Below are positions 1 through 64,000 of a stretch of 64,000 bases of DNA, one piece after another. The notes under the pieces are model-generated. The model had not been told where the DNA came from. It saw only the letters and a list, made by a program, of their open reading frames with translations, and ran no database searches. This stretch comes from Candidatus Tectimicrobiota bacterium. GTDB lineage: Bacteria > JACPUC01. Made by a program: the position numbers and the translations under genes. Each line of letters opens with the position of its first letter. Position 1 is the first letter of the stretch. The DNA lies in NCBI GenBank assembly GCA_016192455.1, contig JACPUC010000030.1, positions 91,454 through 155,453 on the forward strand. The letters are read 5' to 3'.

Positions 1-552
1 CTGCAGCAGCTTCCGCCCGCGGTAGAGACGCGACATCACCGTCCCCATGGGGCAGCCGACAATGTCGGCGATCTCGCGGTAGGAGAACCCCTCCATGTCC
101 GAGAGGACGACCACGCTGCGGAACTCGCTGGGAAGCTGCTCGATCGCCCGCCGCACCTCATCGTGCACGGAATTCGCCAGGGCGATATCCTCCGGGTTGC
201 CGAGCATCTTCTGCGAGAAGTCGGCGCGCTGCTGCGGGTCGATGGTATTCTCCACCGTGGCGAAATCGACCTGCCCCGGTTCGCGCGACTGTTTAAAGTA
301 GTGATCCTTGTAAACGTTGATGAGGATTTTGAACATCCAGGCCTTGCAGTTCGTCCCCGGCTGAAACTGGTGGAAGAAGCGGAACGCCTTCAGGTAGGTC
401 TCCTGCACGAGGTCCTCGGCATCCTGCTTGTCGCGCGTCATGCGCAGGGCGGTGTTGTAGAGAGTCGGCATGAACTCCAGGGTGAGCGCCTCGAACGCCT
501 GCCGGTCTGCGCGTGGCGCCTCTGGGTTCTGTTTCTTCGTCGCGGCCGTCAT
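1..552 (-). CDS. ECF RNA polymerase sigma factor (3' end cut by window edge)
   Basis: The first 184 codons of an extracytoplasmic-function sigma-70 protein; the gene runs off the window before its stop. Sigma region 2 is visible at about residues 25-95 (AEDLVQETYLKAFRFF, then the KAWMFKILIN segment). Region 4 with its helix-turn-helix follows at about 135-184 (QLPSEFRSVVVLSDMEGFSY, then REIADIVGCPMGTVMSRLYRGR). ATG at 550-552 is the first start that keeps region 2 whole. It is only distantly similar to the sigma gene at 58059, so they are separate regulators. Its partner anti-sigma gene, if any, would lie outside the window. The sigma fold is clear; the regulon is unknown. Confidence 0.9.
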   Translation of the reverse strand, partial: MTAATKKQNPEAPRADRQAFEALTLEFMPTLYNTALRMTRDKQDAEDLVQETYLKAFRFFHQFQPGTNCKAWMFKILINVYKDHYFKQSREPGQVDFATVENTIDPQQRADFSQKMLGNPEDIALANSVHDEVRRAIEQLPSEFRSVVVLSDMEGFSYREIADIVGCPMGTVMSRLYRGRKLLQ

Positions 553-988
553 GCCTCGGGTTCCTCGCGCCTCTGCTTTCCGCCAGCCTCGCCCAGTGTC
601 ATCTGGAACGGCAGCAGGCGGTCTTCTATTCCGCCGCCTCCAGGGGCATCGCCGCTCTCGCCGCGGCGCGTCGGCATCGTGGCGCTATCATACCACGCCG
701 GCGGGTCCGTCGGCAGGCAATTCTCCCCCCGGCGACCGGCCGCGGCCCGCCAGCGATCACCTCGGGCCTCGGGCGCCCATCGCCCACGCATCTTTTGCCG
801 GCGCTTCCTTCCGCGGGATGTTGCCAAGGCTTGCCGGAGGGATGACTCCTCCCGCATGGTTTGCGCCAGCGGGGAAATTGTATACACTTCTGCCCTGTGG
901 AACGCTGGCGGGCGCAGTCGCCGGGCGTGTCGCTGCGCCGCCGTGCCCAAGTCTCTCTTCTCCCCTTCCTCGATGAGGCGTGCCGCGC
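553..988. other. Intergenic region between divergent sigma and ligase genes
   Basis: No gene is supported here; the open frames are shadows in GC-rich sequence. A TATACA at 881-886 with TTGCGC at 861-866 (14 nt spacing, shorter than optimal) is the only promoter-like pair seen for the plus-strand ligase. Confidence 0.4.
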
Positions 989-2590
989 ATGTCGATCTCC
1001 TTCCACCCCTATCCCATGGACATCCCGGAGCGCCTGAACATGGCCGATTGGGCCATCGACCGCTGGGTACGCCAGGGTCACGGCGACCGGGTGGCCTTCG
1101 TAGCCCCGCACCCTGCCGGCGGGGGCGACGCCATCCTGGAGCTCACCTACGCTGCCATGCAGGAGCGCATGAACCGCGCCGGCAATGCCATGCGCGCCCT
1201 CGGGGTGGGGCGAGGCGAGCGGGTCCTGGTGCGCAGCCAGAACACGCCGGAGATCCTCGCCATCGTGCTGGGGTGTTTGAAGATCGGCGCCGTGCCGATG
1301 GCCGTCTCCTCGCTCTTCCGCTCCGAGGAGCTCGCCTACATCTTGCGCAACAGCGAGGCCGCCGTCGCCGTCTCCTCCCAGGAGCTGGCGGGGCCCCTGC
1401 GGGCCATCAGGCAGCGTGTTCCCACCTTGAAAACCCTCGCCACCCTCGGCGGCAGCGAAGCCGGCGAGACCGCCCTCGAGCCGCTGCTCGCCGCCTCGTC
1501 CGCCGAGCTCGCCTGCGCCGACACCCGCCGCGACGAGGCCGCCTTCGTCTTCTACACCTCCGGCACCTCGGGGAACCCAAAGGGCATCTGCCAGGCGCAT
1601 CGCTACGTCATCGGCGCCCTCGATCCCCTGGCCCGCTTCCTGGTCCAGTTTCAGCCCCACGAGCGCATGTACAACCCGCATGAGATCAGCTTCAGCTACG
1701 CCTTCGGGTGGACCTTCTTCATGCCGCTGCTGGTGGGCGCCTCTAGCATCCTGCACCTGGGGCGCATCGAGCCGCGCTCGCTCCTGCAGAATATCCAGCG
1801 CTTCCGGCCGCAGATTCTCGCCTCGGTGCCGACGCTCTACAACGCCATGATGGCGCTCGACGACCGCCAGGCCTACGACATGCGCTCCCTGCGCCTCATC
1901 ATCTCCGCCGGCGCGCCCCTGCACCAGGAGCTGCACGCGGAGATGCGCGCCTACTTCGGCTGCGAGGTGCGCGAGGCCATCGGCCAGTCGGAGAGCCAGA
2001 CCTTCATCGGCCAGTGGGGCGACCGGCCCAGGAAGCCGGGGTCGCTCGGCTACCCCCTGCCGAGCTATCACATCCGCATCCTCGACGAGGAGGGGAAGGA
2101 CTGTCCCCCCGGCGCCATCGGCTCCATCGCCATCCGCGACGACCACCCGTCGCTCTTCATCGCCTATCAGGGCCTGCCGCAGTTCTGGCAGGCGAACCAC
2201 CGCGACGGTTGGTACCACACGGGCGACATGGGGCATCTCGACGGAGAGGGCTGCATCTGGTTCGACGCGCGCGGCGATGACCTCATCAAGAGCCGCGGCT
2301 ACCTCGTCTCACCGGACGAGATCGAGCGGGTCCTGGCAGGCCATCCCGCGGTGGCGGAGGTGGGCGTGATCGGCGTGCCGGATGCGTACTACGGCCGGCG
2401 CCTGCGGGCCTACGTGGCGCTGCGGCCCGGCGCCGCGGCAGGCGAGGAGGAGCTGAAGCAGCACGTGCGCGAGCGCCTCGCCCCCTTCAAGACGCCGCAG
2501 GAGGTGGTTTTTCTACCGGCCATGCCGCGCACCGCCACGGGCAAACTGCAGCGCGTTACCCTGCGCCGGCTGATGGAGACGCAGGGGTGA
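989..2590 (+). CDS. AMP-forming acyl/aryl-CoA ligase (benzoate- or aminobenzoate-CoA ligase type)
   Basis: Member of the ANL adenylating-enzyme family, which activates a carboxylic acid with ATP and transfers it to coenzyme A. The P-loop-like motif YTSGTSGNPKG is at about residues 183-193. The A5-type GQSESQTF segment and the YHTGDMG hinge region follow. The C-terminal lid carries TATGKLQR with the catalytic lysine. At 533 residues it is full length. ATG at 989 gives MSISFHPYP; a GTG nine bases upstream is an alternative. The nearby CoA-transferase genes and the bicupin dioxygenases suggest an aromatic-acid substrate, but that is inference. Ends in TGA, so UGA also serves as an ordinary stop in this genome. 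Confidence 0.88.
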   Translation: MSISFHPYPMDIPERLNMADWAIDRWVRQGHGDRVAFVAPHPAGGGDAILELTYAAMQERMNRAGNAMRALGVGRGERVLVRSQNTPEILAIVLGCLKIGAVPMAVSSLFRSEELAYILRNSEAAVAVSSQELAGPLRAIRQRVPTLKTLATLGGSEAGETALEPLLAASSAELACADTRRDEAAFVFYTSGTSGNPKGICQAHRYVIGALDPLARFLVQFQPHERMYNPHEISFSYAFGWTFFMPLLVGASSILHLGRIEPRSLLQNIQRFRPQILASVPTLYNAMMALDDRQAYDMRSLRLIISAGAPLHQELHAEMRAYFGCEVREAIGQSESQTFIGQWGDRPRKPGSLGYPLPSYHIRILDEEGKDCPPGAIGSIAIRDDHPSLFIAYQGLPQFWQANHRDGWYHTGDMGHLDGEGCIWFDARGDDLIKSRGYLVSPDEIERVLAGHPAVAEVGVIGVPDAYYGRRLRAYVALRPGAAAGEEELKQHVRERLAPFKTPQEVVFLPAMPRTATGKLQRVTLRRLMETQG

Positions 2591-2679
2591 ACGTTGCCTC
2601 CGCAACGGCCAGGCAGAGACCGGTGCGCGGCGATGCGATCAGGAAGAGCGGCAAGGGGGTGGCGCGGGCCGTCGCGGCG

Positions 2680-3012
2680 CTAGTTTCGGCTGACGCTCTC
2701 GTACAGCTTCTGGAAATCGGTCTTCACGTCATCGAGCCAGGTGACGCCGATCCACCTGAAGCGTGGCACGAGGTACTTGCTCGCCTGCGAGGAGAGATCG
2801 AAGAGGAAGTGCTGGTAGACCTGCTCGGCGCTCTGGGCCTGTGTGCGGTACTCCTGCGCCAGCCGCTTCATGACGATCTGGGCGTAGTTGAACATGGCGA
2901 AGCGTTCGTTCTCCTCCTTCTTGTCATACGGGTTCTCGGCATTCATGACCGGAAGGAACACCCGTTCATTGAGGAACTGCAGAAGCTTGTCACGCGCCAT
3001 CGAGTCTGCCAT
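2680..3012 (-). CDS. Conserved-looking hypothetical protein, 110 aa
   Basis: I do not recognise the family. The protein is soluble and helical-looking, with charged N-terminal sequence (RDKLLQFLNERVFLP) and an aromatic C-terminal half (FRWIGVTWLDDVKTDFQKLYESV). It has no signal peptide and no cysteine. ATG at 3010-3012 is preceded by AGGAAGG at normal spacing, which supports it over the ATG nine codons upstream. Base composition matches a genuine coding frame. It is convergent with the ligase gene and has no operon partner. Confidence 0.65.
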   Translation of the reverse strand: MADSMARDKLLQFLNERVFLPVMNAENPYDKKEENERFAMFNYAQIVMKRLAQEYRTQAQSAEQVYQHFLFDLSSQASKYLVPRFRWIGVTWLDDVKTDFQKLYESVSRN

Positions 3013-3383
3013 GCCCTTCCTACCTCTCTGCAATGCCATCGTCTGGGCGCACTCCGCGAGGGTACCCGGCGTGCGCGTGCGCTGCCCCCCTTCCGCGAGC
3101 CATGGTAGATTCTCATCTTAGCAGACCTCTCCCCGCCTGCCAAGACGTGCGGGGAAGGCGGCCGCGCGACAAGGAGTCCTGGGGGAAACCGCGCTTTGAC
3201 TCGAGCGGCGGGGCGGAGGGCTGAAATCCCCTTGCAAACTCACGGAGCTGGCCCGATGCTACGAGGGGAAGAGGCGGTTGGAGGTTATGAGCGCGGACGG
3301 TCCGCGCCACGTGCGCCTGGCTCGCCGGGGACGAGGAGCGGCGGGCAGGGTCGTGGCGCGCTTCTAGCAACGAGGAGACGAGG
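3013..3383. other. Intergenic region upstream of CoA-transferase A
   Basis: No convincing gene. The last 25 nt contain GAGGAGACGAGG, the Shine-Dalgarno of the CoA-transferase A subunit. No clear promoter was found. Confidence 0.4.
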
Positions 3384-4262
3384 GTGGGGTATCCGCAGCT
3401 CTGCACGTTGCGCGAGGCGGTGACGGAGGTGCCGCAGGGGGCCTTCATCGTCATGGCGGGGACGAACGACATGGCGCCGATGGCGCTGGTGCGCGAGCTC
3501 GTGCGCCAACGCAAGCGGGGCCTGCGCGTCATCACGGCGCCCACCGGCGGCTTGAACGTTGATCTCCTCATCGGGGCGGGGTGCCTTGCGAGCCTCGAAC
3601 TCTCGGCCGTCTCCCTGGGCGAGTTCGGCGCGGCGCCGCACTTCCGTCGCGCCGCCGAGACGCGGAGCCTCGACCTCAGGGATACGACCTGACCCGCCGT
3701 GCTCGCGGCGCTCCAGGCTGGAGCGCAGGCCCTCCCCTTCGTGCCGGTGCGCGGTCTCCTGGAGAGCGACCTCCTGCGCACGCGCCCCGACTACAAGGTC
3801 GTTGCGAACCCCTTTGACGAGAGCGAACAGATCGTCCTCGTGCCGGCGCTGCGGCCGGAGTTCGCGCTGCTCCACGGCTTCCAGGCCGATGCCCATGGCA
3901 ATGTGCTGCTGCCGGGCGGCCTGGACGGCGTGCTCGCGGCGCAGGCGGCCGAGCGCGTCATCGTGACGGTGGAGGAGCTGGTGGATCACGATCTGTTCGA
4001 GCACCCGCGTCCCGGCGTGGTGCTGCCGGCGCTCTATGTGGAGAGCGTCGTCCTGGCGCCCTCCGGCGCGCGCCCCACGGGCTGTCCGGGATACTACGAG
4101 GTGGATGGCGCGGCGATCCAGGACTACCTGAGAGCGGCGGCTGACCCCACCGCCTTCGCGGCCTACCTGGCGCGCTCCGTGCTCCGCCCCGAAGGCGAGG
4201 AGGGCGGCCGCGAGGACTTCGAGACCGCAGGAGCCGCCGGGGGGAAGCGCGTGGGCAGCTAG
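3384..4262 (+). CDS. CoA-transferase subunit A, candidate selenoprotein (in-frame UGA at codon 103)
   Basis: Class I (glutaconate/3-oxoacid type) CoA-transferase alpha subunit, 292 residues if the UGA at 3690-3692 is read. The frame is unbroken on both sides: residues 1-102 end in SLDLRDTT and residues 104 onward begin PAVLAALQAGAQALPF, so only one codon interrupts the protein. Relatives, as I recall them, have T-C-P-A here, so UGA replaces a cysteine codon. An 8-bp hairpin starts 15 nt after the UGA with loop GGC (3708-3726). The start is GTG after GAGGAGACGAGG. The gene ends in TAG. The catalytic glutamate of this family is in the B subunit, encoded downstream at 4549. A nonsense mutation or sequencing error is the alternative. 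Confident in family, moderately confident in selenocysteine. Confidence 0.8.
3690..3726 (+). promoter_or_regulatory. Candidate SECIS: UGA plus downstream hairpin in CoA-transferase A
   Basis: UGA at 3690-3692, a 15-nt spacer, then GCGCTCCA / GGC / TGGAGCGC: a perfect 8-bp stem with a 3-nt loop that starts with G. Bacterial SECIS elements sit just downstream of the UGA inside the coding sequence and carry a G in the first two loop bases, about 16-37 nt from the UGA. This hairpin fits on all counts. Confidence 0.65.
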
Positions 4263-4548
4263 GGCCGTGGCCCGGCGTTTCGGTGCGGCATGGCGGGGCG
4301 TGATTCGGCGGCAGGCATGGTGCGAGGCAACCGTCTCCCACCGCCTGCCGGTGGGTTGCATCCGCTTCGTCGTCGCTCCCCTCAGCGCGGTCGCCTTGAC
4401 CAGTGGCAGAGGCGTAGGCTGGGAGGGCGGGGGATCAAGGCCCCTCAGCCAACGTGAGCCTTCGTGACGCGGCACGGATGCCGCGCGCGCGCCGGAGCCC
4501 AGCAGGCGACGACTCCCTCAGAGGTGCGACGCGGCGGGAGGAGCGTGA

Positions 4549-5307
4549 ATGGAGGCGGAAGCGTCCTGGACACAAGCGGAGATGCTGGCCTGCATCATCG
4601 CGCGCGAGCTGCGCGACGGCGAGACCGTCGGCGTGGGAGCCGCCTCTCCCGTGCCCGCCGCGGCAGCCCTGCTGGCCCGGGCCAGCCACGCGCCGACGCT
4701 CTGCCCGCTCATCATCGGCAGCCCCGCCCACTTCCCCTTCCGGGGCGGCAGCAAGGAGTTCTTCGATTTCGCCCAGCGCGGCGGCCTGGACGTCTTCTTC
4801 CTCAGCGGCGCCCAGATCGACCTGCGCGCGAACATCAACCTCCACTGCATCGGGCCGTACGAGGCGCCCAGCGTGCGGCTGCCGGGAGCGCGCGGCTCCG
4901 CCATGCTCTACTACATGGCGCGCCGCACCATCCTCTTCCGCACCGAGCACACGCCGCGGGTGTTCGTGCCGCGCGTTGATTTCATCACCAGCCCCGGCGC
5001 CAGCTCGGCCGGCGTGTTTCGGCGCGGGGGGCCGGACAAGGTCATCACCCCGCTGCTCACCTTCCGCTTCAATCAGCAGGCGGGGGAGCTGGAGCTGGCC
5101 GGCCTGCACCCCGGCGTGAGCCTCGACGCGGCGCGCGCGCAGACCGGATTCCCGCTGCGCTGGCAAGGCGGCGAGGCGCCGCGCGTGGCGCCGCCGACGG
5201 CGGAGGAGCTGGCGGTCCTGCGCGAGCGCGTGCGCGACGAGCTCGCGCCCATCTATCCGCGCTTCGCGGCAGGCCAGATCAAGGCGCCGCACGCGGCGCA
5301 GCCCTGA
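4549..5307 (+). CDS. CoA-transferase subunit B
   Basis: Beta subunit of the same glutaconate/3-oxoacid-type CoA-transferase, 252 residues. Visible family features are the N-terminal CIIARELRDGETVGVGAASPVPAAAALLAR region, the central DVFFLSGAQIDLRANINLHCIG segment, and the late SPGASSAGVFRRGGPDKVIT stretch typical of beta subunits. The usual catalytic Glu is not obvious in the expected motif. ATG follows GGGAGGAGCGTG closely. The A and B genes are 286 nt apart, an unusually large gap for a two-subunit enzyme; I see no gene in that gap. The B subunit has no in-frame UGA. Confidence 0.85.
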   Translation: MEAEASWTQAEMLACIIARELRDGETVGVGAASPVPAAAALLARASHAPTLCPLIIGSPAHFPFRGGSKEFFDFAQRGGLDVFFLSGAQIDLRANINLHCIGPYEAPSVRLPGARGSAMLYYMARRTILFRTEHTPRVFVPRVDFITSPGASSAGVFRRGGPDKVITPLLTFRFNQQAGELELAGLHPGVSLDAARAQTGFPLRWQGGEAPRVAPPTAEELAVLRERVRDELAPIYPRFAAGQIKAPHAAQP

Positions 5308-5717
5308 GTGGCAAGGCCCTCCCCGCCCCTCCAGCCTCGACGGCTGCGGCGGCGCAGCAGCACGTAGTCCCGCCCGCCGATCTCCCTCCATCCTATCTCC
5401 ACGTCTATGGCAAGCCTTCGGCGCCGGTCGTTGGGCGGCGTTCCCCTAGGGTATCGCGAAGCAGGGCGAGGCTATTTTTCTTGCAAAACGCCAACGCCGA
5501 CACTATCATTGGGTCCTCTCTGTCAAGGACCTGCGCAGGTGGCTGGGGGCGCAGGGGCAGCGGCTGTGCCGCTCGCGACGAGGCGGAGCGGCGTGGCGGG
5601 CGATGAGGCCGTAGTCCCGCGGAGGCGCCGTGGCATGAGCTCCGGGTAAGCGACGGAGCTGTTCAACAAGCGACAAGGGTGCTGGCGAGTGCCCATCGCA
5701 GGGGAGGCGTAAAGAGG
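5308..5717. other. Intergenic region with promoter for the secreted protein
   Basis: No gene. It holds the promoter described at 5482-5510 and a leader of about 200 nt before the next start codon. Confidence 0.4.
5482..5510 (+). promoter_or_regulatory. Probable sigma-70 promoter
   Basis: TTGCAA (5482-5487), 17-nt spacer, TATCAT (5505-5510), in an AT-richer patch upstream of the secreted protein at 5718. Confidence 0.45.
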
Positions 5718-7076
5718 ATGAAGAGGTATCGTGGTGCGAATGCAGCGCGTCGGGCCGTTGTGGCGGGGGTTGCCATAGCGGTGCTTCTCCTCAGTGGCTC
5801 CCTGGTCCTGGCGCAGCGTCCCTTTGGTCCGCCTTCGGGGGATCAAGCCGGAGTGCGACCCGAGGTGCCGTCGCCGCCGCCGCCGCCGCCGCCGCCGGGT
5901 GAGCCCAGCAAGCCACCCGTGCCGAGCAGTCTGGCGGATCTGTTGGTGGGATTGCGGCCGAGCGGCGGCGGCGCGCCGCAGGCCGGAACAGGTCCTGATA
6001 TCAATGCCACCTTCTCCGGCCAGGTGCCGGGGTTCATTCCTCTGAACATCGAAGTCAATATCACGGAATCCGAGGGGGCGATCAGCGGCTCGGTGAACGT
6101 GCTCCAGGGTCAAACGCTCTTGACCGAGTTCGGCATGAGCGGGGAGTATGATCGCCAGATGCGCAAGGTGACGTTGAGCATCCAGCTCGATCCGCCGCTG
6201 TCGCTGAGCGGCGAAGTCTCTCCCGATGGGAACATGATCGAGACCGACCTGGGGATCGTGCTCTTTCGCGGCGGTGGACGTGGGAGCCCCGTGGAGGGGC
6301 TGTTCATCGGCTCCCTGGGCGTCTTCCAGGTGCCCCTCCTGGGCGAGATCGATATCAGCCTGAGCGTGGAACTCTTTGAAGCGGAACCTGGGAGTGTGGA
6401 TGGGTTCTTCGACACCCGCGTGGGCGGCGAGTTCCTCGGTTTCGGCGAGGTGCGGGGGAGCGCGGCGCCCGCCGATCAGAGCGGCGCCCGCCATCTCACG
6501 CTCACGTTCTTCTTCCAAGACCGCACCGAGGTGACCGTGGAGGCGGTGCTGCCCTTCGATCAGCGCGTCCTCGAGGTGCCGCAGTTCCAGTTGCTGCTCC
6601 ACCGGGGCCGCTTCCTGGATGGCACGGTGGAGGAGATCGGCGAGGACCAGTTCACCATCTTCAACGAGTTCAGCGAGGAGCGGTTTGTGGTGCGCGTCAG
6701 CCGCAACACCCGCTTCCTCCTCGGCCCCTCTATTCTTGCTACGCACGCTGAGGACGTGGAGGGCGAAGCCCTGGAGGAGGACGCGCTGGATTTCGTCGAC
6801 GAGGGCGTTCTGCGCGGCAAGGCCGGCTTGCAGGCCCTGCGGCAGGGTGAGTTCGCCTTCGTCTTGGCCATCGAAGGGCTGCCCGATGAACCATTGCTGG
6901 CGCTGGAGGTGGAGCAGGGGGGCTTCTTCGATGAGGGCGAACTCGACTTTGAGGAGAACGACGACTCGCTGAGTGATGGGTTCGCCGATGGTGGGTCGCT
7001 CGACTGCGCGCCGGACGATACCGCGTGCCTGGCCGGCCTTGCCGGTGTCGACTCACTATTTGGCAATGGCTCCTGA
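5718..7076 (+). CDS. Secreted protein with poly-proline linker, unknown function
   Basis: I do not recognise a domain family. The N-terminus is a clear signal peptide (basic MKRYRG, hydrophobic VVAGVAIAVLLLSGSLVLA, cleavage near AQ), so the protein is exported. A run of eight prolines lies at about residues 55-62. The middle is beta-rich with repeated Gly and acidic residues (SITISE/ESEGAISGSVN-like strands), and the tail is strongly acidic (EGELDFEENDDSLSDGF) with one late Cys pair. ATG at 5718 follows GGGGAGGCGTAAAGAGG. A strong hairpin terminator follows at 7122. It looks like a single-gene transcription unit for an envelope or extracellular protein. Confidence 0.7.
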   Translation: MKRYRGANAARRAVVAGVAIAVLLLSGSLVLAQRPFGPPSGDQAGVRPEVPSPPPPPPPPGEPSKPPVPSSLADLLVGLRPSGGGAPQAGTGPDINATFSGQVPGFIPLNIEVNITESEGAISGSVNVLQGQTLLTEFGMSGEYDRQMRKVTLSIQLDPPLSLSGEVSPDGNMIETDLGIVLFRGGGRGSPVEGLFIGSLGVFQVPLLGEIDISLSVELFEAEPGSVDGFFDTRVGGEFLGFGEVRGSAAPADQSGARHLTLTFFFQDRTEVTVEAVLPFDQRVLEVPQFQLLLHRGRFLDGTVEEIGEDQFTIFNEFSEERFVVRVSRNTRFLLGPSILATHAEDVEGEALEEDALDFVDEGVLRGKAGLQALRQGEFAFVLAIEGLPDEPLLALEVEQGGFFDEGELDFEENDDSLSDGFADGGSLDCAPDDTACLAGLAGVDSLFGNGS

Positions 7077-7121
7077 TTGCGCTTCGTGGCCGCGCCGCAC
7101 GTTCCCGCCCGCAGTAACGAA

Positions 7122-7156
7122 AATGGGGCGCCCGTGGGGGGCGCCCCATTGTTGTT
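7122..7156 (+). terminator. Hairpin terminator after the secreted protein gene
   Basis: Perfect 11-bp stem AATGGGGCGCC (7122-7132) with GGCGCCCCATT (7140-7150), followed by GTTGTT. It lies between converging genes and may serve both strands. Confidence 0.6.
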
Positions 7157-7206
7157 GACGCGCCGGCCGCCGGTCGCCGGTCGCCGTGCCGGGGACTCCC
7201 CCCATC

Positions 7207-8752
<1,546 letters not shown>

Positions 8753-9171
8753 TCGCTGGTTGGTAGGTGAAGTGTAGGCCGCGCGCGCCGCAAAATCAAG
8801 CACGGAGTGCGGCATGCGGGGCCTCGCCGCGATACCCGGCCAGCGGCGCATGCTGAGCGGTCGCACGGCGCCGCCGACGCGCCTCGAGTCTTCGGCGGCA
8901 CGAGACCAGCGAGCGCCGAGGCCCACTGCTTTCTCCCGGCCATCCCCCCAACACTCGCCCCCCAGCCCCGCGCCGATCTCCCATGGCGGGGTGTCCGCCG
9001 TTGCGTTATCTTTAGCAAAACTCGCCGCCAGGACAGGCGGCGAGGTTCCTGGCGCTCCAACCCGACGACCGCAACGGCGAGTCTCTCAAGGCCGGCGCGG
9101 CGGTGGAGGGCTGGCGGTGGCGCGCTGTCCGCGCGCGGCGGAGCCTGCCGCCGGCGGGGAGGGAACGGGGC
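8753..9171. other. Intergenic region between divergent thiC and dioxygenase genes
   Basis: No gene is supported. It should contain promoters for both flanking units, but I see no strong match apart from an AT-rich patch around 9003-9025. Confidence 0.35.
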
Positions 9172-10230
9172 ATGAAGACCATGGAAGCGGCCATGGCGAA
9201 GACGCCGCAGGCGTACTTCCAGGAGGTGGCGCGCTACAAGACGGAGCCGCTCTGGATGCGCCTGGCGGAGGTCCTCACGAACGAGCCGCCGGTGCGCGCC
9301 CTCCCCTGCCTCTGGCGGTATGCCGACATTCGCCCGCTGCTCCTCCGCGCCGGCGAGCTCCTGACCGCGGCGGAGGCCGAGCGCCGCGTGCTCATGCTCA
9401 TGAACCCCGGCCTCGAGGGAGAGGTGGCCGCCACGCAGACGCTCTACGCGGGGCTGCAGCTCATCCTTCCCAGCGAGATCGCGCCGACCCATCGCCACTC
9501 CCCGGCGGCCTTCCGCTTCATCGTCGAGGGGGAGGGGGCTTACACCTCCGTGAACGGCGAGCGCCTCATCATGCACCCGGGCGATCTCATCCTGACGCCG
9601 GCCTGGGCCTGGCACGACCACGGCAACGAGACGGACGCCCCCACCGTTTGGCTTGATGGCCTCGACGTGCCCTTGGTGAAGGGGCTGGGCGCTGTCTTTG
9701 CGCAGCCGTATGCCGCCGGCACTCACCCCGTGGCGCGACCCGACAACGCCTCCTTGGGGCTTTACGGCGCCGGCGGCATGCTGCCCCTGGGCGCGGCGCA
9801 CGACGGCCCCCACTCGCCCCTGCCGATCTACCCCTGGAAGCAGGCCAGGACCGCCCTCGAGCAGGCCGGCGCGCCGACCACGCCGCACGACGGCGTCATC
9901 TTCGAGTACGTCAACCCGCTGACCGGCGGCCCGATCTTCCCCACCATGTCGGCCTACGTGCAGATGCTGCGTCCGGGCGAGCAGACGCGCCGCCACCGCC
10001 ACATGTCGAGCCACGTCATGCACGTCGTCAGCGGCAGCGGCGTCAGCATCATCGGCGATGCGCGCCTGGAGTGGCGCGCCAAGGACACCTTCGCCCAACC
10101 CGGCTGGATGTGGCACGAGCACCGGAACCTCTCGGCGAGCGAGCTGGCGTTCCTCTTCTCCTTCTCGGATCGGCCGGTGCTCGAGCGCTGCGGCCTCTAC
10201 CGTGAAGAGGATCGCGGACCGCAGGGATAG
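9172..10230 (+). CDS. Bicupin ring-cleavage dioxygenase (gentisate 1,2-dioxygenase family)
   Basis: Fe(II)-dependent bicupin of the gentisate/1-hydroxy-2-naphthoate/salicylate dioxygenase type, which opens a hydroxylated aromatic ring with O2. The first cupin has PTHRHSPAAFRFIVEGEGAY followed by PGDLILTPAWAWHDHGNE, giving the metal-binding His residues. The second has TRRHRHMSSHVMHVVSGSG and WMWHEHRN. The protein is 352 residues, the usual size. ATG at 9172 follows GGGAGGGAACGGGG; in-frame ATGs just downstream are alternatives. A second member of the family is encoded at 19553-20659. The exact substrate cannot be told from sequence. Confidence 0.88.
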   Translation: MKTMEAAMAKTPQAYFQEVARYKTEPLWMRLAEVLTNEPPVRALPCLWRYADIRPLLLRAGELLTAAEAERRVLMLMNPGLEGEVAATQTLYAGLQLILPSEIAPTHRHSPAAFRFIVEGEGAYTSVNGERLIMHPGDLILTPAWAWHDHGNETDAPTVWLDGLDVPLVKGLGAVFAQPYAAGTHPVARPDNASLGLYGAGGMLPLGAAHDGPHSPLPIYPWKQARTALEQAGAPTTPHDGVIFEYVNPLTGGPIFPTMSAYVQMLRPGEQTRRHRHMSSHVMHVVSGSGVSIIGDARLEWRAKDTFAQPGWMWHEHRNLSASELAFLFSFSDRPVLERCGLYREEDRGPQG

Positions 10231-10359
10231 GCCGCGGGCGGCCGGGGGGCTGCGCCGCCTCACGGCGCTGGGGAGGCCGGGTTGCACGCAGTTCCTGGGC
10301 GAGGGGCTGGCGCGCTTCGCGGCGCGAAGATCCCGAGTATTCTCGGAAAGGATAGGTGC

Positions 10360-11202
10360 ATGGAGCTCTCCCCGGGGGTCTATCACATCGAGGTGCCGTC
10401 CCGCACGCTGCCGCCGGCCAAAGCGACGAACTCGTACCTCATCGGCGCCGTCGAGCTGACGCTCATCGACGTGCCGCGCACCTGGGATACGGCGCACAAC
10501 CCCATCGCCCGGGAGCTCGAGCGGCGAGGCAGCCCGCCGTTGCGGCGCGTCCTCTTCACGCACTCCCACATGGACCATTACGAGGGCGTGGATGACATCC
10601 CGGCCCTGGCGGGCGCCGCGCTCATGGCCCATCCGGTCGAGGGAAGGGTGATCAGCGCCAACCTGAAGACGCAGCGCGTCGAGCACGATCTCCAGGATGG
10701 AGATCGGCTGCGCGCCGACGGCATCACGATCCGCGCCCTCTTCACCCCTGGCCACGCCCCCGGCCACCTTTGCTACTACCTCGAGGAGCCGCGCTTCCTC
10801 ATCTCTGGCGACGTCATCCTGGGCTTCGGCACCTCCGTCATCAGCCCCCCCCAGGGCGACATGAGCGAGTACCTCGCCACCCTCGAGCGCCTCAAGCAGC
10901 TCGACTTGGCGATGATCCTGCCGGCCCACGGACCGATGATCCGCGACCCCTACGCCAAGATCCAGGAGTACATCGAGCACCGCCTCAGGCGCGAGGCGAA
11001 GGTGCTCGACGCGGTCCGCCAGGGGCACGCCACGCCGGAGCGCATCGCCCGGGCGATTTACGGCGAGGAGGATTTCCGCGTGCACGGCTACGACCTGCTG
11101 CCGCGCGCGGCCCGCATGGTCCTTGCCCACCTCCTGAAGCTGGAGCGGGAGGGCCGCATCCACCGCACCGCCGGGGCGCGCGTCGATGCCTTCGCGGCGT
11201 GA
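10360..11202 (+). CDS. Metallo-beta-lactamase-fold hydrolase
   Basis: Zinc hydrolase of the glyoxalase II / LACTB2-like branch of the MBL superfamily. The metal motif THSHMDHYEG (H-x-H-x-D-H) lies at about residue 67. FTPGHAPGH supplies the next histidine, ISGDVILG the bridging aspartate, and LPAHGP the last histidine. A C-terminal helical region (RIARAIYGEEDF...ARMVLAHLLKLEREGRI) matches the LACTB2-like wing. ATG at 10360 is preceded by GAAAGGATAGGTGC. It sits 129 nt after the dioxygenase and may be co-transcribed; a role in hydrolysing a ring-cleavage thioester or lactone is inference. Confidence 0.85.
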   Translation: MELSPGVYHIEVPSRTLPPAKATNSYLIGAVELTLIDVPRTWDTAHNPIARELERRGSPPLRRVLFTHSHMDHYEGVDDIPALAGAALMAHPVEGRVISANLKTQRVEHDLQDGDRLRADGITIRALFTPGHAPGHLCYYLEEPRFLISGDVILGFGTSVISPPQGDMSEYLATLERLKQLDLAMILPAHGPMIRDPYAKIQEYIEHRLRREAKVLDAVRQGHATPERIARAIYGEEDFRVHGYDLLPRAARMVLAHLLKLEREGRIHRTAGARVDAFAA

Positions 11203-11316
11203 GGGAGGGCGACCATGCCGCGGAGGCGCGTCCGGCGCCCACATTTTCAGATTTTCTGCTTGCGCGGCGCCTGGGGATGTGCTAAAGGAGGGTCACGCAA
11301 GAAAGGAGGTGGTCCG

Positions 11317-11358
11317 ATGGCATTACCGTGTAGGACCTGCGAGGTGACTGAGCGGTAG
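11317..11358 (+). CDS. Micro-ORF, 13 codons, with extended Shine-Dalgarno
   Basis: Encodes MALPCRTCEVTER and then TAG. The upstream AAGAAAGGAGGTGGTCC is complementary to nearly the whole 3' tail of 16S rRNA, a far longer match than at ordinary genes here, ending 1 nt before the ATG. The C-x-x-C invites comparison with leader peptides or small metal-binding peptides. In frame after the TAG the sequence stays open for 31 more codons to TAA at 11452-11454, so read-through would give a 45-residue product. Function unknown. Confidence 0.35.
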   Translation: MALPCRTCEVTER

Positions 11359-11433
11359 CGCTTTGCGCCGCGACTCGGCGAGATTGCAAAGCGCCAGCGC
11401 AACAGCGCTATTGCAATCCAATCAGTTTCACCG

Positions 11434-11501
11434 ACCCTGAAAGCGCCGCGGTAAGGTCCCCGCGGCCGGCTCCGCCGTAAAAGCTTTCAGGGTTCTTTTT
11501 T
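11434..11501 (+). terminator. Rho-independent terminator with nested hairpin
   Basis: An 11-bp outer stem ACCCTGAAAGC (11434-11444) pairs with GCTTTCAGGGT (11483-11493), followed by a T-run at 11496-11501. Inside it CCGCGG pairs with CCGCGG. Ends the micro-ORF unit. Confidence 0.7.
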
Positions 11502-11671
11502 GCCTGCAGGCTGCGCCGCCAGCGGCGCGACTTTTCCCCGCCTGCTTGCCCACCTTGCTGCACCGTCCTTGCGTGCCAGAAGTGTCCGCCTGCCGAAGCG
11601 AGGCTCGCTGCTCCATGCCCAGCACACCTGCGCCCGGCGCGAGCCGCTGGGAGGATTGGGGGCTGCCCTCC

Positions 11672-12772
11672 TCACGCCAGGCGCGCCGGGTCGAAGGCCG
11701 CGGCGTCCTCGCGCGGCTGACCAAGGAGGAGGTCCGCCGCCAGCCGGCCGACGGCGTAGCTCGTGGTGACGCCGTGCCCGCCCAGCCCGGCAAGCCAGAA
11801 GAAGCCCGGCAGGCGCGGGTCCCAGCCGATGACGAAGCGCCCGTCAGGGGTGAGCGTGCGCAGCCCCGCCCAGATGCGCTGCACCTCGATGCGCGGCAGG
11901 CGGGGGAAATGGGCCGCCAGCTTCTCCCCCAGCAGGTCGAGGACCGCGTGGTTGGTCGGCGGCAGGCAGGCGGCCATCTCGTCCTCATCGCAGGCGCTCA
12001 GCAGCAAGCCGCCCGACTCCGGCCGGAAGTAGACCTCGTGGGCCACGTCCCAGATGAACGGCCAGGAGGGATCGACCTCCCGCATCGGCGGCGTGCATAC
12101 GAGGTGGCGCCGGCAGGGGCGCAGCGGCAGGGCGTCGGCGCCGGCGAGCCGGGCGAGGGGATTCGCCCAGGCCCCCGCGGCATTGACAAGCAGCTCGGCG
12201 CTGATCGGTCCCTGGGTGGTCGTCAGGGCGAAACCCCCGTTGCGCGCCGCGATCGCCTCCACCCGGCAGGAGGTGAGGAGGCTGGCGCCGGCGGCCTGGC
12301 TGGCGCGCACGTAGCCGCTCAGCAGGGCGTGGATGTCAACGACGCCGTCGCTGGGGCACCAGAGACCGGCCTCGCAGTCGCTGCCCTCGAGGAAGGGGTA
12401 GCGGGGGACGAGATCAGGGATCGGCAGGCAGGCTGCTTCCACGTCGTCGCCGCGGGAGGCCAACAGCCTCTCGGCCAGCGCCTGGTCGCAGAGGAGGAGC
12501 GACCCCGTGCGGTTCAGGATCGGCTGCCCCTCGTTGAGCGCCGGGGCGCCCTCGCGGAGGAACCGGGTGCCCTCCCGGGCGAGGCGGGCGAGATGCGGGT
12601 CCGCCACGAGCTGCCGGGCCATGGCCGCGTTGCGTCCCGAGGAGTGCGCGCCGGGGGTCGGCTCGCTCTCGAGGATCACTACGTCCCGCTCCCCCGCCAG
12701 CGTCAGATGGTAGGCGGCGGCAGCCCCGGCAAACCCCGCACCGATGATGGCCACGCGCGCGTGCTGTCTCAC
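11672..12772 (-). CDS. FAD-dependent amino-acid/sarcosine-type oxidoreductase (DAO family)
   Basis: The N-terminal dinucleotide-binding motif IIGAGFAGAAAAYHL marks an FAD enzyme of the D-amino-acid/sarcosine/glycine oxidase family. The mid-protein ELLVNAAGAWAN and the C-terminal GGHGVTTSYAVGRLAADLL contact FAD in relatives. It is 366 residues and soluble, with no signal peptide. It oxidises a C-N bond in an amino acid or secondary amine in the known members; the substrate here is unknown. ATG at 12770-12772 is the natural start, seven codons before the FAD motif. It stands alone, with the structured RNA unit downstream. Confidence 0.85.
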   Translation of the reverse strand: MRQHARVAIIGAGFAGAAAAYHLTLAGERDVVILESEPTPGAHSSGRNAAMARQLVADPHLARLAREGTRFLREGAPALNEGQPILNRTGSLLLCDQALAERLLASRGDDVEAACLPIPDLVPRYPFLEGSDCEAGLWCPSDGVVDIHALLSGYVRASQAAGASLLTSCRVEAIAARNGGFALTTTQGPISAELLVNAAGAWANPLARLAGADALPLRPCRRHLVCTPPMREVDPSWPFIWDVAHEVYFRPESGGLLLSACDEDEMAACLPPTNHAVLDLLGEKLAAHFPRLPRIEVQRIWAGLRTLTPDGRFVIGWDPRLPGFFWLAGLGGHGVTTSYAVGRLAADLLLGQPREDAAAFDPARLA

Positions 12773-13206
12773 TCGACCTTCTCCTCAGCCTGGGGGGAAC
12801 GCAGCCTGCCTGCCGCGCCGCGTCCGGGTTCTGGGATGCCGCCGGCCGTCGTGCCGCGGTCTCTGGGAGGGACCTGTTCCCGCTTCCATCCAGGGCCGAC
12901 GGGGCTTTCTCCAGCGGCATTCTTTCGATAGTATGCGCAGGTTGCGGTCTGCCTTCCATGGCATGCCGGACGCGGCCGGGCGGTCAACGTCCACCACGCC
13001 GGAGGCGTCGCGTGCCGGGAGGATGCCGGTTCGCTGGGGCGTGGGGGCGTCAACCGTAGGCTGGCCTTCGGGGAAGCGGGTGCCGGGGGGAAGGAAGCGC
13101 GGCGAAACGCCACGGCGCCGCGCCCCGACTGTCGTGTCGTCCTGCCGCCAAGGAACCTGGCGGAGACGGCGAAGGTGCGCCGTGGAACGCCGCTGGAGAG
13201 TCCGTC
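12773..13206. other. Intergenic region between divergent genes
   Basis: No gene supported; only GC-rich shadow frames. Promoters for the flanking FAD and split-barrel genes must lie here but are not recognisable. Confidence 0.35.
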
Positions 13207-13641
13207 ATGGCCGATGCGGGCCTGCGAGAGAAAATCTATGCGGTCACCGATGCCAACTACCTTGCGGTGGTGGCCACGGTGGATGAGCGCGGCGAGTCGC
13301 CGAAGCTGCGCATCATGGCGCCGGCGCGCGAGGGGGACGTCTTTTGGTTCAACAGCACCCACGCCGCGGGCGGCAAGCTGCGGCAGGTGGCGCGGCGTCC
13401 CGCTGCGGAGCTCTTCTTCACCCCCGACGGCTATCGCCGCTGCGTGCTGGCGGCGGGGGAGATGGTTCTCGTCACCGACGGCGACGAGAAGCGCCGCGTC
13501 TTCCCGCTCTTTCTGAAGGGCCAGCAGCGCCTCATCGGCAGCCCCGAGGCGCCGAACTTCAATCTCCTGAAATTCACGACGCGCCGCTACACCTACCTCG
13601 ATCACGATGCCTCGGAGTTCCACTCCCTGAACGTGGCATGA
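13207..13641 (+). CDS. Pyridoxamine 5'-phosphate oxidase-like flavin split-barrel protein
   Basis: A 144-residue single-domain protein of the flavin split-barrel superfamily (PNPOx-like, general stress protein 26 type). The N-terminal YLAVVATVDERGESPKLR and the central FNSTHAAGGKLRQVARRPAAEL strand-helix pattern are typical, as is the C-terminal basic FTTRRYTYLDHD. Such proteins bind FMN or F420 and often have unknown substrates; this one lacks the C-terminal extension of true PdxH, so vitamin B6 synthesis is unlikely. ATG follows GGAGAG at normal spacing. Confidence 0.75.
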   Translation: MADAGLREKIYAVTDANYLAVVATVDERGESPKLRIMAPAREGDVFWFNSTHAAGGKLRQVARRPAAELFFTPDGYRRCVLAAGEMVLVTDGDEKRRVFPLFLKGQQRLIGSPEAPNFNLLKFTTRRYTYLDHDASEFHSLNVA

Positions 13642-13734
13642 TGGCGCGGCTGGAATGTCCACCGGCGCACCGGCCCGGCCCTGCGAAGCCGCGCCGGTGT
13701 GGGCCGCGCGGGGCCGGTGGCTCTATGCTCAACG

Positions 13735-14778
13735 TTACTCCCGTTTGTAGGGCCGCGTGTAGACGCCCTTGTCGTAGAGCTTTTCGAGGATGGAGCGGAA
13801 GAGGGCGCGGGTCTGGTCGATGCTCTCGATCGGCTGCTCGAGGAAGCCATCGAGGGGCCAGCCGATCGCCTCGGCGTACTCGCGCGCAAACAGCTCGGCG
13901 CGGATCGAGGCCGGGTAGAAGGGCCTCGAGCGCGCGGCGCGCAGGGCGTTCACGTCGACGAGGGCGCGGATGCTCGCTTCGCCCGGGCCGCCCGTCTTCG
14001 CCAGCACCTGCCCTTCGTGGTTGATGATCATGCTGCCGCCGTGGGAGCAGTCGACGCCGCGCTTGGCGCCCTCGAAGACGCCGATGTTGCAGGTGGCGAA
14101 GATCGCCTTGTTCTCGATGGCGCGGGTGATCTTGATGGGACCCCAGTCGGCGTAGTCGAGCGACTCCGAGGTGCAGTGGAAGATGATCTCGGCGCCGTTC
14201 AGCATGGTGCAGCGCGCGTTCTCGGGGTAGAGCAGCTCGCCGCAAGTGATCACCCCGACGCGCCCGTGCGGCGTCTCGAGGACGGGGAAGAGCGCCTGCC
14301 GGCCGTAACGCTCGACGAACTCGGAGTAGATGTCCGACGGCGTGGTGTAGGGGAGGAGCCAGGAGTTGTTGTTGATCTTCCAGTGCTTCAGCACCACCTC
14401 GCCGGTGGGGCTGATGATGAAGGAGGTGTTGAAAAAGCGCCCCGGCCAGTCGTCGTGCACCTCGGCCATGTTGGCGACGATGTAGACCCCCAGCTCCTTC
14501 GCCTTCTGGCCCATGAGGTCGGTAACGGGGCCGGGGATCGGCACGGCGATCTTCATCCAGTCCTTCACTGGCATCTCTTTCCAGGCGCCGTTGATGCCGT
14601 ACTCCGGCATGACGATGAAGCGCACGTCGCTGCGGCCGAAGGAGGCGACGTAGTCCATGAGATCGAAGGCGCGCTCCAGGTTGGCGTGGATGTGCTTGTC
14701 GCGCTCCCTGCGGTTCGTCGAGGCCTGGTGAGCCACGCTCTGCAGACAGGCGATGCCGAAGGGCTCAACGTAGTCCAT
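13735..14778 (-). CDS. Aliphatic amidase (nitrilase superfamily)
   Basis: Carbon-nitrogen hydrolase of the AmiE/AmiF branch, hydrolysing short amides to acid and ammonia. The catalytic triad can be read: Glu in VMPEYG (about residue 59), Lys in VLKHWK (about 129) and Cys in VITCGELLYPE (about 176). The length of 347 residues equals the usual amidase length. ATG at 14776-14778 follows AAAGGAAACGCC. Downstream lies a substrate-binding protein, permease and ATPase operon on the same strand; uptake of an amide or an organic nitrogen compound that the amidase then uses is a fair inference. Confidence 0.9.
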   Translation of the reverse strand: MDYVEPFGIACLQSVAHQASTNRRERDKHIHANLERAFDLMDYVASFGRSDVRFIVMPEYGINGAWKEMPVKDWMKIAVPIPGPVTDLMGQKAKELGVYIVANMAEVHDDWPGRFFNTSFIISPTGEVVLKHWKINNNSWLLPYTTPSDIYSEFVERYGRQALFPVLETPHGRVGVITCGELLYPENARCTMLNGAEIIFHCTSESLDYADWGPIKITRAIENKAIFATCNIGVFEGAKRGVDCSHGGSMIINHEGQVLAKTGGPGEASIRALVDVNALRAARSRPFYPASIRAELFAREYAEAIGWPLDGFLEQPIESIDQTRALFRSILEKLYDKGVYTRPYKRE

Positions 14779-14839
14779 GGCGTTTCCTTTCGCTCCACCA
14801 TTGGCGAGGCGCGCCGCTCGGAACTTCCGGGTCCTGCTG

Positions 14840-15871
14840 CTACAGATAGTCGTTGGAGTAGAGCGACTGCAGCTCCTCGTCGGTCAACATGCGTTTGATC
14901 TTCTTTCCTTCCAGGAGAAATTTCGCGGCGTTGCGCATCCCCTCGGGCGAGAACTTCCCATCCGGCGAGGTGGCCGCGATGATGCGCTCCACGCTCAGGC
15001 GCAGGACCTTCTCGGGCGTCTTCGAGAAGCGCTTCTGGAACAGGGGGAAGAGCTCGTCCACCTGGTGCGATTTGATAAACTCGTTCGCCCGGCGCACCGC
15101 CCCGGCCACTTTCCGGGTGATGTCGGCATGGTCCTTGGCATAGGCGACGGTGGTGTGGAGCGAGCCGTAGTCGAACGGCCAGAGGGCCTTCAGGTCGCCG
15201 AGAGGGGCGCTGATGAGGGTCGCGCCGAACCCCTCGACCACCGGCACCATGGTGTTCGGCAGGGCATGCGCGAAGGCCTTGATGTCACCCCGGCGCAGGG
15301 CGGCGATATTGGCCTCGGGGGTGCCGAGCGGCACCTTCGTGACGTCGCGCTCAGGGTTGAGCCCCTGGCTTCCCAGGGCGTAGGAGACGAAGAGGTCGGG
15401 CACGCCCCCCCGGCTGGAGATGCCGACGCGCAGCCCTTTCAGCGCCGCCACCCGCGCCGCCAGCGGCGAGGCGGCGGTGATGCCGCGCTCCTTGGCCTCC
15501 TCGGTGCTCATGACGATCTCGATCGTCATGGTGTTCTGGAAGAGGGCGATGTTCAGCGGCTTCTCACCCTTCTCGAAGACCTGGATTGTCGAGGGGACCG
15601 AGTTGGCGCCGAACTGCGCGTTGCCCGCCAGCACCGCCGCCATGGCCAGGGGCGAGCCTTTCATGCGCACCTCTTTGACCTGCAGGCCGGCATCCTTGTA
15701 GTAACCGTTCAAGGTGGCGATCTCGAGGGGCGCCCATGAGAGGCTCACCGGCGAGGAGTAGGCGATGGTCACCTCCTCTCCCTGAGCCGGCGTTGTCAGG
15801 CTGGCGGCGAGTAGCGTGATGAGCAGAAGCATGAGCGGTCGCAGGACGTTCGTTGCGCGCATGGCCACCAT
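14840..15871 (-). CDS. ABC transporter substrate-binding protein (NitT/TauT/SsuA type)
   Basis: Periplasmic binding protein of the nitrate/taurine/sulfonate family, about 343 residues. The signal peptide is MRATNVLRPLMLLLITLLAASLTTPAQG. The mature N-terminus has the family pattern VTIAYSSPVSLSWAPLEIATLNGYY, followed by GSPLAMAAVLAGNAQFG and the middle GLRVGISSRGGVPDLF. ATG at 15869-15871 or a second ATG three codons on could be used. It belongs with the permease and ATPase genes transcribed before it on the same strand (42 nt from the permease). Substrate unknown; organic nitrogen or sulfur compounds are usual. Confidence 0.87.
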   Translation of the reverse strand: MVAMRATNVLRPLMLLLITLLAASLTTPAQGEEVTIAYSSPVSLSWAPLEIATLNGYYKDAGLQVKEVRMKGSPLAMAAVLAGNAQFGANSVPSTIQVFEKGEKPLNIALFQNTMTIEIVMSTEEAKERGITAASPLAARVAALKGLRVGISSRGGVPDLFVSYALGSQGLNPERDVTKVPLGTPEANIAALRRGDIKAFAHALPNTMVPVVEGFGATLISAPLGDLKALWPFDYGSLHTTVAYAKDHADITRKVAGAVRRANEFIKSHQVDELFPLFQKRFSKTPEKVLRLSVERIIAATSPDGKFSPEGMRNAAKFLLEGKKIKRMLTDEELQSLYSNDYL

Positions 15872-15912
15872 CCCCCTGGGTATGTTCCCCTTGCGGGTCC
15901 CCGCCGTGGGTT

Positions 15913-16800
15913 CTAGAGAACCTCGCGATCCTCGACGCGGGTCGTGCCGCGCTCCTCTTGCGGCCGCCACTTCAAGAGACGGCGCTCGGAGGTTTTGAGG
16001 ATCTCGTTGATGAGCATGATGATGACGGCGATCAAGACAACGCCGGCGAAGACGCCGGAGGTGTCGTACTGCCCCGAGGCGTCCATGATGAGGTAGCCGA
16101 TCCCCTTGTCCGAGGCGATGAACTCACCCACGATGGCGGCGGTGAGGGCGTAGGGAAGCGCCACCTTCAGCCCGGCGATGACGTAGGGCACGCAGCTCGG
16201 CAGCACCACCGTGCGCTCCACCTGCCAGGGGGTGGCTCCCATGACGCGGGCCACCTTTGTCAGCTCCACGTCCACGCCGCGGATGCCGGCGTAAGTGTTG
16301 AAGAAGACGATGAAGAAGGCGAGGAGGCCGGCGAGGTAAATCTTCGACAGCAGGCCGATGCCGAACCACAAGATGAAGAGCGGCGCAAGAGTGATCTTGG
16401 GGATGCCGTAGATCGTCATGAGGAACGGATCGAGCGCCTCGGCCAGGTTCTCGAAGCGGCTGATGGCGAAGGCGAAGATGAGGCCCAACAGACCCCCCGC
16501 CACGTAGCCGGAAAGCGCCTCGAAGAGGGTGATGCGGATGTGCAGCAGGGCGTCGCCCGAGGTGATGAGCGCCCACAGGCTCTGCCAGGTCAGCAGGGGC
16601 GAGCTCACCCAGAAATGGCCCAGGCTGCGGCTGGCAAGAACCCAGAGGACCAGGAAGAAGGCGATGATGATGAACCGGTAGCTGTTCACCCGCACCCAGA
16701 TCAGGAGCCGTCTGCGGGTGCGCGTCGTAGACCCCTCCGGAGCAGTGAGGATGTCCACCTCCGCCGCGGGGTCTTCCCTGCTCCGCGCGCTTTTGACCAT
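15913..16800 (-). CDS. ABC transporter permease (NitT/TauT/SsuC type)
   Basis: Inner-membrane permease with six predicted membrane spans from about residue 48 onward (FIIIAFFLVLWVLAS first). The EAA-like cytoplasmic loop ARVMGATPWQVERTVVLPS contacts the ATPase. ATG at 16798-16800 follows GTGAGGGAGAAGCGG; a GTG seven codons upstream overlaps the ATPase end and is less likely. The C-terminus is basic. It is the middle gene of the [17 protein letters not shown] operon. Confidence 0.88.
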   Translation of the reverse strand: MVKSARSREDPAAEVDILTAPEGSTTRTRRRLLIWVRVNSYRFIIIAFFLVLWVLASRSLGHFWVSSPLLTWQSLWALITSGDALLHIRITLFEALSGYVAGGLLGLIFAFAISRFENLAEALDPFLMTIYGIPKITLAPLFILWFGIGLLSKIYLAGLLAFFIVFFNTYAGIRGVDVELTKVARVMGATPWQVERTVVLPSCVPYVIAGLKVALPYALTAAIVGEFIASDKGIGYLIMDASGQYDTSGVFAGVVLIAVIIMLINEILKTSERRLLKWRPQEERGTTRVEDREVL

Positions 16801-16824
16801 CCGCTTCTCCCTCACGCACACCCT

Positions 16825-17607
16825 TTAGCGCTTGAACTCCTTCAGGACGCGCAGGTAGAGCTCGGTGAACTGCTGATCTTCAAGGGGATACTCAAGATGG
16901 CGGGGTCGCGGCAGGGCAACCTCGTACTCGCACTGCACCGACGCCGGCCGATTGCCGAGGAGGATGGTGCGGTCGGCGAGCAGGATGGCCTCGATGAGAT
17001 CGTGGGTGATGAAGAGGATGGTCTTCTTCGTGCGTTGCCACAGGGAGAGGAGCTCGCGGTGCAGCTCCGTGCGGGTGTAGGCGTCGAGCGCCCCGAAGGG
17101 CTCGTCCATGAGGATGATGGGGGGATCATAGATGAGCGTGCGGATGAGGGAGACGCGTTTGCGCATGCCGCCGGAGAGCTCATGCGGGTAGTGCTGGGCG
17201 AACTCCGCCAGCCCCACCATCTCCAGCAGCTCCCCGACCCGTTCCTTCTGCTCCGGCAGCGGCACCCCGGCAAGCTCCAGGGGGTAGCGCACGTTGTCGA
17301 AGACGAGCCGCCAGGGGAAAAGGTTGTCGTTCTGGGTGATGTAGCCGATCCGCCGCTTGAAGCCTGGATGGAGGCGGCCGTTGTAGGTATGCCCCGCCAC
17401 GGTGATCGAGCCGGCCGACGGCGGCAGCAGGCCGACGAGGATGTTCAGCAGCGTCGACTTGCCGCACCCCGAAGGACCAATGATGGTGACAAACCCGCCC
17501 TCCGGCACCGTGAAGCTCAGATTCTGCAACACGTTCACGTGCCGGACCTCGCCGCCGCGCTCGACAACAAAGGACTTGCTGAGGTTTTCGACGCGCAGCA
17601 AGGACAT
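16825..17607 (-). CDS. ABC transporter ATP-binding protein (NitT/TauT/SsuB type)
   Basis: Cytoplasmic ATPase of the transporter, 260 residues. Walker A is GPSGCGKST (about 43-51), the signature LSGGMRKRV (about 146), Walker B IILMDEPFGALD (about 165) and the switch histidine in FITHD. First gene of the operon; the permease start lies 24 nt beyond its stop. This is the only complete transporter of the type in the window, so it could also energise the orphan permeases and binding proteins at 32.6-34.9 and 46.1-47.9 kb; that is speculation. Confidence 0.92.
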   Translation of the reverse strand: MSLLRVENLSKSFVVERGGEVRHVNVLQNLSFTVPEGGFVTIIGPSGCGKSTLLNILVGLLPPSAGSITVAGHTYNGRLHPGFKRRIGYITQNDNLFPWRLVFDNVRYPLELAGVPLPEQKERVGELLEMVGLAEFAQHYPHELSGGMRKRVSLIRTLIYDPPIILMDEPFGALDAYTRTELHRELLSLWQRTKKTILFITHDLIEAILLADRTILLGNRPASVQCEYEVALPRPRHLEYPLEDQQFTELYLRVLKEFKR

Positions 17608-18249
17608 GGCAGGTGACCTGTGGCGCGGGCGGGGGTTGCGGCGTGGTGATGCTCCCCAACGTACACAAAAGCCGCGCCGGAGTCAACAGCCCCCCTCACC
17701 CTCGCGGCGCCTGTAGGACAGTTGCACAGAGGCGTGTCGCCCTCCGCGCCTCGGCGGTGCAATCCTTTGAACCGCGGAGACGCGGAGGGCGCAGAGATGC
17801 GAGGACGGTCTTCCCGCCTGTCGACCGTAGGGCGGTTCGCGAACCGCCCCTACATCGGGATGCGGGGAACCACTGATGAACACTGATGGACACTGATAGG
17901 CGTAAATTCGTCTCCCTCCGTGGATCACCCTTCCTCCGCGCCCTCTGCGTCTCGGCGGTGCAATCCTTTGAACCGCAGAGACGCGGAGCGCGCAGAGGTG
18001 GAGGACACCGGCCGCGCGACCGTCAGCCTCACCGCGCCAGGCGTCTTGCCTGTCACCATGGGACGGGATAATGACAGACAGGATGCTCCGCCTACGGGGA
18101 ACAAGGCGCCGCCAGAACTCCTGCCTCGGGCGCTTCCGGTCTGTCAGCGCACCCTTGAGACACACCTCTCCGTGTGAATCCGTGTCCATCCGTGGTTCCG
18201 CGCGCATCCGGTCTGTCAGCGAAATTTTGAGCTACGCAAGCAGGGTGAT
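17608..18249. repeat. Intergenic repeat cluster, about 640 nt
   Basis: No gene. It holds two copies of an imperfect palindromic repeat (17742-17813 and 17933-18003) sharing the 24-nt core from CGGCGGTGC to TTTGAACCGC. Between them is a perfect palindrome GGCGGTTCGCGAACCGCC near 17831-17848. A further inverted pair reads GAACCACTGATG (about 17868) and CATCCGTGGTTC (about 18187). These look like short interspersed elements of the kind often scattered between genes in environmental genomes. Confidence 0.7.
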
Positions 18250-18948
18250 TCAGAGGTAGGCCGGCAGGTCGGTGAGTGAGGGCATTGAAGGGCAGTCGGC
18301 GTCGGGATGGAGCCGGTGGGGGTCGAGGAGGAGCGGCTGCATGCCGGCGGCGCGGGCGCCGAGGACATCGGCGTAGTAGTTGTCGCCGACGTGCAGGGCG
18401 CGCTGCGGCGCCACGCCGGCCTGGGCCAACGCATGCTGGAAGATGCCGGCATCCGGCTTCGAGGAGCCGACGAGCATGGAGGCGTGGATGCCGTCGAAGT
18501 AAGGGCTGAGGCCGTGCTCATCGCAGTGGCGGCTCAGGGAGGCGTCCCAGTTGGAGATGATCCCCAGGTGGTAGCCGGTGCCGCGCAGCTCGCGCAGCAG
18601 CTCGTGGACCCCCGGCGGGCAGACCATCTTTTGCTCTTGGCGGAGGGCGCGCTGCTTTTCCTGCACCTGCTCGATGAGCTCCGGGGTGATCGGCGCGATC
18701 CCAACCGCCTCGAGGAAGGCGCGGAAGAACTCCTCCTCAAGCGCCTTCGGCGACACCCCCGCATCGCGCAGGCGGGCGTCGAAGCTGCTCATCGCCTGGC
18801 GGGCCCAGCGCATGCCAGCGGCGCGCTGCTGCGGGGAGACGCGCCAGCCGAGCTGCTCGAGGACGGTGTAGAAGACCTCCTCGTGCGACGGCCGGTGGTA
18901 GACGAGGGTCTCCCCCATATCGAAGAAGATGGCGTCATACTTCCGCAC
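18250..18948 (-). CDS. HAD-superfamily hydrolase with altered motif I
   Basis: Haloacid-dehalogenase fold, 232 residues. Motif I is FFDMGETLV, so the second aspartate of the usual D-x-D-x-T is glycine; the nucleophile D is kept but the acid-base residue is missing. Motif II is IISNWD, motif III KPDAGIF, motif IV HVGDNYYADVLGARAAG. A helical cap (residues 18-100) fits subclass I. Start is GTG (MRKYDAIFF). Loss of the second Asp argues against an ordinary phosphatase and suggests a dehalogenase-like or degenerate role. It lies upstream of the RidA gene on the opposite-side order, same strand. Confidence 0.8.
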   Translation of the reverse strand: MRKYDAIFFDMGETLVYHRPSHEEVFYTVLEQLGWRVSPQQRAAGMRWARQAMSSFDARLRDAGVSPKALEEEFFRAFLEAVGIAPITPELIEQVQEKQRALRQEQKMVCPPGVHELLRELRGTGYHLGIISNWDASLSRHCDEHGLSPYFDGIHASMLVGSSKPDAGIFQHALAQAGVAPQRALHVGDNYYADVLGARAAGMQPLLLDPHRLHPDADCPSMPSLTDLPAYL

Positions 18949-19026
18949 GGGACCCTCCGCTCCGTTGCCGCCAGGGGCGCCGCAGGACCGCCTCCCCCGC
19001 CGCGCGCGGCGCCACCGGCGCGCCGT

Positions 19027-19431
19027 TCAGGCCACCAGGGCGATGCAGTCGATCTCCACCATCATCCCCTCGATCGCTAGTTTGCGCACCTCGACCATGG
19101 TGGAGACCGGCGGGTTGTGCACGTCGATGAACTCCGCCCGCACGTTGCGCACCGGCCACTGGTGGTTGGCGATGTCGAGGAGGTAGATGGTCATCTTCAC
19201 CACGTCCTTGAACGCCGCCCCGGCCAGCTCGAGGTGCCGCTTGAGGTTCCGAAAGGTGGCGCGCGCCTGGGCTTCGATGTCGCCGGCACCGATGACCTTC
19301 ATGTTCTCATCCAGCGGTCCCTGGCCGGCAATGAAGACGAACGAAGCGGGATTCTTTACTCTGATCGCATGGCTGTACCCGCGCGGGATGGACTTCATGG
19401 CGCCGGATGGATTGAAGAACTCACGTTCCAA
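19027..19431 (-). CDS. RidA/YjgF-family enamine/imine deaminase
   Basis: Small (134 aa) trimeric-fold protein that hydrolyses reactive enamines and imines formed by PLP enzymes or amine oxidases. The family pattern is visible in the N-terminal NPSGAMKSIPRGYSHA, the central AGQGPLDENMKVIGAGDIEAQARATFRNLKRHLE, and the C-terminal PPVSTMVEVRKLAIEGMMVEID, where Arg and Glu form the active site. Seventy-eight bases separate it from the HAD gene, which reads on in the same direction, and 121 nt from the bicupin gene upstream; all three could be one unit. Confidence 0.88.
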   Translation of the reverse strand: MEREFFNPSGAMKSIPRGYSHAIRVKNPASFVFIAGQGPLDENMKVIGAGDIEAQARATFRNLKRHLELAGAAFKDVVKMTIYLLDIANHQWPVRNVRAEFIDVHNPPVSTMVEVRKLAIEGMMVEIDCIALVA

Positions 19432-19552
19432 GGCTCAGCTCCTTCCTCGCTGGTGATGACCTCCGTGGCCGAGATTGATCCAGAATCGCACTGCTCACCG
19501 GCTGGCCGGGAGGGGGGATTGCGCTTGCCAGCCACCGCTCGGCCCGCCCGTC

Positions 19553-20659
19553 TCAGGCGCCGGAGAGCAGCATCGGCGTGAACGTCTTCTCCACGCGCTG
19601 CTGGTGGCCGTTCTCCGCGTAGGCTTCCTCGCGGGAGAGGTTGAAGGTGTCGTAGATCGGCTTGTCGCTTATCACGAAGAAGCGGCTCTCCTCTGCCGCG
19701 GTGTTGACATGTTCATGCCAGTACCACGGTGGGATCATGAAGAGGTCGCCCGGCGCCCAGTTGAAACGCTCGCCGTTCAGGACGCTGTAGCCGGCGCCGT
19801 CGAGGACGAAGCAGATGGCGCTGCTGGTGTGCCGGTGGGCGCGGGTGTGCTCGCCGGGCCGCAGGAGCTGCGCGTAGCAGGCCATGGTCGGCAGCACCGG
19901 CCCCTGCCGGAAGGGATTGACGTACTCCAGGAGGATGCCGTCAAAAGGGCTGCCCTCTGATCCCTGCAAGTACTGCAGCGCGCGCGCGGTCTCCGTCCAG
20001 CGGTAGGTCGCCAGCGGCACGGGTTCCGCGTAGGTCTCCCAGGTGGGGCGCGCGAAGCCCATCCAGTTGGCCGTATACCCCAGCGGCTTGGTGAAGGGAT
20101 GGCGGGCCTCCGGATAGGCATTGAAGAAGCTCACCTGCATGAGCTGGTTGAACGGGTAGTCGAGGGCGTCCACCCAGATGATGGGCTCGGTGGTCTCGTT
20201 GCCGTGGTCGTGCCAGGTCCAGCTTGGGGTGAGGATGAGGTCGCGCTCCTCCATGTAGAGCGGCTCCCCCTGCACGGCGGTGTAGGAGCCTCTTCCCTTG
20301 ACGATGAAACGGATGGCATTGGCCAGGTGGCGGTGCGCCGGCGCCACTTCGCCCGGTTTCACCAACTGCACGGCGGCGCCGATGGTGTGGGTGGTGCCCA
20401 TGATGTGCCGCAGGGCGGGGTTGACCAGCTCGAACGAACGCCGCTCGGCGCCCCGCTCGAGGTCCACCAGCTCGCCGGCGCGCCGCAGGTAGTGCAGCAG
20501 CACCTCCCACTTCCACAGGTAGGGCGCATAGCTCACCTTCGGCTGGGGGGTGATCAGGCTCGTGTAGTAGGCCCAGGTCGGCGTGAGGTTCTGCTTCAGC
20601 AACTCGGCGTTGAGCCGTTCGAGCTCGACATCCCGGCTCGCCTCGGTGCGGCTTGCCAT
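19553..20659 (-). CDS. Bicupin dioxygenase (gentisate 1,2-dioxygenase family), second copy
   Basis: A 368-residue bicupin of the gentisate dioxygenase family, related to the product at 9172-10230 in order of motifs: PAHRHLANAIRFIVKGRGSY and PSWTWHDHGNE in cupin 1, then TRAHRHTSSAICFVLDGAGY and PPWYWHEH in cupin 2. The four His-rich segments supply Fe ligands. ATG at 20657-20659 follows GGGAGGAGAG. A TTGGCC-17-TATAAC promoter lies on the minus strand about 210 nt upstream. Together with RidA and HAD downstream it may be part of a small catabolic unit. Substrate uncertain. Confidence 0.87.
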   Translation of the reverse strand: MASRTEASRDVELERLNAELLKQNLTPTWAYYTSLITPQPKVSYAPYLWKWEVLLHYLRRAGELVDLERGAERRSFELVNPALRHIMGTTHTIGAAVQLVKPGEVAPAHRHLANAIRFIVKGRGSYTAVQGEPLYMEERDLILTPSWTWHDHGNETTEPIIWVDALDYPFNQLMQVSFFNAYPEARHPFTKPLGYTANWMGFARPTWETYAEPVPLATYRWTETARALQYLQGSEGSPFDGILLEYVNPFRQGPVLPTMACYAQLLRPGEHTRAHRHTSSAICFVLDGAGYSVLNGERFNWAPGDLFMIPPWYWHEHVNTAAEESRFFVISDKPIYDTFNLSREEAYAENGHQQRVEKTFTPMLLSGA

Positions 20660-21113
20660 GCTTCGCTCTCCTCCCACGCCTCCCTGCCACGGACGGCGGC
20701 GCGGGAACGCCGCCGCGGCGGGCGGCGCCCTCGGTGGGTCCAGGTCGCCTCCGGCCGGCGTGGCCGCCGGGAGGGTCACGGACCCTGGCAGGCCGGCATG
20801 CATCCCAGGAAGCCGCTGGATGTCCTGCCCTTGCAGCCGATACGTCGGCGGCAGCCGTTTTTCACAGTCGTTATAGAGTATCCCCAGGAGACGGCCAAGA
20901 TCAACGGCATTCCACGCTGAACCGAGTAACAGACGCGCGCGGCCGTTGCCGGCTCAGACCCCGACGGCGAATTGACACCCTGAAGCTCTCTCATCTACAA
21001 TCCTTGCGTGGGTTCGAGCTCCGGCCTGGGGCGGCGCCTCGGAAGTCTCGCTGCGTGTGCGGCGAGCGGCAGATTTGCGCATACTACCTGGAGACAGTGA
21101 CGGGAACGCAACC
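20660..21113. other. Intergenic region between divergent bicupin and SRPBCC genes
   Basis: No gene; contains the minus-strand promoter at 20870-20898. The rest is GC-rich with only shadow frames. Confidence 0.4.
20870..20898 (-). promoter_or_regulatory. Possible sigma-70 promoter of the second bicupin gene
   Basis: On the minus strand TTGGCC (20893-20898), 17-nt spacer and TATAAC (20870-20875). Confidence 0.35.
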
Positions 21114-21560
21114 ATGGAGTTTCACGAGACCTTTACGATCAAGGCCCCAATTCAACAGGTGTGGGATTTCCTCTGGAACCCGCGGCAGATGTTGGAGTGC
21201 GTGCCGGGCTGCGAAGACGTGGAGCAGGTGGATGAGAACAACTTCCGCGTCCTGCTGAAGGTGAAGGTCGGCTTCCTGTCGGCCAACTTCAAGGCGAAGC
21301 TGAGCGTCACGGAGAAGAAGCCGCCGCACTTCTTCACCTCGGTTGGCACCGGCGAGGACTCGCGGCTCGGCAGCTTGGTGAAGCAGAGCAATACGGTGAC
21401 CCTCACCGAGCTCTCTCCGGGCGCGACCGAGGTGGACCTGAAGTCGGAAGTGAGCATGTTCGGCAAGCTGGGCACCCTCGGCTACAGCGTCATTAAAGGC
21501 AAGGCGGCGAAGCTCACCGAGGAGTTTGCTGCGAACGTGCGGCAGCGGTTGGAGAAGTAG
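21114..21560 (+). CDS. CoxG-like SRPBCC (START-like) family protein
   Basis: A 148-residue protein of the carbon-monoxide-dehydrogenase-subunit-G-like SRPBCC family. It opens with MEFHETFTIKAPIQQVWDFL and continues WNPRQMLECVPGCEDVEQVD, both signatures of CoxG proteins, which have a hydrophobic cavity and often accompany molybdenum hydroxylases or membrane recruitment. No such hydroxylase genes are adjacent here. ATG at 21114 is chosen because the family begins there. It is followed after 41 nt by pilT on the same strand. Confidence 0.82.
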   Translation: MEFHETFTIKAPIQQVWDFLWNPRQMLECVPGCEDVEQVDENNFRVLLKVKVGFLSANFKAKLSVTEKKPPHFFTSVGTGEDSRLGSLVKQSNTVTLTELSPGATEVDLKSEVSMFGKLGTLGYSVIKGKAAKLTEEFAANVRQRLEK

Positions 21561-21601
21561 CCGGACGAGACCTCGGCCGGCGGGCTACAGGGAGCGTGGG
21601 C

Positions 21602-22666
21602 ATGGATATCTCGGAACTCCTGATGTTTGCCGTCAAGCAGGGCGCTTCGGACGTTCATCTGAGCTCCGGAGAGCCGCCCATCGTGCGCGTCTCGGGCGAC
21701 ATGAAGCGGGTGAAGGTGCCGGTGCTGACGAAGGAAGAAGTCCACGGCATGATCTACGACGTCATGAACGATAACCAGCGCAAGGTCTTTGAAGAGATCT
21801 ACGAGCTGGACTTCTCCATCGATCTCGGCACGGTGGCCCGCTTCCGCGTCAACGCCTTCCGGCAGCGGCGCGGCGAGGCGGCGGTGTTCCGGCAGATTCC
21901 CACCGAAATCCTCAGCATGGAGCAGCTTGGCCTGCCGCCGATCTGCCGCGAGCTCTGCGACCGCGAGCGCGGCCTCATCCTCTGCACCGGCCCCACCGGC
22001 AGCGGCAAGTCCACCACGCTGGCGGCCATGGTCGATTTCATCAACCGCGAGAAAGCCGGGCACATCCTCACCGTGGAGGACCCCATCGAGTTCGTGCACC
22101 AGTCGAAGAACTGCCTCATCAGCCAGCGCGAGCTGGGGCCGCACACGCACTCCTTCGCCAATGCCCTGAAGAGCGCCCTGCGCGAGGACCCCGATTACAT
22201 CCTGGTGGGCGAGATGCGCGACCTCGAGACCATTTCGCTGGCCCTCACCGCGGCGGAGACCGGCCACCTCGTCTTCGGCACCCTGCACACCAGCAGCGCC
22301 CCGAAGACCGTGGACCGCATCATCGACGTCTTCCCCTCGGCGCAGCAGGCGCAGGTGCGCGCCATGTTTGCCGAGTCGATCGTGGCGGTGATCTCCCAGG
22401 CCCTGCTGCGCCGCAAGGAGAAGGGCCGCGTCGGTGCCCAGGAGATCATGATCGGCGTGCCGGCGGTGCGCAACCTCATCCGCGAGGGGAAGATTCACCA
22501 GATTCCCTCGGCCATTCAGACCGGCCAGAAGTTCGGCATGCAGACGCTCGAACAGGCGGTGCTGACGCTCTACGAGAAGGGGATCGTCAGCCGGGAGGAG
22601 GCCTTGCTCAAGTGCCCCGGCCTCTTCCGCGAAGAGCAGGTGGAGCAGCGCAAGGCGGTGGCGTAG
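21602..22666 (+). CDS. pilT: Type IV pilus retraction ATPase PilT
   Basis: Hexameric secretion-superfamily ATPase that drives pilus retraction for twitching motility, at the inner face of the cytoplasmic membrane. Walker A is GPTGSGKSTTLA (about 127-138), the Asp box VEDPIEF, Walker B region VGEMRD and the His box TGHLVFGTLHTSSA follow, all in PilT order. The N-terminal PAS-like KQGASDVHLSSGEPP is typical. ATG at 21602 follows GGGAGCGTGGGC. A second homologue follows 92 nt downstream. No other pilus genes are in the window. Confidence 0.93.
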   Translation: MDISELLMFAVKQGASDVHLSSGEPPIVRVSGDMKRVKVPVLTKEEVHGMIYDVMNDNQRKVFEEIYELDFSIDLGTVARFRVNAFRQRRGEAAVFRQIPTEILSMEQLGLPPICRELCDRERGLILCTGPTGSGKSTTLAAMVDFINREKAGHILTVEDPIEFVHQSKNCLISQRELGPHTHSFANALKSALREDPDYILVGEMRDLETISLALTAAETGHLVFGTLHTSSAPKTVDRIIDVFPSAQQAQVRAMFAESIVAVISQALLRRKEKGRVGAQEIMIGVPAVRNLIREGKIHQIPSAIQTGQKFGMQTLEQAVLTLYEKGIVSREEALLKCPGLFREEQVEQRKAVA

Positions 22667-22758
22667 CGAACCGGCGCGGGCGGGCGTGAGGCTGGCGGCG
22701 CCGGCCGCCGCGGCCGCGAGGGCCGGCACGAACCCTTTGCACGCAGGGGGACCCTGCA

Positions 22759-23868
22759 ATGACCATCAAGGACCTGTTGAAGATCATGGTGGAGCGCGAC
22801 GCCTCGGACGTCTACTTGACGGCGGAGGCGCCCCCGATGTACCGCATCGACGGCGTCAACCGACCCGCCGGCAAAACGCCGCTCACCGCCCAGATGACCG
22901 ACGCCCTGGCCGCCTCTGCGATGACTGAAAAGCAGCGAGCCGAGTTCGACGAGACCATGGAGATGAACCTCGCCCTCTACTACCCCGAGCTGGGGCGCTT
23001 CCGCGTCAACATCTTCCGGCAGCGCGGCTGCACCGGCATGGTCATCCGGCAGATCAAGGTCGATATCGTGACGATGGACCAGCTCAAGCTGCCGCCGATT
23101 ATCAAAGACGTCATTATGACAAAGCGCGGCCTCATCGTCGTCGTCGGCGCCACCGGCTCGGGGAAATCGACCTCGCTGGCCGCCATGATCGACTACCGCA
23201 ACACCCACGAGGCGGGGCACATCATCACCATCGAGGACCCGGTGGAATTCGTCCACCCGCATAAGAAATCCGTCGTCACGCAGCGCGAGGTCGGCATGGA
23301 CACGCACTCCTTCCACGCCGCCCTGAAGAACACCCTGCGCCAGGCGCCCGACGTCATCCTCATCGGCGAAATCCGCGACACCGAGACCATGGAGGCCGCC
23401 ATCACCTTCGCCGAGACCGGCCACCTCTGCCTGGGAACGCTGCACTCGAACAACGCCAACCAGGCGATGGAGCGCATCCTCAACTTCTTCCCCCAGGAGC
23501 GCCACGAGCAGATTCTCTTGCAGCTCGCCCTCAACCTGCGCTCCATCATCTCGCAGCGCCTGGTGCGCACGGTGGACGGCAAGCGCGCCGCCGCCGTGGA
23601 GATTCTCCTCAACACGCCGCGCATGGCCGACCTGATCATGAAGGGAGAGATCGAGAGCCTGAAGGACACCATGGAGCACAGCATTCAGGACGGCATGCAG
23701 ACCTTCGACCAGGCGCTCTTCAAGCTCTACCAGGAGGGCCGCATCTCCTACGAGGACGCCCTGGCCAATGCCGACAGCGCCAACAACCTGCGTCTGAAGA
23801 TCAAGATGGCGAAGCTCGACGAAGGCGCCGAAGAGGAGGTGGAGGAGAAGAGCTCGTTGAAGATTTGA
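22759..23868 (+). CDS. PilT-family retraction ATPase (PilU-like)
   Basis: Second ATPase of the same family, 369 residues, with MVERDASDVYLTAEAPP at the N-terminus, Walker A GATGSGKSTSLA (about 130-141), the IEDPVEFVH Asp box, GEIRDTETM Walker B and TGHLCLGTLHSNNA. The acidic C-terminal tail (EGAEEEVEEKSSLKI) and the order pilT-then-this gene fit PilU, the retraction motor that assists PilT. Same strand and close spacing imply an operon with pilT. Preceded by GGGGGACCCTGC and ATG. Confidence 0.9.
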   Translation: MTIKDLLKIMVERDASDVYLTAEAPPMYRIDGVNRPAGKTPLTAQMTDALAASAMTEKQRAEFDETMEMNLALYYPELGRFRVNIFRQRGCTGMVIRQIKVDIVTMDQLKLPPIIKDVIMTKRGLIVVVGATGSGKSTSLAAMIDYRNTHEAGHIITIEDPVEFVHPHKKSVVTQREVGMDTHSFHAALKNTLRQAPDVILIGEIRDTETMEAAITFAETGHLCLGTLHSNNANQAMERILNFFPQERHEQILLQLALNLRSIISQRLVRTVDGKRAAAVEILLNTPRMADLIMKGEIESLKDTMEHSIQDGMQTFDQALFKLYQEGRISYEDALANADSANNLRLKIKMAKLDEGAEEEVEEKSSLKI

Positions 23869-23927
23869 GGGTTTCGCGGCAAGCCTCGGAAGGTTCTGCG
23901 GACGGGCCACGTCAGGGATTACTCTAG

Positions 23928-24824
23928 ATGTTGAGAACCCTCGGCAAGTGGGCTGTTGGATTGTTCGTAGGGATATTAGGGATTCCATTAAATTGGGGGA
24001 TTGAGTTCTTTTCCAAATTGCGATCCAGGGAAGGGTACGTGCTTTTTTTCACAATTATCGGTGCATACGTGGCGCTCTATGCGATATTCGTAAGCCAGCA
24101 CGAACGGCAATTGAATCGTGCGCTGTTTGAACGCCAAGCATTCCTTTCGATGGTCTCCTCTAACAATCGGGAGATGATTATCACAGCGATGAAAAATTTT
24201 GGACCTATCCAATCAATAGAGGTCCGGCAAGAACCATCTCTTTTCAAGCCATGGACTTGGCTACCGTGGAATTACCTCAAGCCCAATGAAAGCCCCCTCT
24301 ATCTCTGGGCCCAAACTTTCTTGAACCAATGTGAACCAGGAACCTGCGGATACACTAAACCTCGTTCAGGTGATAGTTATAGGATTGACCTGCGCCTGGC
24401 AAATCTGGAAGGAGCCAACCTGGGCATGAATTGGGTTCTGCGGGCCAATTTGAATGGAGCCGACTTACTATGGGCGAAGCTAAGTAAAGCCAATTTGCAA
24501 AGAGCCATGTTGCGCGGCGCGCTCATGGGGTCAGTCGACCTGCAGGGTGCGAATTTACGGTGGGCTGATCTACGCGAAGCTTGCATGGGTTTGGCAACAT
24601 TGGTGGATACTGACCTGTTCGAAGCAGACCTGCGTAAATCTTCTTTGCGCTCAGCAGATCTGAAAAGGGCTAATGTAACGAAGGCCGATCTACGTGGTGC
24701 CGACCTTTGTTGGGCAAGGAACCTGGCAAATGATCAGATAAAAAGCGCGAAAACAAACGGCGAAACCTTATTGCCTGGTAATCCACAATGTGTGATAGAG
24801 AGGCGTTGCCCACACGCCCCCTAA
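23928..24824 (+). CDS. Membrane-anchored pentapeptide-repeat protein
   Basis: A 298-residue protein with two hydrophobic N-terminal segments (WAVGLFVGILGIPLNW and VLFFTIIGAYVALYAIFV) and a C-terminal quadrilateral beta-helix of A(D/N)LxX repeats (such as ANLEGANLG, ADLLWAKLSKANLQRAML). The repeat region spans about residues 155-270. Base and codon use is clearly AT-richer than the neighbours, and the gene lies alone after pilU and before the UGA operon, which suggests horizontal transfer. Pentapeptide proteins have varied roles, and none can be assigned here. Confidence 0.8.
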   Translation: MLRTLGKWAVGLFVGILGIPLNWGIEFFSKLRSREGYVLFFTIIGAYVALYAIFVSQHERQLNRALFERQAFLSMVSSNNREMIITAMKNFGPIQSIEVRQEPSLFKPWTWLPWNYLKPNESPLYLWAQTFLNQCEPGTCGYTKPRSGDSYRIDLRLANLEGANLGMNWVLRANLNGADLLWAKLSKANLQRAMLRGALMGSVDLQGANLRWADLREACMGLATLVDTDLFEADLRKSSLRSADLKRANVTKADLRGADLCWARNLANDQIKSAKTNGETLLPGNPQCVIERRCPHAP

Positions 24825-25024
24825 AACTTTTGAACCATCTGAGTTTCAGGTTCTCTCTGCAGGATGCTGGTGCAAGTGGTGGGTTCCACTTAAAAACGAA
24901 GAGCCAGCACAATAACTGGGAATTATACCAGTCCTCTCACCACTAAGAATCTCCTTCGACCTGAAGTGTGGAGCATCGAGAATCCCCTGCTGTGCCTGCA
25001 AAGTACGTCGCTCCCCCACTCTCC

Positions 25025-25612
25025 CTACTTCACCTCCGCGAGCAATTTCCTGAACAGCTTCAGCGACTCCTCGCCGTCCCACTGGCGGGGGCCGATGCCC
25101 ATGCCGACGAGGTCGCCGCGGTGGTCGATGATGAAGGTGGTGGGGGTGCCCCGCACCATGTAGAGAATCTGCGCCGCCCCCTCCGGGTCGAGGAGGATTG
25201 GGAAGGGGATGGCGTGCTTCTTTACGAAGGGGGCCACCGCCGACTTCCCCTCGCGGTCGATGGCAACGCCCACCAGCACGAACTTGTCGTTCTTCAGGAG
25301 CTCCGACAGCTTGATGAGAGAGGCACGCTCTCGCGCGCAGTAGGGTCACCAGGTGGCCCAGAAGTTGAGGAGCATCACCTTGCCCTTGAAGTCGCTCAGC
25401 TTCACCGTCTTGTCGTCGAGGTTCGGCAGCGCCACGTCCGGCGCCTGGATGCCGGGCGGCGCCGGGTGCAGACCGAGCGCGCCCAGCTCCTCCTTGTAGG
25501 GGTTCTCCGGAGTCGGCGGGGTCTCGGCGACCGCGCGCCGGCCAAGCAGGGCGAACGCGAGCAGCACGGCACACGCTACCAGAATGACGTTACGCCGCTG
25601 CACTGATGCCAT
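25025..25612 (-). CDS. TlpA/ResA-like thioredoxin, candidate selenoprotein (UGA at codon 89)
   Basis: Secreted or membrane-anchored thiol-disulfide oxidoreductase, 195 residues if the UGA at 25346-25348 is read. A signal anchor (ILVACAVLLAFALLG) is followed by the AhpC/TSA-type lead APDVALPNLDDKTVKLSDF and KGKVMLLNFWATW. Then come UGA and P-Y-C: the CxxC site has U in place of the first, attacking cysteine, giving U-P-Y-C at 89-92. Downstream cis-Pro region GTPTTFIIDHRGDLV is intact. Start ATG follows AAGGAGCATCTC. Stop is TAG. Last gene of the metal/redox cluster, 251 nt from the cupin, so it may also have its own promoter. A sequencing error is the alternative. Confidence 0.82.
25318..25348 (-). 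promoter_or_regulatory. Candidate SECIS in the TlpA-like gene
   Basis: UGA at 25346-25348, 13-nt spacer, GAGAG (25328-25332), loop CGTGC (25323-25327), CTCTC (25318-25322). G is second in the loop. The stem is 5 bp; an overlapping 6-bp GCGCGC/GCGTGC stem with a GAGA loop is the alternative. Confidence 0.45.
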
Positions 25613-25863
25613 GAGATGCTCCTTCAACCCCGTTTCGTTCCAACCCGCCCATACAGGCCCTCGACATCGACTTGCGGCGTGGCGACGCGCGCCGCGCAAG
25701 CTTGATTCCTACCGGGCAACGCGGTCAGGCGCTGAGGTATTCCCCCACCGCCGGGGCCCCGCCGCGGCAGGGGCCCGCCTCCACCTGGATGCCGCAGCGC
25801 GGCGGGCGCGTCTGCCTTCAGGATGAGCCGGCGGGGTCCGGGGCGGCGCGGTCGCCACGCGGC

Positions 25864-26457
25864 TCAATGCAGGGATTTCGGCCCCACGCGGATCACCGTC
25901 ATCATGAGGTCGTCCTCGCCGATGCTCTTGATGGTGTGCCGCCAGTTCGTGGGGACGGTGAACCAGGAACCGGCCGGAACGGCTTTCACGACCTCCCCCT
26001 TGGCATCCATCAAAAGCCCCAGGCCCTGCTCGATGTAGCAAATCTCCGTGGTGCTCATGATCCCCACATTTCCCCCGTTGGGGATGCGCGCCTTGCGGAC
26101 GGAGAACCAGACGTCATTGCCGAAGTCGACCTTGGCGATGAGCTTCGCAAAGAACTTCTCTCCCATGCCGGTCGGCTGAAAGGGGAGGGCTTCATCGGGA
26201 AGCACGACCTGCTTCTCGAAGCTGCTGATGAGGAGGTCGGGGTCGGGCACCTTGCCCATCTCCATCGTAGGCATTGGTGGTGTGCGCATCGGTTGCCCGG
26301 CGTCGGGTTGCATGCTCTGCATCGGCTGCTGCATCGGCATGGACGAGGGCGCGCCCGGTTGTCTGCGCGGCATGCTCGGCATTCCCTGCGCCAAGACGCC
26401 CGCGGAGCCGAGCCACACCACGAGCATTCCCACCACACTCGCGAGAACCCCCCTCAT
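25864..26457 (-). CDS. Secreted cupin-domain protein with Met-rich N-terminal segment
   Basis: 197 residues. A signal peptide (GVLASVVGMLVVWLGSAGVLAQ) is followed by a Met-, Gln- and Pro-rich stretch at about 24-68 (MPSMPRRQPGAPSSMPMQQ, then PMQSMQPDAGQ), a composition seen in proteins that bind soft metals. The rest is a small cupin (GNVGIMSTTEICYIEQGLGLLMD, then PAGSWFTVPTNWRHTI); the His and Glu metal ligands are only partly present. ATG at 26455-26457 follows GGAGGGGAGACC. It lies between the MerP-like and TlpA-like genes, on the same strand. No UGA inside; ends in TGA. Function unknown, possibly an extracytoplasmic metal-handling protein. Confidence 0.75.
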   Translation of the reverse strand: MRGVLASVVGMLVVWLGSAGVLAQGMPSMPRRQPGAPSSMPMQQPMQSMQPDAGQPMRTPPMPTMEMGKVPDPDLLISSFEKQVVLPDEALPFQPTGMGEKFFAKLIAKVDFGNDVWFSVRKARIPNGGNVGIMSTTEICYIEQGLGLLMDAKGEVVKAVPAGSWFTVPTNWRHTIKSIGEDDLMMTVIRVGPKSLH

Positions 26458-26508
26458 GGTCTCCCCTCCTACTGGAGCCACGGGCCGCCGCCGGCCGCGT
26501 CGCCTCGG

Positions 26509-26829
26509 TTACTCTCCGGCGGGTTTCTCCGCGGCCCCTCCGGGATCGCTGGACAGAACGCCGGCCCGGAACCCCACGGACCTGAGGGCGGCGATCATCT
26601 GCGCCGCGCCGACGCGGGCTGGGTCGAATGCCACCTCGGCCTTCGCCTCGCGCAAGCTCACCTGCGCCTTCTCAACTCCGTCGAGCCTCTCCAAGGCTCG
26701 TTGAGCGATGATCACTCACGTCCCTCACGTCAGCCCCTCGACGCGCAGGCTCAGGTTCTCCGCCAGCGCGGCGGCGCTGCCGAGACCGAGGATGCTGGCC
26801 GCCAAGAGCAGCGTGACCCAGGTGCGCAT
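26509..26829 (-). CDS. MerP-like periplasmic heavy-metal-binding protein, candidate selenoprotein (two UGA codons, U-G-T-U)
   Basis: A 106-residue HMA-domain protein with a signal peptide (MRTWVTLLLAASILGLGSAA). The mature start NLSLRVEGLT is followed by UGA-G-T-UGA-V at codons 35 and 38 (26725-26727 and 26716-26718), exactly where HMA domains carry G-M-T-C-x-x-C. Downstream AQRALERLDGVEKAQVSLRE and ALRSVGFRA are ordinary MerP/Atx1-like fold. The protein has no cysteine at all, so both metal ligands would be selenocysteine. Starts 2 nt after the zinc-ribbon stop and ends in TAA. One hairpin downstream could serve both UGAs. Family clear; Sec inferred. Confidence 0.82.
26682..26727 (-). promoter_or_regulatory. 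Candidate SECIS serving two UGAs in the MerP-like gene
   Basis: After the second UGA (26716-26718) comes a 15-nt spacer, then CGAGCCT (26694-26700), loop TGGAG and AGGCTCG (26682-26688): a perfect 7-bp stem with G second in the loop, the same layout as in the glutaredoxin-like gene. The first UGA lies 9 nt further upstream. Confidence 0.55.
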
Positions 26830-26831
26830 GC

Positions 26832-27116
26832 TCACTCCTCCCTCTCCAGGGCGAAGACGCCGTAGGCATGCAGCAGGCGAAACGTCTCGCCGCAGTGCTC
26901 GAGGCGGTCGCCCGCGGCGGCCTCATCCGGCAGGGTGAGCATGGTCCCGCACGCCGGACAGCTCGCGCGCTTGACGATCATGAGGCCGTACCGACCGTGT
27001 CGCTCCGAAACTCGGAACAGGAGCCCGGCTCAGTTGGCGCACTCGAAGCCCTCGCCCGGGCGCGCCCGCGGCCCAAGCTCGACCTCTTGCCCTCAGCCAG
27101 GACAGAGCGCCTTCAT
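26832..27116 (-). CDS. Double zinc-ribbon protein, candidate selenoprotein (two UGA codons, C-x-x-U)
   Basis: A 94-residue cytoplasmic protein with two treble-clef/zinc-ribbon-like units. Unit 1 has C-P-G-UGA at codons 5-8 and C-A-N-UGA at 26-29, where zinc ribbons have C-x-x-C. Unit 2 has C-P-A-C at 53-56 and H-C at 74-75. UGAs are at 27093-27095 and 27030-27032. The frame, Shine-Dalgarno (GGGAGGCGGC then ATG), and tight junctions to neighbours (31 nt from the glutaredoxin-like gene, 2 nt to the MerP-like gene) support one intact gene. Its own stop is TGA. Sec in a structural zinc site would be very unusual; a UGA read as Cys is an alternative. Not a family I can name. Confidence 0.72.
27001..27032 (-). 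promoter_or_regulatory. Candidate SECIS after the second UGA of the zinc-ribbon gene
   Basis: UGA at 27030-27032, 10-nt spacer, TGTTCCGA (27012-27019), loop GTT, TCGGAGCG (27001-27008): 8 bp including two G-U pairs, G first in the loop. Confidence 0.45.
27054..27095 (-). promoter_or_regulatory. Weaker candidate SECIS after the first UGA of the zinc-ribbon gene
   Basis: UGA at 27093-27095. A 7-bp stem with one bulge and a CGCG loop can form at 27054-27072, 20 nt downstream. The region is very GC-rich, so chance pairing is likely. Confidence 0.25.
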
Positions 27117-27147
27117 GCCGCCTCCCGATCAGGTGGGTACGTTGAAG

Positions 27148-27381
27148 CTACAGGTGCAGGAGCTGCTTCAGCCGCCCCAGGTCGAAGCCCACGACCACCT
27201 CGTCGTCCACTGTGATCACCGGCACGGCAAGCCGACCCGTCTTCGCCTTCAGCTCGGCGATGGCGCCTTGGTCCGCTTCGACGTTCCGCTCCACGAAGGC
27301 GATCTGGTTCTGTGAAAGGAACTCTTTCACCTGTTTGCAGGGCCTTCACGTAGGGCTGGTAAAGACCATGACGTTGGGCAT
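27148..27381 (-). CDS. Glutaredoxin-like protein, candidate selenoprotein (UGA at codon 12)
   Basis: A 77-residue thioredoxin-fold protein of the NrdH/YruB-like glutaredoxin type. MPNVMVFTSPT is followed by UGA-R-P-C-KQVKEFLSQ, so the C-P-x-C site is U-R-P-C with UGA at 27346-27348. The cis-Pro segment AVPVITVDDEVVVGFD and the C-terminal LGRLKQLLHL are intact. ATG at 27379-27381 follows GAGGGAGAACG. The TAG stop is distinct from the internal UGA. Second gene of the cluster, 41 nt after the merT-like stop. It should deliver electrons by thiol (selenol) exchange in the cytoplasm. Family assignment is firm. Confidence 0.83.
27312..27348 (-). promoter_or_regulatory. Candidate SECIS in the glutaredoxin-like gene
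   Basis: UGA at 27346-27348, 15-nt spacer, GTGAAAG (27324-27330), loop AGTTC, CTTTCAC (27312-27318): perfect 7-bp stem, G second in the loop. This stem is AT-containing and so less likely by chance than the GC-rich ones. Confidence 0.6.
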
Positions 27382-27422
27382 CGTTCTCCCTCCCTATGAA
27401 TTACGGCTGGCGAGGCAGATCC

Positions 27423-27806
27423 TCAGTTCATCGCGCCTTGCAGCAGCGCGGCGGTTGCGTCCGGGAAGAGATCGAGCGCCAGCGCCGCCAGCAGCGCCAG
27501 GGTGGCGCCCAGCAGCATAACGAGGTTGAGGCGCGCCCCGATGAAGCGGCATGCCACCGCGCGGCAGCGTCGGCGCTCCCTGAAGTATAACGCATACGAG
27601 CCAAGAACTCCGAACACGCCGGCTGGCAGGAAGATGGAACGGTACTGCATCGTCGTGCCCATGAACGCCCCTGTCCCAAGCCCCGTGAGCACGACGAGAA
27701 GCGGCAGGACGCAGCAGAGCGAGGCGACGAAGGCCGCCCCTAGGCTCACCGCGCCCACTCCGAAAGCGCGCAGGCACTCTCGACCGGCATGCAGGGATAC
27801 TCTCAT
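27423..27806 (-). CDS. MerT-like mercuric-ion transport membrane protein
   Basis: A 127-residue inner-membrane protein with three hydrophobic segments. The first carries the MerT-type vicinal Cys pair (FVASLCCVLPLLVVLTGLG). A cytoplasmic loop holds RRRCRAVACRF with two more Cys, as in MerT, which passes Hg(II) from MerP to the cytoplasm. ATG at 27804-27806 follows AGGGGACG. First gene of the cluster. It uses Cys codons throughout, so Sec is not substituted everywhere. Ends in TGA; I see no reason to read through. No merR or merA gene is in the window. Confidence 0.78.
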   Translation of the reverse strand: MRVSLHAGRECLRAFGVGAVSLGAAFVASLCCVLPLLVVLTGLGTGAFMGTTMQYRSIFLPAGVFGVLGSYALYFRERRRCRAVACRFIGARLNLVMLLGATLALLAALALDLFPDATAALLQGAMN

Positions 27807-27986
27807 GAAACGTCCCCTGAACCGGCTTCACAAGCGCAAGACTGGACGTCCCGCGTCGCCAGCCGCGTCCACGCCGCGCAGGGTCGCTGCTTGGGGATGA
27901 CGCCGCGACCGGCGCTGGACCCTGCTGTCAAAGAAAACGATGCGCCGACGGGGTTTTATTCGCCCAGCGGCGAAATTTTTCCGCTC
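27807..27986. other. Upstream region of the merT-like operon
   Basis: A TTGACA occurs on the minus strand near 27930 but has no -10 partner at suitable distance. No MerR-type operator dyad was recognised. Confidence 0.3.
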
Positions 27987-29297
27987 CTACACCTTGTTCA
28001 TCTTCAGCTCATCGAGGGGGTACCAGGTATCCCGCCAGGTGATGCCATGGTTGCGCAGGGTGACGATGGCCGACCTCCAGAGGATGTAGAGGAAGACGAG
28101 GGCGGCGAGTGGAAAACCCAGGCCGTACCAAGGGCGCATGCCGTAGAACCTGGCGTTGTCCCAACAGAGCAGGACAAGGCTGAGGAGGATGAGCCCGTTG
28201 AGGAGCCGGGTAAGGCCGTCGGTGGCGGCGAGGGCCGCGAACGGCCACACATCAACCAGCAGCAGGGCGAGGGTGGAGGCGATGACGACGGAGAGGCGGT
28301 AGTCGATGCCGGCGAAGGCGTTCTTCATCAAGCCGTCGATCATCTCGCGCAGCGAGGTGTACCACTCCACCGCCAGCATCCCCTGGCCGAGGAGCACCTC
28401 CTGCCGGAAGCCGGACTTCTTCACCAGCTTGCCCAGCTTCACGTCATCATCGGGGCGCATGGCAATGGCCCGGTGCGTGCCGATGGCATCGTAGACGCCG
28501 CGCCGCAGCAGGTTGAAGGCGCCGATGCCAAGGTGACAGCGGCTCGCCGCGTCCCGCGCCTTCCACGGTTTCGTGTAGCTGATGAAGAAGACGCCGAAGG
28601 CGGCGGCAAGCCAGTTCAGCAGCACGCCGGGCATGGTGAGGCGCGGGAAGACGGTGAGGTGATCGAGGCGCTCCCGCAGCAGGAAACGGGTGGCGCGGCG
28701 GAGCACGGTCGGTTCCATGACGACATCGGCATCGGTGAAGAGAAGCAGCTCGCCGCGGGAGTGCAGCGCCCCCTGGTGCAAGGCGTGGTTCTTCCCCAGC
28801 CACCCCGGCGGCAGCTCGCTGACATGGAGAACCCGCAGACGTTCCTGCCGCCGAGCCAGCTCATCCAGAATGGCGCCGGTGCGGTCGGTGGAACGATCGT
28901 CGACCGCCAGCACCTCGTAGGCATCGTACTCCTGCGCCAGCACCGACAGCAGCGCCTGCCTGAGGTTACGCGCCTCGTTCCGCGCGGCGATGATCACCGA
29001 CACCGTGGGGGCCGCGCCCGCCACGGCGGCCGAGGTTTTGGCGGCGCGCGGCGACGCCGTGCTACGAGGCGAAACGTGACGGGATGCCTCCACCGAGGCG
29101 CCGGCCGCTGCCGGGAATGGCGAGAGAGGGTGCGCCTCAACCTTCCCTGCTTCGCCAGGGGCGCCGGGGGGGAGATCACGCAGGAACTGCAAGGTGCGGT
29201 TGCCGCGCGCCATCCGCAGCGCGATGCCGAGGCCGAGGACGAGGGTCGCGAGGGCGAGGGAGAAGAGGATGGGATGACCCAGGGAGAGTGCCGGCAT
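27987..29297 (-). CDS. Family-2 glycosyltransferase, membrane-bound
   Basis: GT-A fold inverting glycosyltransferase. The nucleotide-binding N-part has VSVIIAARNEARNLRQALLS and the VDDRSTDRT motif; the metal motif is D-A-D in LLFTDADVVM; the acceptor region includes GIGAFNLLRRGVYDA and later Q-x-x-x-W-like GQGMLAVEWYTS. One N-terminal span and about four C-terminal spans (SVVIASTLALLLVDVWPF onward) place it in the inner membrane. Start is uncertain: ATG at 29295-29297 opens on the first membrane span; the frame extends to 29426. Probably builds a cell-envelope lipid or polysaccharide. Stands alone on the minus strand. Confidence 0.83.
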   Translation of the reverse strand: MPALSLGHPILFSLALATLVLGLGIALRMARGNRTLQFLRDLPPGAPGEAGKVEAHPLSPFPAAAGASVEASRHVSPRSTASPRAAKTSAAVAGAAPTVSVIIAARNEARNLRQALLSVLAQEYDAYEVLAVDDRSTDRTGAILDELARRQERLRVLHVSELPPGWLGKNHALHQGALHSRGELLLFTDADVVMEPTVLRRATRFLLRERLDHLTVFPRLTMPGVLLNWLAAAFGVFFISYTKPWKARDAASRCHLGIGAFNLLRRGVYDAIGTHRAIAMRPDDDVKLGKLVKKSGFRQEVLLGQGMLAVEWYTSLREMIDGLMKNAFAGIDYRLSVVIASTLALLLVDVWPFAALAATDGLTRLLNGLILLSLVLLCWDNARFYGMRPWYGLGFPLAALVFLYILWRSAIVTLRNHGITWRDTWYPLDELKMNKV

Positions 29298-29555
29298 GGA
29301 TGGTTGGGGAGCGCCTTGCCGCTTCGCTGGGGTTGGGGGACCGCGCGCCGTCCCGCCGCGGCTCTTCCCCTGGGGTGCGGCCGGATACCACCCGGCAAGC
29401 AGCGCGGGTAACCTGAAGGACACCACGACAGGCGCGGCCTAGCTCTCAGGAGATAGGGGAGACCGAGGGCCAGCGTCACGTTGCCGCTGCCGCCGCGCCT
29501 CCCTCCGCCTCTCCGCCGCCGCCATCCACCCACCCAGCCCGGCAAGCCGCAAGGC

Positions 29556-30695
29556 TCAGGCTGGCTTCACCATCTCCTTGTCGTCGGCGCCGAGCTTCTC
29601 AAAGACCTTTTGCTTCACTTGGGCGTCGAAGATTTCCCATTTCTTGTACGTGAAGTCCCCTTCAAGGGTGCCGGAGAGGAAGCCGAGGGGCACGGTGAAG
29701 CCGCCGGCATCGTGCCGTCCGCCGCCGAAGTAGCGGCCGGCGGCGTCGCGCCCGAAGCTCTCCTTCAGGAAATGGTCAGGGTCCAGGGTGATCTTCGAGG
29801 TGCGCAGGGAGCCAACGAGCATCTCGGTCTTGTCGGCATCGATGACGATGCCGTAGACGATGGCGGTGTGGACGTTCTCTTCGGTAAGGAGGAAGTCGGC
29901 CGCCTGCGGGATGGCATCGCGGTCTTCGGCCCGCAGGTAGCCGATGCCGGCCACGCTGACGTTGTTCTGCACGACGCGGTTCTCGAGCGCCTTCTGGATG
30001 ACGCTCATCACCTTCTTCGAGCGCGCCTGGTTCATAATGTCGCTGAGCAGCCCTTGATCGGTGAAAGAGCTCAGGTACGCGGCGGCGTAAAAATCCTCCT
30101 CGCCCGCTCGCAGCAGGTTCGAGGTTTCGGTGATGATCCCGTGCATGAGCGCCGTGGCGCAGCGCACATGGGTCTTGTTCGTGCGCTCGAAGCTGACGAG
30201 CCCGGCCTGCAGGTAGCCGGTGTAGATCGTTGCGGTGGCGCCCACCTTCTGGATGTCGCAGAACTCCGGGCTGACCGCGTACTGCTTCTCGTGGTGGTCG
30301 ACGACGATCAGGTCCTTCACGCCGGCCTCGTGCAGGCGCTCGGTAAGCGAGGTGGTGGTGCCCTGGTTGTCGATGAAGACCGCGCCGTCGAAACGCTTGA
30401 AGTCGAAGCCGGATTGGTAGCGGGTGAGGTCGATCTCCAGCAGCTTCGTCAGGGCGATGTTCTGTTGGTGGCTGATGATGCCGTCGTAGACGATCTCGCA
30501 CTCGATGCCGAAGCCGCGGGAGATGAGCAGATGGGCGAATCCCGAGGAGATCGCGTCGGGGTCGGGGAAGTTCTGGATGGCGATGATGTGGTGCTCACCC
30601 CGGTGGAGCTGCAAAAAGCTCGCAAGCTTCTCCGCCATCGACCGGGGGACGGCGTTGGAGGCGACGAGGCTCGCCACACTCTGTTGCTGTTCCAT
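29556..30695 (-). CDS. DHH/DHHA1-family phosphoesterase (NrnA/RecJ-like)
   Basis: 379 residues. The DHH domain has NFPDPDAISSG (D-x-D), FIDNQGTT and VVDHHEKQY, the metal-binding motifs. The C-terminal DHHA1 domain carries GGGRHDAGGF, the substrate-recognition motif of oligoribonucleases and c-di-AMP phosphodiesterases. Mid-protein ATATIYTGYL and CATALMHGIITET complete the pattern. ATG at 30693-30695 follows AGGAG at 12 nt. It probably degrades short RNA or a cyclic dinucleotide; relatives in both roles look alike. A sigma-70 promoter lies about 220 nt upstream. Confidence 0.85.
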   Translation of the reverse strand: MEQQQSVASLVASNAVPRSMAEKLASFLQLHRGEHHIIAIQNFPDPDAISSGFAHLLISRGFGIECEIVYDGIISHQQNIALTKLLEIDLTRYQSGFDFKRFDGAVFIDNQGTTTSLTERLHEAGVKDLIVVDHHEKQYAVSPEFCDIQKVGATATIYTGYLQAGLVSFERTNKTHVRCATALMHGIITETSNLLRAGEEDFYAAAYLSSFTDQGLLSDIMNQARSKKVMSVIQKALENRVVQNNVSVAGIGYLRAEDRDAIPQAADFLLTEENVHTAIVYGIVIDADKTEMLVGSLRTSKITLDPDHFLKESFGRDAAGRYFGGGRHDAGGFTVPLGFLSGTLEGDFTYKKWEIFDAQVKQKVFEKLGADDKEMVKPA

Positions 30696-31516
30696 AAACG
30701 TAGAAACTCCTGAGCTCGCCGGTGGCAAGCCTCACGACGACGCGCCGACGGCGCCGACCCTCGGGTCTCCGGGCCGCACCTGGCGCCGGCCGTCAGCGAA
30801 GCTTCCTCACCGGAGCAGCGGCTGATCCCAAGCGACGATAGACGAGGAATCCATCAGGGGAAATGACTATCGCTTCGCGCTACGGGCTGGTTAACTGCAT
30901 GACCGTGGTACTCATGTATCACGATTGAGCAAAATGTCAACGGTTGAATTTCGCTGCTTCAACCTCGCGGGACGCGCCTGGGCGCGCCAGGGGGAAATGG
31001 GGGCCACGAGGGAGCGGAGGGCCTCCTCCCGAGGCACTGCGGCGGGCGCGGGACGCGCTGGAGGAACAAGGGTGGCGCCATGATCGGCCTGTGCCTCCAG
31101 CCTCATTTGACGAACCTTCGTAGCTGTGCTACCGAACATCAGGGGCAGCCGAGAACGCCCGCGGCTTCATGCGGCCTGGCGAGGTGGCGGAGCTGCTCAC
31201 CGGCTCGGCGCAGGTTCCCCCGCCCTCGCTCCGCCATCCCCCAGGCTGGCTCCTGGGGCGTGCTTCCGGGGGCTTGCTCTTAGGGCTCGCTGGAAGGGGC
31301 TTGCTGGGGATGCCTCGATCCCGAGGCATTCAAGCGCGATTCGGTTTTTCACCACAAGACAAGAGTAAGAATGGAAGGACTACATTTCAAGTCCCGCCGG
31401 CGAGTCTCGGCGCCGAACCGCTCCTGGCGCTGGGCCGCGACGGCCTCAGCGCGACGGCCTTGGCTTTTGAGGGCGACTGCGGGCAGGCGCGCGCCCTGAA
31501 CAGTGAAGGAGGCAGT
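30696..31516. other. Intergenic region between divergent DHH and epimerase genes
   Basis: No gene is supported. It holds the minus-strand promoter at 30913-30940 and a leader of about 210 nt for the DHH gene. The plus-strand part has an AT-richer patch near 31340-31385 upstream of the epimerase, without a clear promoter. Confidence 0.4.
30913..30940 (-). promoter_or_regulatory. Probable sigma-70 promoter of the DHH gene
   Basis: Minus strand: TTGACA (30935-30940), 16-nt spacer, TACATG (30913-30918). Confidence 0.5.
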
Positions 31517-32500
31517 GTGGCAGGGGTGCTCATTACCGGCGGAACGGGATTGATCGGCGCGCAGGTGGCGCGCCTCCTTGTGGAGCGCGGCGAATCGCCG
31601 CTGCTCTTCGAGCTGTCGCCGCGCCAGGAGGCTGTCTCCGCATTGCAGGCGGAGTCCGCTGGAGCTGCGGCGCGGGGTCGCATCCATCTGCTTCAGGGGG
31701 ACGTGCTGCATCTGGACCAGGTGCGGGCGGCCGTGCGGCAGCACGACATCAGGTGCGTCATCCACACCGCCGCCCTGCGGGGCCTCACCGCGGGGGTGCA
31801 AGCGAATCCCTACGAGGGGGCGCGCTTGAACTTCGAAGGGGCCTTGAACATCCTGGAGGCGGCTCGCCTCGAGGGGGTTCGGCGGGTTGTCTTCTCCAGC
31901 TCCTCGACGGTCTACTTCGGCACTCTTGATCCCCTGCCCGCGACGCTCCGCGAGGAGATGCCCCTGCGGCCGCCGCCGTCGATTTACGCCGCCACGAAGC
32001 TCGCCGCCGAGCACCTGGGGCGGAACTACGCCCGCTGGTTCGGCGTCGAGTTCACGGCGGTGCGCTATGCCAGGGTGATCGGCCCCCAGGCGAACCCCGT
32101 CACCCCTCACGGGGTGGCCCTCAAGACCATGGCGGAGGCGGCGGTGCGCGGCGAGCCCGCCAAGGTTGAGGCGTTCCTGTTCAGCGAGGAGCTCCTCTCG
32201 TATCGGGACGCGGCTCGCGGCACCGTGCTGGCGGCGCTGAAGAAGGGCGACCCGGCGCCGGCGTACAACATCGGCAGCGGCCAGCCCCACACGATGGCGG
32301 AGGTGCTGGAGGCCCTGCGCCGCTGCGTGCCCGAGGCGCGCATCAGCACGCGCCCCCTGTCGCCGAGCTTTCCCTACCGCTTCCCCATCCCCCCGCAGGA
32401 CGGCGAGCTGGCGCAGCGGGACCTCGGCTACACCGCCGCCTGCGACCTCGAGCAGATCATGGCGGAGTACTGCGACTATGCTCGCGCTCGGCGCGGCTGA
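31517..32500 (+). CDS. NAD(P)-dependent sugar epimerase/dehydratase (extended SDR)
   Basis: A 327-residue extended short-chain dehydrogenase. The Rossmann motif is ITGGTGLIG; the active site has the SSSSTVYFG serine region and the Y-A-A-T-K catalytic Tyr/Lys pair; the dimer-side VRYARVIGPQA segment follows. Start is GTG at 31517 after AAGGAGGCA; upstream in-frame sequence has no family similarity. It probably epimerises or dehydrates a nucleotide sugar; the substrate is unknown. Isolated gene. Confidence 0.87.
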   Translation: MAGVLITGGTGLIGAQVARLLVERGESPLLFELSPRQEAVSALQAESAGAAARGRIHLLQGDVLHLDQVRAAVRQHDIRCVIHTAALRGLTAGVQANPYEGARLNFEGALNILEAARLEGVRRVVFSSSSTVYFGTLDPLPATLREEMPLRPPPSIYAATKLAAEHLGRNYARWFGVEFTAVRYARVIGPQANPVTPHGVALKTMAEAAVRGEPAKVEAFLFSEELLSYRDAARGTVLAALKKGDPAPAYNIGSGQPHTMAEVLEALRRCVPEARISTRPLSPSFPYRFPIPPQDGELAQRDLGYTAACDLEQIMAEYCDYARARRG

Positions 32501-32628
32501 GGGAGCCGCCCGGGGGAGGAAGAGCGCCACGGCGCAGGGACGAGCCGGTGTGGAGGGGGCGCGCAAAGCGCAGAAAGGGGCAGCGCCGCCGCGCCGCCCC
32601 TTGCAGGAGGGTCCAGGTCTCCCGAACG

Positions 32629-33639
32629 CTACTTCTTCCCCGCCGCTTTCAGGAAGCTCAGGTCGAAGAGCTGGTCCTCGGGCACCATTTTCTGCACGTT
32701 CCCGGTCTTGACAAGCCACTCCTGCATCGCCATGACGCTCTTTATGTTCGGCATGGAATCGTACGTAAAGCCGGCATGGATGGACTTCTTGATGAGGTCC
32801 GGCTCAAGCTTCGTCCATTTGTTCATCACCGTGGCCACTTCATCGCTCTGCTTGCCTTTGTCGATGTAGAACTTCACCCCCTTCTGGTAGGCGTTCATCC
32901 ATTTCTGGGCATCGTCGCGGCGCTCGCGGATGAACTTACCGGTGTAGATGAAGAACGCCGAGGTAAAATCGAGGGTGCCGGGGGTCTGATCGCCGGTGAC
33001 CAGGATTTTGCCGACGCCCATCTCCTCGGCGCGCGTCCCCCATGGGTCCACGAAGATGCCCGCGTCGACGGCCTTGGTCTGCATCCCCTGCACCATCTTC
33101 GGGATGTCCATGTATTTGACCTTGTTGTGATCGTAGGGAACACCGTTCGAGGTGAGGATGTGGTAGAGGAGGTACTCGCCGGAGGTGAAGGGGGCGTTGT
33201 TGTAGATCGTCCGGCCGGCAAGGTCCTTCACGCTGCGGACCTCGCCGGAGTCGTAGAGGTCCTTGCGGACGGCCAACAAGAGGTAGCCGTTGCCCTTCGA
33301 CAGCTTCCCCTTGTCGGCGACGATCTTCATATCCAGGCCCGTGGCGAAGGCGTTGAAGAAGCCCGCGCTCACCGCGCCGCCGAGGACATCGAGCTGCCCG
33401 GTGGCGGCGGGCGCCATCATCTTCTGGGCGGAGATGAAGCGCTCGGCCTTGACCGTCAGTCCTGCCTCCGTGAAGTAGCCGTTGTCAATGGCGATAAAGA
33501 ACGGGGCGTAGGAGAGGAACGGTTGGTAGCCGGCATTCACCTCCGCCGCCGAGGCCGGGCCGAGGGGCAGGGCGAGCAGGCTGGCGAGCAGAGCGAGGGG
33601 GAACGTCAGGGATACAACGCGTCGCATGCGTGGCAGCAT
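32629..33639 (-). CDS. ABC transporter substrate-binding protein (NitT/TauT type), orphan
   Basis: A 336-residue periplasmic binding protein. Signal peptide MRRVVSLTFPLALLASLLALPLGPASAA; mature start VNAGYQPFLSYAPFFIAIDNGYF and later MAPAATGQLDVLGGAVSAG are the family pattern. It uses ATG at 33637-33639. A second binding protein lies 302 nt upstream on the same strand, but no permease or ATPase is next to them. Candidate ligands include thiamine-precursor-like pyrimidines or organosulfur compounds; not determinable. Confidence 0.85.
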   Translation of the reverse strand: MLPRMRRVVSLTFPLALLASLLALPLGPASAAEVNAGYQPFLSYAPFFIAIDNGYFTEAGLTVKAERFISAQKMMAPAATGQLDVLGGAVSAGFFNAFATGLDMKIVADKGKLSKGNGYLLLAVRKDLYDSGEVRSVKDLAGRTIYNNAPFTSGEYLLYHILTSNGVPYDHNKVKYMDIPKMVQGMQTKAVDAGIFVDPWGTRAEEMGVGKILVTGDQTPGTLDFTSAFFIYTGKFIRERRDDAQKWMNAYQKGVKFYIDKGKQSDEVATVMNKWTKLEPDLIKKSIHAGFTYDSMPNIKSVMAMQEWLVKTGNVQKMVPEDQLFDLSFLKAAGKK

Positions 33640-33941
33640 CTTGATACCTCCTCAGGAACAGCGCGTGCGTTCAGTGGCCGCTCCTCTCATCTCGTCGCCG
33701 CGCCGTTCGGGGCAGCGCTCCGCGATGAGAAGGCCGCAGGACCACATCTCCTCATGCCGACTTGGTGAGCGGAGAGGCTCCGCCGCCGAGCATCACTTGT
33801 GCAGAGCTGGGTGTGCTCTCTCCCATATACCAGCCGCGCCGCAAGAGTTCAAAGGGAAAGCGGCCCAGCCGCCCGGCCCGCGGCTGTGGCGTGGTGACCC
33901 TCCACCCCGCCGCGCCGGTCGTCGTCCTGCCCCGGCGCGTC

Positions 33942-34922
33942 TTAAAACTTCGCAAAGAGCTCCTTGTCCGGCGCCTTCTTCACGATGCCGAGCTCCACCG
34001 CTTTCCGCACCTGCCACCTGCCGGCCTCGATCGCCTTGTCATCCCACGGCGTCTTGTAGATGCGGATCATTCGCTGCTTCAGGACGGCGATGACTTTGGG
34101 ATCGCTGATCTCCAGGGTTTTCCTGCCGATCTCCAGCGCTTCATCGGGATGCGCCAGAATCCAGGCGCGCGCCTGCCCCACGGCGCGGGCCAGCCCTTGC
34201 GCCGCCTTCGGGTGCGCATCGAGCCACGCCTTGCGCGCCGCTAACGTCGAGAAGAGGAGCGGCACGCCCTTCGTCGTCTCGTTCCAGAGGTCTTCAAACC
34301 ACACCACTTCCTCGGCCTCGCCTTTCGCGATCAGCATGCTGGTGAAGGGCTCGTAATGGATCGACGCGTCAACCTCCTTGCGGCTGATGAAGGCCATCAA
34401 GGCGATGGGGTTGCCGATGATGAGCTTGTAATCCTTCTCGGGATCACAGCCGCGCACCGCGCAGAGAATCCTGAACGTGTTGTACGTTGAGGAGCTGCGC
34501 TGGACGAAGCCGAGGCGCTTCCCCTTCAGGTCCTCAAAGCGGTTGAGTTTCGCCCCCGCGGGTCTGAGGAAGCTGACATGCGCGTCCATGACAATCTCAA
34601 AGTTGACGAGATGGTTCCCCTCGGCGAGTTGCTCGGCGGCGATGATGGGGCTGAAGTAGGAGACGTCCACACTCCCGAGGATGAGACCCTGGATCGCTTT
34701 GGGTCCGGCGAAGTACTTGTACTCGATGTCGAGCCCATACGGCTTGTGAAGTCCCTTCGCTTGGATGATATCCGACACGAGGCGGGTGCCGCCTCCGGTC
34801 GAGGAGCCGTAGATCACCTTCTCCTGAGGCTGCGCCGGCGCCTGCGTCAGCGGACTGAGCAGCAAGGCCAGGACGACGAGCAACCCCAAGGCGCAGCTCC
34901 CCCTGCGTCGCTCCTTCCACAT
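33942..34922 (-). CDS. ABC transporter substrate-binding protein (NitT/TauT type), orphan
   Basis: A 326-residue binding protein with signal peptide MWKERRRGSCALGLLVVLAL and a mature N-terminus VIYGSSTGGGTRLVSDIIQAKGLH. Further family segments: GSVDVSYFSPIIAAEQL and LKGKRLGFVQRSSSTYN. ATG at 34920-34922 follows AAGGAGTGCAGCC. Same strand as the preceding binding protein, from which it differs in sequence, so they are likely separate ligands rather than a recent duplication. Confidence 0.84.
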   Translation of the reverse strand: MWKERRRGSCALGLLVVLALLLSPLTQAPAQPQEKVIYGSSTGGGTRLVSDIIQAKGLHKPYGLDIEYKYFAGPKAIQGLILGSVDVSYFSPIIAAEQLAEGNHLVNFEIVMDAHVSFLRPAGAKLNRFEDLKGKRLGFVQRSSSTYNTFRILCAVRGCDPEKDYKLIIGNPIALMAFISRKEVDASIHYEPFTSMLIAKGEAEEVVWFEDLWNETTKGVPLLFSTLAARKAWLDAHPKAAQGLARAVGQARAWILAHPDEALEIGRKTLEISDPKVIAVLKQRMIRIYKTPWDDKAIEAGRWQVRKAVELGIVKKAPDKELFAKF

Positions 34923-35467
34923 GGCTGCACTCCTTACTTTTCTGCGAGGAAAGCTCAACCCACCCCCTCCACCTCACTCCGGGGCAGGGGTTCGACGCTC
35001 GTCAGGGAAGGCCCGCAATCTGGCGGCGCGGCAACGGCTCCCAAACCTTCCACGTCCCACTTCAGCGCCGGTCATCGCGGCCCGGCATGCCTCTCTGCGT
35101 GCTTCAGGTGACAGGGAAAGACATATCAAGCTTCACCGACTGCGTCAAGGAAAGAAGCGCGGCGCGAGCGGCGAGGGGGTGCCGCGCAGGTGGCGGTGGT
35201 CCGTCGAGGATTTGACATCTATCAAGGACAGTGCCCCGGGCAGAAGGCCACAATGAAAACGAGGGAGAAACTGTGGCAGGAACCGTCCGGAACGCCGCCG
35301 GCGTGGCGCGGCCGGCCGTCTGCCGCCGCCCCAGGCGCGGGGATCAAGCGGGGGATCACGCCGCGCGTGCTTGAGGGCGGCAGGGGGGATGGGGGGATGG
35401 CGCGGCTCCAGTGAGCAACGTCAGCAACCGACGCGAGGTGAGAAAAGGCGCCCGAGGGGGGAAAGCA
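34923..35467. other. Intergenic region upstream of the molybdoenzyme
   Basis: No gene supported. A TTGACA near 35210 lacks a good -10 element. No molybdenum-cofactor riboswitch could be recognised. Confidence 0.35.
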
Positions 35468-38110
35468 ATGGCTTCAACGGCAGACAGCGCGGCACGCGAA
35501 GGCGTTCTCGACTCCAGCCACGACGACGTCTGGATTCCGACCGCCTGCAGCATGTGCTATGGCACCTGCTCGATCCTTGCCCACCGCGTCAATGGCGTGG
35601 TGACGAAGATTGAGGGCAACCCGGCGAGCGAGATCGGCAAGGGACGCCTCTGCGCCAAGGGCATCAGCGGCATCATGACGCTTTACGACCCGAACCGGGT
35701 GAACGTCCCCCTGCGGCGCACCAACCCGAAGAAGGGCGTCGGCGTCGACCCCGGCTGGCAGGAGATCACCTGGGACGAGGCCCTCGACGAGATCGCCGCG
35801 CGCCTGCGCAAGGTGCGCGCCGAGGACCCCCGCAAGCTCTTCGTGCAACGCACCACCACGAACATGACCATCGGGCCGACGACGCACGCCTTTTGCCACG
35901 CCTTCGGGACCCCGAACTCCTGGTCGGCCGGCGGCGGGCTGCACTGCGGCAACGGCGCCCATCTCATCAGCGGCATCATGCACGCCTCGTGGTCCATCGT
36001 GCCGGATTTCGAGCACTGCCAGTACGCCGTTTACTTCGGCGCCTCGAAGGGGCACGCCGCTGGGCACGCCTCCTGCTCGAACATGGGGCTGGCGGCGGAC
36101 GCGCGGGTGCGCGGCATGAAGATGGTGGTGGTGGACCCGATGTGCAACTTCGCCGCCGCCAAGGCGAACGAGTGGGTGCCGATCCGCGTCGGCACGGACG
36201 CGGCCTTGGCCCTGGCGATGGCGCACGTCCTCGTCAACGAGCTCGGCATCTGGGACGCGCCCTATCTGGCCTCGAAGACGAACGCGCCCTACCTGATCGG
36301 GCCGGATAAACTCTACGTGCGCGACAAAGAGACGAACGAGCCTCTGGTGTGGGATGCCGGCGCCGGAAAAGCGCGCCCCTACAACGCCGAGGGCCTCGGT
36401 CAGCTCGCCCTGGAGGGGAGCTATGCAGTGAATGGCGTGCGCTGCCGGCCGGCCTTTGCCTGCCTGAAGGAGCACCTGGCGCGGCACACGCCGGAGTGGG
36501 CGGCGCCGATGACGACGATCCCGGCGGCGACGATCCGTCGCCTGGGGCAGGAGTTCGGGCGCGAGGCGCGGGTGGGGAGCACCATCGTCATCGACGGGGT
36601 GCGGCTGCCGTACCGGCCGGTGGCGGCGATCGCCTTCCGCGGCTCCGAGGGGCACCGCAACGCCGTTTACAACTTCCTGGCGGTGGACCTGTTGAACCAC
36701 CTCGTCGGGGCGGCGGACGTGGTCGGCGGCTGCCTGGGGTTCAACCCGGTCTGCCACGGCCATCCGGAGACGAAGCGGCCCGCCTACGTCCCCTACGCCG
36801 GCCCCGACGGCCTCATGGTCACTGGCACCTGGATGGTCCCCCACCTGCCGTACCCCTTCGAGTACCCCCGCATGCCGAAGTCGATGGGTTTCAACGAGCT
36901 CTTCCCGCTTGGGATGCACTCGCTGCTCATGGCTTCCGGCGATCAGGAGGACCTCTGGCGGCGCTTCGATCTCCCCTACCGCCCCGAGGTGATGATCAAC
37001 ATCGGCTGCAACTCGGTGATGAGCGTCGGCAACTCGGAGACCGTCATCAACACCATCCTGCGCATCCCGTTCGTCGTCTCCATCGACCTCTTCAAGACCG
37101 AGCTTTCCGAGCTGGCCGACATCGTCTTGCCCGATACGAGCTACTTGGAGGCCGTCGACTCGAAGCCCAACTACCCCTTCATCTTCAACCTGCCGGGGGG
37201 CATGGGGGACTGGACCTGGGCGATCCGCCAGCCGATCGTGGAGCCGCTTGCCGAGCGCCGGCAGATGAATGACGTGCTGCTCGAGATCGCCGATCGCCTG
37301 GAGATGCGCGAGGAGATGAACATGGCGCTCAACGCCATGTTGAAGCTGCAGCCCCCCTTCCACCTGAAAGGCCAGCAGCGCTACACCTTCGCCGAGGTCT
37401 GCGACCATCACCTGAAGTCGAATTTCGGCCCCGAGCATGACCTGGCGTGGTTCAAGGAGCACGGCGTCCTCTCCTGGCCGAAGAAGCCGCAGGAGGTCTA
37501 CTGGCGCCCCTTCGTTGAGGTGCGGGTGCCGATCTACTGGGAGTACCTGAAGCGCGTCGGCGATCAGGCGCGGGCGCTGGCCGAGCCGCGCGGCCTGCAC
37601 CTGCCGGAGGAGTACTACGATCCCCTGCCGACGTGGCTGCCGTGCACCAGCCACACCTGCAGCGATGCCCAGTTCGACCTCTACGCCTTCTACTACCGCG
37701 ACACCATCCACACGAACAGCTTCACCATGGAGAACCCCTGGCTGGACGAGGCGGCGCAGCTCGATCCGAACTCGTACTACATTGCCATGAACGCTGAAAC
37801 CGGCGCCAGGAAGGGGCTGCGGGACGGCGAAGAGGTGTGGCTGGAGACGGTGAAGGGGCGGCGGGTGCGCGGGCGCCTGCACCTCACCCAGGCGGTGCAT
37901 CCGGAATGCCTCGGCATCGGGGCCTGCGCCGGGCATTGGAGCGACGGGCAGCCGATCGCCAAGGGCAAAGGCGTCTTCTTCAACGAGCTGCTCGAAGTCG
38001 ATATGAACCACGCCAGCCCCGTCAACTTCAACCTCGACCTCTGCGCCAAGGTGAAGATGACCAGGGTGGAGGAGAACGGCTCAGCGTCCCAGGGGAGTGT
38101 GGCGCCCTAG
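35468..38110 (+). CDS. Molybdopterin-containing oxidoreductase (DMSO-reductase superfamily)
   Basis: An 880-residue catalytic subunit. The N-terminal [4Fe-4S] site is C-S-M-C-Y-G-T-C followed by GRLCAKG, giving C-x2-C-x3-C-x(n)-C. The bis-MGD domains contain WQEITWDEALDEIA, the likely Mo-proximal GGGLHCGNGAHL, and the C-terminal beta-barrel ENPWLDEAAQLDPNSYYIAM and WLETVKGRRVRGRLHLTQAV. No Tat signal is present, so it acts in the cytoplasm unless carried by a partner. ATG at 35468 follows GGGGGGAAAGCA; a GTG at 35411 is possible. No electron-transfer subunit gene is adjacent. Resembles thiosulfate-reductase, acetylene-hydratase and related groups; the substrate is unknown. Confidence 0.87.
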   Translation: MASTADSAAREGVLDSSHDDVWIPTACSMCYGTCSILAHRVNGVVTKIEGNPASEIGKGRLCAKGISGIMTLYDPNRVNVPLRRTNPKKGVGVDPGWQEITWDEALDEIAARLRKVRAEDPRKLFVQRTTTNMTIGPTTHAFCHAFGTPNSWSAGGGLHCGNGAHLISGIMHASWSIVPDFEHCQYAVYFGASKGHAAGHASCSNMGLAADARVRGMKMVVVDPMCNFAAAKANEWVPIRVGTDAALALAMAHVLVNELGIWDAPYLASKTNAPYLIGPDKLYVRDKETNEPLVWDAGAGKARPYNAEGLGQLALEGSYAVNGVRCRPAFACLKEHLARHTPEWAAPMTTIPAATIRRLGQEFGREARVGSTIVIDGVRLPYRPVAAIAFRGSEGHRNAVYNFLAVDLLNHLVGAADVVGGCLGFNPVCHGHPETKRPAYVPYAGPDGLMVTGTWMVPHLPYPFEYPRMPKSMGFNELFPLGMHSLLMASGDQEDLWRRFDLPYRPEVMINIGCNSVMSVGNSETVINTILRIPFVVSIDLFKTELSELADIVLPDTSYLEAVDSKPNYPFIFNLPGGMGDWTWAIRQPIVEPLAERRQMNDVLLEIADRLEMREEMNMALNAMLKLQPPFHLKGQQRYTFAEVCDHHLKSNFGPEHDLAWFKEHGVLSWPKKPQEVYWRPFVEVRVPIYWEYLKRVGDQARALAEPRGLHLPEEYYDPLPTWLPCTSHTCSDAQFDLYAFYYRDTIHTNSFTMENPWLDEAAQLDPNSYYIAMNAETGARKGLRDGEEVWLETVKGRRVRGRLHLTQAVHPECLGIGACAGHWSDGQPIAKGKGVFFNELLEVDMNHASPVNFNLDLCAKVKMTRVEENGSASQGSVAP

Positions 38111-38154
38111 CCTGGCCCGGCGGGGCGCCCGCGTGCCGCGTGGCAAGGCCGCCA

Positions 38155-38469
38155 TCACGCGGTCGGCTTCTCGCTGAGCTGGATGACCTCGTGCATCTCG
38201 AAGACATTGGGGCCGGCGTACATCTCCTTCGGGGGGCGCGGGCCGGCGTGCGCCTGCTTGAAGGAATCGCTCTTCGTCCAGGCCTCAAAAGCCTCCTGCG
38301 ACTCCCAGTGCGTCAGCACCACGTAGTAGTCACCCCGCAGCGGCCTCAGCAGCTCGTTACGGATAAAACCCGGGAACCGCTCAACTTTCCCAAGGCGGTT
38401 CGCAAAGCGCTGCTCGAAGTCAGCCTCGTACCCCGAGGCGACCTGAATGCGGTTCGCCACGACAATCAT
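38155..38469 (-). CDS. Antibiotic-biosynthesis-monooxygenase-like (HmoA/IsdG-type) protein
   Basis: A 104-residue ferredoxin-like alpha+beta protein of the ABM superfamily. MIVVANRIQVASGYEADFEQRF, then PGFIRNELLRP and YYVVLTHWESQEAFEAWTKSDSF match heme-degrading or monooxygenase members. The C-terminal extension EMYAGPNVFEMHEVIQ is typical of HmoA. Cofactor residues cannot be proved from sequence. ATG at 38467-38469 follows AGGAGACTGCAGCG. Convergent with the molybdoenzyme gene. Confidence 0.75.
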   Translation of the reverse strand: MIVVANRIQVASGYEADFEQRFANRLGKVERFPGFIRNELLRPLRGDYYVVLTHWESQEAFEAWTKSDSFKQAHAGPRPPKEMYAGPNVFEMHEVIQLSEKPTA

Positions 38470-38552
38470 CGCTGCAGTCTCCTGATCTTTGTACACGGAT
38501 GTGGGTGGAAGAGCTGGCGGAGCCCGCGCCTGCGGCGCTTCTCGGAGCCGGC

Positions 38553-39050
38553 CTAGAGCGCGCAGTCCGCACCGGCTGGGGTGGTGTCCCGCCCCTTGCC
38601 CTGCGACAGCTCGAGGCGTGTGACATGCTTCACGTTGGCGCAGGCGTTCGAGCCGGGGATCACCAACCGCAGCGGCCCGCCGAAGCGCTGCTGCAAGGGC
38701 CGGCCTTCCAGGGCGTAGATAAGGATGCCCTTCGCGAGCACCTCCAGCAGTTCCACGCTGGCCGAGAAGCCTCCATCGTTGGAATGGAAGGTAACGTGGC
38801 TCGTCTGTTCCGGAATGCCGGCCGCTTCCAGGATGCCCCGCACGAACACGCCGGCGCCGCCGAAATGCGGCACGTAGCGGCTGACGTCCGGCGCCTGGTG
38901 GTGCGGCGCCAGCGCTTGCAGATCGCCGAAGCAGAAGGAGCGGACGTTGCCGCCGGCTCCCGGCCCGCAGTTGATCACCTCGAGGAGCACCGCCGGCGCG
39001 CGGTCCCAATTGTCGCCCGAACGGCTCTCCTGATCTCCCGGCTGATCCAT
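38553..39050 (-). CDS. Small molybdopterin-binding-domain protein (sulfite-oxidase-type fold)
   Basis: A 165-residue single-domain protein resembling the Mo-cofactor domain of sulfite oxidase-type enzymes, especially LRLVIPGSNACANVKHVTRLEL, where the conserved pterin-binding strand and the KxV(T/W)RIE(L/V) motif appear. The N-terminal cysteines are not clearly the Mo ligand, so activity is unproved. It shares a strand with the ABM gene (84 nt apart). A Mo-binding protein next to a molybdoenzyme may or may not be functional linkage. Confidence 0.62.
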   Translation of the reverse strand: MDQPGDQESRSGDNWDRAPAVLLEVINCGPGAGGNVRSFCFGDLQALAPHHQAPDVSRYVPHFGGAGVFVRGILEAAGIPEQTSHVTFHSNDGGFSASVELLEVLAKGILIYALEGRPLQQRFGGPLRLVIPGSNACANVKHVTRLELSQGKGRDTTPAGADCAL

Positions 39051-39650
39051 ACGGCCCCCTCATGCGGGGGAGCACCCCGCTCGCGCAGGCAGGTAGGGCA
39101 CGGGGCAGGCGCTCCCGCGGCATGACCCCGACGCGGGCTGGTCTTCTGCCCCGTCGACCAGCCCGGTCAGCGCGGTTCATGGAGTATAGGGAGGAGCTTC
39201 CAGCCCGGTCAAGATCGAGCCGACGGCATAGCTGGCCGCATCGCCCCCCTGTCGAGCGTGTCTTGCGGCTTCGACGGTGCGTGGCCTGCCGCGGCCACCA
39301 AGGAGCTGGTTGCGACCGAGGCTTCTCCAGGTGTTCGGTTTCATGGCCGGTCGCGCCCCTCTCCTGCGGGGCGCTCGTTCACCCTCTCCTTGACCCATGG
39401 TGAAGGCGCTCCTATATTCCACCCAGCTTCCCGCGCTCGGCCCTCGGCTCCCGCCGGTTGACCCTGCTGCCGCTGGGGCAAGGTCGGCGGGGCAAGGCTG
39501 CTGGGGCGGCCGCTTCGCGGCAGATGCAATGCTGGCGGGGAGAAAGTTTCACGCCGGTGCTCCACGAGCATCGCAGGGGTCTCTGGCTCGGATGCTGGCG
39601 TCGCGTCACGGTTCGGGCTTGGTGACCCGAGCGGAGAGGATTGCGCAACC
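39051..39650. other. Intergenic region before DAHP synthase
   Basis: No gene supported. GC-rich; no riboswitch or clear promoter. The last 30 nt carry only a weak Shine-Dalgarno (GCGGAGAGGATT). Confidence 0.35.
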
Positions 39651-40667
39651 ATGATCATCGTCATGTCACCGCGGGCGACGGCGGCGCAGCTTCAGCACGT
39701 CATCGAACGCATCGAAGCCCTGGGCTACCATGCCCACGTCATTCACGGCTCGGAACGCAACGTCGTGGGGGCCGTCGGCGACGAGCGCGGCAAGTTTCAG
39801 CTCCAGTCGCTCGAATCGCTGCCGGGGGTTGATTCGGTTGTCCCCATCCTGAAGCCCTACAAGCTGGCCAGCAAAGAGGTGAAAGCGGAGAAGAGCATCA
39901 TCACGGTGGGCCATGTCAAGATCGGCGGCCCGCGGCTTGTGGTGATGGCCGGCCCCTGCTCGGTGGAGAGCCGCGAGCAGGTCATGGAGACCGCCGAGGT
40001 GGTGAAGCGGGCCGGCGCCCAAATCCTGCGCGGCGGCGCCTACAAGCCGCGCACCTCGCCGTACTCCTTCCAGGGGATGGAGGAGGAGGGGCTGAAGCTG
40101 TTGGCCGAGGCCCGCGAGGCGACGGGGCTGCCGATCATTACCGAGGTGATGAACCCGCGCGAGATCGAGATCATCGAGCGCTATACCGATATCATCCAGA
40201 TCGGCGCCCGCAACGTGCAGAACTTTTCTCTCCTGAAGGAGGTGGGACAGTGCCGCAAACCGATCTTCCTGAAGCGCGGCATGAGCACCACCATCAGCGA
40301 GTTTCTCCTCTCCGCCGAGTACATCCTGTCGCAGGGCAACCGCGACGTCATCCTCTGCGAGCGCGGCATCCGCACCTTCGAGACGGCCACCCGCAACACC
40401 CTCGACCTCAGCGCCATTCCGGTGCTGCAAGGCGAAACGCACCTGCCGGTTGTCGTTGATCCCAGCCACGCCACCGGCCACTGGCGCCTCGTGCCGCCCA
40501 TGGCCAAGGCCGCCGTGGCGGCCGGCGCCGACGGCCTGATGATCGAGGTGCACCCCCATCCCGAAGAGGCCCTCTCCGACGGCCCCCAGGCCCTGAAGCC
40601 GGAACGCTTCATCCACCTGATGGAAGAGCTGCGGCGCTTCGCCGAGGTTGCCGGACGCACGCTGTAG
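39651..40667 (+). CDS. aroF: 3-deoxy-D-arabino-heptulosonate 7-phosphate synthase, type I-beta
   Basis: First enzyme of the shikimate pathway, joining PEP and erythrose 4-phosphate. The N-terminal ferredoxin-like regulatory domain ([19 protein letters not shown]) marks the Thermotoga-type I-beta class. The barrel has [54 protein letters not shown] and DPSHATGHW, all PEP/metal site motifs. The length (338 aa) is as expected. ATG at 39651. The gene symbol follows common usage for this class. Confidence 0.95.
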
Positions 40668-41169
40668 TGTCGCCCGCATCCCCGCCAGGCTGGTCCCCTT
40701 GGGCTGTCCCCGCGGGACCGCTCGCGGAGATTGACACCAGGGGCGCACCAACGCTCATCCGCTGCCCTCCATGAGACGGTGTGAGAGGTGGCCCTACCGG
40801 ATGGTGGAAGCCCTGCGCCGTCCTGACGCGGTCTCGGTGAGCGGCTTCTCCCATCGCACCACGCCGGCTCGCGGGTCGGAGGGGTCGAGGGCTGGGCGCG
40901 CCTCGCCCGTATGGCGGGAGGGATGAGAAGGTCAAGATGTTGACTACAAGGTCTCAACGTAGGTACACTTATCTTTCTTGCAGAGAGGGGCAAGAGGGAC
41001 GAAGCGTCGCCACGGGCGCGGCGCGCTCCTTCCTGAAGGGCGATCGGGCTTGCCCCGCCGCGGCTGGCGAGTCGGTCGGCGCCTTCTCGCAGCTCCGAGA
41101 AGGGTGCGGCGCTCAATCCTGGTCGTGAGCCGGGCCCCAAAGTAAGTTGTGCCGTCACTGGAGGAAAGC
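40668..41169. other. Intergenic region with promoter for the thioesterase
   Basis: No gene. Promoter at 40940-40969, then a leader of about 195 nt. Confidence 0.4.
40940..40969 (+). promoter_or_regulatory. Probable sigma-70 promoter
   Basis: TTGACT (40940-40945), 18-nt spacer, TACACT (40964-40969), upstream of the thioesterase gene. Confidence 0.45.
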
Positions 41170-41616
41170 ATGAAGAGGTTCATCTTCGAGCAGCGCGTGC
41201 GGTGGGAGGATTGCGATCCCGGCGGGTTGATCTTCTATGGCAACTACTTCCGCTACTTCGAGGCCGCGGAGGAGGAGCTGCTGCGCTCCACCGGCACCTC
41301 CGAATGGGAGATGAAGCAGAAGTACAACATCGCTCTCGGCAAGACCGACGTGGGCATCCAGTTCTTCGCCCCGGCCCTTTACGATGACCTGATCGAGGTT
41401 CAGACGTGGATCCCGGAATACGACGATAAGCGCTACCTCATGCGCTTCGAGGTCTACAAGCAGGGCACCGAGACGCTCCTCTGCAAAGCCCATGCGAAGG
41501 TAATCTGCATGCAGAAGGGCGGCGAGCGCCTGCGCGCCCGCGAGCATCCGCCCGAGTTGCTCGAGATCCTGGAGACCTACGCTGAAGAGGGCGCCCGGAA
41601 GGAGAAGATCCGCTGA
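41170..41616 (+). CDS. Acyl-CoA thioesterase (4HBT hot-dog fold)
   Basis: A 148-residue hot-dog-fold thioesterase of the 4-hydroxybenzoyl-CoA thioesterase family. VRWEDCDPGGLIFYGNYFRYFEAAEE contains the D-P-x-G-x-x-(Y/H)-Y-x-x-Y-x-x-(Y/W)-x-E pattern with the catalytic Asp. ATG at 41170 follows GGAGG at correct spacing; an ATG seven codons upstream is less good. It hydrolyses an aromatic or short acyl-CoA and could end the pathway begun by the CoA ligase, but there is no linkage beyond the window's general theme. Confidence 0.85.
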   Translation: MKRFIFEQRVRWEDCDPGGLIFYGNYFRYFEAAEEELLRSTGTSEWEMKQKYNIALGKTDVGIQFFAPALYDDLIEVQTWIPEYDDKRYLMRFEVYKQGTETLLCKAHAKVICMQKGGERLRAREHPPELLEILETYAEEGARKEKIR

Positions 41617-41869
41617 GGAGGGGGCTCGCCTGGCGCAGGCGCGGGGCGCGCCCGGCGTTACCATGCAGGGACGAACACAACACAGCCCGGCGCGGGGCGC
41701 TTGCGCGGGACAAGGAGTGATGCCCGGCAGCAAGCCCCGGGGATCGCCTTCCAGCGCCCCCAGGCGGTGTCTTCGGCGGTGAATGGTTTGTCCGCAGCGC
41801 GTTTTCCGCCGTAGTCGGAGCTGTTGTCAGGCCGCACCGGAGCGGCAGAAGAAAAAGCGTCGGCTCCGC
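41617..41869. other. Intergenic region before the micropeptide unit
   Basis: Nothing recognisable as a gene; GC-rich, ending at the promoter at 41870. Confidence 0.35.
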
Positions 41870-41899
41870 TTGACAGGTGCGGGGCTTTATTCCTATTAT
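41870..41899 (+). promoter_or_regulatory. Strong sigma-70 promoter of the micropeptide unit
   Basis: TTGACA (41870-41875), 18-nt spacer, TATTAT (41894-41899), in an AT-rich island. Confidence 0.6.
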
Positions 41900-41956
41900 T
41901 CTTGTAGGTTACGTTCTTCGTAGTCGGCCGAGTTCTTCAGCATGGAGGGCTCAAGC

Positions 41957-42022
41957 ATGGTGTGGAGGATGACCGCCTTGGAGCGTTGCGCCGTTCTGGG
42001 GGTCTTCAAATTTCCACGCTGA
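41957..42022 (+). CDS. Micropeptide 1, 21 aa, C-terminus GVFKFPR
   Basis: ATG at 41957 follows GGAGGGCTCAAGC, with TGA at 42020-42022. The product is 21 residues, basic, with one Cys and two Trp/Phe-type aromatics, ending F-K-F-P-R. Aligned without gaps to micropeptide 2 it shares A12, G15, F17, K18, an aromatic at 19 and P20. A hairpin (CCCTGGCTGG ... CCAGCCAGGG) begins 2 nt after the stop. Possible roles: small peptide precursor, ribosome-stalling peptide, or toxin. Function unknown. Confidence 0.45.
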   Translation: MVWRMTALERCAVLGVFKFPR

Positions 42023-42230
42023 TCCCTGGCTGGGGGAGGTCTTGCCAGCCAGGGGTTGCGGCAGTGAGCGGTTCGCAGTCAGGGCATGCTCCCGTGGGAG
42101 AGCATGGGGCGTCAAGCGGAGATGACGCCGATCCCTGCTGAGGCTTCCGAGGCGTCGCCCAGATCGTTGCATCGGGAGCGTGGACTGGGCGGCGGGAAGA
42201 TTCGGGTTCCTCTCTCTCGAGGAGGCGCCT

Positions 42231-42296
42231 ATGAGGCTGATCCATATCAAGGCCACCCTGCGAGCGCTGACGGGGAACTTCAAGTATCCGTACTAA
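42231..42296 (+). CDS. Micropeptide 2, 21 aa, C-terminus GNFKYPY
   Basis: ATG at 42231 follows GAGGAGGCGCC, a strong Shine-Dalgarno, and TAA is at 42294-42296. The product is 21 residues, basic (His, Lys, Arg), ending F-K-Y-P-Y. It matches micropeptide 1 in length and in the C-terminal A-x-x-G-x-F-K-aromatic-P pattern. A hairpin of the same kind (CCCTGGCC ... GGCCAGGG) begins 1-2 nt after the stop. Confidence 0.45.
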   Translation: MRLIHIKATLRALTGNFKYPY

Positions 42297-42402
42297 TCCC
42301 TGGCCGCAAGGTTGCGCGCGGGCCAGGGTCACCCAAGCCAGCGAGATCAGAGCACCCGAAGCCGCGAGCTTCGGATAAGGATGGATCCCGAAAAGGGGTC
42401 AC

Positions 42403-42428
42403 GGCGCCGCGCAAGCGGCGCCTTTTTT
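42403..42428 (+). terminator. Strong rho-independent terminator
   Basis: GGCGCCGC (42403-42410), GCAA tetraloop, GCGGCGCC (42415-42422), then six T. Ends the micropeptide unit. Confidence 0.85.
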
Positions 42429-42455
42429 GCTTTGCGGCGGCCCCCATACTATAAA
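42427..42455 (+). promoter_or_regulatory. Probable sigma-70 promoter of RNase R
   Basis: TTGCTT (42427-42432), 17-nt spacer, TATAAA (42450-42455), directly after the terminator. Confidence 0.5.
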
Positions 42456-42534
42456 AGGTACGCTGCGCTTTGCCTCCTCCTTGCGCTACACTCCCACAGG
42501 TCACCCTTACCTCGCTGGTCAAAGCTTCCGATCC

Positions 42535-44826
42535 ATGATGGTTTCAGAAGACGAGATCCTCGATTTCCTGCGCCGCATGGCGCCGCGCGCCGTGCCGGCG
42601 AAGGAGCTTTACCGCGCCTTGGGCGTGCAGCCTGACGAACGGCGGAGCCTCAAACGCCTGCTGCGCGAGCTCGCCGCCAACGGCCAGGTCGCCCGCCTGA
42701 AGGGGGCGCGCTTTGCCCTCGCGAACAGCTTGCGGGGCGGCAGGCTGCGGGGCGTCTTCCGCAGCCACCCCAAGGGCTTCGGGTTCGTCACCCCGCACGA
42801 CCGCGGCATGGAGGACCTCTACATCGCCGCCGCGGCCACCGGCGGCGCGCTGCATGGCGACGAGGTGGAGGTGCGGCTGCACGCGGCGGGGTTGGGGTCG
42901 CGGCGCGCCGGCGAGGTGACCCGGGTGGTCCAGCGCGGCCAGCGCGAGATCATCGGGCAGCTCCTCAAGGTGCAGCGCCATGCTCTGCTCGTGCCGGTCG
43001 ACCGGCGCCTGACGGTCGATATCGTCATCCCCTGGAAGGAGCGCAACGGCGCCGAGCACGGCCAGATGGTGCTGGCGGAGGTGACCGAGTACCCGACGGC
43101 GCGCCGCCCCATGCGCGCCCGCGTGCTGAAGCTGCTCGGCGATCCGGACGACCACGAGGTCCTCGCCCAGATCATCCTGCACGAGCACGGCGTCACGCAG
43201 GAGTTTCCCCGCGCCGTCGTGGAGGCCGCGGCCGCCTGCCCCGAGCGCATCCCCGCCTCCGAGCCGGCCCGCCGCCGCGACCTGCGCCCCTGGCCGTGCG
43301 TCACCATCGACGGTGAGACCGCCCGCGACTTCGATGACGCCGTCTCCGTCCGCCGCCTGGAAGGGGGCGGCTTCGAGCTCGGCGTGCACATCGCCGACGT
43401 GAGCTGGTACGTCGAGGAAGGCTCCCCGCTGGACCTCGAGGCCTACGACCGCGGCACCAGCATCTACCTCCCGGAGCGCGCCATCCCGATGCTCCCCGAG
43501 CGCCTCTCCACCCATCTCTGCAGCCTGCGCCCCGACGCCGACCGCCTCACCCTCAGCGCCATCATGCGCTTTGACGCCGACGGCGCGCCGCAGGAGGCAG
43601 AGCTCTGCGAGTCGGTCATTCGCAGCCGGGCGCGCTTGACCTACACGGCCATCCAGCAGCTCTTCGCGCGTTTGGATGCGGAGCGGGCCGCCGACGGAGG
43701 CGCGGCCAAATCCAAGGTTGCCGCGCGAAGCGCCCGCGCCGCCTCCGCCGACGAGCCGCCCGCGGAGCTGCACGACGACCTCCTGACCATGCGCGAACTC
43801 GCCCACTTGCTGCGGGCACGGCGCATGCGCGCCGGCAGCCTCGACTTCGACCTGCCGGAGCCGGACTTCATTCTCGATGAGAGCGGCAGCATCGTGCACA
43901 TCGAGGAGCTGGCGGCGGACGAGGCGCACCACCTCATCGAGGAGTTCATGCTGGCGGCCAACCGCACGGTGGCCCGGCAGCTCCGCGCCCGCAAGATCCC
44001 CCTGCCGTACCGCATCCACGAGCCGCCGCCGCCCAACAAGGTCGCCCTGCTGGGCGACGTCATGACGCGCTTCGGACACCGCTTCGAGGTGGATCCCCAG
44101 GCGCCGAACCAGAAGGAGCTGCAGGCCCTCCTCGATGCCGTGCGCGACACGCCGGAGGCGCGCATCCTGCACACGCTGGTGCTGCGCACCATGAAGCAGG
44201 CGCGCTACGACACCTTCAACGTCGGCCACTTCGGGCTTGCCTTCGACCTCTACACCCACTTCACCTCGCCGATCCGCCGCTACCCCGATCTGCTCGTGCA
44301 CCGCCACCTGCGCCGCTTCTTCTTCCAGGGCGAGCCGGTGCCGGAGGAGAGCCTCTGGCACGAGCGCCTGGCGGCGGCCGCGCGCACCGCCTCCGAGCGC
44401 GAGCGCCGCGCCGACCGCGTCGAAAACGCCGTCAACGACCTGAAAACCGCCGCCTATATGGCCAACCACCTGGGCGAGGAGTACGAAGGGTTCATTACCG
44501 ACTTGGTGAGCTTTGGCTTCTTCGTCGAGCTCACCACGCTCTTCGTGCACGGCCTCGTGCACCTCGCCACCCTGCGCGACGACCACTACCTCCTCGACGA
44601 GGAGACGTTCTCCTTGGTCGGAGTGCGCACGGGGCGCGTCTTCCACCTCGGAGACCGGGTGCGCATCAGGGTGCGCCAGGCGGACCTGCTGCGACGCCGC
44701 ATTGACTTCGAGCTCCTGGCGGTGCTCGAGCAGCGCCGCTGGACGAGCCACCCCGGCCGCCAGCGGCACGCGGCCCGGCAGAGTTGGCGAGGCGAACGGC
44801 GAGGCGGCGGCAGCCGGCGCCCGTGA
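42535..44826 (+). CDS. rnr: Ribonuclease R
   Basis: RNase II-family 3'-5' exoribonuclease, 763 residues. An N-terminal winged-helix region (about 1-65) precedes cold-shock/OB domains (FRSHPKGFGFVTPHD). The RNB catalytic domain has ARDFDDAVSV with the metal-binding Asp cluster, then HIADVSWYVEEGSPLDLEAYDRGTSIY and ERLSTHLCSL. An S1 domain (YEGFITDLVSFGFFVEL) and a basic tail follow. The start could be ATG at 42535 or 42538; family N-termini begin near here. Probably single-gene unit. Confidence 0.93.
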   Translation: MMVSEDEILDFLRRMAPRAVPAKELYRALGVQPDERRSLKRLLRELAANGQVARLKGARFALANSLRGGRLRGVFRSHPKGFGFVTPHDRGMEDLYIAAAATGGALHGDEVEVRLHAAGLGSRRAGEVTRVVQRGQREIIGQLLKVQRHALLVPVDRRLTVDIVIPWKERNGAEHGQMVLAEVTEYPTARRPMRARVLKLLGDPDDHEVLAQIILHEHGVTQEFPRAVVEAAAACPERIPASEPARRRDLRPWPCVTIDGETARDFDDAVSVRRLEGGGFELGVHIADVSWYVEEGSPLDLEAYDRGTSIYLPERAIPMLPERLSTHLCSLRPDADRLTLSAIMRFDADGAPQEAELCESVIRSRARLTYTAIQQLFARLDAERAADGGAAKSKVAARSARAASADEPPAELHDDLLTMRELAHLLRARRMRAGSLDFDLPEPDFILDESGSIVHIEELAADEAHHLIEEFMLAANRTVARQLRARKIPLPYRIHEPPPPNKVALLGDVMTRFGHRFEVDPQAPNQKELQALLDAVRDTPEARILHTLVLRTMKQARYDTFNVGHFGLAFDLYTHFTSPIRRYPDLLVHRHLRRFFFQGEPVPEESLWHERLAAAARTASERERRADRVENAVNDLKTAAYMANHLGEEYEGFITDLVSFGFFVELTTLFVHGLVHLATLRDDHYLLDEETFSLVGVRTGRVFHLGDRVRIRVRQADLLRRRIDFELLAVLEQRRWTSHPGRQRHAARQSWRGERRGGGSRRP

Positions 44827-45069
44827 GCAGCGATGCGCGGAGGTGGGCAAGTTCTCCCTTCTTGCCGCGTCCAGACTACGTGAGGGGGTGGAGCCGCTGG
44901 CAGGTGCTCCCAGCCACTGCGCGCCAGGGAGCAGTGCGACGCGCCTCGCCGGACCCGCTCCCTACTTCAGCGAGGAGAAAAATTTCTCCCGCGCGGTGCG
45001 GCAACGTCATAAACTGGGAAGGAGGAACCGAGATTTTACGGCGCCGGTAGCTTTTCAGAGAGGCTCTGC

Positions 45070-46074
45070 ATGGTCACACCAGTGGGGGGTGGGGAGATGT
45101 GGAGACAGGCAGGAGGGAGGCTCGTTGCGACTCGTGTCGTCAGGGGGTGGCCCGGCTTCCCGAGCGTCGCTGCGACGGCTCGCCGGGGCTTCGGGGTGGC
45201 GCTGAGCGTGGGCCTGGCGCTGCTCCTTTTCAGCACCGCCGCCGCGGCCCGCTGCCGGCAGCAGAGCCTGGTGCGCGGCCCCTCGCTCTACCAGCTCGAT
45301 CCGGCGGGGCCATGGCGCCGCGCGGTCGCGGCCAGCCCGCCGGAAGATCGCTTCGCCGGCGTGCCGCGCCGCGCTTCCTGGTCCAGCGCCTCCTCCTTGC
45401 CTTCGTTCCTGGCAGCCGAGAGCCCCCGGGTGGCGCTCACGTGGTACGGCCATAGCTTCTTCCGCCTGCTCACCGAAGGGGGCACGAGCATCGCCATGGA
45501 CCCGTTCCACGGCGACCTCGGGCTGCCTCTGCCGGAGGTTGACGCCCATGCCGTCACCGTGGGGCGCGAGCATCGCAACCACAACAACGTCGCCTTGCCG
45601 CGCGGCGAGCCGCTCATCCTGCGCGGCGTGGACCTCGAGGCGGGCGGCTGGTGGCGGGTTGACCAGCAGGTGCGCGAGGTGCGCATCTCCGGGGTGCCGA
45701 TCTACCAGCGCGCCTACTGGGGGGAGATGGTGAACGGCAGCGCCTTCCTCTTCGAGGTCGGCGACCTTTGCATCGCCCACCTGGGCGACATCGGCAGCGA
45801 GTTGAGTCCCGCCCAGCTCGAGAACTTCGGCTCCATTGACGTGGCCCTGGTTCCCATCGGCGGCCGCTACAGCGCCGATCCCGCCACGGCGCGACGCATC
45901 CTCGAGCAGCTTCGGCCGAAGATCGCCGTCCCCATGCACTACTGGGACAGCGAGTACAACCTCGGCGAGTTCGTGAAGGGCTTTCCGCGCGTCTACGAGC
46001 TGGGGAGCAACCATCTCACCGTGCTCAAGAGCTCCCTCCCCTCCGAGACGACCATCCTCATCATGCGCCATTGA
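45070..46074 (+). CDS. Exported metallo-beta-lactamase-fold protein (UlaG/NAPE-PLD-like)
   Basis: A 334-residue protein of the UlaG branch of the MBL superfamily. A hydrophobic segment near residues 40-58 (VALSVGLALLLFSTAAA) looks like a signal or anchor. VALTWYGHSFFRLLTEGGTSIAMDP and the EHRNHNNV metal site follow, then FEVGDLCIAHLGDIG (bridging Asp) and VPMHYWDSEYNLGEF. It lacks the exact HxHxDH signature, as UlaG-type members often do. Upstream ATG chosen after GAGAGGCTCTGC; a later ATG at 45097 is possible. Substrate unknown; convergent with a permease gene. Confidence 0.78.
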   Translation: MVTPVGGGEMWRQAGGRLVATRVVRGWPGFPSVAATARRGFGVALSVGLALLLFSTAAAARCRQQSLVRGPSLYQLDPAGPWRRAVAASPPEDRFAGVPRRASWSSASSLPSFLAAESPRVALTWYGHSFFRLLTEGGTSIAMDPFHGDLGLPLPEVDAHAVTVGREHRNHNNVALPRGEPLILRGVDLEAGGWWRVDQQVREVRISGVPIYQRAYWGEMVNGSAFLFEVGDLCIAHLGDIGSELSPAQLENFGSIDVALVPIGGRYSADPATARRILEQLRPKIAVPMHYWDSEYNLGEFVKGFPRVYELGSNHLTVLKSSLPSETTILIMRH

Positions 46075-46094
46075 CTTCGGAGCCGGCGCGGGCG

Positions 46095-46901
46095 CTAGAC
46101 CTGCGCCCCCATGCTGTAATACCAGTGGCAGAGGCGACGGCCGGCCAGCCCCACCAGGCGGTCGAAGGTGTACCCGAAGACGGCGATGGTGAGGATGCCG
46201 ACGAAGACTTCGTCGGTGCGCAGCATGCGCTGCCGGAAGAGGATGAGAAAACCGAGGCCGCTGCTGGAGGCGACCATCTCGGCGACGAAGAGGAGCGCCC
46301 AGGTGAGCGCCATGGAGATGCGCAGGCCGGCGAATATCTGCGGCAGAACGTGCGGCAGCACGACGCGGCGCAGCACCTCCCCCTTCGTGGCGCCCATGCT
46401 GAGCGCCGCCCAGACCATCTGCTTGCTCACCCCCTGCACCCCGGCGGAGGTGTTGATGATGAGGGGGAAGACGGTGGCCAGGAAGATGACGGCAACCTTC
46501 GATTCCTCGCCGATGCCGAACCAGACCATGAGGAGGGGGACGAAGCCGACCTTTGGAATGGGGTAGATGATCGACACGATGGGGTCAAAGAAGCCGCCGA
46601 CCTGCCGGAACCAGCCCATGCAGAGGCCCAGCGGAATGCCGATGAGGACGGCGCTGCTGAAGCCCAGCATCGCCCGCTGCATACTGGCGGTGACATGCCA
46701 GACGAGGTTGCCATACAGGCTCAGCTCGTACCACTTTCCGAGGACCTGCGTGAACGGTGGCATGAAGACATCGGAGACGAACCCCGAGCGTCCGATGATC
46801 TCCCAAAGGAGGAACACGGCAAGCAGGGAGTAGTAGCGGCGGAGAAGCCTCAGGAGCAGGGGAGATTCCCGAGCCGTTGCAGCCGCCGCAGCCTCAGCCA
46901 C
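46095..46901 (-). CDS. ABC transporter permease (NitT/TauT type), orphan
   Basis: A 268-residue inner-membrane permease with about six spans. Cytoplasmic EAA loop ALSMGATKGEVLRRVVLPHVLPQIF; family start LLAVFLLWEIIGRSGFVSD. Start is GTG after GAGGAGGACGCCGGAG. Transcribed after a second, related permease (47097-47945) 195 nt upstream; the two could be a heterodimer. No ATPase or binding protein is close. Confidence 0.86.
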   Translation of the reverse strand: MAEAAAAATARESPLLLRLLRRYYSLLAVFLLWEIIGRSGFVSDVFMPPFTQVLGKWYELSLYGNLVWHVTASMQRAMLGFSSAVLIGIPLGLCMGWFRQVGGFFDPIVSIIYPIPKVGFVPLLMVWFGIGEESKVAVIFLATVFPLIINTSAGVQGVSKQMVWAALSMGATKGEVLRRVVLPHVLPQIFAGLRISMALTWALLFVAEMVASSSGLGFLILFRQRMLRTDEVFVGILTIAVFGYTFDRLVGLAGRRLCHWYYSMGAQV

Positions 46902-47096
46902 CTCCGGCGTCCTCCTCAGTCTGAACCTCGCACCTGATACACGCCCCTCCCCGCGAGCTGCACAGCAGCTCGCGCAGGGGTGCGCCTGCCCGCGCGTCGC
47001 ACGCAGTCAGGCGAAGGGGCGTGGCTCCCTCGCTCCACAAGGTCTCGCTGACCGGGAGCCAAGCTGACACCCCCCGATGGACGTGCGACTCCCCCC

Positions 47097-47945
47097 TTAA
47101 CGGTCACCCTTCTCGAATCCCATGGCGAAGTACCAGTGGCAGAGCCGGCGGCTGAGGAGGCGCAGCAGCCGATCGCAGCCGAACCCAAAACCGCCGATGC
47201 AGATGAGGCCAACGAGCACCACATCGGTGCGCAGCTCGTTCTCGCCCATCAGCGTGAGGAAGCCGAGGCCGCGATCTGAGGCGAGCATCTCCGCCGAGAA
47301 GAGGAGGATCCATGACACGCCCATCGCCAGGCGCAAGCCGGTGAAGATGTGCGGCAGCGTGCTGGGGAAAATGATCCGGCGGAAGATCTCCTGGCGCGTC
47401 GCTCCCATGGAGAGAGCCGACCAGACCAGATGCTTGCTCGTTCCCTTCACCCCGGCGTAGGTGTTCACGAGCAGCGGGAAGATGGCCGCCACGATGATGA
47501 TCGCCAGCTTGGAAAGCTCGCCGATGCCCAACCACAAGATGAAGAGAGGGATGAGCGCCACCTTCGGGATGGGGTAGGCAAAGGAGATGAGGCGGTCGAG
47601 AATCTCCTCGCCGCGCTTTGTCAGCCCCCAGATGAGGCCAAGCGGGATGCCGACCACCATGACGATGATGAAGCTGGTAAGGGCGCGAAAGGCGCTCGTG
47701 GCGATATGGCCGAAAATCTCGCCGCTGCCGAGGAGGTCAGCGAAGGCATGCGCGACGCTCTGCACCGACGGCAGGGTGAGCTCATCCACGAGGCCAAAGC
47801 GTCCCAACGCCTCCCAGAGAAGAACCAGGACGGCCAGGGGATAGTAGCGGCCGACGTGCCGTAGAAGTCTCGCCAGGAACAAACCCCGCTGTTCAGCGCG
47901 CCCGGTGGCGATTCCGGCGCTCGGCTCGGCGCTCCCTGCCGCCAT
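47097..47945 (-). CDS. ABC transporter permease (NitT/TauT type), orphan
   Basis: A 282-residue permease, six spans, EAA loop ALSMGATRQEIFRRIIFPSTLPHIF, family start YYPLAVLVLLWEALGRFG. ATG at 47943-47945 follows AAAGGAGCCAGGAT. Its sequence is similar in plan to the downstream permease, suggesting an old duplication or heterodimer. Hairpin GCGAGCTGC/GCAGCTCGC lies in the gap between the two permease genes (about 46970). Confidence 0.86.
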   Translation of the reverse strand: MAAGSAEPSAGIATGRAEQRGLFLARLLRHVGRYYPLAVLVLLWEALGRFGLVDELTLPSVQSVAHAFADLLGSGEIFGHIATSAFRALTSFIIVMVVGIPLGLIWGLTKRGEEILDRLISFAYPIPKVALIPLFILWLGIGELSKLAIIIVAAIFPLLVNTYAGVKGTSKHLVWSALSMGATRQEIFRRIIFPSTLPHIFTGLRLAMGVSWILLFSAEMLASDRGLGFLTLMGENELRTDVVLVGLICIGGFGFGCDRLLRLLSRRLCHWYFAMGFEKGDR

Positions 47946-48337
47946 ATCCTGGCTCCTTTGCTTCGCCAACGAGTAACCCAACAGCATAGCTACCATAGCC
48001 CGGGACGTCGCGCAAGCCGAGGCGCGCTCCCGTGGCAGGCTGGTCTTCCCGTCGTTCGCTTGGGGTCCCGCCCCGGGCGCGCGGCGCTTTACCCGCGCCC
48101 CCAGCCGGCAACGAGAGCGTCAACCCAGGCGCTGAAGCGGAGAGCAGCCCGAGGCCGGCGGGGTGGACCCTCCTGGAACCATGCAGTATAGTGCGGCGTG
48201 TGCCGTTCCCCTCCCCGGCGCCGCGCCAGGCGCAGAGTTCGGGCGTCGTCCGTCATGGGGCGGCGCCAGGGAGTGGAGCCGCGGCGACCCGCGCCTTCCC
48301 CGACCGATGCGACGCGACGTTGCTTCCGGAGCACGAC
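47946..48337. other. Intergenic region between divergent permease and UbiD genes
   Basis: No gene supported; GC-rich shadows only. Confidence 0.35.
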
Positions 48338-49939
48338 ATGGCCGCCTTCCCCCTCGCCTTCGCTGATCTGCGCGCCTGGATCGACTACCTGGAGCGCCAC
48401 GGCCAGCTCGCCCGTGTTGAGGCGCCGGTGCACTGGCACTCGGAGCTTGGGTTGGTGCTGCGGCGCGCCTGGGATGTCTACGGCGATGCGGCGCCAGCCC
48501 TCCTCTTCACGAACATCATCGACTACCCGCCGCCGGGGCCGCACCGGCTCTTCACCGGCGCCCTGCGGGGGCACCACCGCCTGGCCATGCTCATGGGGCT
48601 CGATCCGGCGGCCGCCGGGCCGGCCCAGCTCGTCGAGCACCTGCTCGAGCTCCTCCACGATCGCCGCCGCCACCTGCCTCCCAAGCAGGTGCACGATGGG
48701 CCGGTGCTGGAGAACGTGCTGACGGGGGACGCCATCGACCTCTTCCGCTTTCCCATCCCGCACTGGAACGAGCGCGACGGCGGGCGCTACCTCGGCACCC
48801 TGCACTGCGTCATCACGCGCGATCCCGACAGCGGCGCCTGCAACTACGGCACCTACCGCATGCAGGCGTTCACGGCGAACGAGGCGGCGATCAACATCTC
48901 TCCGTCGCAGCACATCGGCGGGCACTTCGCCAAGCACCTGCGCCGGCGGCGGCCCATGGAGGCGGCCGTGGTCATCGGCCAGGAGCCGGCGCTGACGCTG
49001 CTCGCCACCTGCCCCACCCACGACCCGGTGGCCGAGATCGAGGTCGCCGGTGCGCTGCGCGGCGCGCCCATCGAGGTGGTGCGCTGCCGCACCGTGGACC
49101 TCGAGGTGCCGGCGCATGCGGAGATCGTCGTGGAGGGCTACGTCGATTGGCAGGAGCGGCGCATGGAGGGACCGTTCGGGGAGTTCGCCGGCTACCACGG
49201 CATGCCCCCGAGCCCGAAGCCGGTCTTCAAGGTCAACGCCGTTCTGCACCGCGACGATCCAATCTTCCGCGGCACCCTGGAAGGCCACCCGGTGAATGAG
49301 GACCACGTGATGAGCTCGGTGCTCTTCTCGGCTTACTTCACCGAGCTGCTGCGGCGCCTCGGCGTCCCCGGGGTGCGCCGGGTGGCGATGCCGCTGGATG
49401 CCGCCGGCTACGGCCACTGCGTGGTCTCCATCCGCCCCAGCGCGGCCGGCCAGGCTGATATGATCGCCCACGCGCTGTGGGCCTCGCGTCTCAGCCCCTT
49501 CACGGTGAAGCACGTCATCGTCGTGGATGAGGACATCGACCCCTGGAACAGCGAGCAGGTGAATTGGTCGATCGCCTGGCGGGTGCGGGCGACCGAGGAT
49601 ATCAAAATCTGGCCGCGGCACCGCAGCCTGCGCACCGACCCGCGCATCCCGCCCGAGGAGAAGGATTTCTGCGACCGCATGCTCATCGACGCCACGCGGC
49701 CCGTCACCTGGAAACCCCGCAGCCTCTGGGGCTACGAAGGGGTGGAGAAGGGGCGCCCGCTGCGCTTCCCTCCCTCGACGAAACCGAGCACGGTGTTGGC
49801 GCGCCAGGTCAACGATGGGTGGCAGCGTTACGGCATCACCCCCGCGCCCTGCTACAATGGCAAGCCGGCGGGAATGATGCAGAGCTGGTGGGAGAGCGAC
49901 CTCATCCAGCAGCACATCGACGGCCGCATGGACCCCTAG
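48338..49939 (+). CDS. UbiD-family (prenylated-FMN) decarboxylase
   Basis: A 533-residue decarboxylase of the UbiD family, which uses prenyl-FMN to remove or add CO2 on aromatic or unsaturated acids. The early NIIDYPPPGPHRLFTGALRGH, the middle NYGTYRMQ and ISPSQHIGGHF, the EGYVDWQERRMEGPFGEF(A)GY segment with E-R-type catalytic residues, and the C-terminal VDEDIDPWNSEQVNWSIAWR are all typical. ATG at 48338 follows CCGGAGCACGAC; the frame extends upstream without similarity. No ubiX (prenyltransferase) gene in the window. Likely acts in aromatic-acid metabolism with the LLM protein downstream. Confidence 0.9.
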   Translation: MAAFPLAFADLRAWIDYLERHGQLARVEAPVHWHSELGLVLRRAWDVYGDAAPALLFTNIIDYPPPGPHRLFTGALRGHHRLAMLMGLDPAAAGPAQLVEHLLELLHDRRRHLPPKQVHDGPVLENVLTGDAIDLFRFPIPHWNERDGGRYLGTLHCVITRDPDSGACNYGTYRMQAFTANEAAINISPSQHIGGHFAKHLRRRRPMEAAVVIGQEPALTLLATCPTHDPVAEIEVAGALRGAPIEVVRCRTVDLEVPAHAEIVVEGYVDWQERRMEGPFGEFAGYHGMPPSPKPVFKVNAVLHRDDPIFRGTLEGHPVNEDHVMSSVLFSAYFTELLRRLGVPGVRRVAMPLDAAGYGHCVVSIRPSAAGQADMIAHALWASRLSPFTVKHVIVVDEDIDPWNSEQVNWSIAWRVRATEDIKIWPRHRSLRTDPRIPPEEKDFCDRMLIDATRPVTWKPRSLWGYEGVEKGRPLRFPPSTKPSTVLARQVNDGWQRYGITPAPCYNGKPAGMMQSWWESDLIQQHIDGRMDP

Positions 49940-49997
49940 CGCGGAGATGCCGCAGGGCGGCGGTCAGCAGACGGAGAACGGAGAGAAGGGCACGCAC

Positions 49998-50933
49998 ATG
50001 CAGTTCGGTTTCCACCTCCCTAATTTGGGGCCGGAGCTCAGCGCCGACACGGTCGTGCGCATGGCCTGGCGGGCGGAGGTCTTCGGCTTCGACTCGGTCT
50101 GGGTCGTCGAGCGCATCCTGTGGCCGCGGCAGCCGTCCGTTCCCTATCCAGGCTCGGACGACGGGAGCGTCCCGGAAAGCTTCCAGAAGGTCTTCGAGCC
50201 GCTCAGCCTCCTTGCCTGGCTGGCGCCGCAGATGCAGCGGGCGAGGCTCGGCACCAGCATCGTGGTGACGGGTGAGCGGCAGCCCGCGGTGCTGGCGAAG
50301 ACGGCGGCGACGGTGGACGTGCTGTCGAAGGGACGCCTCATCCTGGGGCTGGGGGTGGGGTGGAATGCCGAGGAGCTGCAGGCGGCCGGGGTTGACTACG
50401 AAAGCCGCGGGCGGCGGATGGACGAGGTGCTGAAGCTGCTCGCCCTCCTGTGGACCGGCGAGGTGGTGAGCTTCCGCGGCGAGTTCTACAGCGTCAACGA
50501 GGTGATGTGCGCTCCGGCTCCCGTGCAGAAACCTTACCCCGAGCTCTGGATGGGCGGCTTCGCCATGGCGGCGGCGCGCCGCGCCGGCACCTGGGGCCGC
50601 GCCTGGCACCCGTCGATGCGTCTGCCGGAGCCGGCGCTGCGCAAGGGCATCGAGGTGATGCGCCGGGCCGCCGAAGCCGCCGGCCGCGATCCCGGCGGCG
50701 TCATGCTGGCGCCGCGCGTGGCGCTGCATGTCGGCAAGGAGGAGGGCCCTCACCGCCAGCGCTTCAACGGCTCGCCGGCCCAGATCGTTGAAGATTGCCA
50801 GTACATGCGCCGCCTCGGCGTCACCTACGCCATGCTCGACTTCAACCTCCCTTACCAGTACCCCATCGGCGAGCAGCAGGAGATGCTGGAGATGCTCGGC
50901 CACGAGGTGCTGCCGCTGGCCAAGGAACTTTGA
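49998..50933 (+). CDS. LLM-class F420/flavin-dependent oxidoreductase
   Basis: A 311-residue TIM-barrel of the luciferase-like monooxygenase class. MQFGFHLPNLGPELSADTVVRMAWRAE begins it, TSIVVTGERQPAVLAKTAATVD and LILGLGVGWNAEELQAAGVDY are family signatures, and PVQKPYPELWMGGF closes the binding site. Overlaps or nearly abuts the UbiD gene (58 nt), so an operon is likely. The substrate and the choice of F420 or FMN are not determinable from sequence. Confidence 0.86.
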   Translation: MQFGFHLPNLGPELSADTVVRMAWRAEVFGFDSVWVVERILWPRQPSVPYPGSDDGSVPESFQKVFEPLSLLAWLAPQMQRARLGTSIVVTGERQPAVLAKTAATVDVLSKGRLILGLGVGWNAEELQAAGVDYESRGRRMDEVLKLLALLWTGEVVSFRGEFYSVNEVMCAPAPVQKPYPELWMGGFAMAAARRAGTWGRAWHPSMRLPEPALRKGIEVMRRAAEAAGRDPGGVMLAPRVALHVGKEEGPHRQRFNGSPAQIVEDCQYMRRLGVTYAMLDFNLPYQYPIGEQQEMLEMLGHEVLPLAKEL

Positions 50934-51245
50934 GGCGAGGCGGAGTCGGGCAATTTTGCTTGACATGCGTGCAAATAGAGTATAGTGAAGTAAAGTATCT
51001 TTCTTTACCAGCGCTGGGCGGCAGCCAACGAGGGGGTCCAAACCGATCTAAAGGCGCTGAACCTCTCAGGAAGCCAGCTCCTCATCGGCCGCCGCGCGCT
51101 GCTCGGAGGAAGGTGCTGGTATTTGACGGACGTCGGCGACGCCACGTGTGAGAGCGCTCTTGAGCTACCGAGGTGAACCATGCGCAAGGTGAGCTGTATC
51201 GCTGGTTTTGGCCGCTTGCCGACGAGCAAGCGGGGGGAAAGGGTC
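50934..51245. other. Intergenic/leader region of the subtilase
   Basis: Contains the promoter-like pair at 50960-50986 and a long leader. A hairpin CCGCTTGC/GCAAGCGG sits just before the Shine-Dalgarno (about 51211-51234). No known riboswitch matched. Confidence 0.4.
50960..50986 (+). promoter_or_regulatory. Possible sigma-70 promoter of the subtilase
   Basis: TTGACA (50960-50965) and TATAGT (50981-50986), but the spacing is only 15 nt. The surrounding sequence is AT-rich. Confidence 0.35.
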
Positions 51246-53027
51246 ATGCGTAGGCTGACGCTAGTCTTGCTCATCCTGGCGCTGGGTATGCTGGCGGTTC
51301 TGACGCCTCTCAAGGCCCAGGCGCAAGGGCCGGAAAGGTTCAAGGTTTTCGTGGTGTTCGACCGCCAGCCGGGGCCGACGGATGAAGCCGAGGTGCGGAG
51401 CCTTGGCGGCCGGGTTAGGTATGCGTACCACCTGGTGCCGGCGATTGCGGCTACCGTCCCCGAGGCGGCCCTCCGTGGCCTGTTGGCCAACCCTCGCGTC
51501 GTTGCCATCGAAGAGGACGGCGAGGTGCGCGCCATTGATCATGCGACTACTGCCGGCGACGCCGAATTAGACAATACTTGGGGCGTCAAGCATATCGGCG
51601 CGGGCACGGTGCATGCTGGGGGCAACAAGGGCCTGGGGGTGAGAGTGGCCGTCATCGACAGCGGCATCGACTGCACGCACCCCGACCTGAATGCGAACTG
51701 CGCCGGCGGGTATGACTTTGTAAATAATGACGCGGACCCCAGCGACGATAACGGCCACGGCACGCACGTGGCCGGCACGGTTGCCGCCGAGGATGATGGC
51801 GCCGGCGTTGTGGGCGTGGCGCCGGCGGCCAGTCTGTATGCGCTGAAGGTTCTGAGCAGCAGCGGCAGCGGTTCGTGGAGCGACGTGATCGCGGCCCTGC
51901 AATGGGCCGTGGACAACGGCATCCAGGTAACCAACAACAGCTACGGGGCGAGTACGGATCCCGGCACGACCGTGCGGGCGGCGTTTGATAACTCCGCGGC
52001 GGCGGGCGTTCTGCATGTGGCCGCCGCGGGCAACAACGGCAATCGCCGTGGCACCGGCAACAATGTCGGTTGGCCTGCCCGCTATGCCTCCGTCATCGCG
52101 GTGGCGGCCACCGATGCAAACGATGCGCGCGCCTCCTTCTCCAGCACCGGTGAAACGGTGGAGCTTGCCGCCCCCGGCGTGGCGATCAACTCCACCTTGC
52201 TCGGCGGCGGCTACGGCACGGCAAGCGGCACCTCCATGGCCTCTCCGCATGTGGCGGGCACGGCGGCCCTGGTGATCGCCGCCGGCATCGCCGACGCCAA
52301 CGGTGACGGCAAGATCAACGACGAGGTGCGGCTGCGGCTGCAAGAGACTGCCGACGACCTGGGGGATCCGGGGCGCGACACGAAGTATGGCTTCGGCCTC
52401 GTGGACGCCGATGAGGCCGCGGCGATTGGTCCTCAGAACAATCCTCCCGTTGTCTCTATTACCAGCCCGGCCGACGGCGCGACGTTTGCCTCAGGCGCCA
52501 CGATTCTGTTCGAGGGGACGGCGAGCGACACCGAGGACGGTGACCTGACGGCAGTCCTGGCGTGGAGCTCCAGCATCGATGGTCCGCTCGGCACGGGCGG
52601 GAGCTTCTCGACGACGTTGAGCGACGGGAACCACACCATCACCGCCTCGGTCACCGACTCGGGCGGCAAGACCGGCAGCGCCTCGGTCGGCATCACGGTG
52701 GGGACTCCTCCCCCTGGGCCGACGACCGTCAGCGTCGCCTCCATCGCCTACACCACCGAGGGCGGCAAGAACAGCGATAAACACCTGAACATCACCCTCG
52801 CGCTGGTGGACGACCTTGGGAATCCGGTCGCCGGCGCCGCTGTGTCGATCACGTTATCGAATGGAACAAGTTCATGGTCCGGCACTGCCACCACAGGTTC
52901 CGCTGGGACGGTGACCTTCACACTCAAGAACGCGCCCTCAGGTTGCTACACGACGAGTGTCACCAATGTGGCGGCCGCAGGCCTGACGTGGGACGGCGTG
53001 ACACCGGCAAACGAATTCTGTAAGTAG
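51246..53027 (+). CDS. Secreted subtilisin-like serine protease (S8) with Ig-like domain
   Basis: A 593-residue exported protease. Signal peptide at about 1-27 ([24 protein letters not shown]); an I9-type inhibitor propeptide (about 30-95) follows. The catalytic triad is Asp138 in VAVIDSGID, His171 in NGHGTHVAG and Ser330 in [13 protein letters not shown]-terminal Ig/PKD-like domain ([19 protein letters not shown]) and a second beta-rich segment rich in Gly/Ser follow. ATG at 51246 after GGGGGGAAAGGGTC; ATG at 51180 is an alternative. Terminator at 53061. Confidence 0.93.
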
Positions 53028-53060
53028 CAGGTGAGTTGGTTGACGTTGCTCGGAGGTATC

Positions 53061-53091
53061 GGGCGCATCGCAAGATGCGCCCAATCTTTTT
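53061..53091 (+). terminator. Rho-independent terminator of the subtilase
   Basis: GGGCGCATC, GCAA loop, GATGCGCCC, then AATCTTTTT: perfect 9-bp stem and T-run. Confidence 0.85.
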
Positions 53092-53148
53092 GCGGCGAGA
53101 GGCATGAAGGGGAGGTAGTTTAACCACCAAGACACAAAGGGCGCCTGC

Positions 53149-53214
53149 TCTGCGAAATCTGCGTCATCTGCGGATTCTAGGTTTATCCGCAGATTGCGCA
53201 GATGACACGGATGA
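53149..53214. repeat. Palindromic repeat copy 1
   Basis: Two arms built on AATCTGCGTCATCTGCGGAT and its complement around TCTAGGTTT. Copy 2 at 53267-53331 differs by only a few bases; copy 3 (half) is at 53699-53726. Confidence 0.75.
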
Positions 53215-53266
53215 GGGAAAGAGGAGGGGGTTATGGTGACAGAGGTCGCCTGGATGTGTCTTGTCG

Positions 53267-53331
53267 TTCTGCGAAATCTGCGTCATCCGCGGATTCTAGG
53301 TTTATCCGCAGATTGCGCAGATGGCACGGAT
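53267..53331. repeat. Palindromic repeat copy 2
   Basis: Near-identical to copy 1, including the spacer TCTAGGTTTATCCGC. It overlaps the 3' end of the GxxExxY gene. Confidence 0.75.
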
Positions 53332-53720
53332 TTGGAAAAGACGTAGCGACGGTATTCAAGAGACTGAGCGCCGAAATTGAACAGCAAGCCGACTTCATAG
53401 CCACTCGCCTTCAAGTAATTAATGACTTGCGCCTGTTCAGTCCCGCTGAGTTTTGCCAGTGCCTTGACCTCGACAATGACGGAATCGAAGCAAACGAAGT
53501 CAACTCTATAGGCGGTATTGAGGCGCCACCCTTTGTAGAATACCGGCAATTCAAATTCACGCTTGTACGGCACCCTTCTGACGGCCAGTTCCCGCTCCAG
53601 CGCTTCCTGATACACCGCTTCCAGAAATCCACACCCCAGTTGCCCATGCACCTCCATGGCGGCACCGATGATGGCATAGGACCTTGGGTCGCTTTTGTCT
53701 CTCTGCGCAATCTGCGTCAT
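53283..53720 (-). CDS. GxxExxY-family protein
   Basis: A 145-residue protein of the GxxExxY family, named for GCGFLEAVYQEAL (about residues 28-40). The following FELPVFYKGWRLNTAYRVDFVCFDSVIVEVKAL has the D-x(n)-E-x-K pattern of PD-(D/E)xK nuclease-like folds. The function of the family is not established. Start codons and C-terminus are themselves made from the repeats (MTQIAQRDK from the 53699 half repeat and the final SADKPRIRG from copy 2), so gene and repeats form one cassette. AT-richer than neighbours. Confidence 0.7.
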   Translation of the reverse strand: MTQIAQRDKSDPRSYAIIGAAMEVHGQLGCGFLEAVYQEALERELAVRRVPYKREFELPVFYKGWRLNTAYRVDFVCFDSVIVEVKALAKLSGTEQAQVINYLKASGYEVGLLFNFGAQSLEYRRYVFSKSVPSAQSADKPRIRG

Positions 53721-53726
53721 CTGCGG
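53699..53726. repeat. Half copy of the palindromic repeat
   Basis: GCGCAATCTGCGTCATCTGCGG matches one arm of copies 1 and 2; it provides the start of the GxxExxY gene. Confidence 0.65.
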
Positions 53727-53742
53727 AAGCTTCTCGGGCTGA

Positions 53743-54378
53743 TCAGCGCAGCAGGTTGGCGAAGCGTTCCCAGCGCACCAGGCGCAGCCAATCGGCGCCC
53801 CAGTTCCACGACCAGTAGATGATGAACGCCTTGCCGACGATGGCCTTGCGGTCGACCAGGCCCCAGTAGCGGCTGTCGTAGCTGTTGTCGCGGTTATCCC
53901 CCATCATGAAGTATTTGCCTGGCGGAATGGTCAGCGGCCCGAAGTTGTCGCGGCGGGAGAGGAGGCCCGGCTCAATGCTGCCGAGGTCCGCCTGCGAGTA
54001 AGGCTCGGCAAGGGGCGCGCCGTTGATGAACACCCGCTTGCGGGTCATCGAGATGCGATCGCCCGACAGGCCGACGACGCGCTTGATGAGGTCGGTCTTG
54101 CCGTCCTGGGGCGAGACGAACACCATGATGTCGCCGCGCTTCGGCTCGGTGAACCAGTAGTAGAACTTCGCCACCAGGACGTGGTCGCCCACCAGGAGGG
54201 TGGGGATCATCGACCCGGAGGGGATGTTGAAGGCCTGCACCACGAAGGTGCGGATGAGGAGCGCCAAAAGGATGGCGACGATGAGCGCCTCGGCGTACTC
54301 TCGGAACACCGATTTGCGCCGCGGCTGGGGATCTTGCTGCGGTTGGGATACGCTGCGCGGCTGCGGTGATTTCTTCAT
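53743..54378 (-). CDS. lepB: Signal peptidase I (first of two)
   Basis: A 211-residue inner-membrane serine peptidase that removes signal peptides. One N-terminal span (ALIVAILLALLIRTFVV) leads to the catalytic Ser in IPSGSMIPTL, and the catalytic Lys is in KTDLIKRVVGL. YFMMGDNRDNSYDSR and the GKAFIIYWSWN end match type I peptidases. Follows the second lepB gene on the same strand, 232 nt away, whose product it resembles throughout. Start ATG after GAAATCACC... region. Confidence 0.9.
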   Translation of the reverse strand: MKKSPQPRSVSQPQQDPQPRRKSVFREYAEALIVAILLALLIRTFVVQAFNIPSGSMIPTLLVGDHVLVAKFYYWFTEPKRGDIMVFVSPQDGKTDLIKRVVGLSGDRISMTRKRVFINGAPLAEPYSQADLGSIEPGLLSRRDNFGPLTIPPGKYFMMGDNRDNSYDSRYWGLVDRKAIVGKAFIIYWSWNWGADWLRLVRWERFANLLR

Positions 54379-54610
54379 ACGCCGTCCATGACTCAGGCGG
54401 AAAATGGGAGCTGATTGCGGCGCGGCGGCGCGCGGTTCAGGGCGGCGCCCCGCGGTTCAGGCCGCCAAGCGGGGGGCGCGGGGGCTCCCCGCCTCCCTCC
54501 TGGAGGCCAAAGCTCCACCGCGGAGACACCTCGACCGATGACCCCTCGAACAAGCGCCCCGGATCATCCTGGATCATTGGGCGGTTGTCTCGGGCTCATG
54601 TCCGCCGTCG

Positions 54611-55252
54611 TTAGCGCAGCAGTTTTCCGAGCCGCCGCCAGCGCACTTTCGCCAGACCTCTTGCCTCCGCGTCCCATGACCAGTAGATGAGGAACGCTTT
54701 GCCGACCACTGCGTCGTTGCTGAGCGGCCCCCAGAAGCGGCTGTCGAGGCTGTCGTCGCGGTTGTCGCCCAACATGAAGTAGGTCCCCGCCGGCAGCGTC
54801 AACGGCCCGAAATTGTCCCGATTCGACAGGCGGCCGGGCTGCACCGTGTCACTCGAGAAGGAGACGTACTCTTCCCGCGCCGGCTGGCCATTGATAGAGA
54901 TCTGCTTGTTTTTGATCTCGATGGTCTCGCCGGGCAGCCCCACGATGCGCTTGATGAAGTCGCGCTGCGGATCGAGGGGGAACTCGAAGACAATAATGTC
55001 ACCCCGCCGCGGCTCGGTAAAGTAGTAGATGAATTTATTCACCAGGAGGTAGTCGCCGATGCGCAGGGTGGAGAGCATGGAGCCGGAGGGGATGGTGAAC
55101 GCCTCGACCACGAAGGTGCGAATGCCGAGCGCCAAGATGACGGCCACCACGATGGCTTCGGCATAGTGGCGGAAGGCCGACTTGGGCCGCTGCTGCGGTG
55201 GCGGCGGAGCTTGCGGGATGGCGTCAGTCACCAGTGCGGGCTCCTTCCTCAC
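54611..55252 (-). CDS. lepB: Signal peptidase I (second of two)
   Basis: 213 residues, same fold: one span ([17 protein letters not shown]), Ser in [10 protein letters not shown] (Ser replaces the usual Pro after the catalytic Ser-Met motif), Lys in [26 protein letters not shown]. Its ATG overlaps the lepA stop by 4 nt (ATGA at 55249-55252), so it is translationally coupled to lepA. The substitution next to the site may shift substrate preference; that is inference. Confidence 0.9.
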
Positions 55253-57057
55253 TTCTCGGCGTCAATGCGCAGCAAGGCCATGAAGGCCTCCTGAGGGAGC
55301 TCCACCTGGCCGACCTGCTTCATGCGTTTCTTCCCCTCTTTCTGCTTCTCGAGCAACTTCCGCTTGCGCGTGATGTCGCCGCCGTAGCACTTGGCCGTCA
55401 CGTTCTTGCGCAGAGCCTTCACCGATTCCCGCGCAATGACGCGGCTGCCGATCGCCGCCTGGATGACCACTTCGAAGAGCTGCCGCGGCACGAGCTGGCG
55501 CATCTTCTCCACCAACTCCCGGCCGTAGTCATAGGCGCGGTCACGGTGCACGATGAGGGAGAGGGCGTCGACCACCTCGCCGTTCACCAGGATGTCCAGC
55601 TTCACTAGGTCGGCCTTGCGGTAGCCCAGGAGATCGTAATCGAAGCTGCCGTAGCCGCGCGTCTGCGACTTGAGCTTGTCGTAGAAGTCGAGCACGATGG
55701 AGCTGAGCGGGATTTCGAAGCTGAGCATGGCGCGGCTCTCATCGATGTACTCCATGCTCTTGTGCAGGCCGCGGCGCTCCGTGGCGAGCTTCATGATGGC
55801 GCCGATGCTGCTGGTGGGGGTGATGATCGAGGCCAGGATCACTGGCTCCTCGATGCGATCGATGAGACCGGCCGCCGGGAAGCGCGAGGGGTTCTGCACC
55901 TCGAGCGCCTCCCCGTTCGTCTTGTAGACGCGGTACACGACGGTGGGCACGGTCACCAGGAGCGTCAGGTCGAACTCGCGCTCCAGGCGTTCCTTGACGA
56001 TCTCCATGTGCAGCAGGCCAAGGAAGCCGCAGCGAAAGCCGAAGCCGAGGGAGTCCGAGATCTCCGGCTCATAGCGGATGGCGCTGTCGTTCAGGCAGAG
56101 CTTCTCGAGCGCGTCGCGGAGCTGCTCGAACTGGGAGCTCTGCACCGGGTAGAGGCCGCTGAAGACCATCGGCTTCTTGTCGCGGAAGCCCGTCAGCGGG
56201 GCGGCGGCCGGACGCTGCGCATCGGTGACGGTGTCGCCGATCTTCGTATCCTGGACGCGCTTGATGCCGGCCAGGAAGTAACCGACCTCGCCGGCCCAGA
56301 GCTCCTCGGTCTTCATGCGCCGCAGACGCAGCATGCCCACCTCGCTCACTTCGTGGACGCTGCCGTTGCTCATCAGCTCGATGAGCTGACCCTTGCAGAT
56401 GCGGCCGTTCATCACCCGCACGAGGACCACGGCGCCCTGGTAGGAATCAAACCAGGAATCGAAGATGAGCGCCTGCAGGGGAGCGCTGGGATCGCCCTTC
56501 GGCGCCGGGATGCGTTCCACAACGGCTTCCAGCACCGCGGCGATGCCGAGCTTCTCCTTGGCGCTGGTGAGGAGCACGTCCTTGGGGTTGATGTCCAGCA
56601 GTTCGCTGAGCTGGCGTTTCACCCCTTCGATGTCGGCATTGGGGAGGTCGATCTTGTTGATGACCGGGATGATCGTCAGGTTCTGCTCCAGCGCCAGGAA
56701 GGCGTTGGCGATGGTTTGCGCCTCGATGCCCTGCGCCGCATCCACGACCAGGAGCACCCCTTCGCAGGCCGCCAGGCTGCGCGAGACTTCGTAGCTGAAA
56801 TCGACGTGTCCGGGAGTATCGATGAGGTTGAGGCGATAGAGGGTGCCGTTGGGGTGGCGGTAATCAATGCGGATCGCCTGCGCCTTGATGGTGATGCCGC
56901 GCTCGCGCTCGATGTCCATCTGGTCGAGCACCTGGTCGGTCATCTCGCGCTGGCTGATGGTCCCCGTCACTTCAAGCAGACGATCGGCCAGGGTAGATTT
57001 TCCATGGTCGATGTGGGCGATAATGGAAAAGTTGCGCACATGCTCCAGCGTATACAT
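55249..57057 (-). CDS. lepA: Elongation factor 4, LepA
   Basis: A 602-residue translational GTPase that back-translocates stalled ribosomes. [29 protein letters not shown] is the G1 start; DTPGHVDF (G3), NKIDLPNAD (G4) and SAKEKLGI (G5) follow. The EF-G-like domains and the C-terminal LepA-specific domain ([26 protein letters not shown]) are complete. ATG at 57055-57057 is family-typical; the frame extends further but without similarity. First gene of a lepA-lepB-lepB operon. Confidence 0.96.
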
Positions 57058-58058
57058 CGAGGGAATCCGTTTCAGACCTGACAGTGGTACGGGCAAGGCG
57101 CCAAGAGACTCACCTCACCCCTGGGGGCTCCACATCGCCTCCGCGGCCGCTCGCCGCGCTGAAGCGGCAGGGCTCCCTTCCCCGCGCGCCGCTCAGAAGC
57201 TTCGTGCCAAAAACCATGGCAAGGCAGGCAGGTCGACGATCGCCGGCGCGCCGCCACACCGCGCCACGGCCGCGGCTCTACCCTGCACGTTCAAGACAGC
57301 GCGGCGGCCGGGATGGTTCCCTCCCCTCCGCCGCGGCCCATGCGCGCGGCGCGCCGGGCGAACAACACCGCCGCCTCGCCGGGGAACGGACACTCCTCCG
57401 CACCACGAGGCTCTCACCGGCAGAGCCGCACCCGGCAGAACGGCTGTTTTCATGCGGAAAACCAGCAAGCCGGCGAAGTTGCGCTCGCGTGGGTACGCGC
57501 CTGGCGGCGAGAACAGAGGTCCCTTCGCAAGCTGGGCATGGCGCCCGAGGGCGGGTGCGCGGCGAGCGACAGACATCGGACATGCCGTGGCGCCTTCCGA
57601 GGTGAGCCCGCCGCGTCCTCCAGGCAATCTAGCAACATTTGAACTTTCAGCACGTTATGGTAATGTAACAGGACCAGGGAGAAATCGCAACGAGGAATTC
57701 GGTGTATCTCGCCCCGCTGCGGCGCGGCGCGGTCCTGACGCGCGTCGCGGCGGCGCGGAGCAGAGCGTCGGCGCCAGCAGGCGCGGCGTCGGTTCTCGCA
57801 GGGGGTCCCCGGCCAGGGCCGCGCTGTTGCTCCCCGTTGCAACCTCCCGCCGGCGTGCTTATCTTGACAGCGGAGGAGTAGTCGTCAGGTGTTGGTGAGC
57901 GTGGAGGGACGGCAGCCGCCCGCGAGTCGCTCTCCGAGAGGCGACCCGGAGGGGAACTTTCGTTCTCAGGGTGCTGTCTAAGCTGGCAGTCTTGATGATC
58001 CACGCGTCCCCTGCATGGTAGCTTGCCTTTCGTTCCCGGGATCAGGTAGGGCGGCGAT
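57058..58058. other. Intergenic region, about 1 kb, between divergent lepA and sigma operons
   Basis: No gene could be supported; the open frames are low-complexity GC-rich shadows rich in Arg, Pro and Ala. A GAACTT near 57640 with a loosely placed TGTAAC about 17 nt later is faintly sigma-E-like but lies about 400 nt from the sigma gene. RNA families were looked for by eye and not found. Confidence 0.35.
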
Positions 58059-58619
58059 TTGGATTCCGACCAGGTTCTTGTAGACCGCAGTCAGCTAGGG
58101 GATACGAAGGCCTTCGACGTGCTGGTGCTGAAGTATCAGCAGCAGGTCTTCTCGCTCATCTATCGTCTGACGAGTGATCGCCAGGCGGTGGAGGACTTGG
58201 CGCAGGACGTCTTTCATAACGCCTATCGCGCCATCAGGCACTTCCAGGGCAAGTCAAGCTTCTTCACCTGGCTCTACCGCATCACCGTGAATACGTGCAT
58301 CAACTTCACCAAGCAGCAACGCTTGCGCCGGGTGATCACCTCGGTGGAAGACAACCCCTACGGAGATGTGCCGTCGCCCAGCCACCAAGAGGTCGACAGC
58401 CCGGAGCGGGCGTTGGAGAACAAGCAGCTGGCCGGTCTCATTGAGAAGGCGCTGTCGAGCATCTCCGAGGATAAGCGGACCATCCTCATCCTGCGTGATA
58501 TCGAGGGGTTGAGCTACGAGGAGATTGCGGAGATCATGGACTGCCCGATTGGGACGGTGCGATCCCGGCTCTTCCGCGCGCGGGAGAAGATTCAGGTAAA
58601 ACTGCGCGCCTACCTCTAG
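58059..58619 (+). CDS. ECF sigma factor, RpoE-like
   Basis: A 186-residue ECF sigma factor. Region 2 is visible in LAQDVFHNAYRAIRHFQGKSSFFTWLYRITVN and region 4 in LSSISEDKRTILILRDIEGLSYEEIAEIMDCPIGTVRSRL. Start is TTG after GGTAGGGCGG. It heads a set with an anti-sigma protein, an RseB/MucB-like protein and HtrA, in the order of the classical sigma-E envelope-stress operon (rpoE-rseA-rseB-like-degP). Different from the sigma gene at 1-552. Confidence 0.93.
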   Translation: MDSDQVLVDRSQLGDTKAFDVLVLKYQQQVFSLIYRLTSDRQAVEDLAQDVFHNAYRAIRHFQGKSSFFTWLYRITVNTCINFTKQQRLRRVITSVEDNPYGDVPSPSHQEVDSPERALENKQLAGLIEKALSSISEDKRTILILRDIEGLSYEEIAEIMDCPIGTVRSRLFRAREKIQVKLRAYL

Positions 58620-58688
58620 GCGTGTCCGTAAGGGGCGGCAGGCGTCCCAGGTGCGAGGTGAGCTCTTTCCAAGCAGAGGGAATCGTTT

Positions 58689-59312
58689 ATGCGATGTCTC
58701 GCCACGCGTGAGCAACTGTCGGCATTCATCGACAACGAGCTCGACTCTCAGGAGGTGCGCGCCCTGAACGCGCACTTGGAAGGGTGCACGAGCTGCCGGC
58801 AGGAGCTCGAGCAGTTGCGCGCGGCGCAGATGCTGCTGCGGGAAGTGGCGTTTGCCGTGCCGGCGCCCAAGCCGTCGGTCCATTTTTCCGCGCGCGTCAT
58901 GCAGGCTATCGCCGAGGACGACCTGTCGCACGCGCCGCAGGCGCGCGGCCCCTTCCTGGCCGAGCCTGCGCTGGGGCGCTTCTGGGAGGCACTCCTCGAG
59001 CGCGCGCACGGCTGGCTGCGCCTGCCTCGCTACGCGCTCAGCATGGCGAGCCTGGCGCTGGCCATCGGCGTTTTGACCATGGTGGTCAGTGGTGGCGGGG
59101 TGAAGTTCGCGGCGAGCTGGTTTGGCCCGCAGCGCCCCACCCTCACCACCGTGTACAAGCTTCCCCAGATTGCCAGCCTCAAGATGCCGCGAGAGACCGA
59201 CCTCGAAGAAGCGCTGCGGGAGTTCGCCTACCACTCCTCCGGCGAGCCCACCCTGGAGGGCGGGGCATGGGTGGCCTTAGCGCAGGTTCGCTATGGGGCG
59301 GGGGCCAACTAG
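58689..59312 (+). CDS. Anti-sigma factor with zinc-finger (zf-HC2) domain
   Basis: 207 residues. The N-terminal anti-sigma zinc domain has HLEGCTSCRQEL (H-x3-C-x2-C) after EQLSAFIDNELDSQEVRAL. A single membrane span (LSMASLALAIGVLTMVVSGG) separates it from a periplasmic C-terminal part. Such proteins hold the ECF sigma at the membrane until cleaved under stress. 69 nt after the sigma gene. Confidence 0.85.
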   Translation: MRCLATREQLSAFIDNELDSQEVRALNAHLEGCTSCRQELEQLRAAQMLLREVAFAVPAPKPSVHFSARVMQAIAEDDLSHAPQARGPFLAEPALGRFWEALLERAHGWLRLPRYALSMASLALAIGVLTMVVSGGGVKFAASWFGPQRPTLTTVYKLPQIASLKMPRETDLEEALREFAYHSSGEPTLEGGAWVALAQVRYGAGAN

Positions 59313-59385
59313 ACGGAGCTGGCGGCGCCGTTTGAGGCAGCGGCAGGGGAAGTGCGAGGCATCTGCCGCACGGTCGGGTTGAACC

Positions 59386-60591
59386 ATGATGCACGACACC
59401 TTGGCAAGCTCGGCGCTCCCGGAGAGCGCCGCGCGGCGGCAAAGTGGGAGGCTGCTGGTGCAGAACGTTCCGCATTCTCCGCCATGGGGCCGGAGGTCGC
59501 TTGCCTCCTCGCTCAGCCGGAGGCTAGCCTGGCTGCGGCGGTTGGGGAGGCGATGGGGGCTCCCAGGGCTGTGCGGCGCGCTCCTCCTCGGCAGCGCCTG
59601 GCCGGCCAGCGCGTGGGCCATCGAGGCGAAAGCCTGGCACATGCTCGAGCGCATGGCGCAGGCCGAGCTAAGCCAGGTCTACGCCGGCGAGAAAGTGGTG
59701 GCGGACCTGACGCAGCCCGTGCCGAAATTCCTCCACTTCCGTGTTATTCGGTTGCTTCCCAACCTGGAGCGTCGAGAGTTCCTACACACCAACAACCAAC
59801 CGGCCGATGTCGTCGTCAATGACGGCAACTATCTCTGGCACTATCAACCGTTGCGCGGCCTCGTGGAGAAGCGCAAAGCACCCTCCCTGCAGCAACGTCG
59901 CACCTTGCAGCTCCGCACCCTCGATCTCATCAAGGAGAATTACGCAGTCAAGGTTCAGGCTCTCGAGCAGCCGCTGGATGGGCGCCGCGCTGATCTCCTG
60001 GAGTTCTCCAGCAAGTTGGAATCCGCCCGCCTGCTGCGGCGTGTGTGGATTGACCGTGAAACAGGCTTGGCGCTGCGGACGGAGGTGTACGGCCTCGACG
60101 CGCGGCTGACCCATCTCTCCTACTTCACCCGCATCAACTTCAGCCCCGCGGTGTACAGCGAAACCTTCGAGCTGCGGGTGCCGAACTCCACCCGCATGCG
60201 GACCGTGGAGGAGCTCTCCCTCTCCACGCTGAGAGAGATTTCGCAGGAATTCGAGCGCTCCCAGTCGGTGCGGGTGCACCGCCCCAGCTACCTGCCGCCG
60301 GGGTTTTCGATCATCCGTTCGCAAGTCCAGTCGGTGAACAGCGAGAAGAAAGTGCTGCTCAAGTTCTCGGACGGGCTCAACACCTTGCTCCTCTATCAGA
60401 CCGTGTTGCCGTCGGCGCCCCGGCCCTCGAATCAGCCGAGCCGCCCCATCGATATCGGGGGAGTGGCGGGTCACATCTTCGAGCTGGGCTACGTGCGCGC
60501 CCTGAAGTGGCACCGGGATGGCAACTATTACACCTTGGTAGGGAATCTTCCCGAAGAAGAACTCGTCCGTACCGCCGCCTCAATCCAATGA
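59386..60591 (+). CDS. RseB/MucB-like periplasmic regulator of the sigma-E system
   Basis: About 401 residues. A hydrophobic signal (LPGLCGALLLGSAWPASAWA) precedes a beta-rich LolA-like N-domain (MAQAELSQVYAGEKVVADL, RRVWIDRETGLALRTEVY) and a small C-terminal domain (PSYLPPGFSIIRSQVQ), the arrangement of MucB/RseB proteins, which sense envelope lipids or unfolded porins and protect the anti-sigma factor. Gene order supports it. Some residues of the C-domain are diverged, so function is inferred mostly from order and fold. Confidence 0.75.
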   Translation: MMHDTLASSALPESAARRQSGRLLVQNVPHSPPWGRRSLASSLSRRLAWLRRLGRRWGLPGLCGALLLGSAWPASAWAIEAKAWHMLERMAQAELSQVYAGEKVVADLTQPVPKFLHFRVIRLLPNLERREFLHTNNQPADVVVNDGNYLWHYQPLRGLVEKRKAPSLQQRRTLQLRTLDLIKENYAVKVQALEQPLDGRRADLLEFSSKLESARLLRRVWIDRETGLALRTEVYGLDARLTHLSYFTRINFSPAVYSETFELRVPNSTRMRTVEELSLSTLREISQEFERSQSVRVHRPSYLPPGFSIIRSQVQSVNSEKKVLLKFSDGLNTLLLYQTVLPSAPRPSNQPSRPIDIGGVAGHIFELGYVRALKWHRDGNYYTLVGNLPEEELVRTAASIQ

Positions 60592-60928
60592 TCGTCAACG
60601 ACGCGGCTGCAGCCGACCCTTGGCCCCTGGGGGAGGGAGGCGGGATTCTCTGCGCGGCTGAGCCGCGCGGAGCGCTCCTGGCGTAAGCGCCGCAGCCGCG
60701 CGCCGCTCGTTGCCAAGCGCCGCCGGTCGGCGCCGGTGAAGAAGGTCGCTGATCCCTGCCCCGAAGAGCCTCCCCATGCCCGGGCGTTCGAGGCGCCTGA
60801 TCGGTTGGCCCAAGTGAGCGGCCGGGATAAGCGGGCGGCGCGCCTGGGCGGGCTGTCCCAGGGGCTGTACGAAGGGAGCCGGGACGCCTCCCCTGTTTCT
60901 CCTGTTCTCTATGAGGGAGATCACGAAC
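60592..60928. other. Intergenic region before htrA
   Basis: No gene. May contain an htrA promoter; none was recognised. Confidence 0.35.
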
Positions 60929-62449
60929 GTGGATCCCACTCTGAAGTCGATGCTTCATGCCCGCTGGCGTCGCAGCCGGCGTGCGCCCATCCGGACCTTC
61001 GTGGTGCTCCTGCTGGGGCTGTTCGCTCTCGCCCTCCCCCTGGTGAGTGGCGTGGGTGACAGCCAGGCCGGCGCTTCCAATGAGCCGCTCAGCAGGCGCT
61101 GGGTGGCGGACATCGTCAAGTCCCAGCGCCAGGCTGTCGTTGGGATCACCACGCAGCGCCGAGCCAGCCAGAGCCAGCGGCAGTTCCGCGGCCCCTTCCA
61201 TCGCAACCCGTCGCTGCGCGAATTCTTCGAGCGCTTCTTCGAGGAGATGCCTCGCTCGCCTCGCGACCAGCGCGGCCTCGGCTCGGGTTTCATCATCTCG
61301 CGGGACGGATTTGTCATCACCAACAACCATGTCATCGACGAGGCGGACGAGATTGTCTTGACGATGCACGATGACTCCGAGCAGACCGCTAAGGTCGTCG
61401 GCCGCGACCCGGCAACCGACCTTGCCCTCGTGAAGTTCGAGCCCAAGGCGGGCATGGAGCTCACCGTGGCGAAGCTCGGCAACTCCGACGACATGGAGAT
61501 CGGCGATTGGGTGGTGGCGATCGGCAGTCCCTTCGGGCTCTTCGGCACCGTGACCGTCGGTGTGGTGAGCGCCAAGGGGCGGAATATCGGCGGCGGCCGC
61601 TATGCCGACTTCATCCAGACCGACGCGCCGATCAACCCCGGCAACAGCGGGGGGCCGCTGCTCAACGTCAACGGGGAGGTCATCGGCATCAACACGATGA
61701 TCATCCCCGGGGGCCAGGGCAATCCCTTCGGCGGCATGCCTGGGAATATCGGCATCGGCTTCGCCGTCCCCATCAACCAGGCCAAGAGCATCCTCGAGGA
61801 CCTGCGCGAGAAGGGCAAGGTGACGCGCGGCTGGCTTGGGGTGTACATCCAGAAGGTGACGCCGGAGCTGGCGGGGGAGTTCAAGCTCGAGAAGCCGCGC
61901 GGCGCCCTGGTGGCGGATGTCATGCAAGGTGGACCCGCCGAGAAGGCCGGCATCAAGAAAGGCGATATCATCACCGACTTCAACGGCAAGAAGATTGAAG
62001 AGATGGAAGAGCTGCCGCGCTTCGTGGCGCAAACGAAACCGGGGACAAAGGTGGCCCTGAAGTACATCCGCGACAGCAAGCCCCAGGAGGCGAACCTCGA
62101 GGTTGGCAAGCTCGAGGAGGACGTGGTTGCCGGACGCGCCGCGCCGGCCTTGAGCGAGCGGCTGGGGATGAACGTGCAGGACATCACCAGCGACATCGCG
62201 GAGAGCCTGGGGCTGAAGGAGACCCAGGGAATCCTCGTTGCCGATGTGGAGAGCGGCGGGGCCGGAGAAAAAGCCGGCATGCGCCGTGGCGATGTGATCC
62301 TCGAAGTGAACCGCAAGAGCATCAAGAGCGTGCGCGACTTCGAGGCGGAGCTGAACGCGGCGAAGGGGAAGGAGAGCGTGCTCATGCTCGTGAAACGGGG
62401 CGATAGCACGCGCTTTGTGGCCGTGAAACAGGGCAAGGAGAAGGGCTAG
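60929..62449 (+). CDS. Periplasmic serine protease HtrA/DegP-like with two PDZ domains
   Basis: About 507 residues from the GTG at 60929, which has GAGGGAG 8 nt before it; an ATG at 60911 lacks one. A signal anchor (TFVVLLLGLFALALPLVSG) is followed by the protease with His134 in TNNHVID, Asp164 in PATDLALVK and Ser240 in INPGNSGGPL. PDZ1 (about 280-370: LGVYIQKVTPELA...) and PDZ2 (about 395-500: LGLKETQGILVADVESGG) complete the Do-type plan. It degrades misfolded envelope proteins and likely belongs to the sigma-E regulon. Hairpin terminator follows. Confidence 0.95.
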   Translation: MDPTLKSMLHARWRRSRRAPIRTFVVLLLGLFALALPLVSGVGDSQAGASNEPLSRRWVADIVKSQRQAVVGITTQRRASQSQRQFRGPFHRNPSLREFFERFFEEMPRSPRDQRGLGSGFIISRDGFVITNNHVIDEADEIVLTMHDDSEQTAKVVGRDPATDLALVKFEPKAGMELTVAKLGNSDDMEIGDWVVAIGSPFGLFGTVTVGVVSAKGRNIGGGRYADFIQTDAPINPGNSGGPLLNVNGEVIGINTMIIPGGQGNPFGGMPGNIGIGFAVPINQAKSILEDLREKGKVTRGWLGVYIQKVTPELAGEFKLEKPRGALVADVMQGGPAEKAGIKKGDIITDFNGKKIEEMEELPRFVAQTKPGTKVALKYIRDSKPQEANLEVGKLEEDVVAGRAAPALSERLGMNVQDITSDIAESLGLKETQGILVADVESGGAGEKAGMRRGDVILEVNRKSIKSVRDFEAELNAAKGKESVLMLVKRGDSTRFVAVKQGKEKG

Positions 62450-62879
62450 CCGGCGCCGCGCCCCCTGTTGCGTGGAAGTTCGGGGCAGCGGCGAGGAGGG
62501 TCGCCCGCGGAGAGCGCCCGGCGCAACGGGCGGCGCAAGCGGCTCGTCCACCCAGGTCCCCCCCCGCGGGCGAAATGAAGATGCCCCGCTGAGTCTCGTC
62601 AGCGGGGCATCGTTGATTCGGCGCGGGCGTGGCGGGCGGAGCGTGGAAAACCGCCACCCTGCGCCAGGCCCGTGGACATCCTCGCCGCCGACTCCGAAGG
62701 TCGGCGCGCAGGTCCGCGCGAAAGCTGTGCTTGGCATCTCTTAGCGCCACCTCGCCCGAGGCCGGCAGAGCGTGTGGCGGTCAACGTGCTTCTCGCCAGA
62801 CAGCCCGCCGCCATGGTATCCTGCTCCAGGATTCATGACCGACGCTGGCATTCTGGCTGCAAGGAGCCGACAAGTGTTC
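62450..62879. other. Intergenic region before the last LLM gene
   Basis: Holds the terminator at 62580; otherwise no gene. Confidence 0.35.
62580..62611 (+). terminator. Hairpin terminator after htrA
   Basis: GATGCCCCGCTGA, loop GTCTCG, TCAGCGGGGCATC: 13-bp perfect stem, followed by GTTGATT without a strong T-run. Confidence 0.55.
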
Positions 62880-63863
62880 ATGGATATTGAGTTCGATTCC
62901 GGAGCGGTGATTCCCCTTCCCGACGTGATGGAGCTGGCGCAGATCGCCGAAGCCAAGAACTTCGACACGGTGTGGGGCGGGGAGGCGAACAACAAGGACC
63001 CCATCATCATGCTGGCGGGGATTGCCGCGCGCACCACGAAGGTAAAGCTCGGCACGGCCATCTACCACATCTTCGGGCGCAGCCCGGTGAGCATGGCGAT
63101 CATGTCGGCCACCCTCGAGGAGCTGTCGCAGGGGCGCTTCCTGGTCGGCTTCGGGGTCTCGAATCAGAACATCGCGCGCTGGCATGGCGCCACCTTCGAG
63201 AAGCCGGTTCGGGCCATGCGCGAATACATCGAGCTCTTCCGCAAAGCGTACGCCGGCGAGAAGCTCTCCTACCACGGAGAGTTTTTCAGCTCCGAGAACT
63301 TCAAGCTCGCCTTCACGGCGCCGGGGCCATCCGTGCCGATCTACGTCGGCACCCTCGGTCCGCAGATGGCGCGCATGGCGGGGCGCCTCTGCGACGGCGT
63401 CATCATCAATATGGCCGTTCCCTCCGAGGTGCGGCGCATCGGTGACGTGGCCCGGGAAGGGGCGAGGGAGGCGGGCCGCGACCCCGCCAAGATCGAGGTC
63501 GTCTGCAAGCTGCGCTGCTCGCTGCATGAGGACCTCGAGGCCGCCAGGCGGCCGCTGCGGCAGATCGCCGCCTACTACTGCCTCCCCGACTTCTACCGCG
63601 ACATGATGGCGCGCGTCGGCTTTGCCGACACCGTTGACCGCATGCGCCAGGTGCATCGGGAGAAGGGCTTCCGCGCCGCCGTGGAGCTGATCTCCAACGA
63701 CATGCTCGACGAGCTGCCGACCGTGGCCGCCCAATCAATCGAGCCGATCCGCGAGCGGCTGGCGCGCTTCGAAGCGGCGGGCGCCAACCGCGTCATCATC
63801 TCCTATGTCCCCTGCTCGGATGACGTGACCGCCGAGACGCGCCGCTTCCTGGACATCTTCTAG
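62880..63863 (+). CDS. LLM-class flavin/F420-dependent oxidoreductase
   Basis: A 327-residue luciferase-like monooxygenase of the F420-dependent methylene-tetrahydromethanopterin-reductase-like type. MDIEFDSGAVIPLPDVMELAQIAEAK and LGTAIYHIFGRSPVSMAIMSATLEELSQGRF are family signatures; GFGVSNQNIARWHGA is the loop. The C-terminal part is VKAVTFGFAGTVDR-like (RVGFADTVDRMRQVH). ATG at 62880 follows GAAGGAGCCGAC at a wide spacing. Together with 49998-50933 it makes two LLM genes in the window. Confidence 0.86.
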   Translation: MDIEFDSGAVIPLPDVMELAQIAEAKNFDTVWGGEANNKDPIIMLAGIAARTTKVKLGTAIYHIFGRSPVSMAIMSATLEELSQGRFLVGFGVSNQNIARWHGATFEKPVRAMREYIELFRKAYAGEKLSYHGEFFSSENFKLAFTAPGPSVPIYVGTLGPQMARMAGRLCDGVIINMAVPSEVRRIGDVAREGAREAGRDPAKIEVVCKLRCSLHEDLEAARRPLRQIAAYYCLPDFYRDMMARVGFADTVDRMRQVHREKGFRAAVELISNDMLDELPTVAAQSIEPIRERLARFEAAGANRVIISYVPCSDDVTAETRRFLDIF

Positions 63864-64000
63864 GAGCCTGTCGGGGTAATGGTTACCGGCAGGGGTGATA
63901 GGTCAGGGTGCGGGGGTCGTCGTCCTGGTGCGTCGGGTTCAGGAAGCTGGACGACGCCTGCCTGCCCGCAGGCGCCTGTCTGCGTCAACGGAGAGGGAGA
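63864..64000. other. Terminal intergenic region
   Basis: No gene seen in the last 137 nt. Confidence 0.4.

Follow-up and report, generated by a model that had tools for sequence, protein, structure and literature searches.

An operon of six co-directional genes in a Candidatus Tectimicrobiota bacterium appears to encode selenocysteine (Sec) at six in-frame UGA codons spread over four of its genes, a reading that is strongly supported by sequence and settled by the operon's relatives. The operon is probably a Sec-enriched mer-type system for uptake and detoxification of Hg(II). Established at the sequence level are the Sec codons, their Cys equivalents, a conserved association with mer genes and a SECIS hairpin in the glutaredoxin gene. 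The operon lies on the minus strand, from 27806 to 25025 of the window, i.e. the whole stretch of 64,000 nucleotides that was analysed. Translated with TGA as U, the genes are as follows in order of transcription:

27423..27806, minus strand: MerT-like inner-membrane protein, 127 aa, no Sec; weak MerT match
27148..27381, minus strand: glutaredoxin-like selenoprotein, 77 aa, Sec12 in UxxC (T-U-R-P-C); PF00462
26832..27116, minus strand: tandem LysW-like zinc-ribbon selenoprotein, 94 aa, Sec8 and Sec29; LysW-like HMM and fold
26509..26829, minus strand: MerP-like periplasmic HMA selenoprotein, 106 aa, Sec35 and Sec38 (UGTU); NF041115
25864..26457, minus strand: Met-rich exported cupin, 197 aa, no Sec; relatives in loci L060 and L075
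25025..25612, minus strand: TlpA/ResA-like exported thiol oxidoreductase selenoprotein, 195 aa, Sec89 in WUPYC; PF00578

The intergenic gaps are 41, 31, 2, 51 and 251 bases in the same order. Retranslation reproduces exactly the layout given in a preliminary description of this DNA, namely six genes on one strand with six UGAs at Cys positions in four of them, and none in the MerT-like and cupin genes.

Each UGA occupies a column where its family has Cys, and all six align with Cys in homologues, while in other phyla the same columns hold the same UGAs or Cys codons. The preliminary description had judged random nonsense mutations unlikely, in agreement with domains that continue across every UGA (profile matches of the four UGA genes), third-position GC that is still 0.82-0.92 after the UGAs, and the sharing of columns across phyla. 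That the UGAs arose by nonsense mutation or assembly error, or that UGA has been reassigned to sense, has a vanishingly small probability. We found no point in its support, and it is ruled out by the recurrence of UGAs, solely on Cys columns, in independent genomes, by the interchange of Cys and Sec, and by the low dN/dS of codons downstream of UGA (0.08-0.25 in pairs from two genera), which indicates purifying selection. Three of the operon's own genes moreover end at a true UGA stop, and tRNA-Sec and SelABD are present. The genes selA, selB, selC and selD, which the preliminary description had named as the ones to look for, were all found in the same genome: SelB (C23:40655-42544; 366 bits over cut-off) with SelA directly upstream, a tRNA-Sec (75.5 bits, anticodon UCA), and a SelD that carries an in-frame UGA and would itself contain Sec. 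The earlier claim that Sec replaces Cys at metal and redox sites is thus upheld by the decoding machinery, by homologues with Cys and with Sec at the same sites, by purifying selection after UGA, and by SECIS-like hairpins, the one in the glutaredoxin gene with covariation. The hairpin candidates are:

27312..27330, minus strand: after the glutaredoxin UGA, apical loop 22 nt downstream
27054..27078, minus strand: after zinc-ribbon Sec8, -12.1 kcal/mol, 0.6% of control codons as low
27001..27019, minus strand: after zinc-ribbon Sec29, -8.6 kcal/mol
26682..26700, minus strand: after MerP Sec38, perhaps shared with Sec35, -11.1 kcal/mol, codon-shuffle p 0.009

The hairpins differ in how well they are supported. 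Covariation was found for the glutaredoxin (score 0.263 vs. 0.137 for shuffled alignments, reached in 0/500; 20 distinct sequences), and the candidates at zinc-ribbon Sec29 and MerP Sec38 are good; at the Sec29 column strong hairpins occur in Sec copies and are on average absent in Cys copies. At zinc-ribbon column 8, hairpin strength fails to separate Sec copies from Cys copies, the candidate in the TlpA-like gene is weak, and a search after the UGAs gave no hairpin of its own for MerP Sec35. Across relatives, hairpins are stronger than in codon shuffles, with Fisher p values (3e-12, 2e-9 and 4e-6) that overstate the significance because the compared rows are related.

The MerP-like protein scores 108.5 bits against NF041115, the 'UxxU metal-binding (seleno)protein' family (cut-off 95), and as a member over the curated cut-off does not differ from that family. 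A scan of genome contigs with MerP gave two loci, one of which (L021) has nothing but an unrelated HMA protein of the Cys type. The MerT-like protein falls far below every MerT cut-off (26.5 bits of 150; PF02411, 17.0 of 32.9), and no solved structure resembling it was found by sequence. It has CC in the first transmembrane segment, which is followed by RRRC....C; C31, C32, C81 and C86, corresponding to the CC and the second Cys pair, are invariant among four aligned sequences. The cupin has a 59% identical relative in L060, beside a CsoR-like regulator and a Sec-containing MerP, and a 63% identical one in L075, where an HMA protein adjoins it and a UxxU MerP lies about 5 kb away. The TlpA-like protein is above the cut-off of PF00578 (96.5 bits), with a Sec version (WUPSC) in L101 and a Cys version in L104.

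The glutaredoxin, above the PF00462 cut-off with 64.2 bits, shares its domain and UxxC motif with known Sec glutaredoxins; it is under the curated cut-offs of the Uxx-star model (55.0 of 66 bits) and of TIGR02196, and belongs to a subfamily that is mostly tied to the zinc ribbon. It recurs in 23 loci including the window, with UGA at the Sec column in 23/23, and the zinc ribbon adjoins it in 21 of them. In one phylum, 14 of the 18 genomes have the zinc ribbon, adjoined by the Sec glutaredoxin each time; in PLSDB plasmids the zinc ribbon had no match. Its motifs are C-P-G-U and C-A-N-U, followed by C-P-A-C and H-C, and UGA interchanges with TGC/TGT at exactly the two columns seen here, with at least six and at least four changes on the tree. 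Both halves resemble the LysW/ArgW amino-group carriers in sequence (NF041070, E 8.8e-13, below cut-off) and predicted fold (Z about 7 to LysW), but here two ribbons stand in tandem, with Sec as a putative metal ligand. LysW carriers end in EDWGE with the conjugating Glu; because this motif is absent (the C-terminus is ALEREE), a carrier function of LysW type was rejected. The 'Dual CXXC small protein' family NF041197 was also tried and gave no match.

The module of glutaredoxin and zinc ribbon, with the same Sec substitutions, extends to at least four bacterial phyla. In many loci it lies beside MerR, MerF, MerT and UxxU-MerP, and in two families near a true mercuric reductase. L076 combines a MerR-like regulator, MerT, the Sec glutaredoxin, the zinc ribbon and UxxU-MerP with a MerA 4 kb further on that has the C-terminal CC. 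L077 and L098 have MerF over cut-off together with the zinc ribbon, Sec glutaredoxin, MerT, UxxU-MerP and a UGVC thioredoxin-like protein, L077 opening with an ArsR-type regulator; L099 has the Sec glutaredoxin, zinc ribbon, MerF, MerT, two UxxxU MerP proteins and MerR. In L104 and L107, where no zinc ribbon was found, a MerA over cut-off has the Sec glutaredoxin, MerT, a Sec MerP and TlpA at distances of up to about 2-5 kb. The genomes with MerA near the cassette are G363, G365 and G097, and MerR-type genes occur in L076, L099, L102, L111, L114 and L117-L120.

The preliminary description had proposed a cluster that moves a soft metal across the membrane and manages thiol/selenol redox. This fits, and we have sharpened it to a mer-type Hg(II) system because relatives sit with curated MerF, true MerA and MerR- or ArsR-type metalloregulators. 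The metal itself we still infer, since no MerA is linked to the operon in this genome; which way transport runs, and in what order the proteins pass the metal on, we likewise infer. No MerA over the curated cut-off was found in the genome (88% complete), and no metalloregulator is seen next to this operon copy; both points count against the mer-type reading, as do the low MerT scores and the lack of mer genes in the stretches seen of L100 and L101. A MerA-like gene with CVNSGU at another locus (C22) was considered as the missing MerA and rejected: it has no C-terminal CC and best matches an FAD oxidoreductase model.

It is rather unlikely, though worth weighing, that the operon serves a different soft metal or a metalloid (Cu(I), Ag(I), Cd(II) or As(III)), with the MerT- and MerP-like proteins acting in copper-type import or export. 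CopZ/CopA models also match the MerP domain, the cupin relatives near a RicR/CsoR-like regulator and HMA/P-type-ATPase-like genes would suit copper or another soft metal, the regulator of L076 matches ZntR and MerR with roughly equal scores, and the L077 ArsR resembles CmtR. However, the UxxU MerP model outscores all CopZ models, and relatives have MerF over cut-off and MerA either over cut-off or with the C-terminal CC. Still less probable is a selenol/thiol redox-stress operon in which Sec is the catalytic nucleophile and metal binding is secondary. The Sec glutaredoxin, the Sec TlpA and the UGVC thioredoxin-like protein in L077/L098 are in its favour, as are L100 (18 kb), L101 (10 kb) and the g250 loci, which carry the module with no mer genes in the stretch seen; yet the HMA and zinc-ribbon ligands are metal sites rather than redox catalysts, and MerT, MerF and MerR recur in many loci.

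Under the mer-type reading, the exported UxxU MerP would capture a soft cation, most likely Hg(II), via two selenolates, which the Sec TlpA would maintain in the reduced state. The MerT-like protein would use its CC and C....C pairs to bring the metal into the cell, the cytosolic UxxC glutaredoxin may strip it from thiols or pass it on, and the 2-Cys/2-Sec zinc ribbon may buffer or deliver it in the cytosol. In loci with MerA the metal would then be reduced; in the source genome, where MerA is not linked, sequestration or reduction by some unlinked enzyme is the likelier fate.

Like mer operons (merR, merT, merP, merF, merA), the operon combines a MerT-like gene with a MerP-like one, and its relatives add MerF, MerA and MerR-type regulators. 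Unlike mer operons, it has Sec at the MerP metal site, a Sec glutaredoxin, a Sec zinc ribbon, a Sec TlpA and a cupin, and no linked merA. The SAO and Tso selenoprotein operons, compared by way of their description in a review, likewise hold several selenoproteins each, with metal-related functions proposed (PMC13188914), but the best-matching families here are MerT-, MerP-, glutaredoxin- and LysW-like and not the Tso/Sao models. The UxxU MerP-type protein appears as a 'putative mercuric reductase' selenoprotein in tables of PMC13188914 and PMC9312934. The preliminary description knew of no such operon; we found neither the operon nor the zinc ribbon described, though an earlier mention is possible, and most component families are already listed. 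Since UxxU MerP, Sec glutaredoxins and Sec TlpA/Prx-like proteins are among these, novelty seems confined to the zinc ribbon and the conserved operon. Evenly balanced, in our estimate, is the wider proposal that a selenium-based system dedicated to mercury spans these phyla. In it, metal would pass between selenolate sites (MerP UxxU, glutaredoxin UxxC, 2-Cys/2-Sec zinc ribbon), Sec would be mainly a metal ligand and not a redox catalyst, and the zinc ribbon would count as a new family of selenoproteins.

Standard gene callers without UGA recoding would truncate these proteins, and therefore the system may be under-annotated. The use of Sec is nearly always explained by its being the better redox catalyst; here it recurs, in several phyla, at putative metal-ligand positions of a mercury-type operon. 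Two zinc-ribbon positions switch between Sec and Cys among close relatives, and these natural pairs make the question 'why Sec?' directly testable. If the mercury-type reading holds, selenium supply would be linked to mercury handling in environmental bacteria.

Translation of the minus strand from 27806 to 25025 bore out the positions that the preliminary description had given for six genes and six in-frame UGA codons, read here as selenocysteine (Sec, U). In transcription order the genes are:

Gene 1, minus strand, MerT-like protein
Gene 2, minus strand, glutaredoxin (Grx-U), T-U-R-P-C
Gene 3, minus strand, tandem zinc ribbon (ZnR), C-P-G-U ... C-A-N-U ... C-P-A-C ... H-C
Gene 4, minus strand, MerP-like protein, G-L-T-U-G-T-U
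Gene 5, minus strand, Met-rich cupin
Gene 6, minus strand, TlpA-like protein, W-A-T-W-U-P-Y-C

Intergenic gaps are small except for 251 bases ahead of tlpA. Upstream of the gene starts lie purine-rich stretches that resemble ribosome-binding sites. The MerT-like, zinc-ribbon and cupin genes terminate at genuine UGA stops, and therefore UGA is not reassigned wholesale in this organism. The preliminary description had named absence of Sec machinery as grounds for abandoning its reading, which do not hold here: the genome, the single representative of its phylum in the set compared, encodes SelA immediately upstream of SelB (above the curated cut-off), a tRNA-Sec with anticodon UCA, and a SelD whose own active-site codon is UGA (VAGUAAKLGPGD; locus L065 at about 5850, G000:C3:190907). 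Separately, it encodes a MerA/lipoamide-dehydrogenase-like FAD oxidoreductase with Sec as second residue of the redox pair (CVNSGU; L105:9160-10482, G000:C22:15159-16484), without a C-terminal CC and not linked to the operon.

Random nonsense mutation, already considered unlikely in the preliminary description, is rejected on comparison with relatives. The Grx UGA occupies one shared column in all 23 loci, and ZnR varies between UGA and TGC/TGT at exactly two columns, 8 and 29. On a tree of 21 ZnR loci these exchanges require at least 6 and 4 changes, respectively, although most deep branches are poorly supported and close tips with differing states (e.g. L109/L110) supply much of the count. 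Codons 3' of the UGA are under purifying selection in congener comparisons, with dN/dS of 0.084 and 0.091 for Grx, 0.255 and 0.165 for MerP and 0.21 for a thioredoxin-like protein; MerT, a gene free of internal UGA, gives 0.21-0.28.

Five SECIS-like hairpins in the window have a G near the start of the apical loop, and taken together they fold at lower energies than in-frame codons picked at random from the same genes (p 4e-4). The candidate for TlpA is weak, and within the window Sec35 of MerP has no hairpin of its own. The Grx hairpin is near-identically placed in relatives (apical loop 22-23 nt past the UGA) and shows paired changes (covariation 0.263 vs. 0.137 +/- 0.019 when shuffled, 0/500), far above slid controls. 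At ZnR column 29 mean energies are -12.3 and -9.5 kcal/mol for Sec copies vs. -4.1 and -1.0 for Cys copies, the rows being related and hence non-independent, and at column 8 the hairpin does not separate the two.

The MerP-like protein exceeds the cut-off of NF041115 (UxxU metal-binding (seleno)protein), the glutaredoxin that of PF00462 (TIGR02196 and Uxx-star score under theirs) and the TlpA-like protein those of PF00578/PF08534. The MerT-like protein has weak MerT matches only, but two Cys pairs, one of them CC, are invariant among relatives. No NCBIfam or Pfam family reaches its cut-off for the zinc ribbon; a LysW-like ribbon model matches weakly in 9/9 aligned members, and the halves of an AlphaFold model (single-sequence, pLDDT 83.5) match LysW at Z 7.2 and 7.1, modest values (under 8) with unrelated rows from Z 3.9 downward. 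The cupin matched no curated family and has relatives 59% and 63% identical. The 59% identical relative stands in a row of genes at L060:1560-4198, between a CsoR-like regulator and a DsbD/ArsG-like membrane protein, which a two-part HMA selenoprotein (GMSUPFC) and a NikL-like protein follow.

Relatives, found through domain-wide genome samples and one further phylum, often place Grx-U and ZnR among mer genes. Locus L076 encodes a MerR-type regulator, MerT, Grx-U, an all-Cys ZnR and MerP (GMSUGSU). A MerA follows after about 4 kb; the assembly splits its reading frame, and its C-terminus is the CC of mercuric reductases. L077, which starts with an ArsR-type gene, and L098 share MerF (87.4 bits, cut-off 50), ZnR, Grx-U, MerT and MerP (GMVUGAU), and are closed by a thioredoxin-like protein (SPTUGVC; L077:8091-8399, L098:7564-7872) without an NCBIfam match. 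L099 combines Grx-U, ZnR, MerF, MerT, two UPFTU MerP, a glutathione-reductase/MerA-like enzyme and MerR; L104/L107 have MerF, MerPs (one CEKU), Grx-U, MerT and a Cys-form TlpA, with an above-cut-off MerA about 2 kb beyond, and gave no ZnR match. The ribbon was found in 8/386 sampled genomes and in 14/18 of the phylum of genome G137, where Grx-U adjoins it in 14/14 and several loci have MerR, MerT, MerF or UxxxU-MerP within about 3 kb. The module occurs in at least four phyla, because those of G000 (the window's genome), G363 and G137 were covered by complete listings and further families fall outside all three. Mer genes are absent from the stretch examined at L100, L101 and the g250 loci, and thus the mer context is not universal. 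Another lineage has a tandem lipoprotein-like HMA pair, GMTUxxC (L059:4648-5031 and 5123-5491), and exported proteins of similar look, which we take to be perhaps DUF302, lie in the stretch towards MerA at L076:10835-11611 and L080:12592-13098.

A 2008 study of ocean data reported MerP selenoproteins (PMC2398784). A 2026 review lists MerT-like (C/SxxU), UxxU metal-binding, Grx UxxC and Prx-like UxxC selenoproteins, FmdB as the only zinc-ribbon selenoprotein, no LysW or cupin entry, and the operons grd, prd, frh/hdr, SAO and Tso (PMC13188914). Novelty of the present operon is provisional because key primary papers on selenoprotein neighbourhoods lie outside this comparison.

Judged by sequence comparison, the Sec codons, gene linkage, Cys equivalents and Grx SECIS are established, and we infer roles in metal capture, hand-off and import. 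Hg(II) is handed along Cys pairs of MerP and MerT and is held tighter by selenolates than by thiolates; TlpA/ResA proteins reduce exported disulfides. Metal would be captured by the UxxU MerP, whose site the Sec-containing TlpA would keep reduced, and imported through MerT, with Grx-U and the zinc ribbon as putative acceptors, buffers or deliverers. No MerA above cut-off was found in this 88% complete genome, and therefore the end point may be sequestration of the metal, or its reduction by an unlinked reductase.
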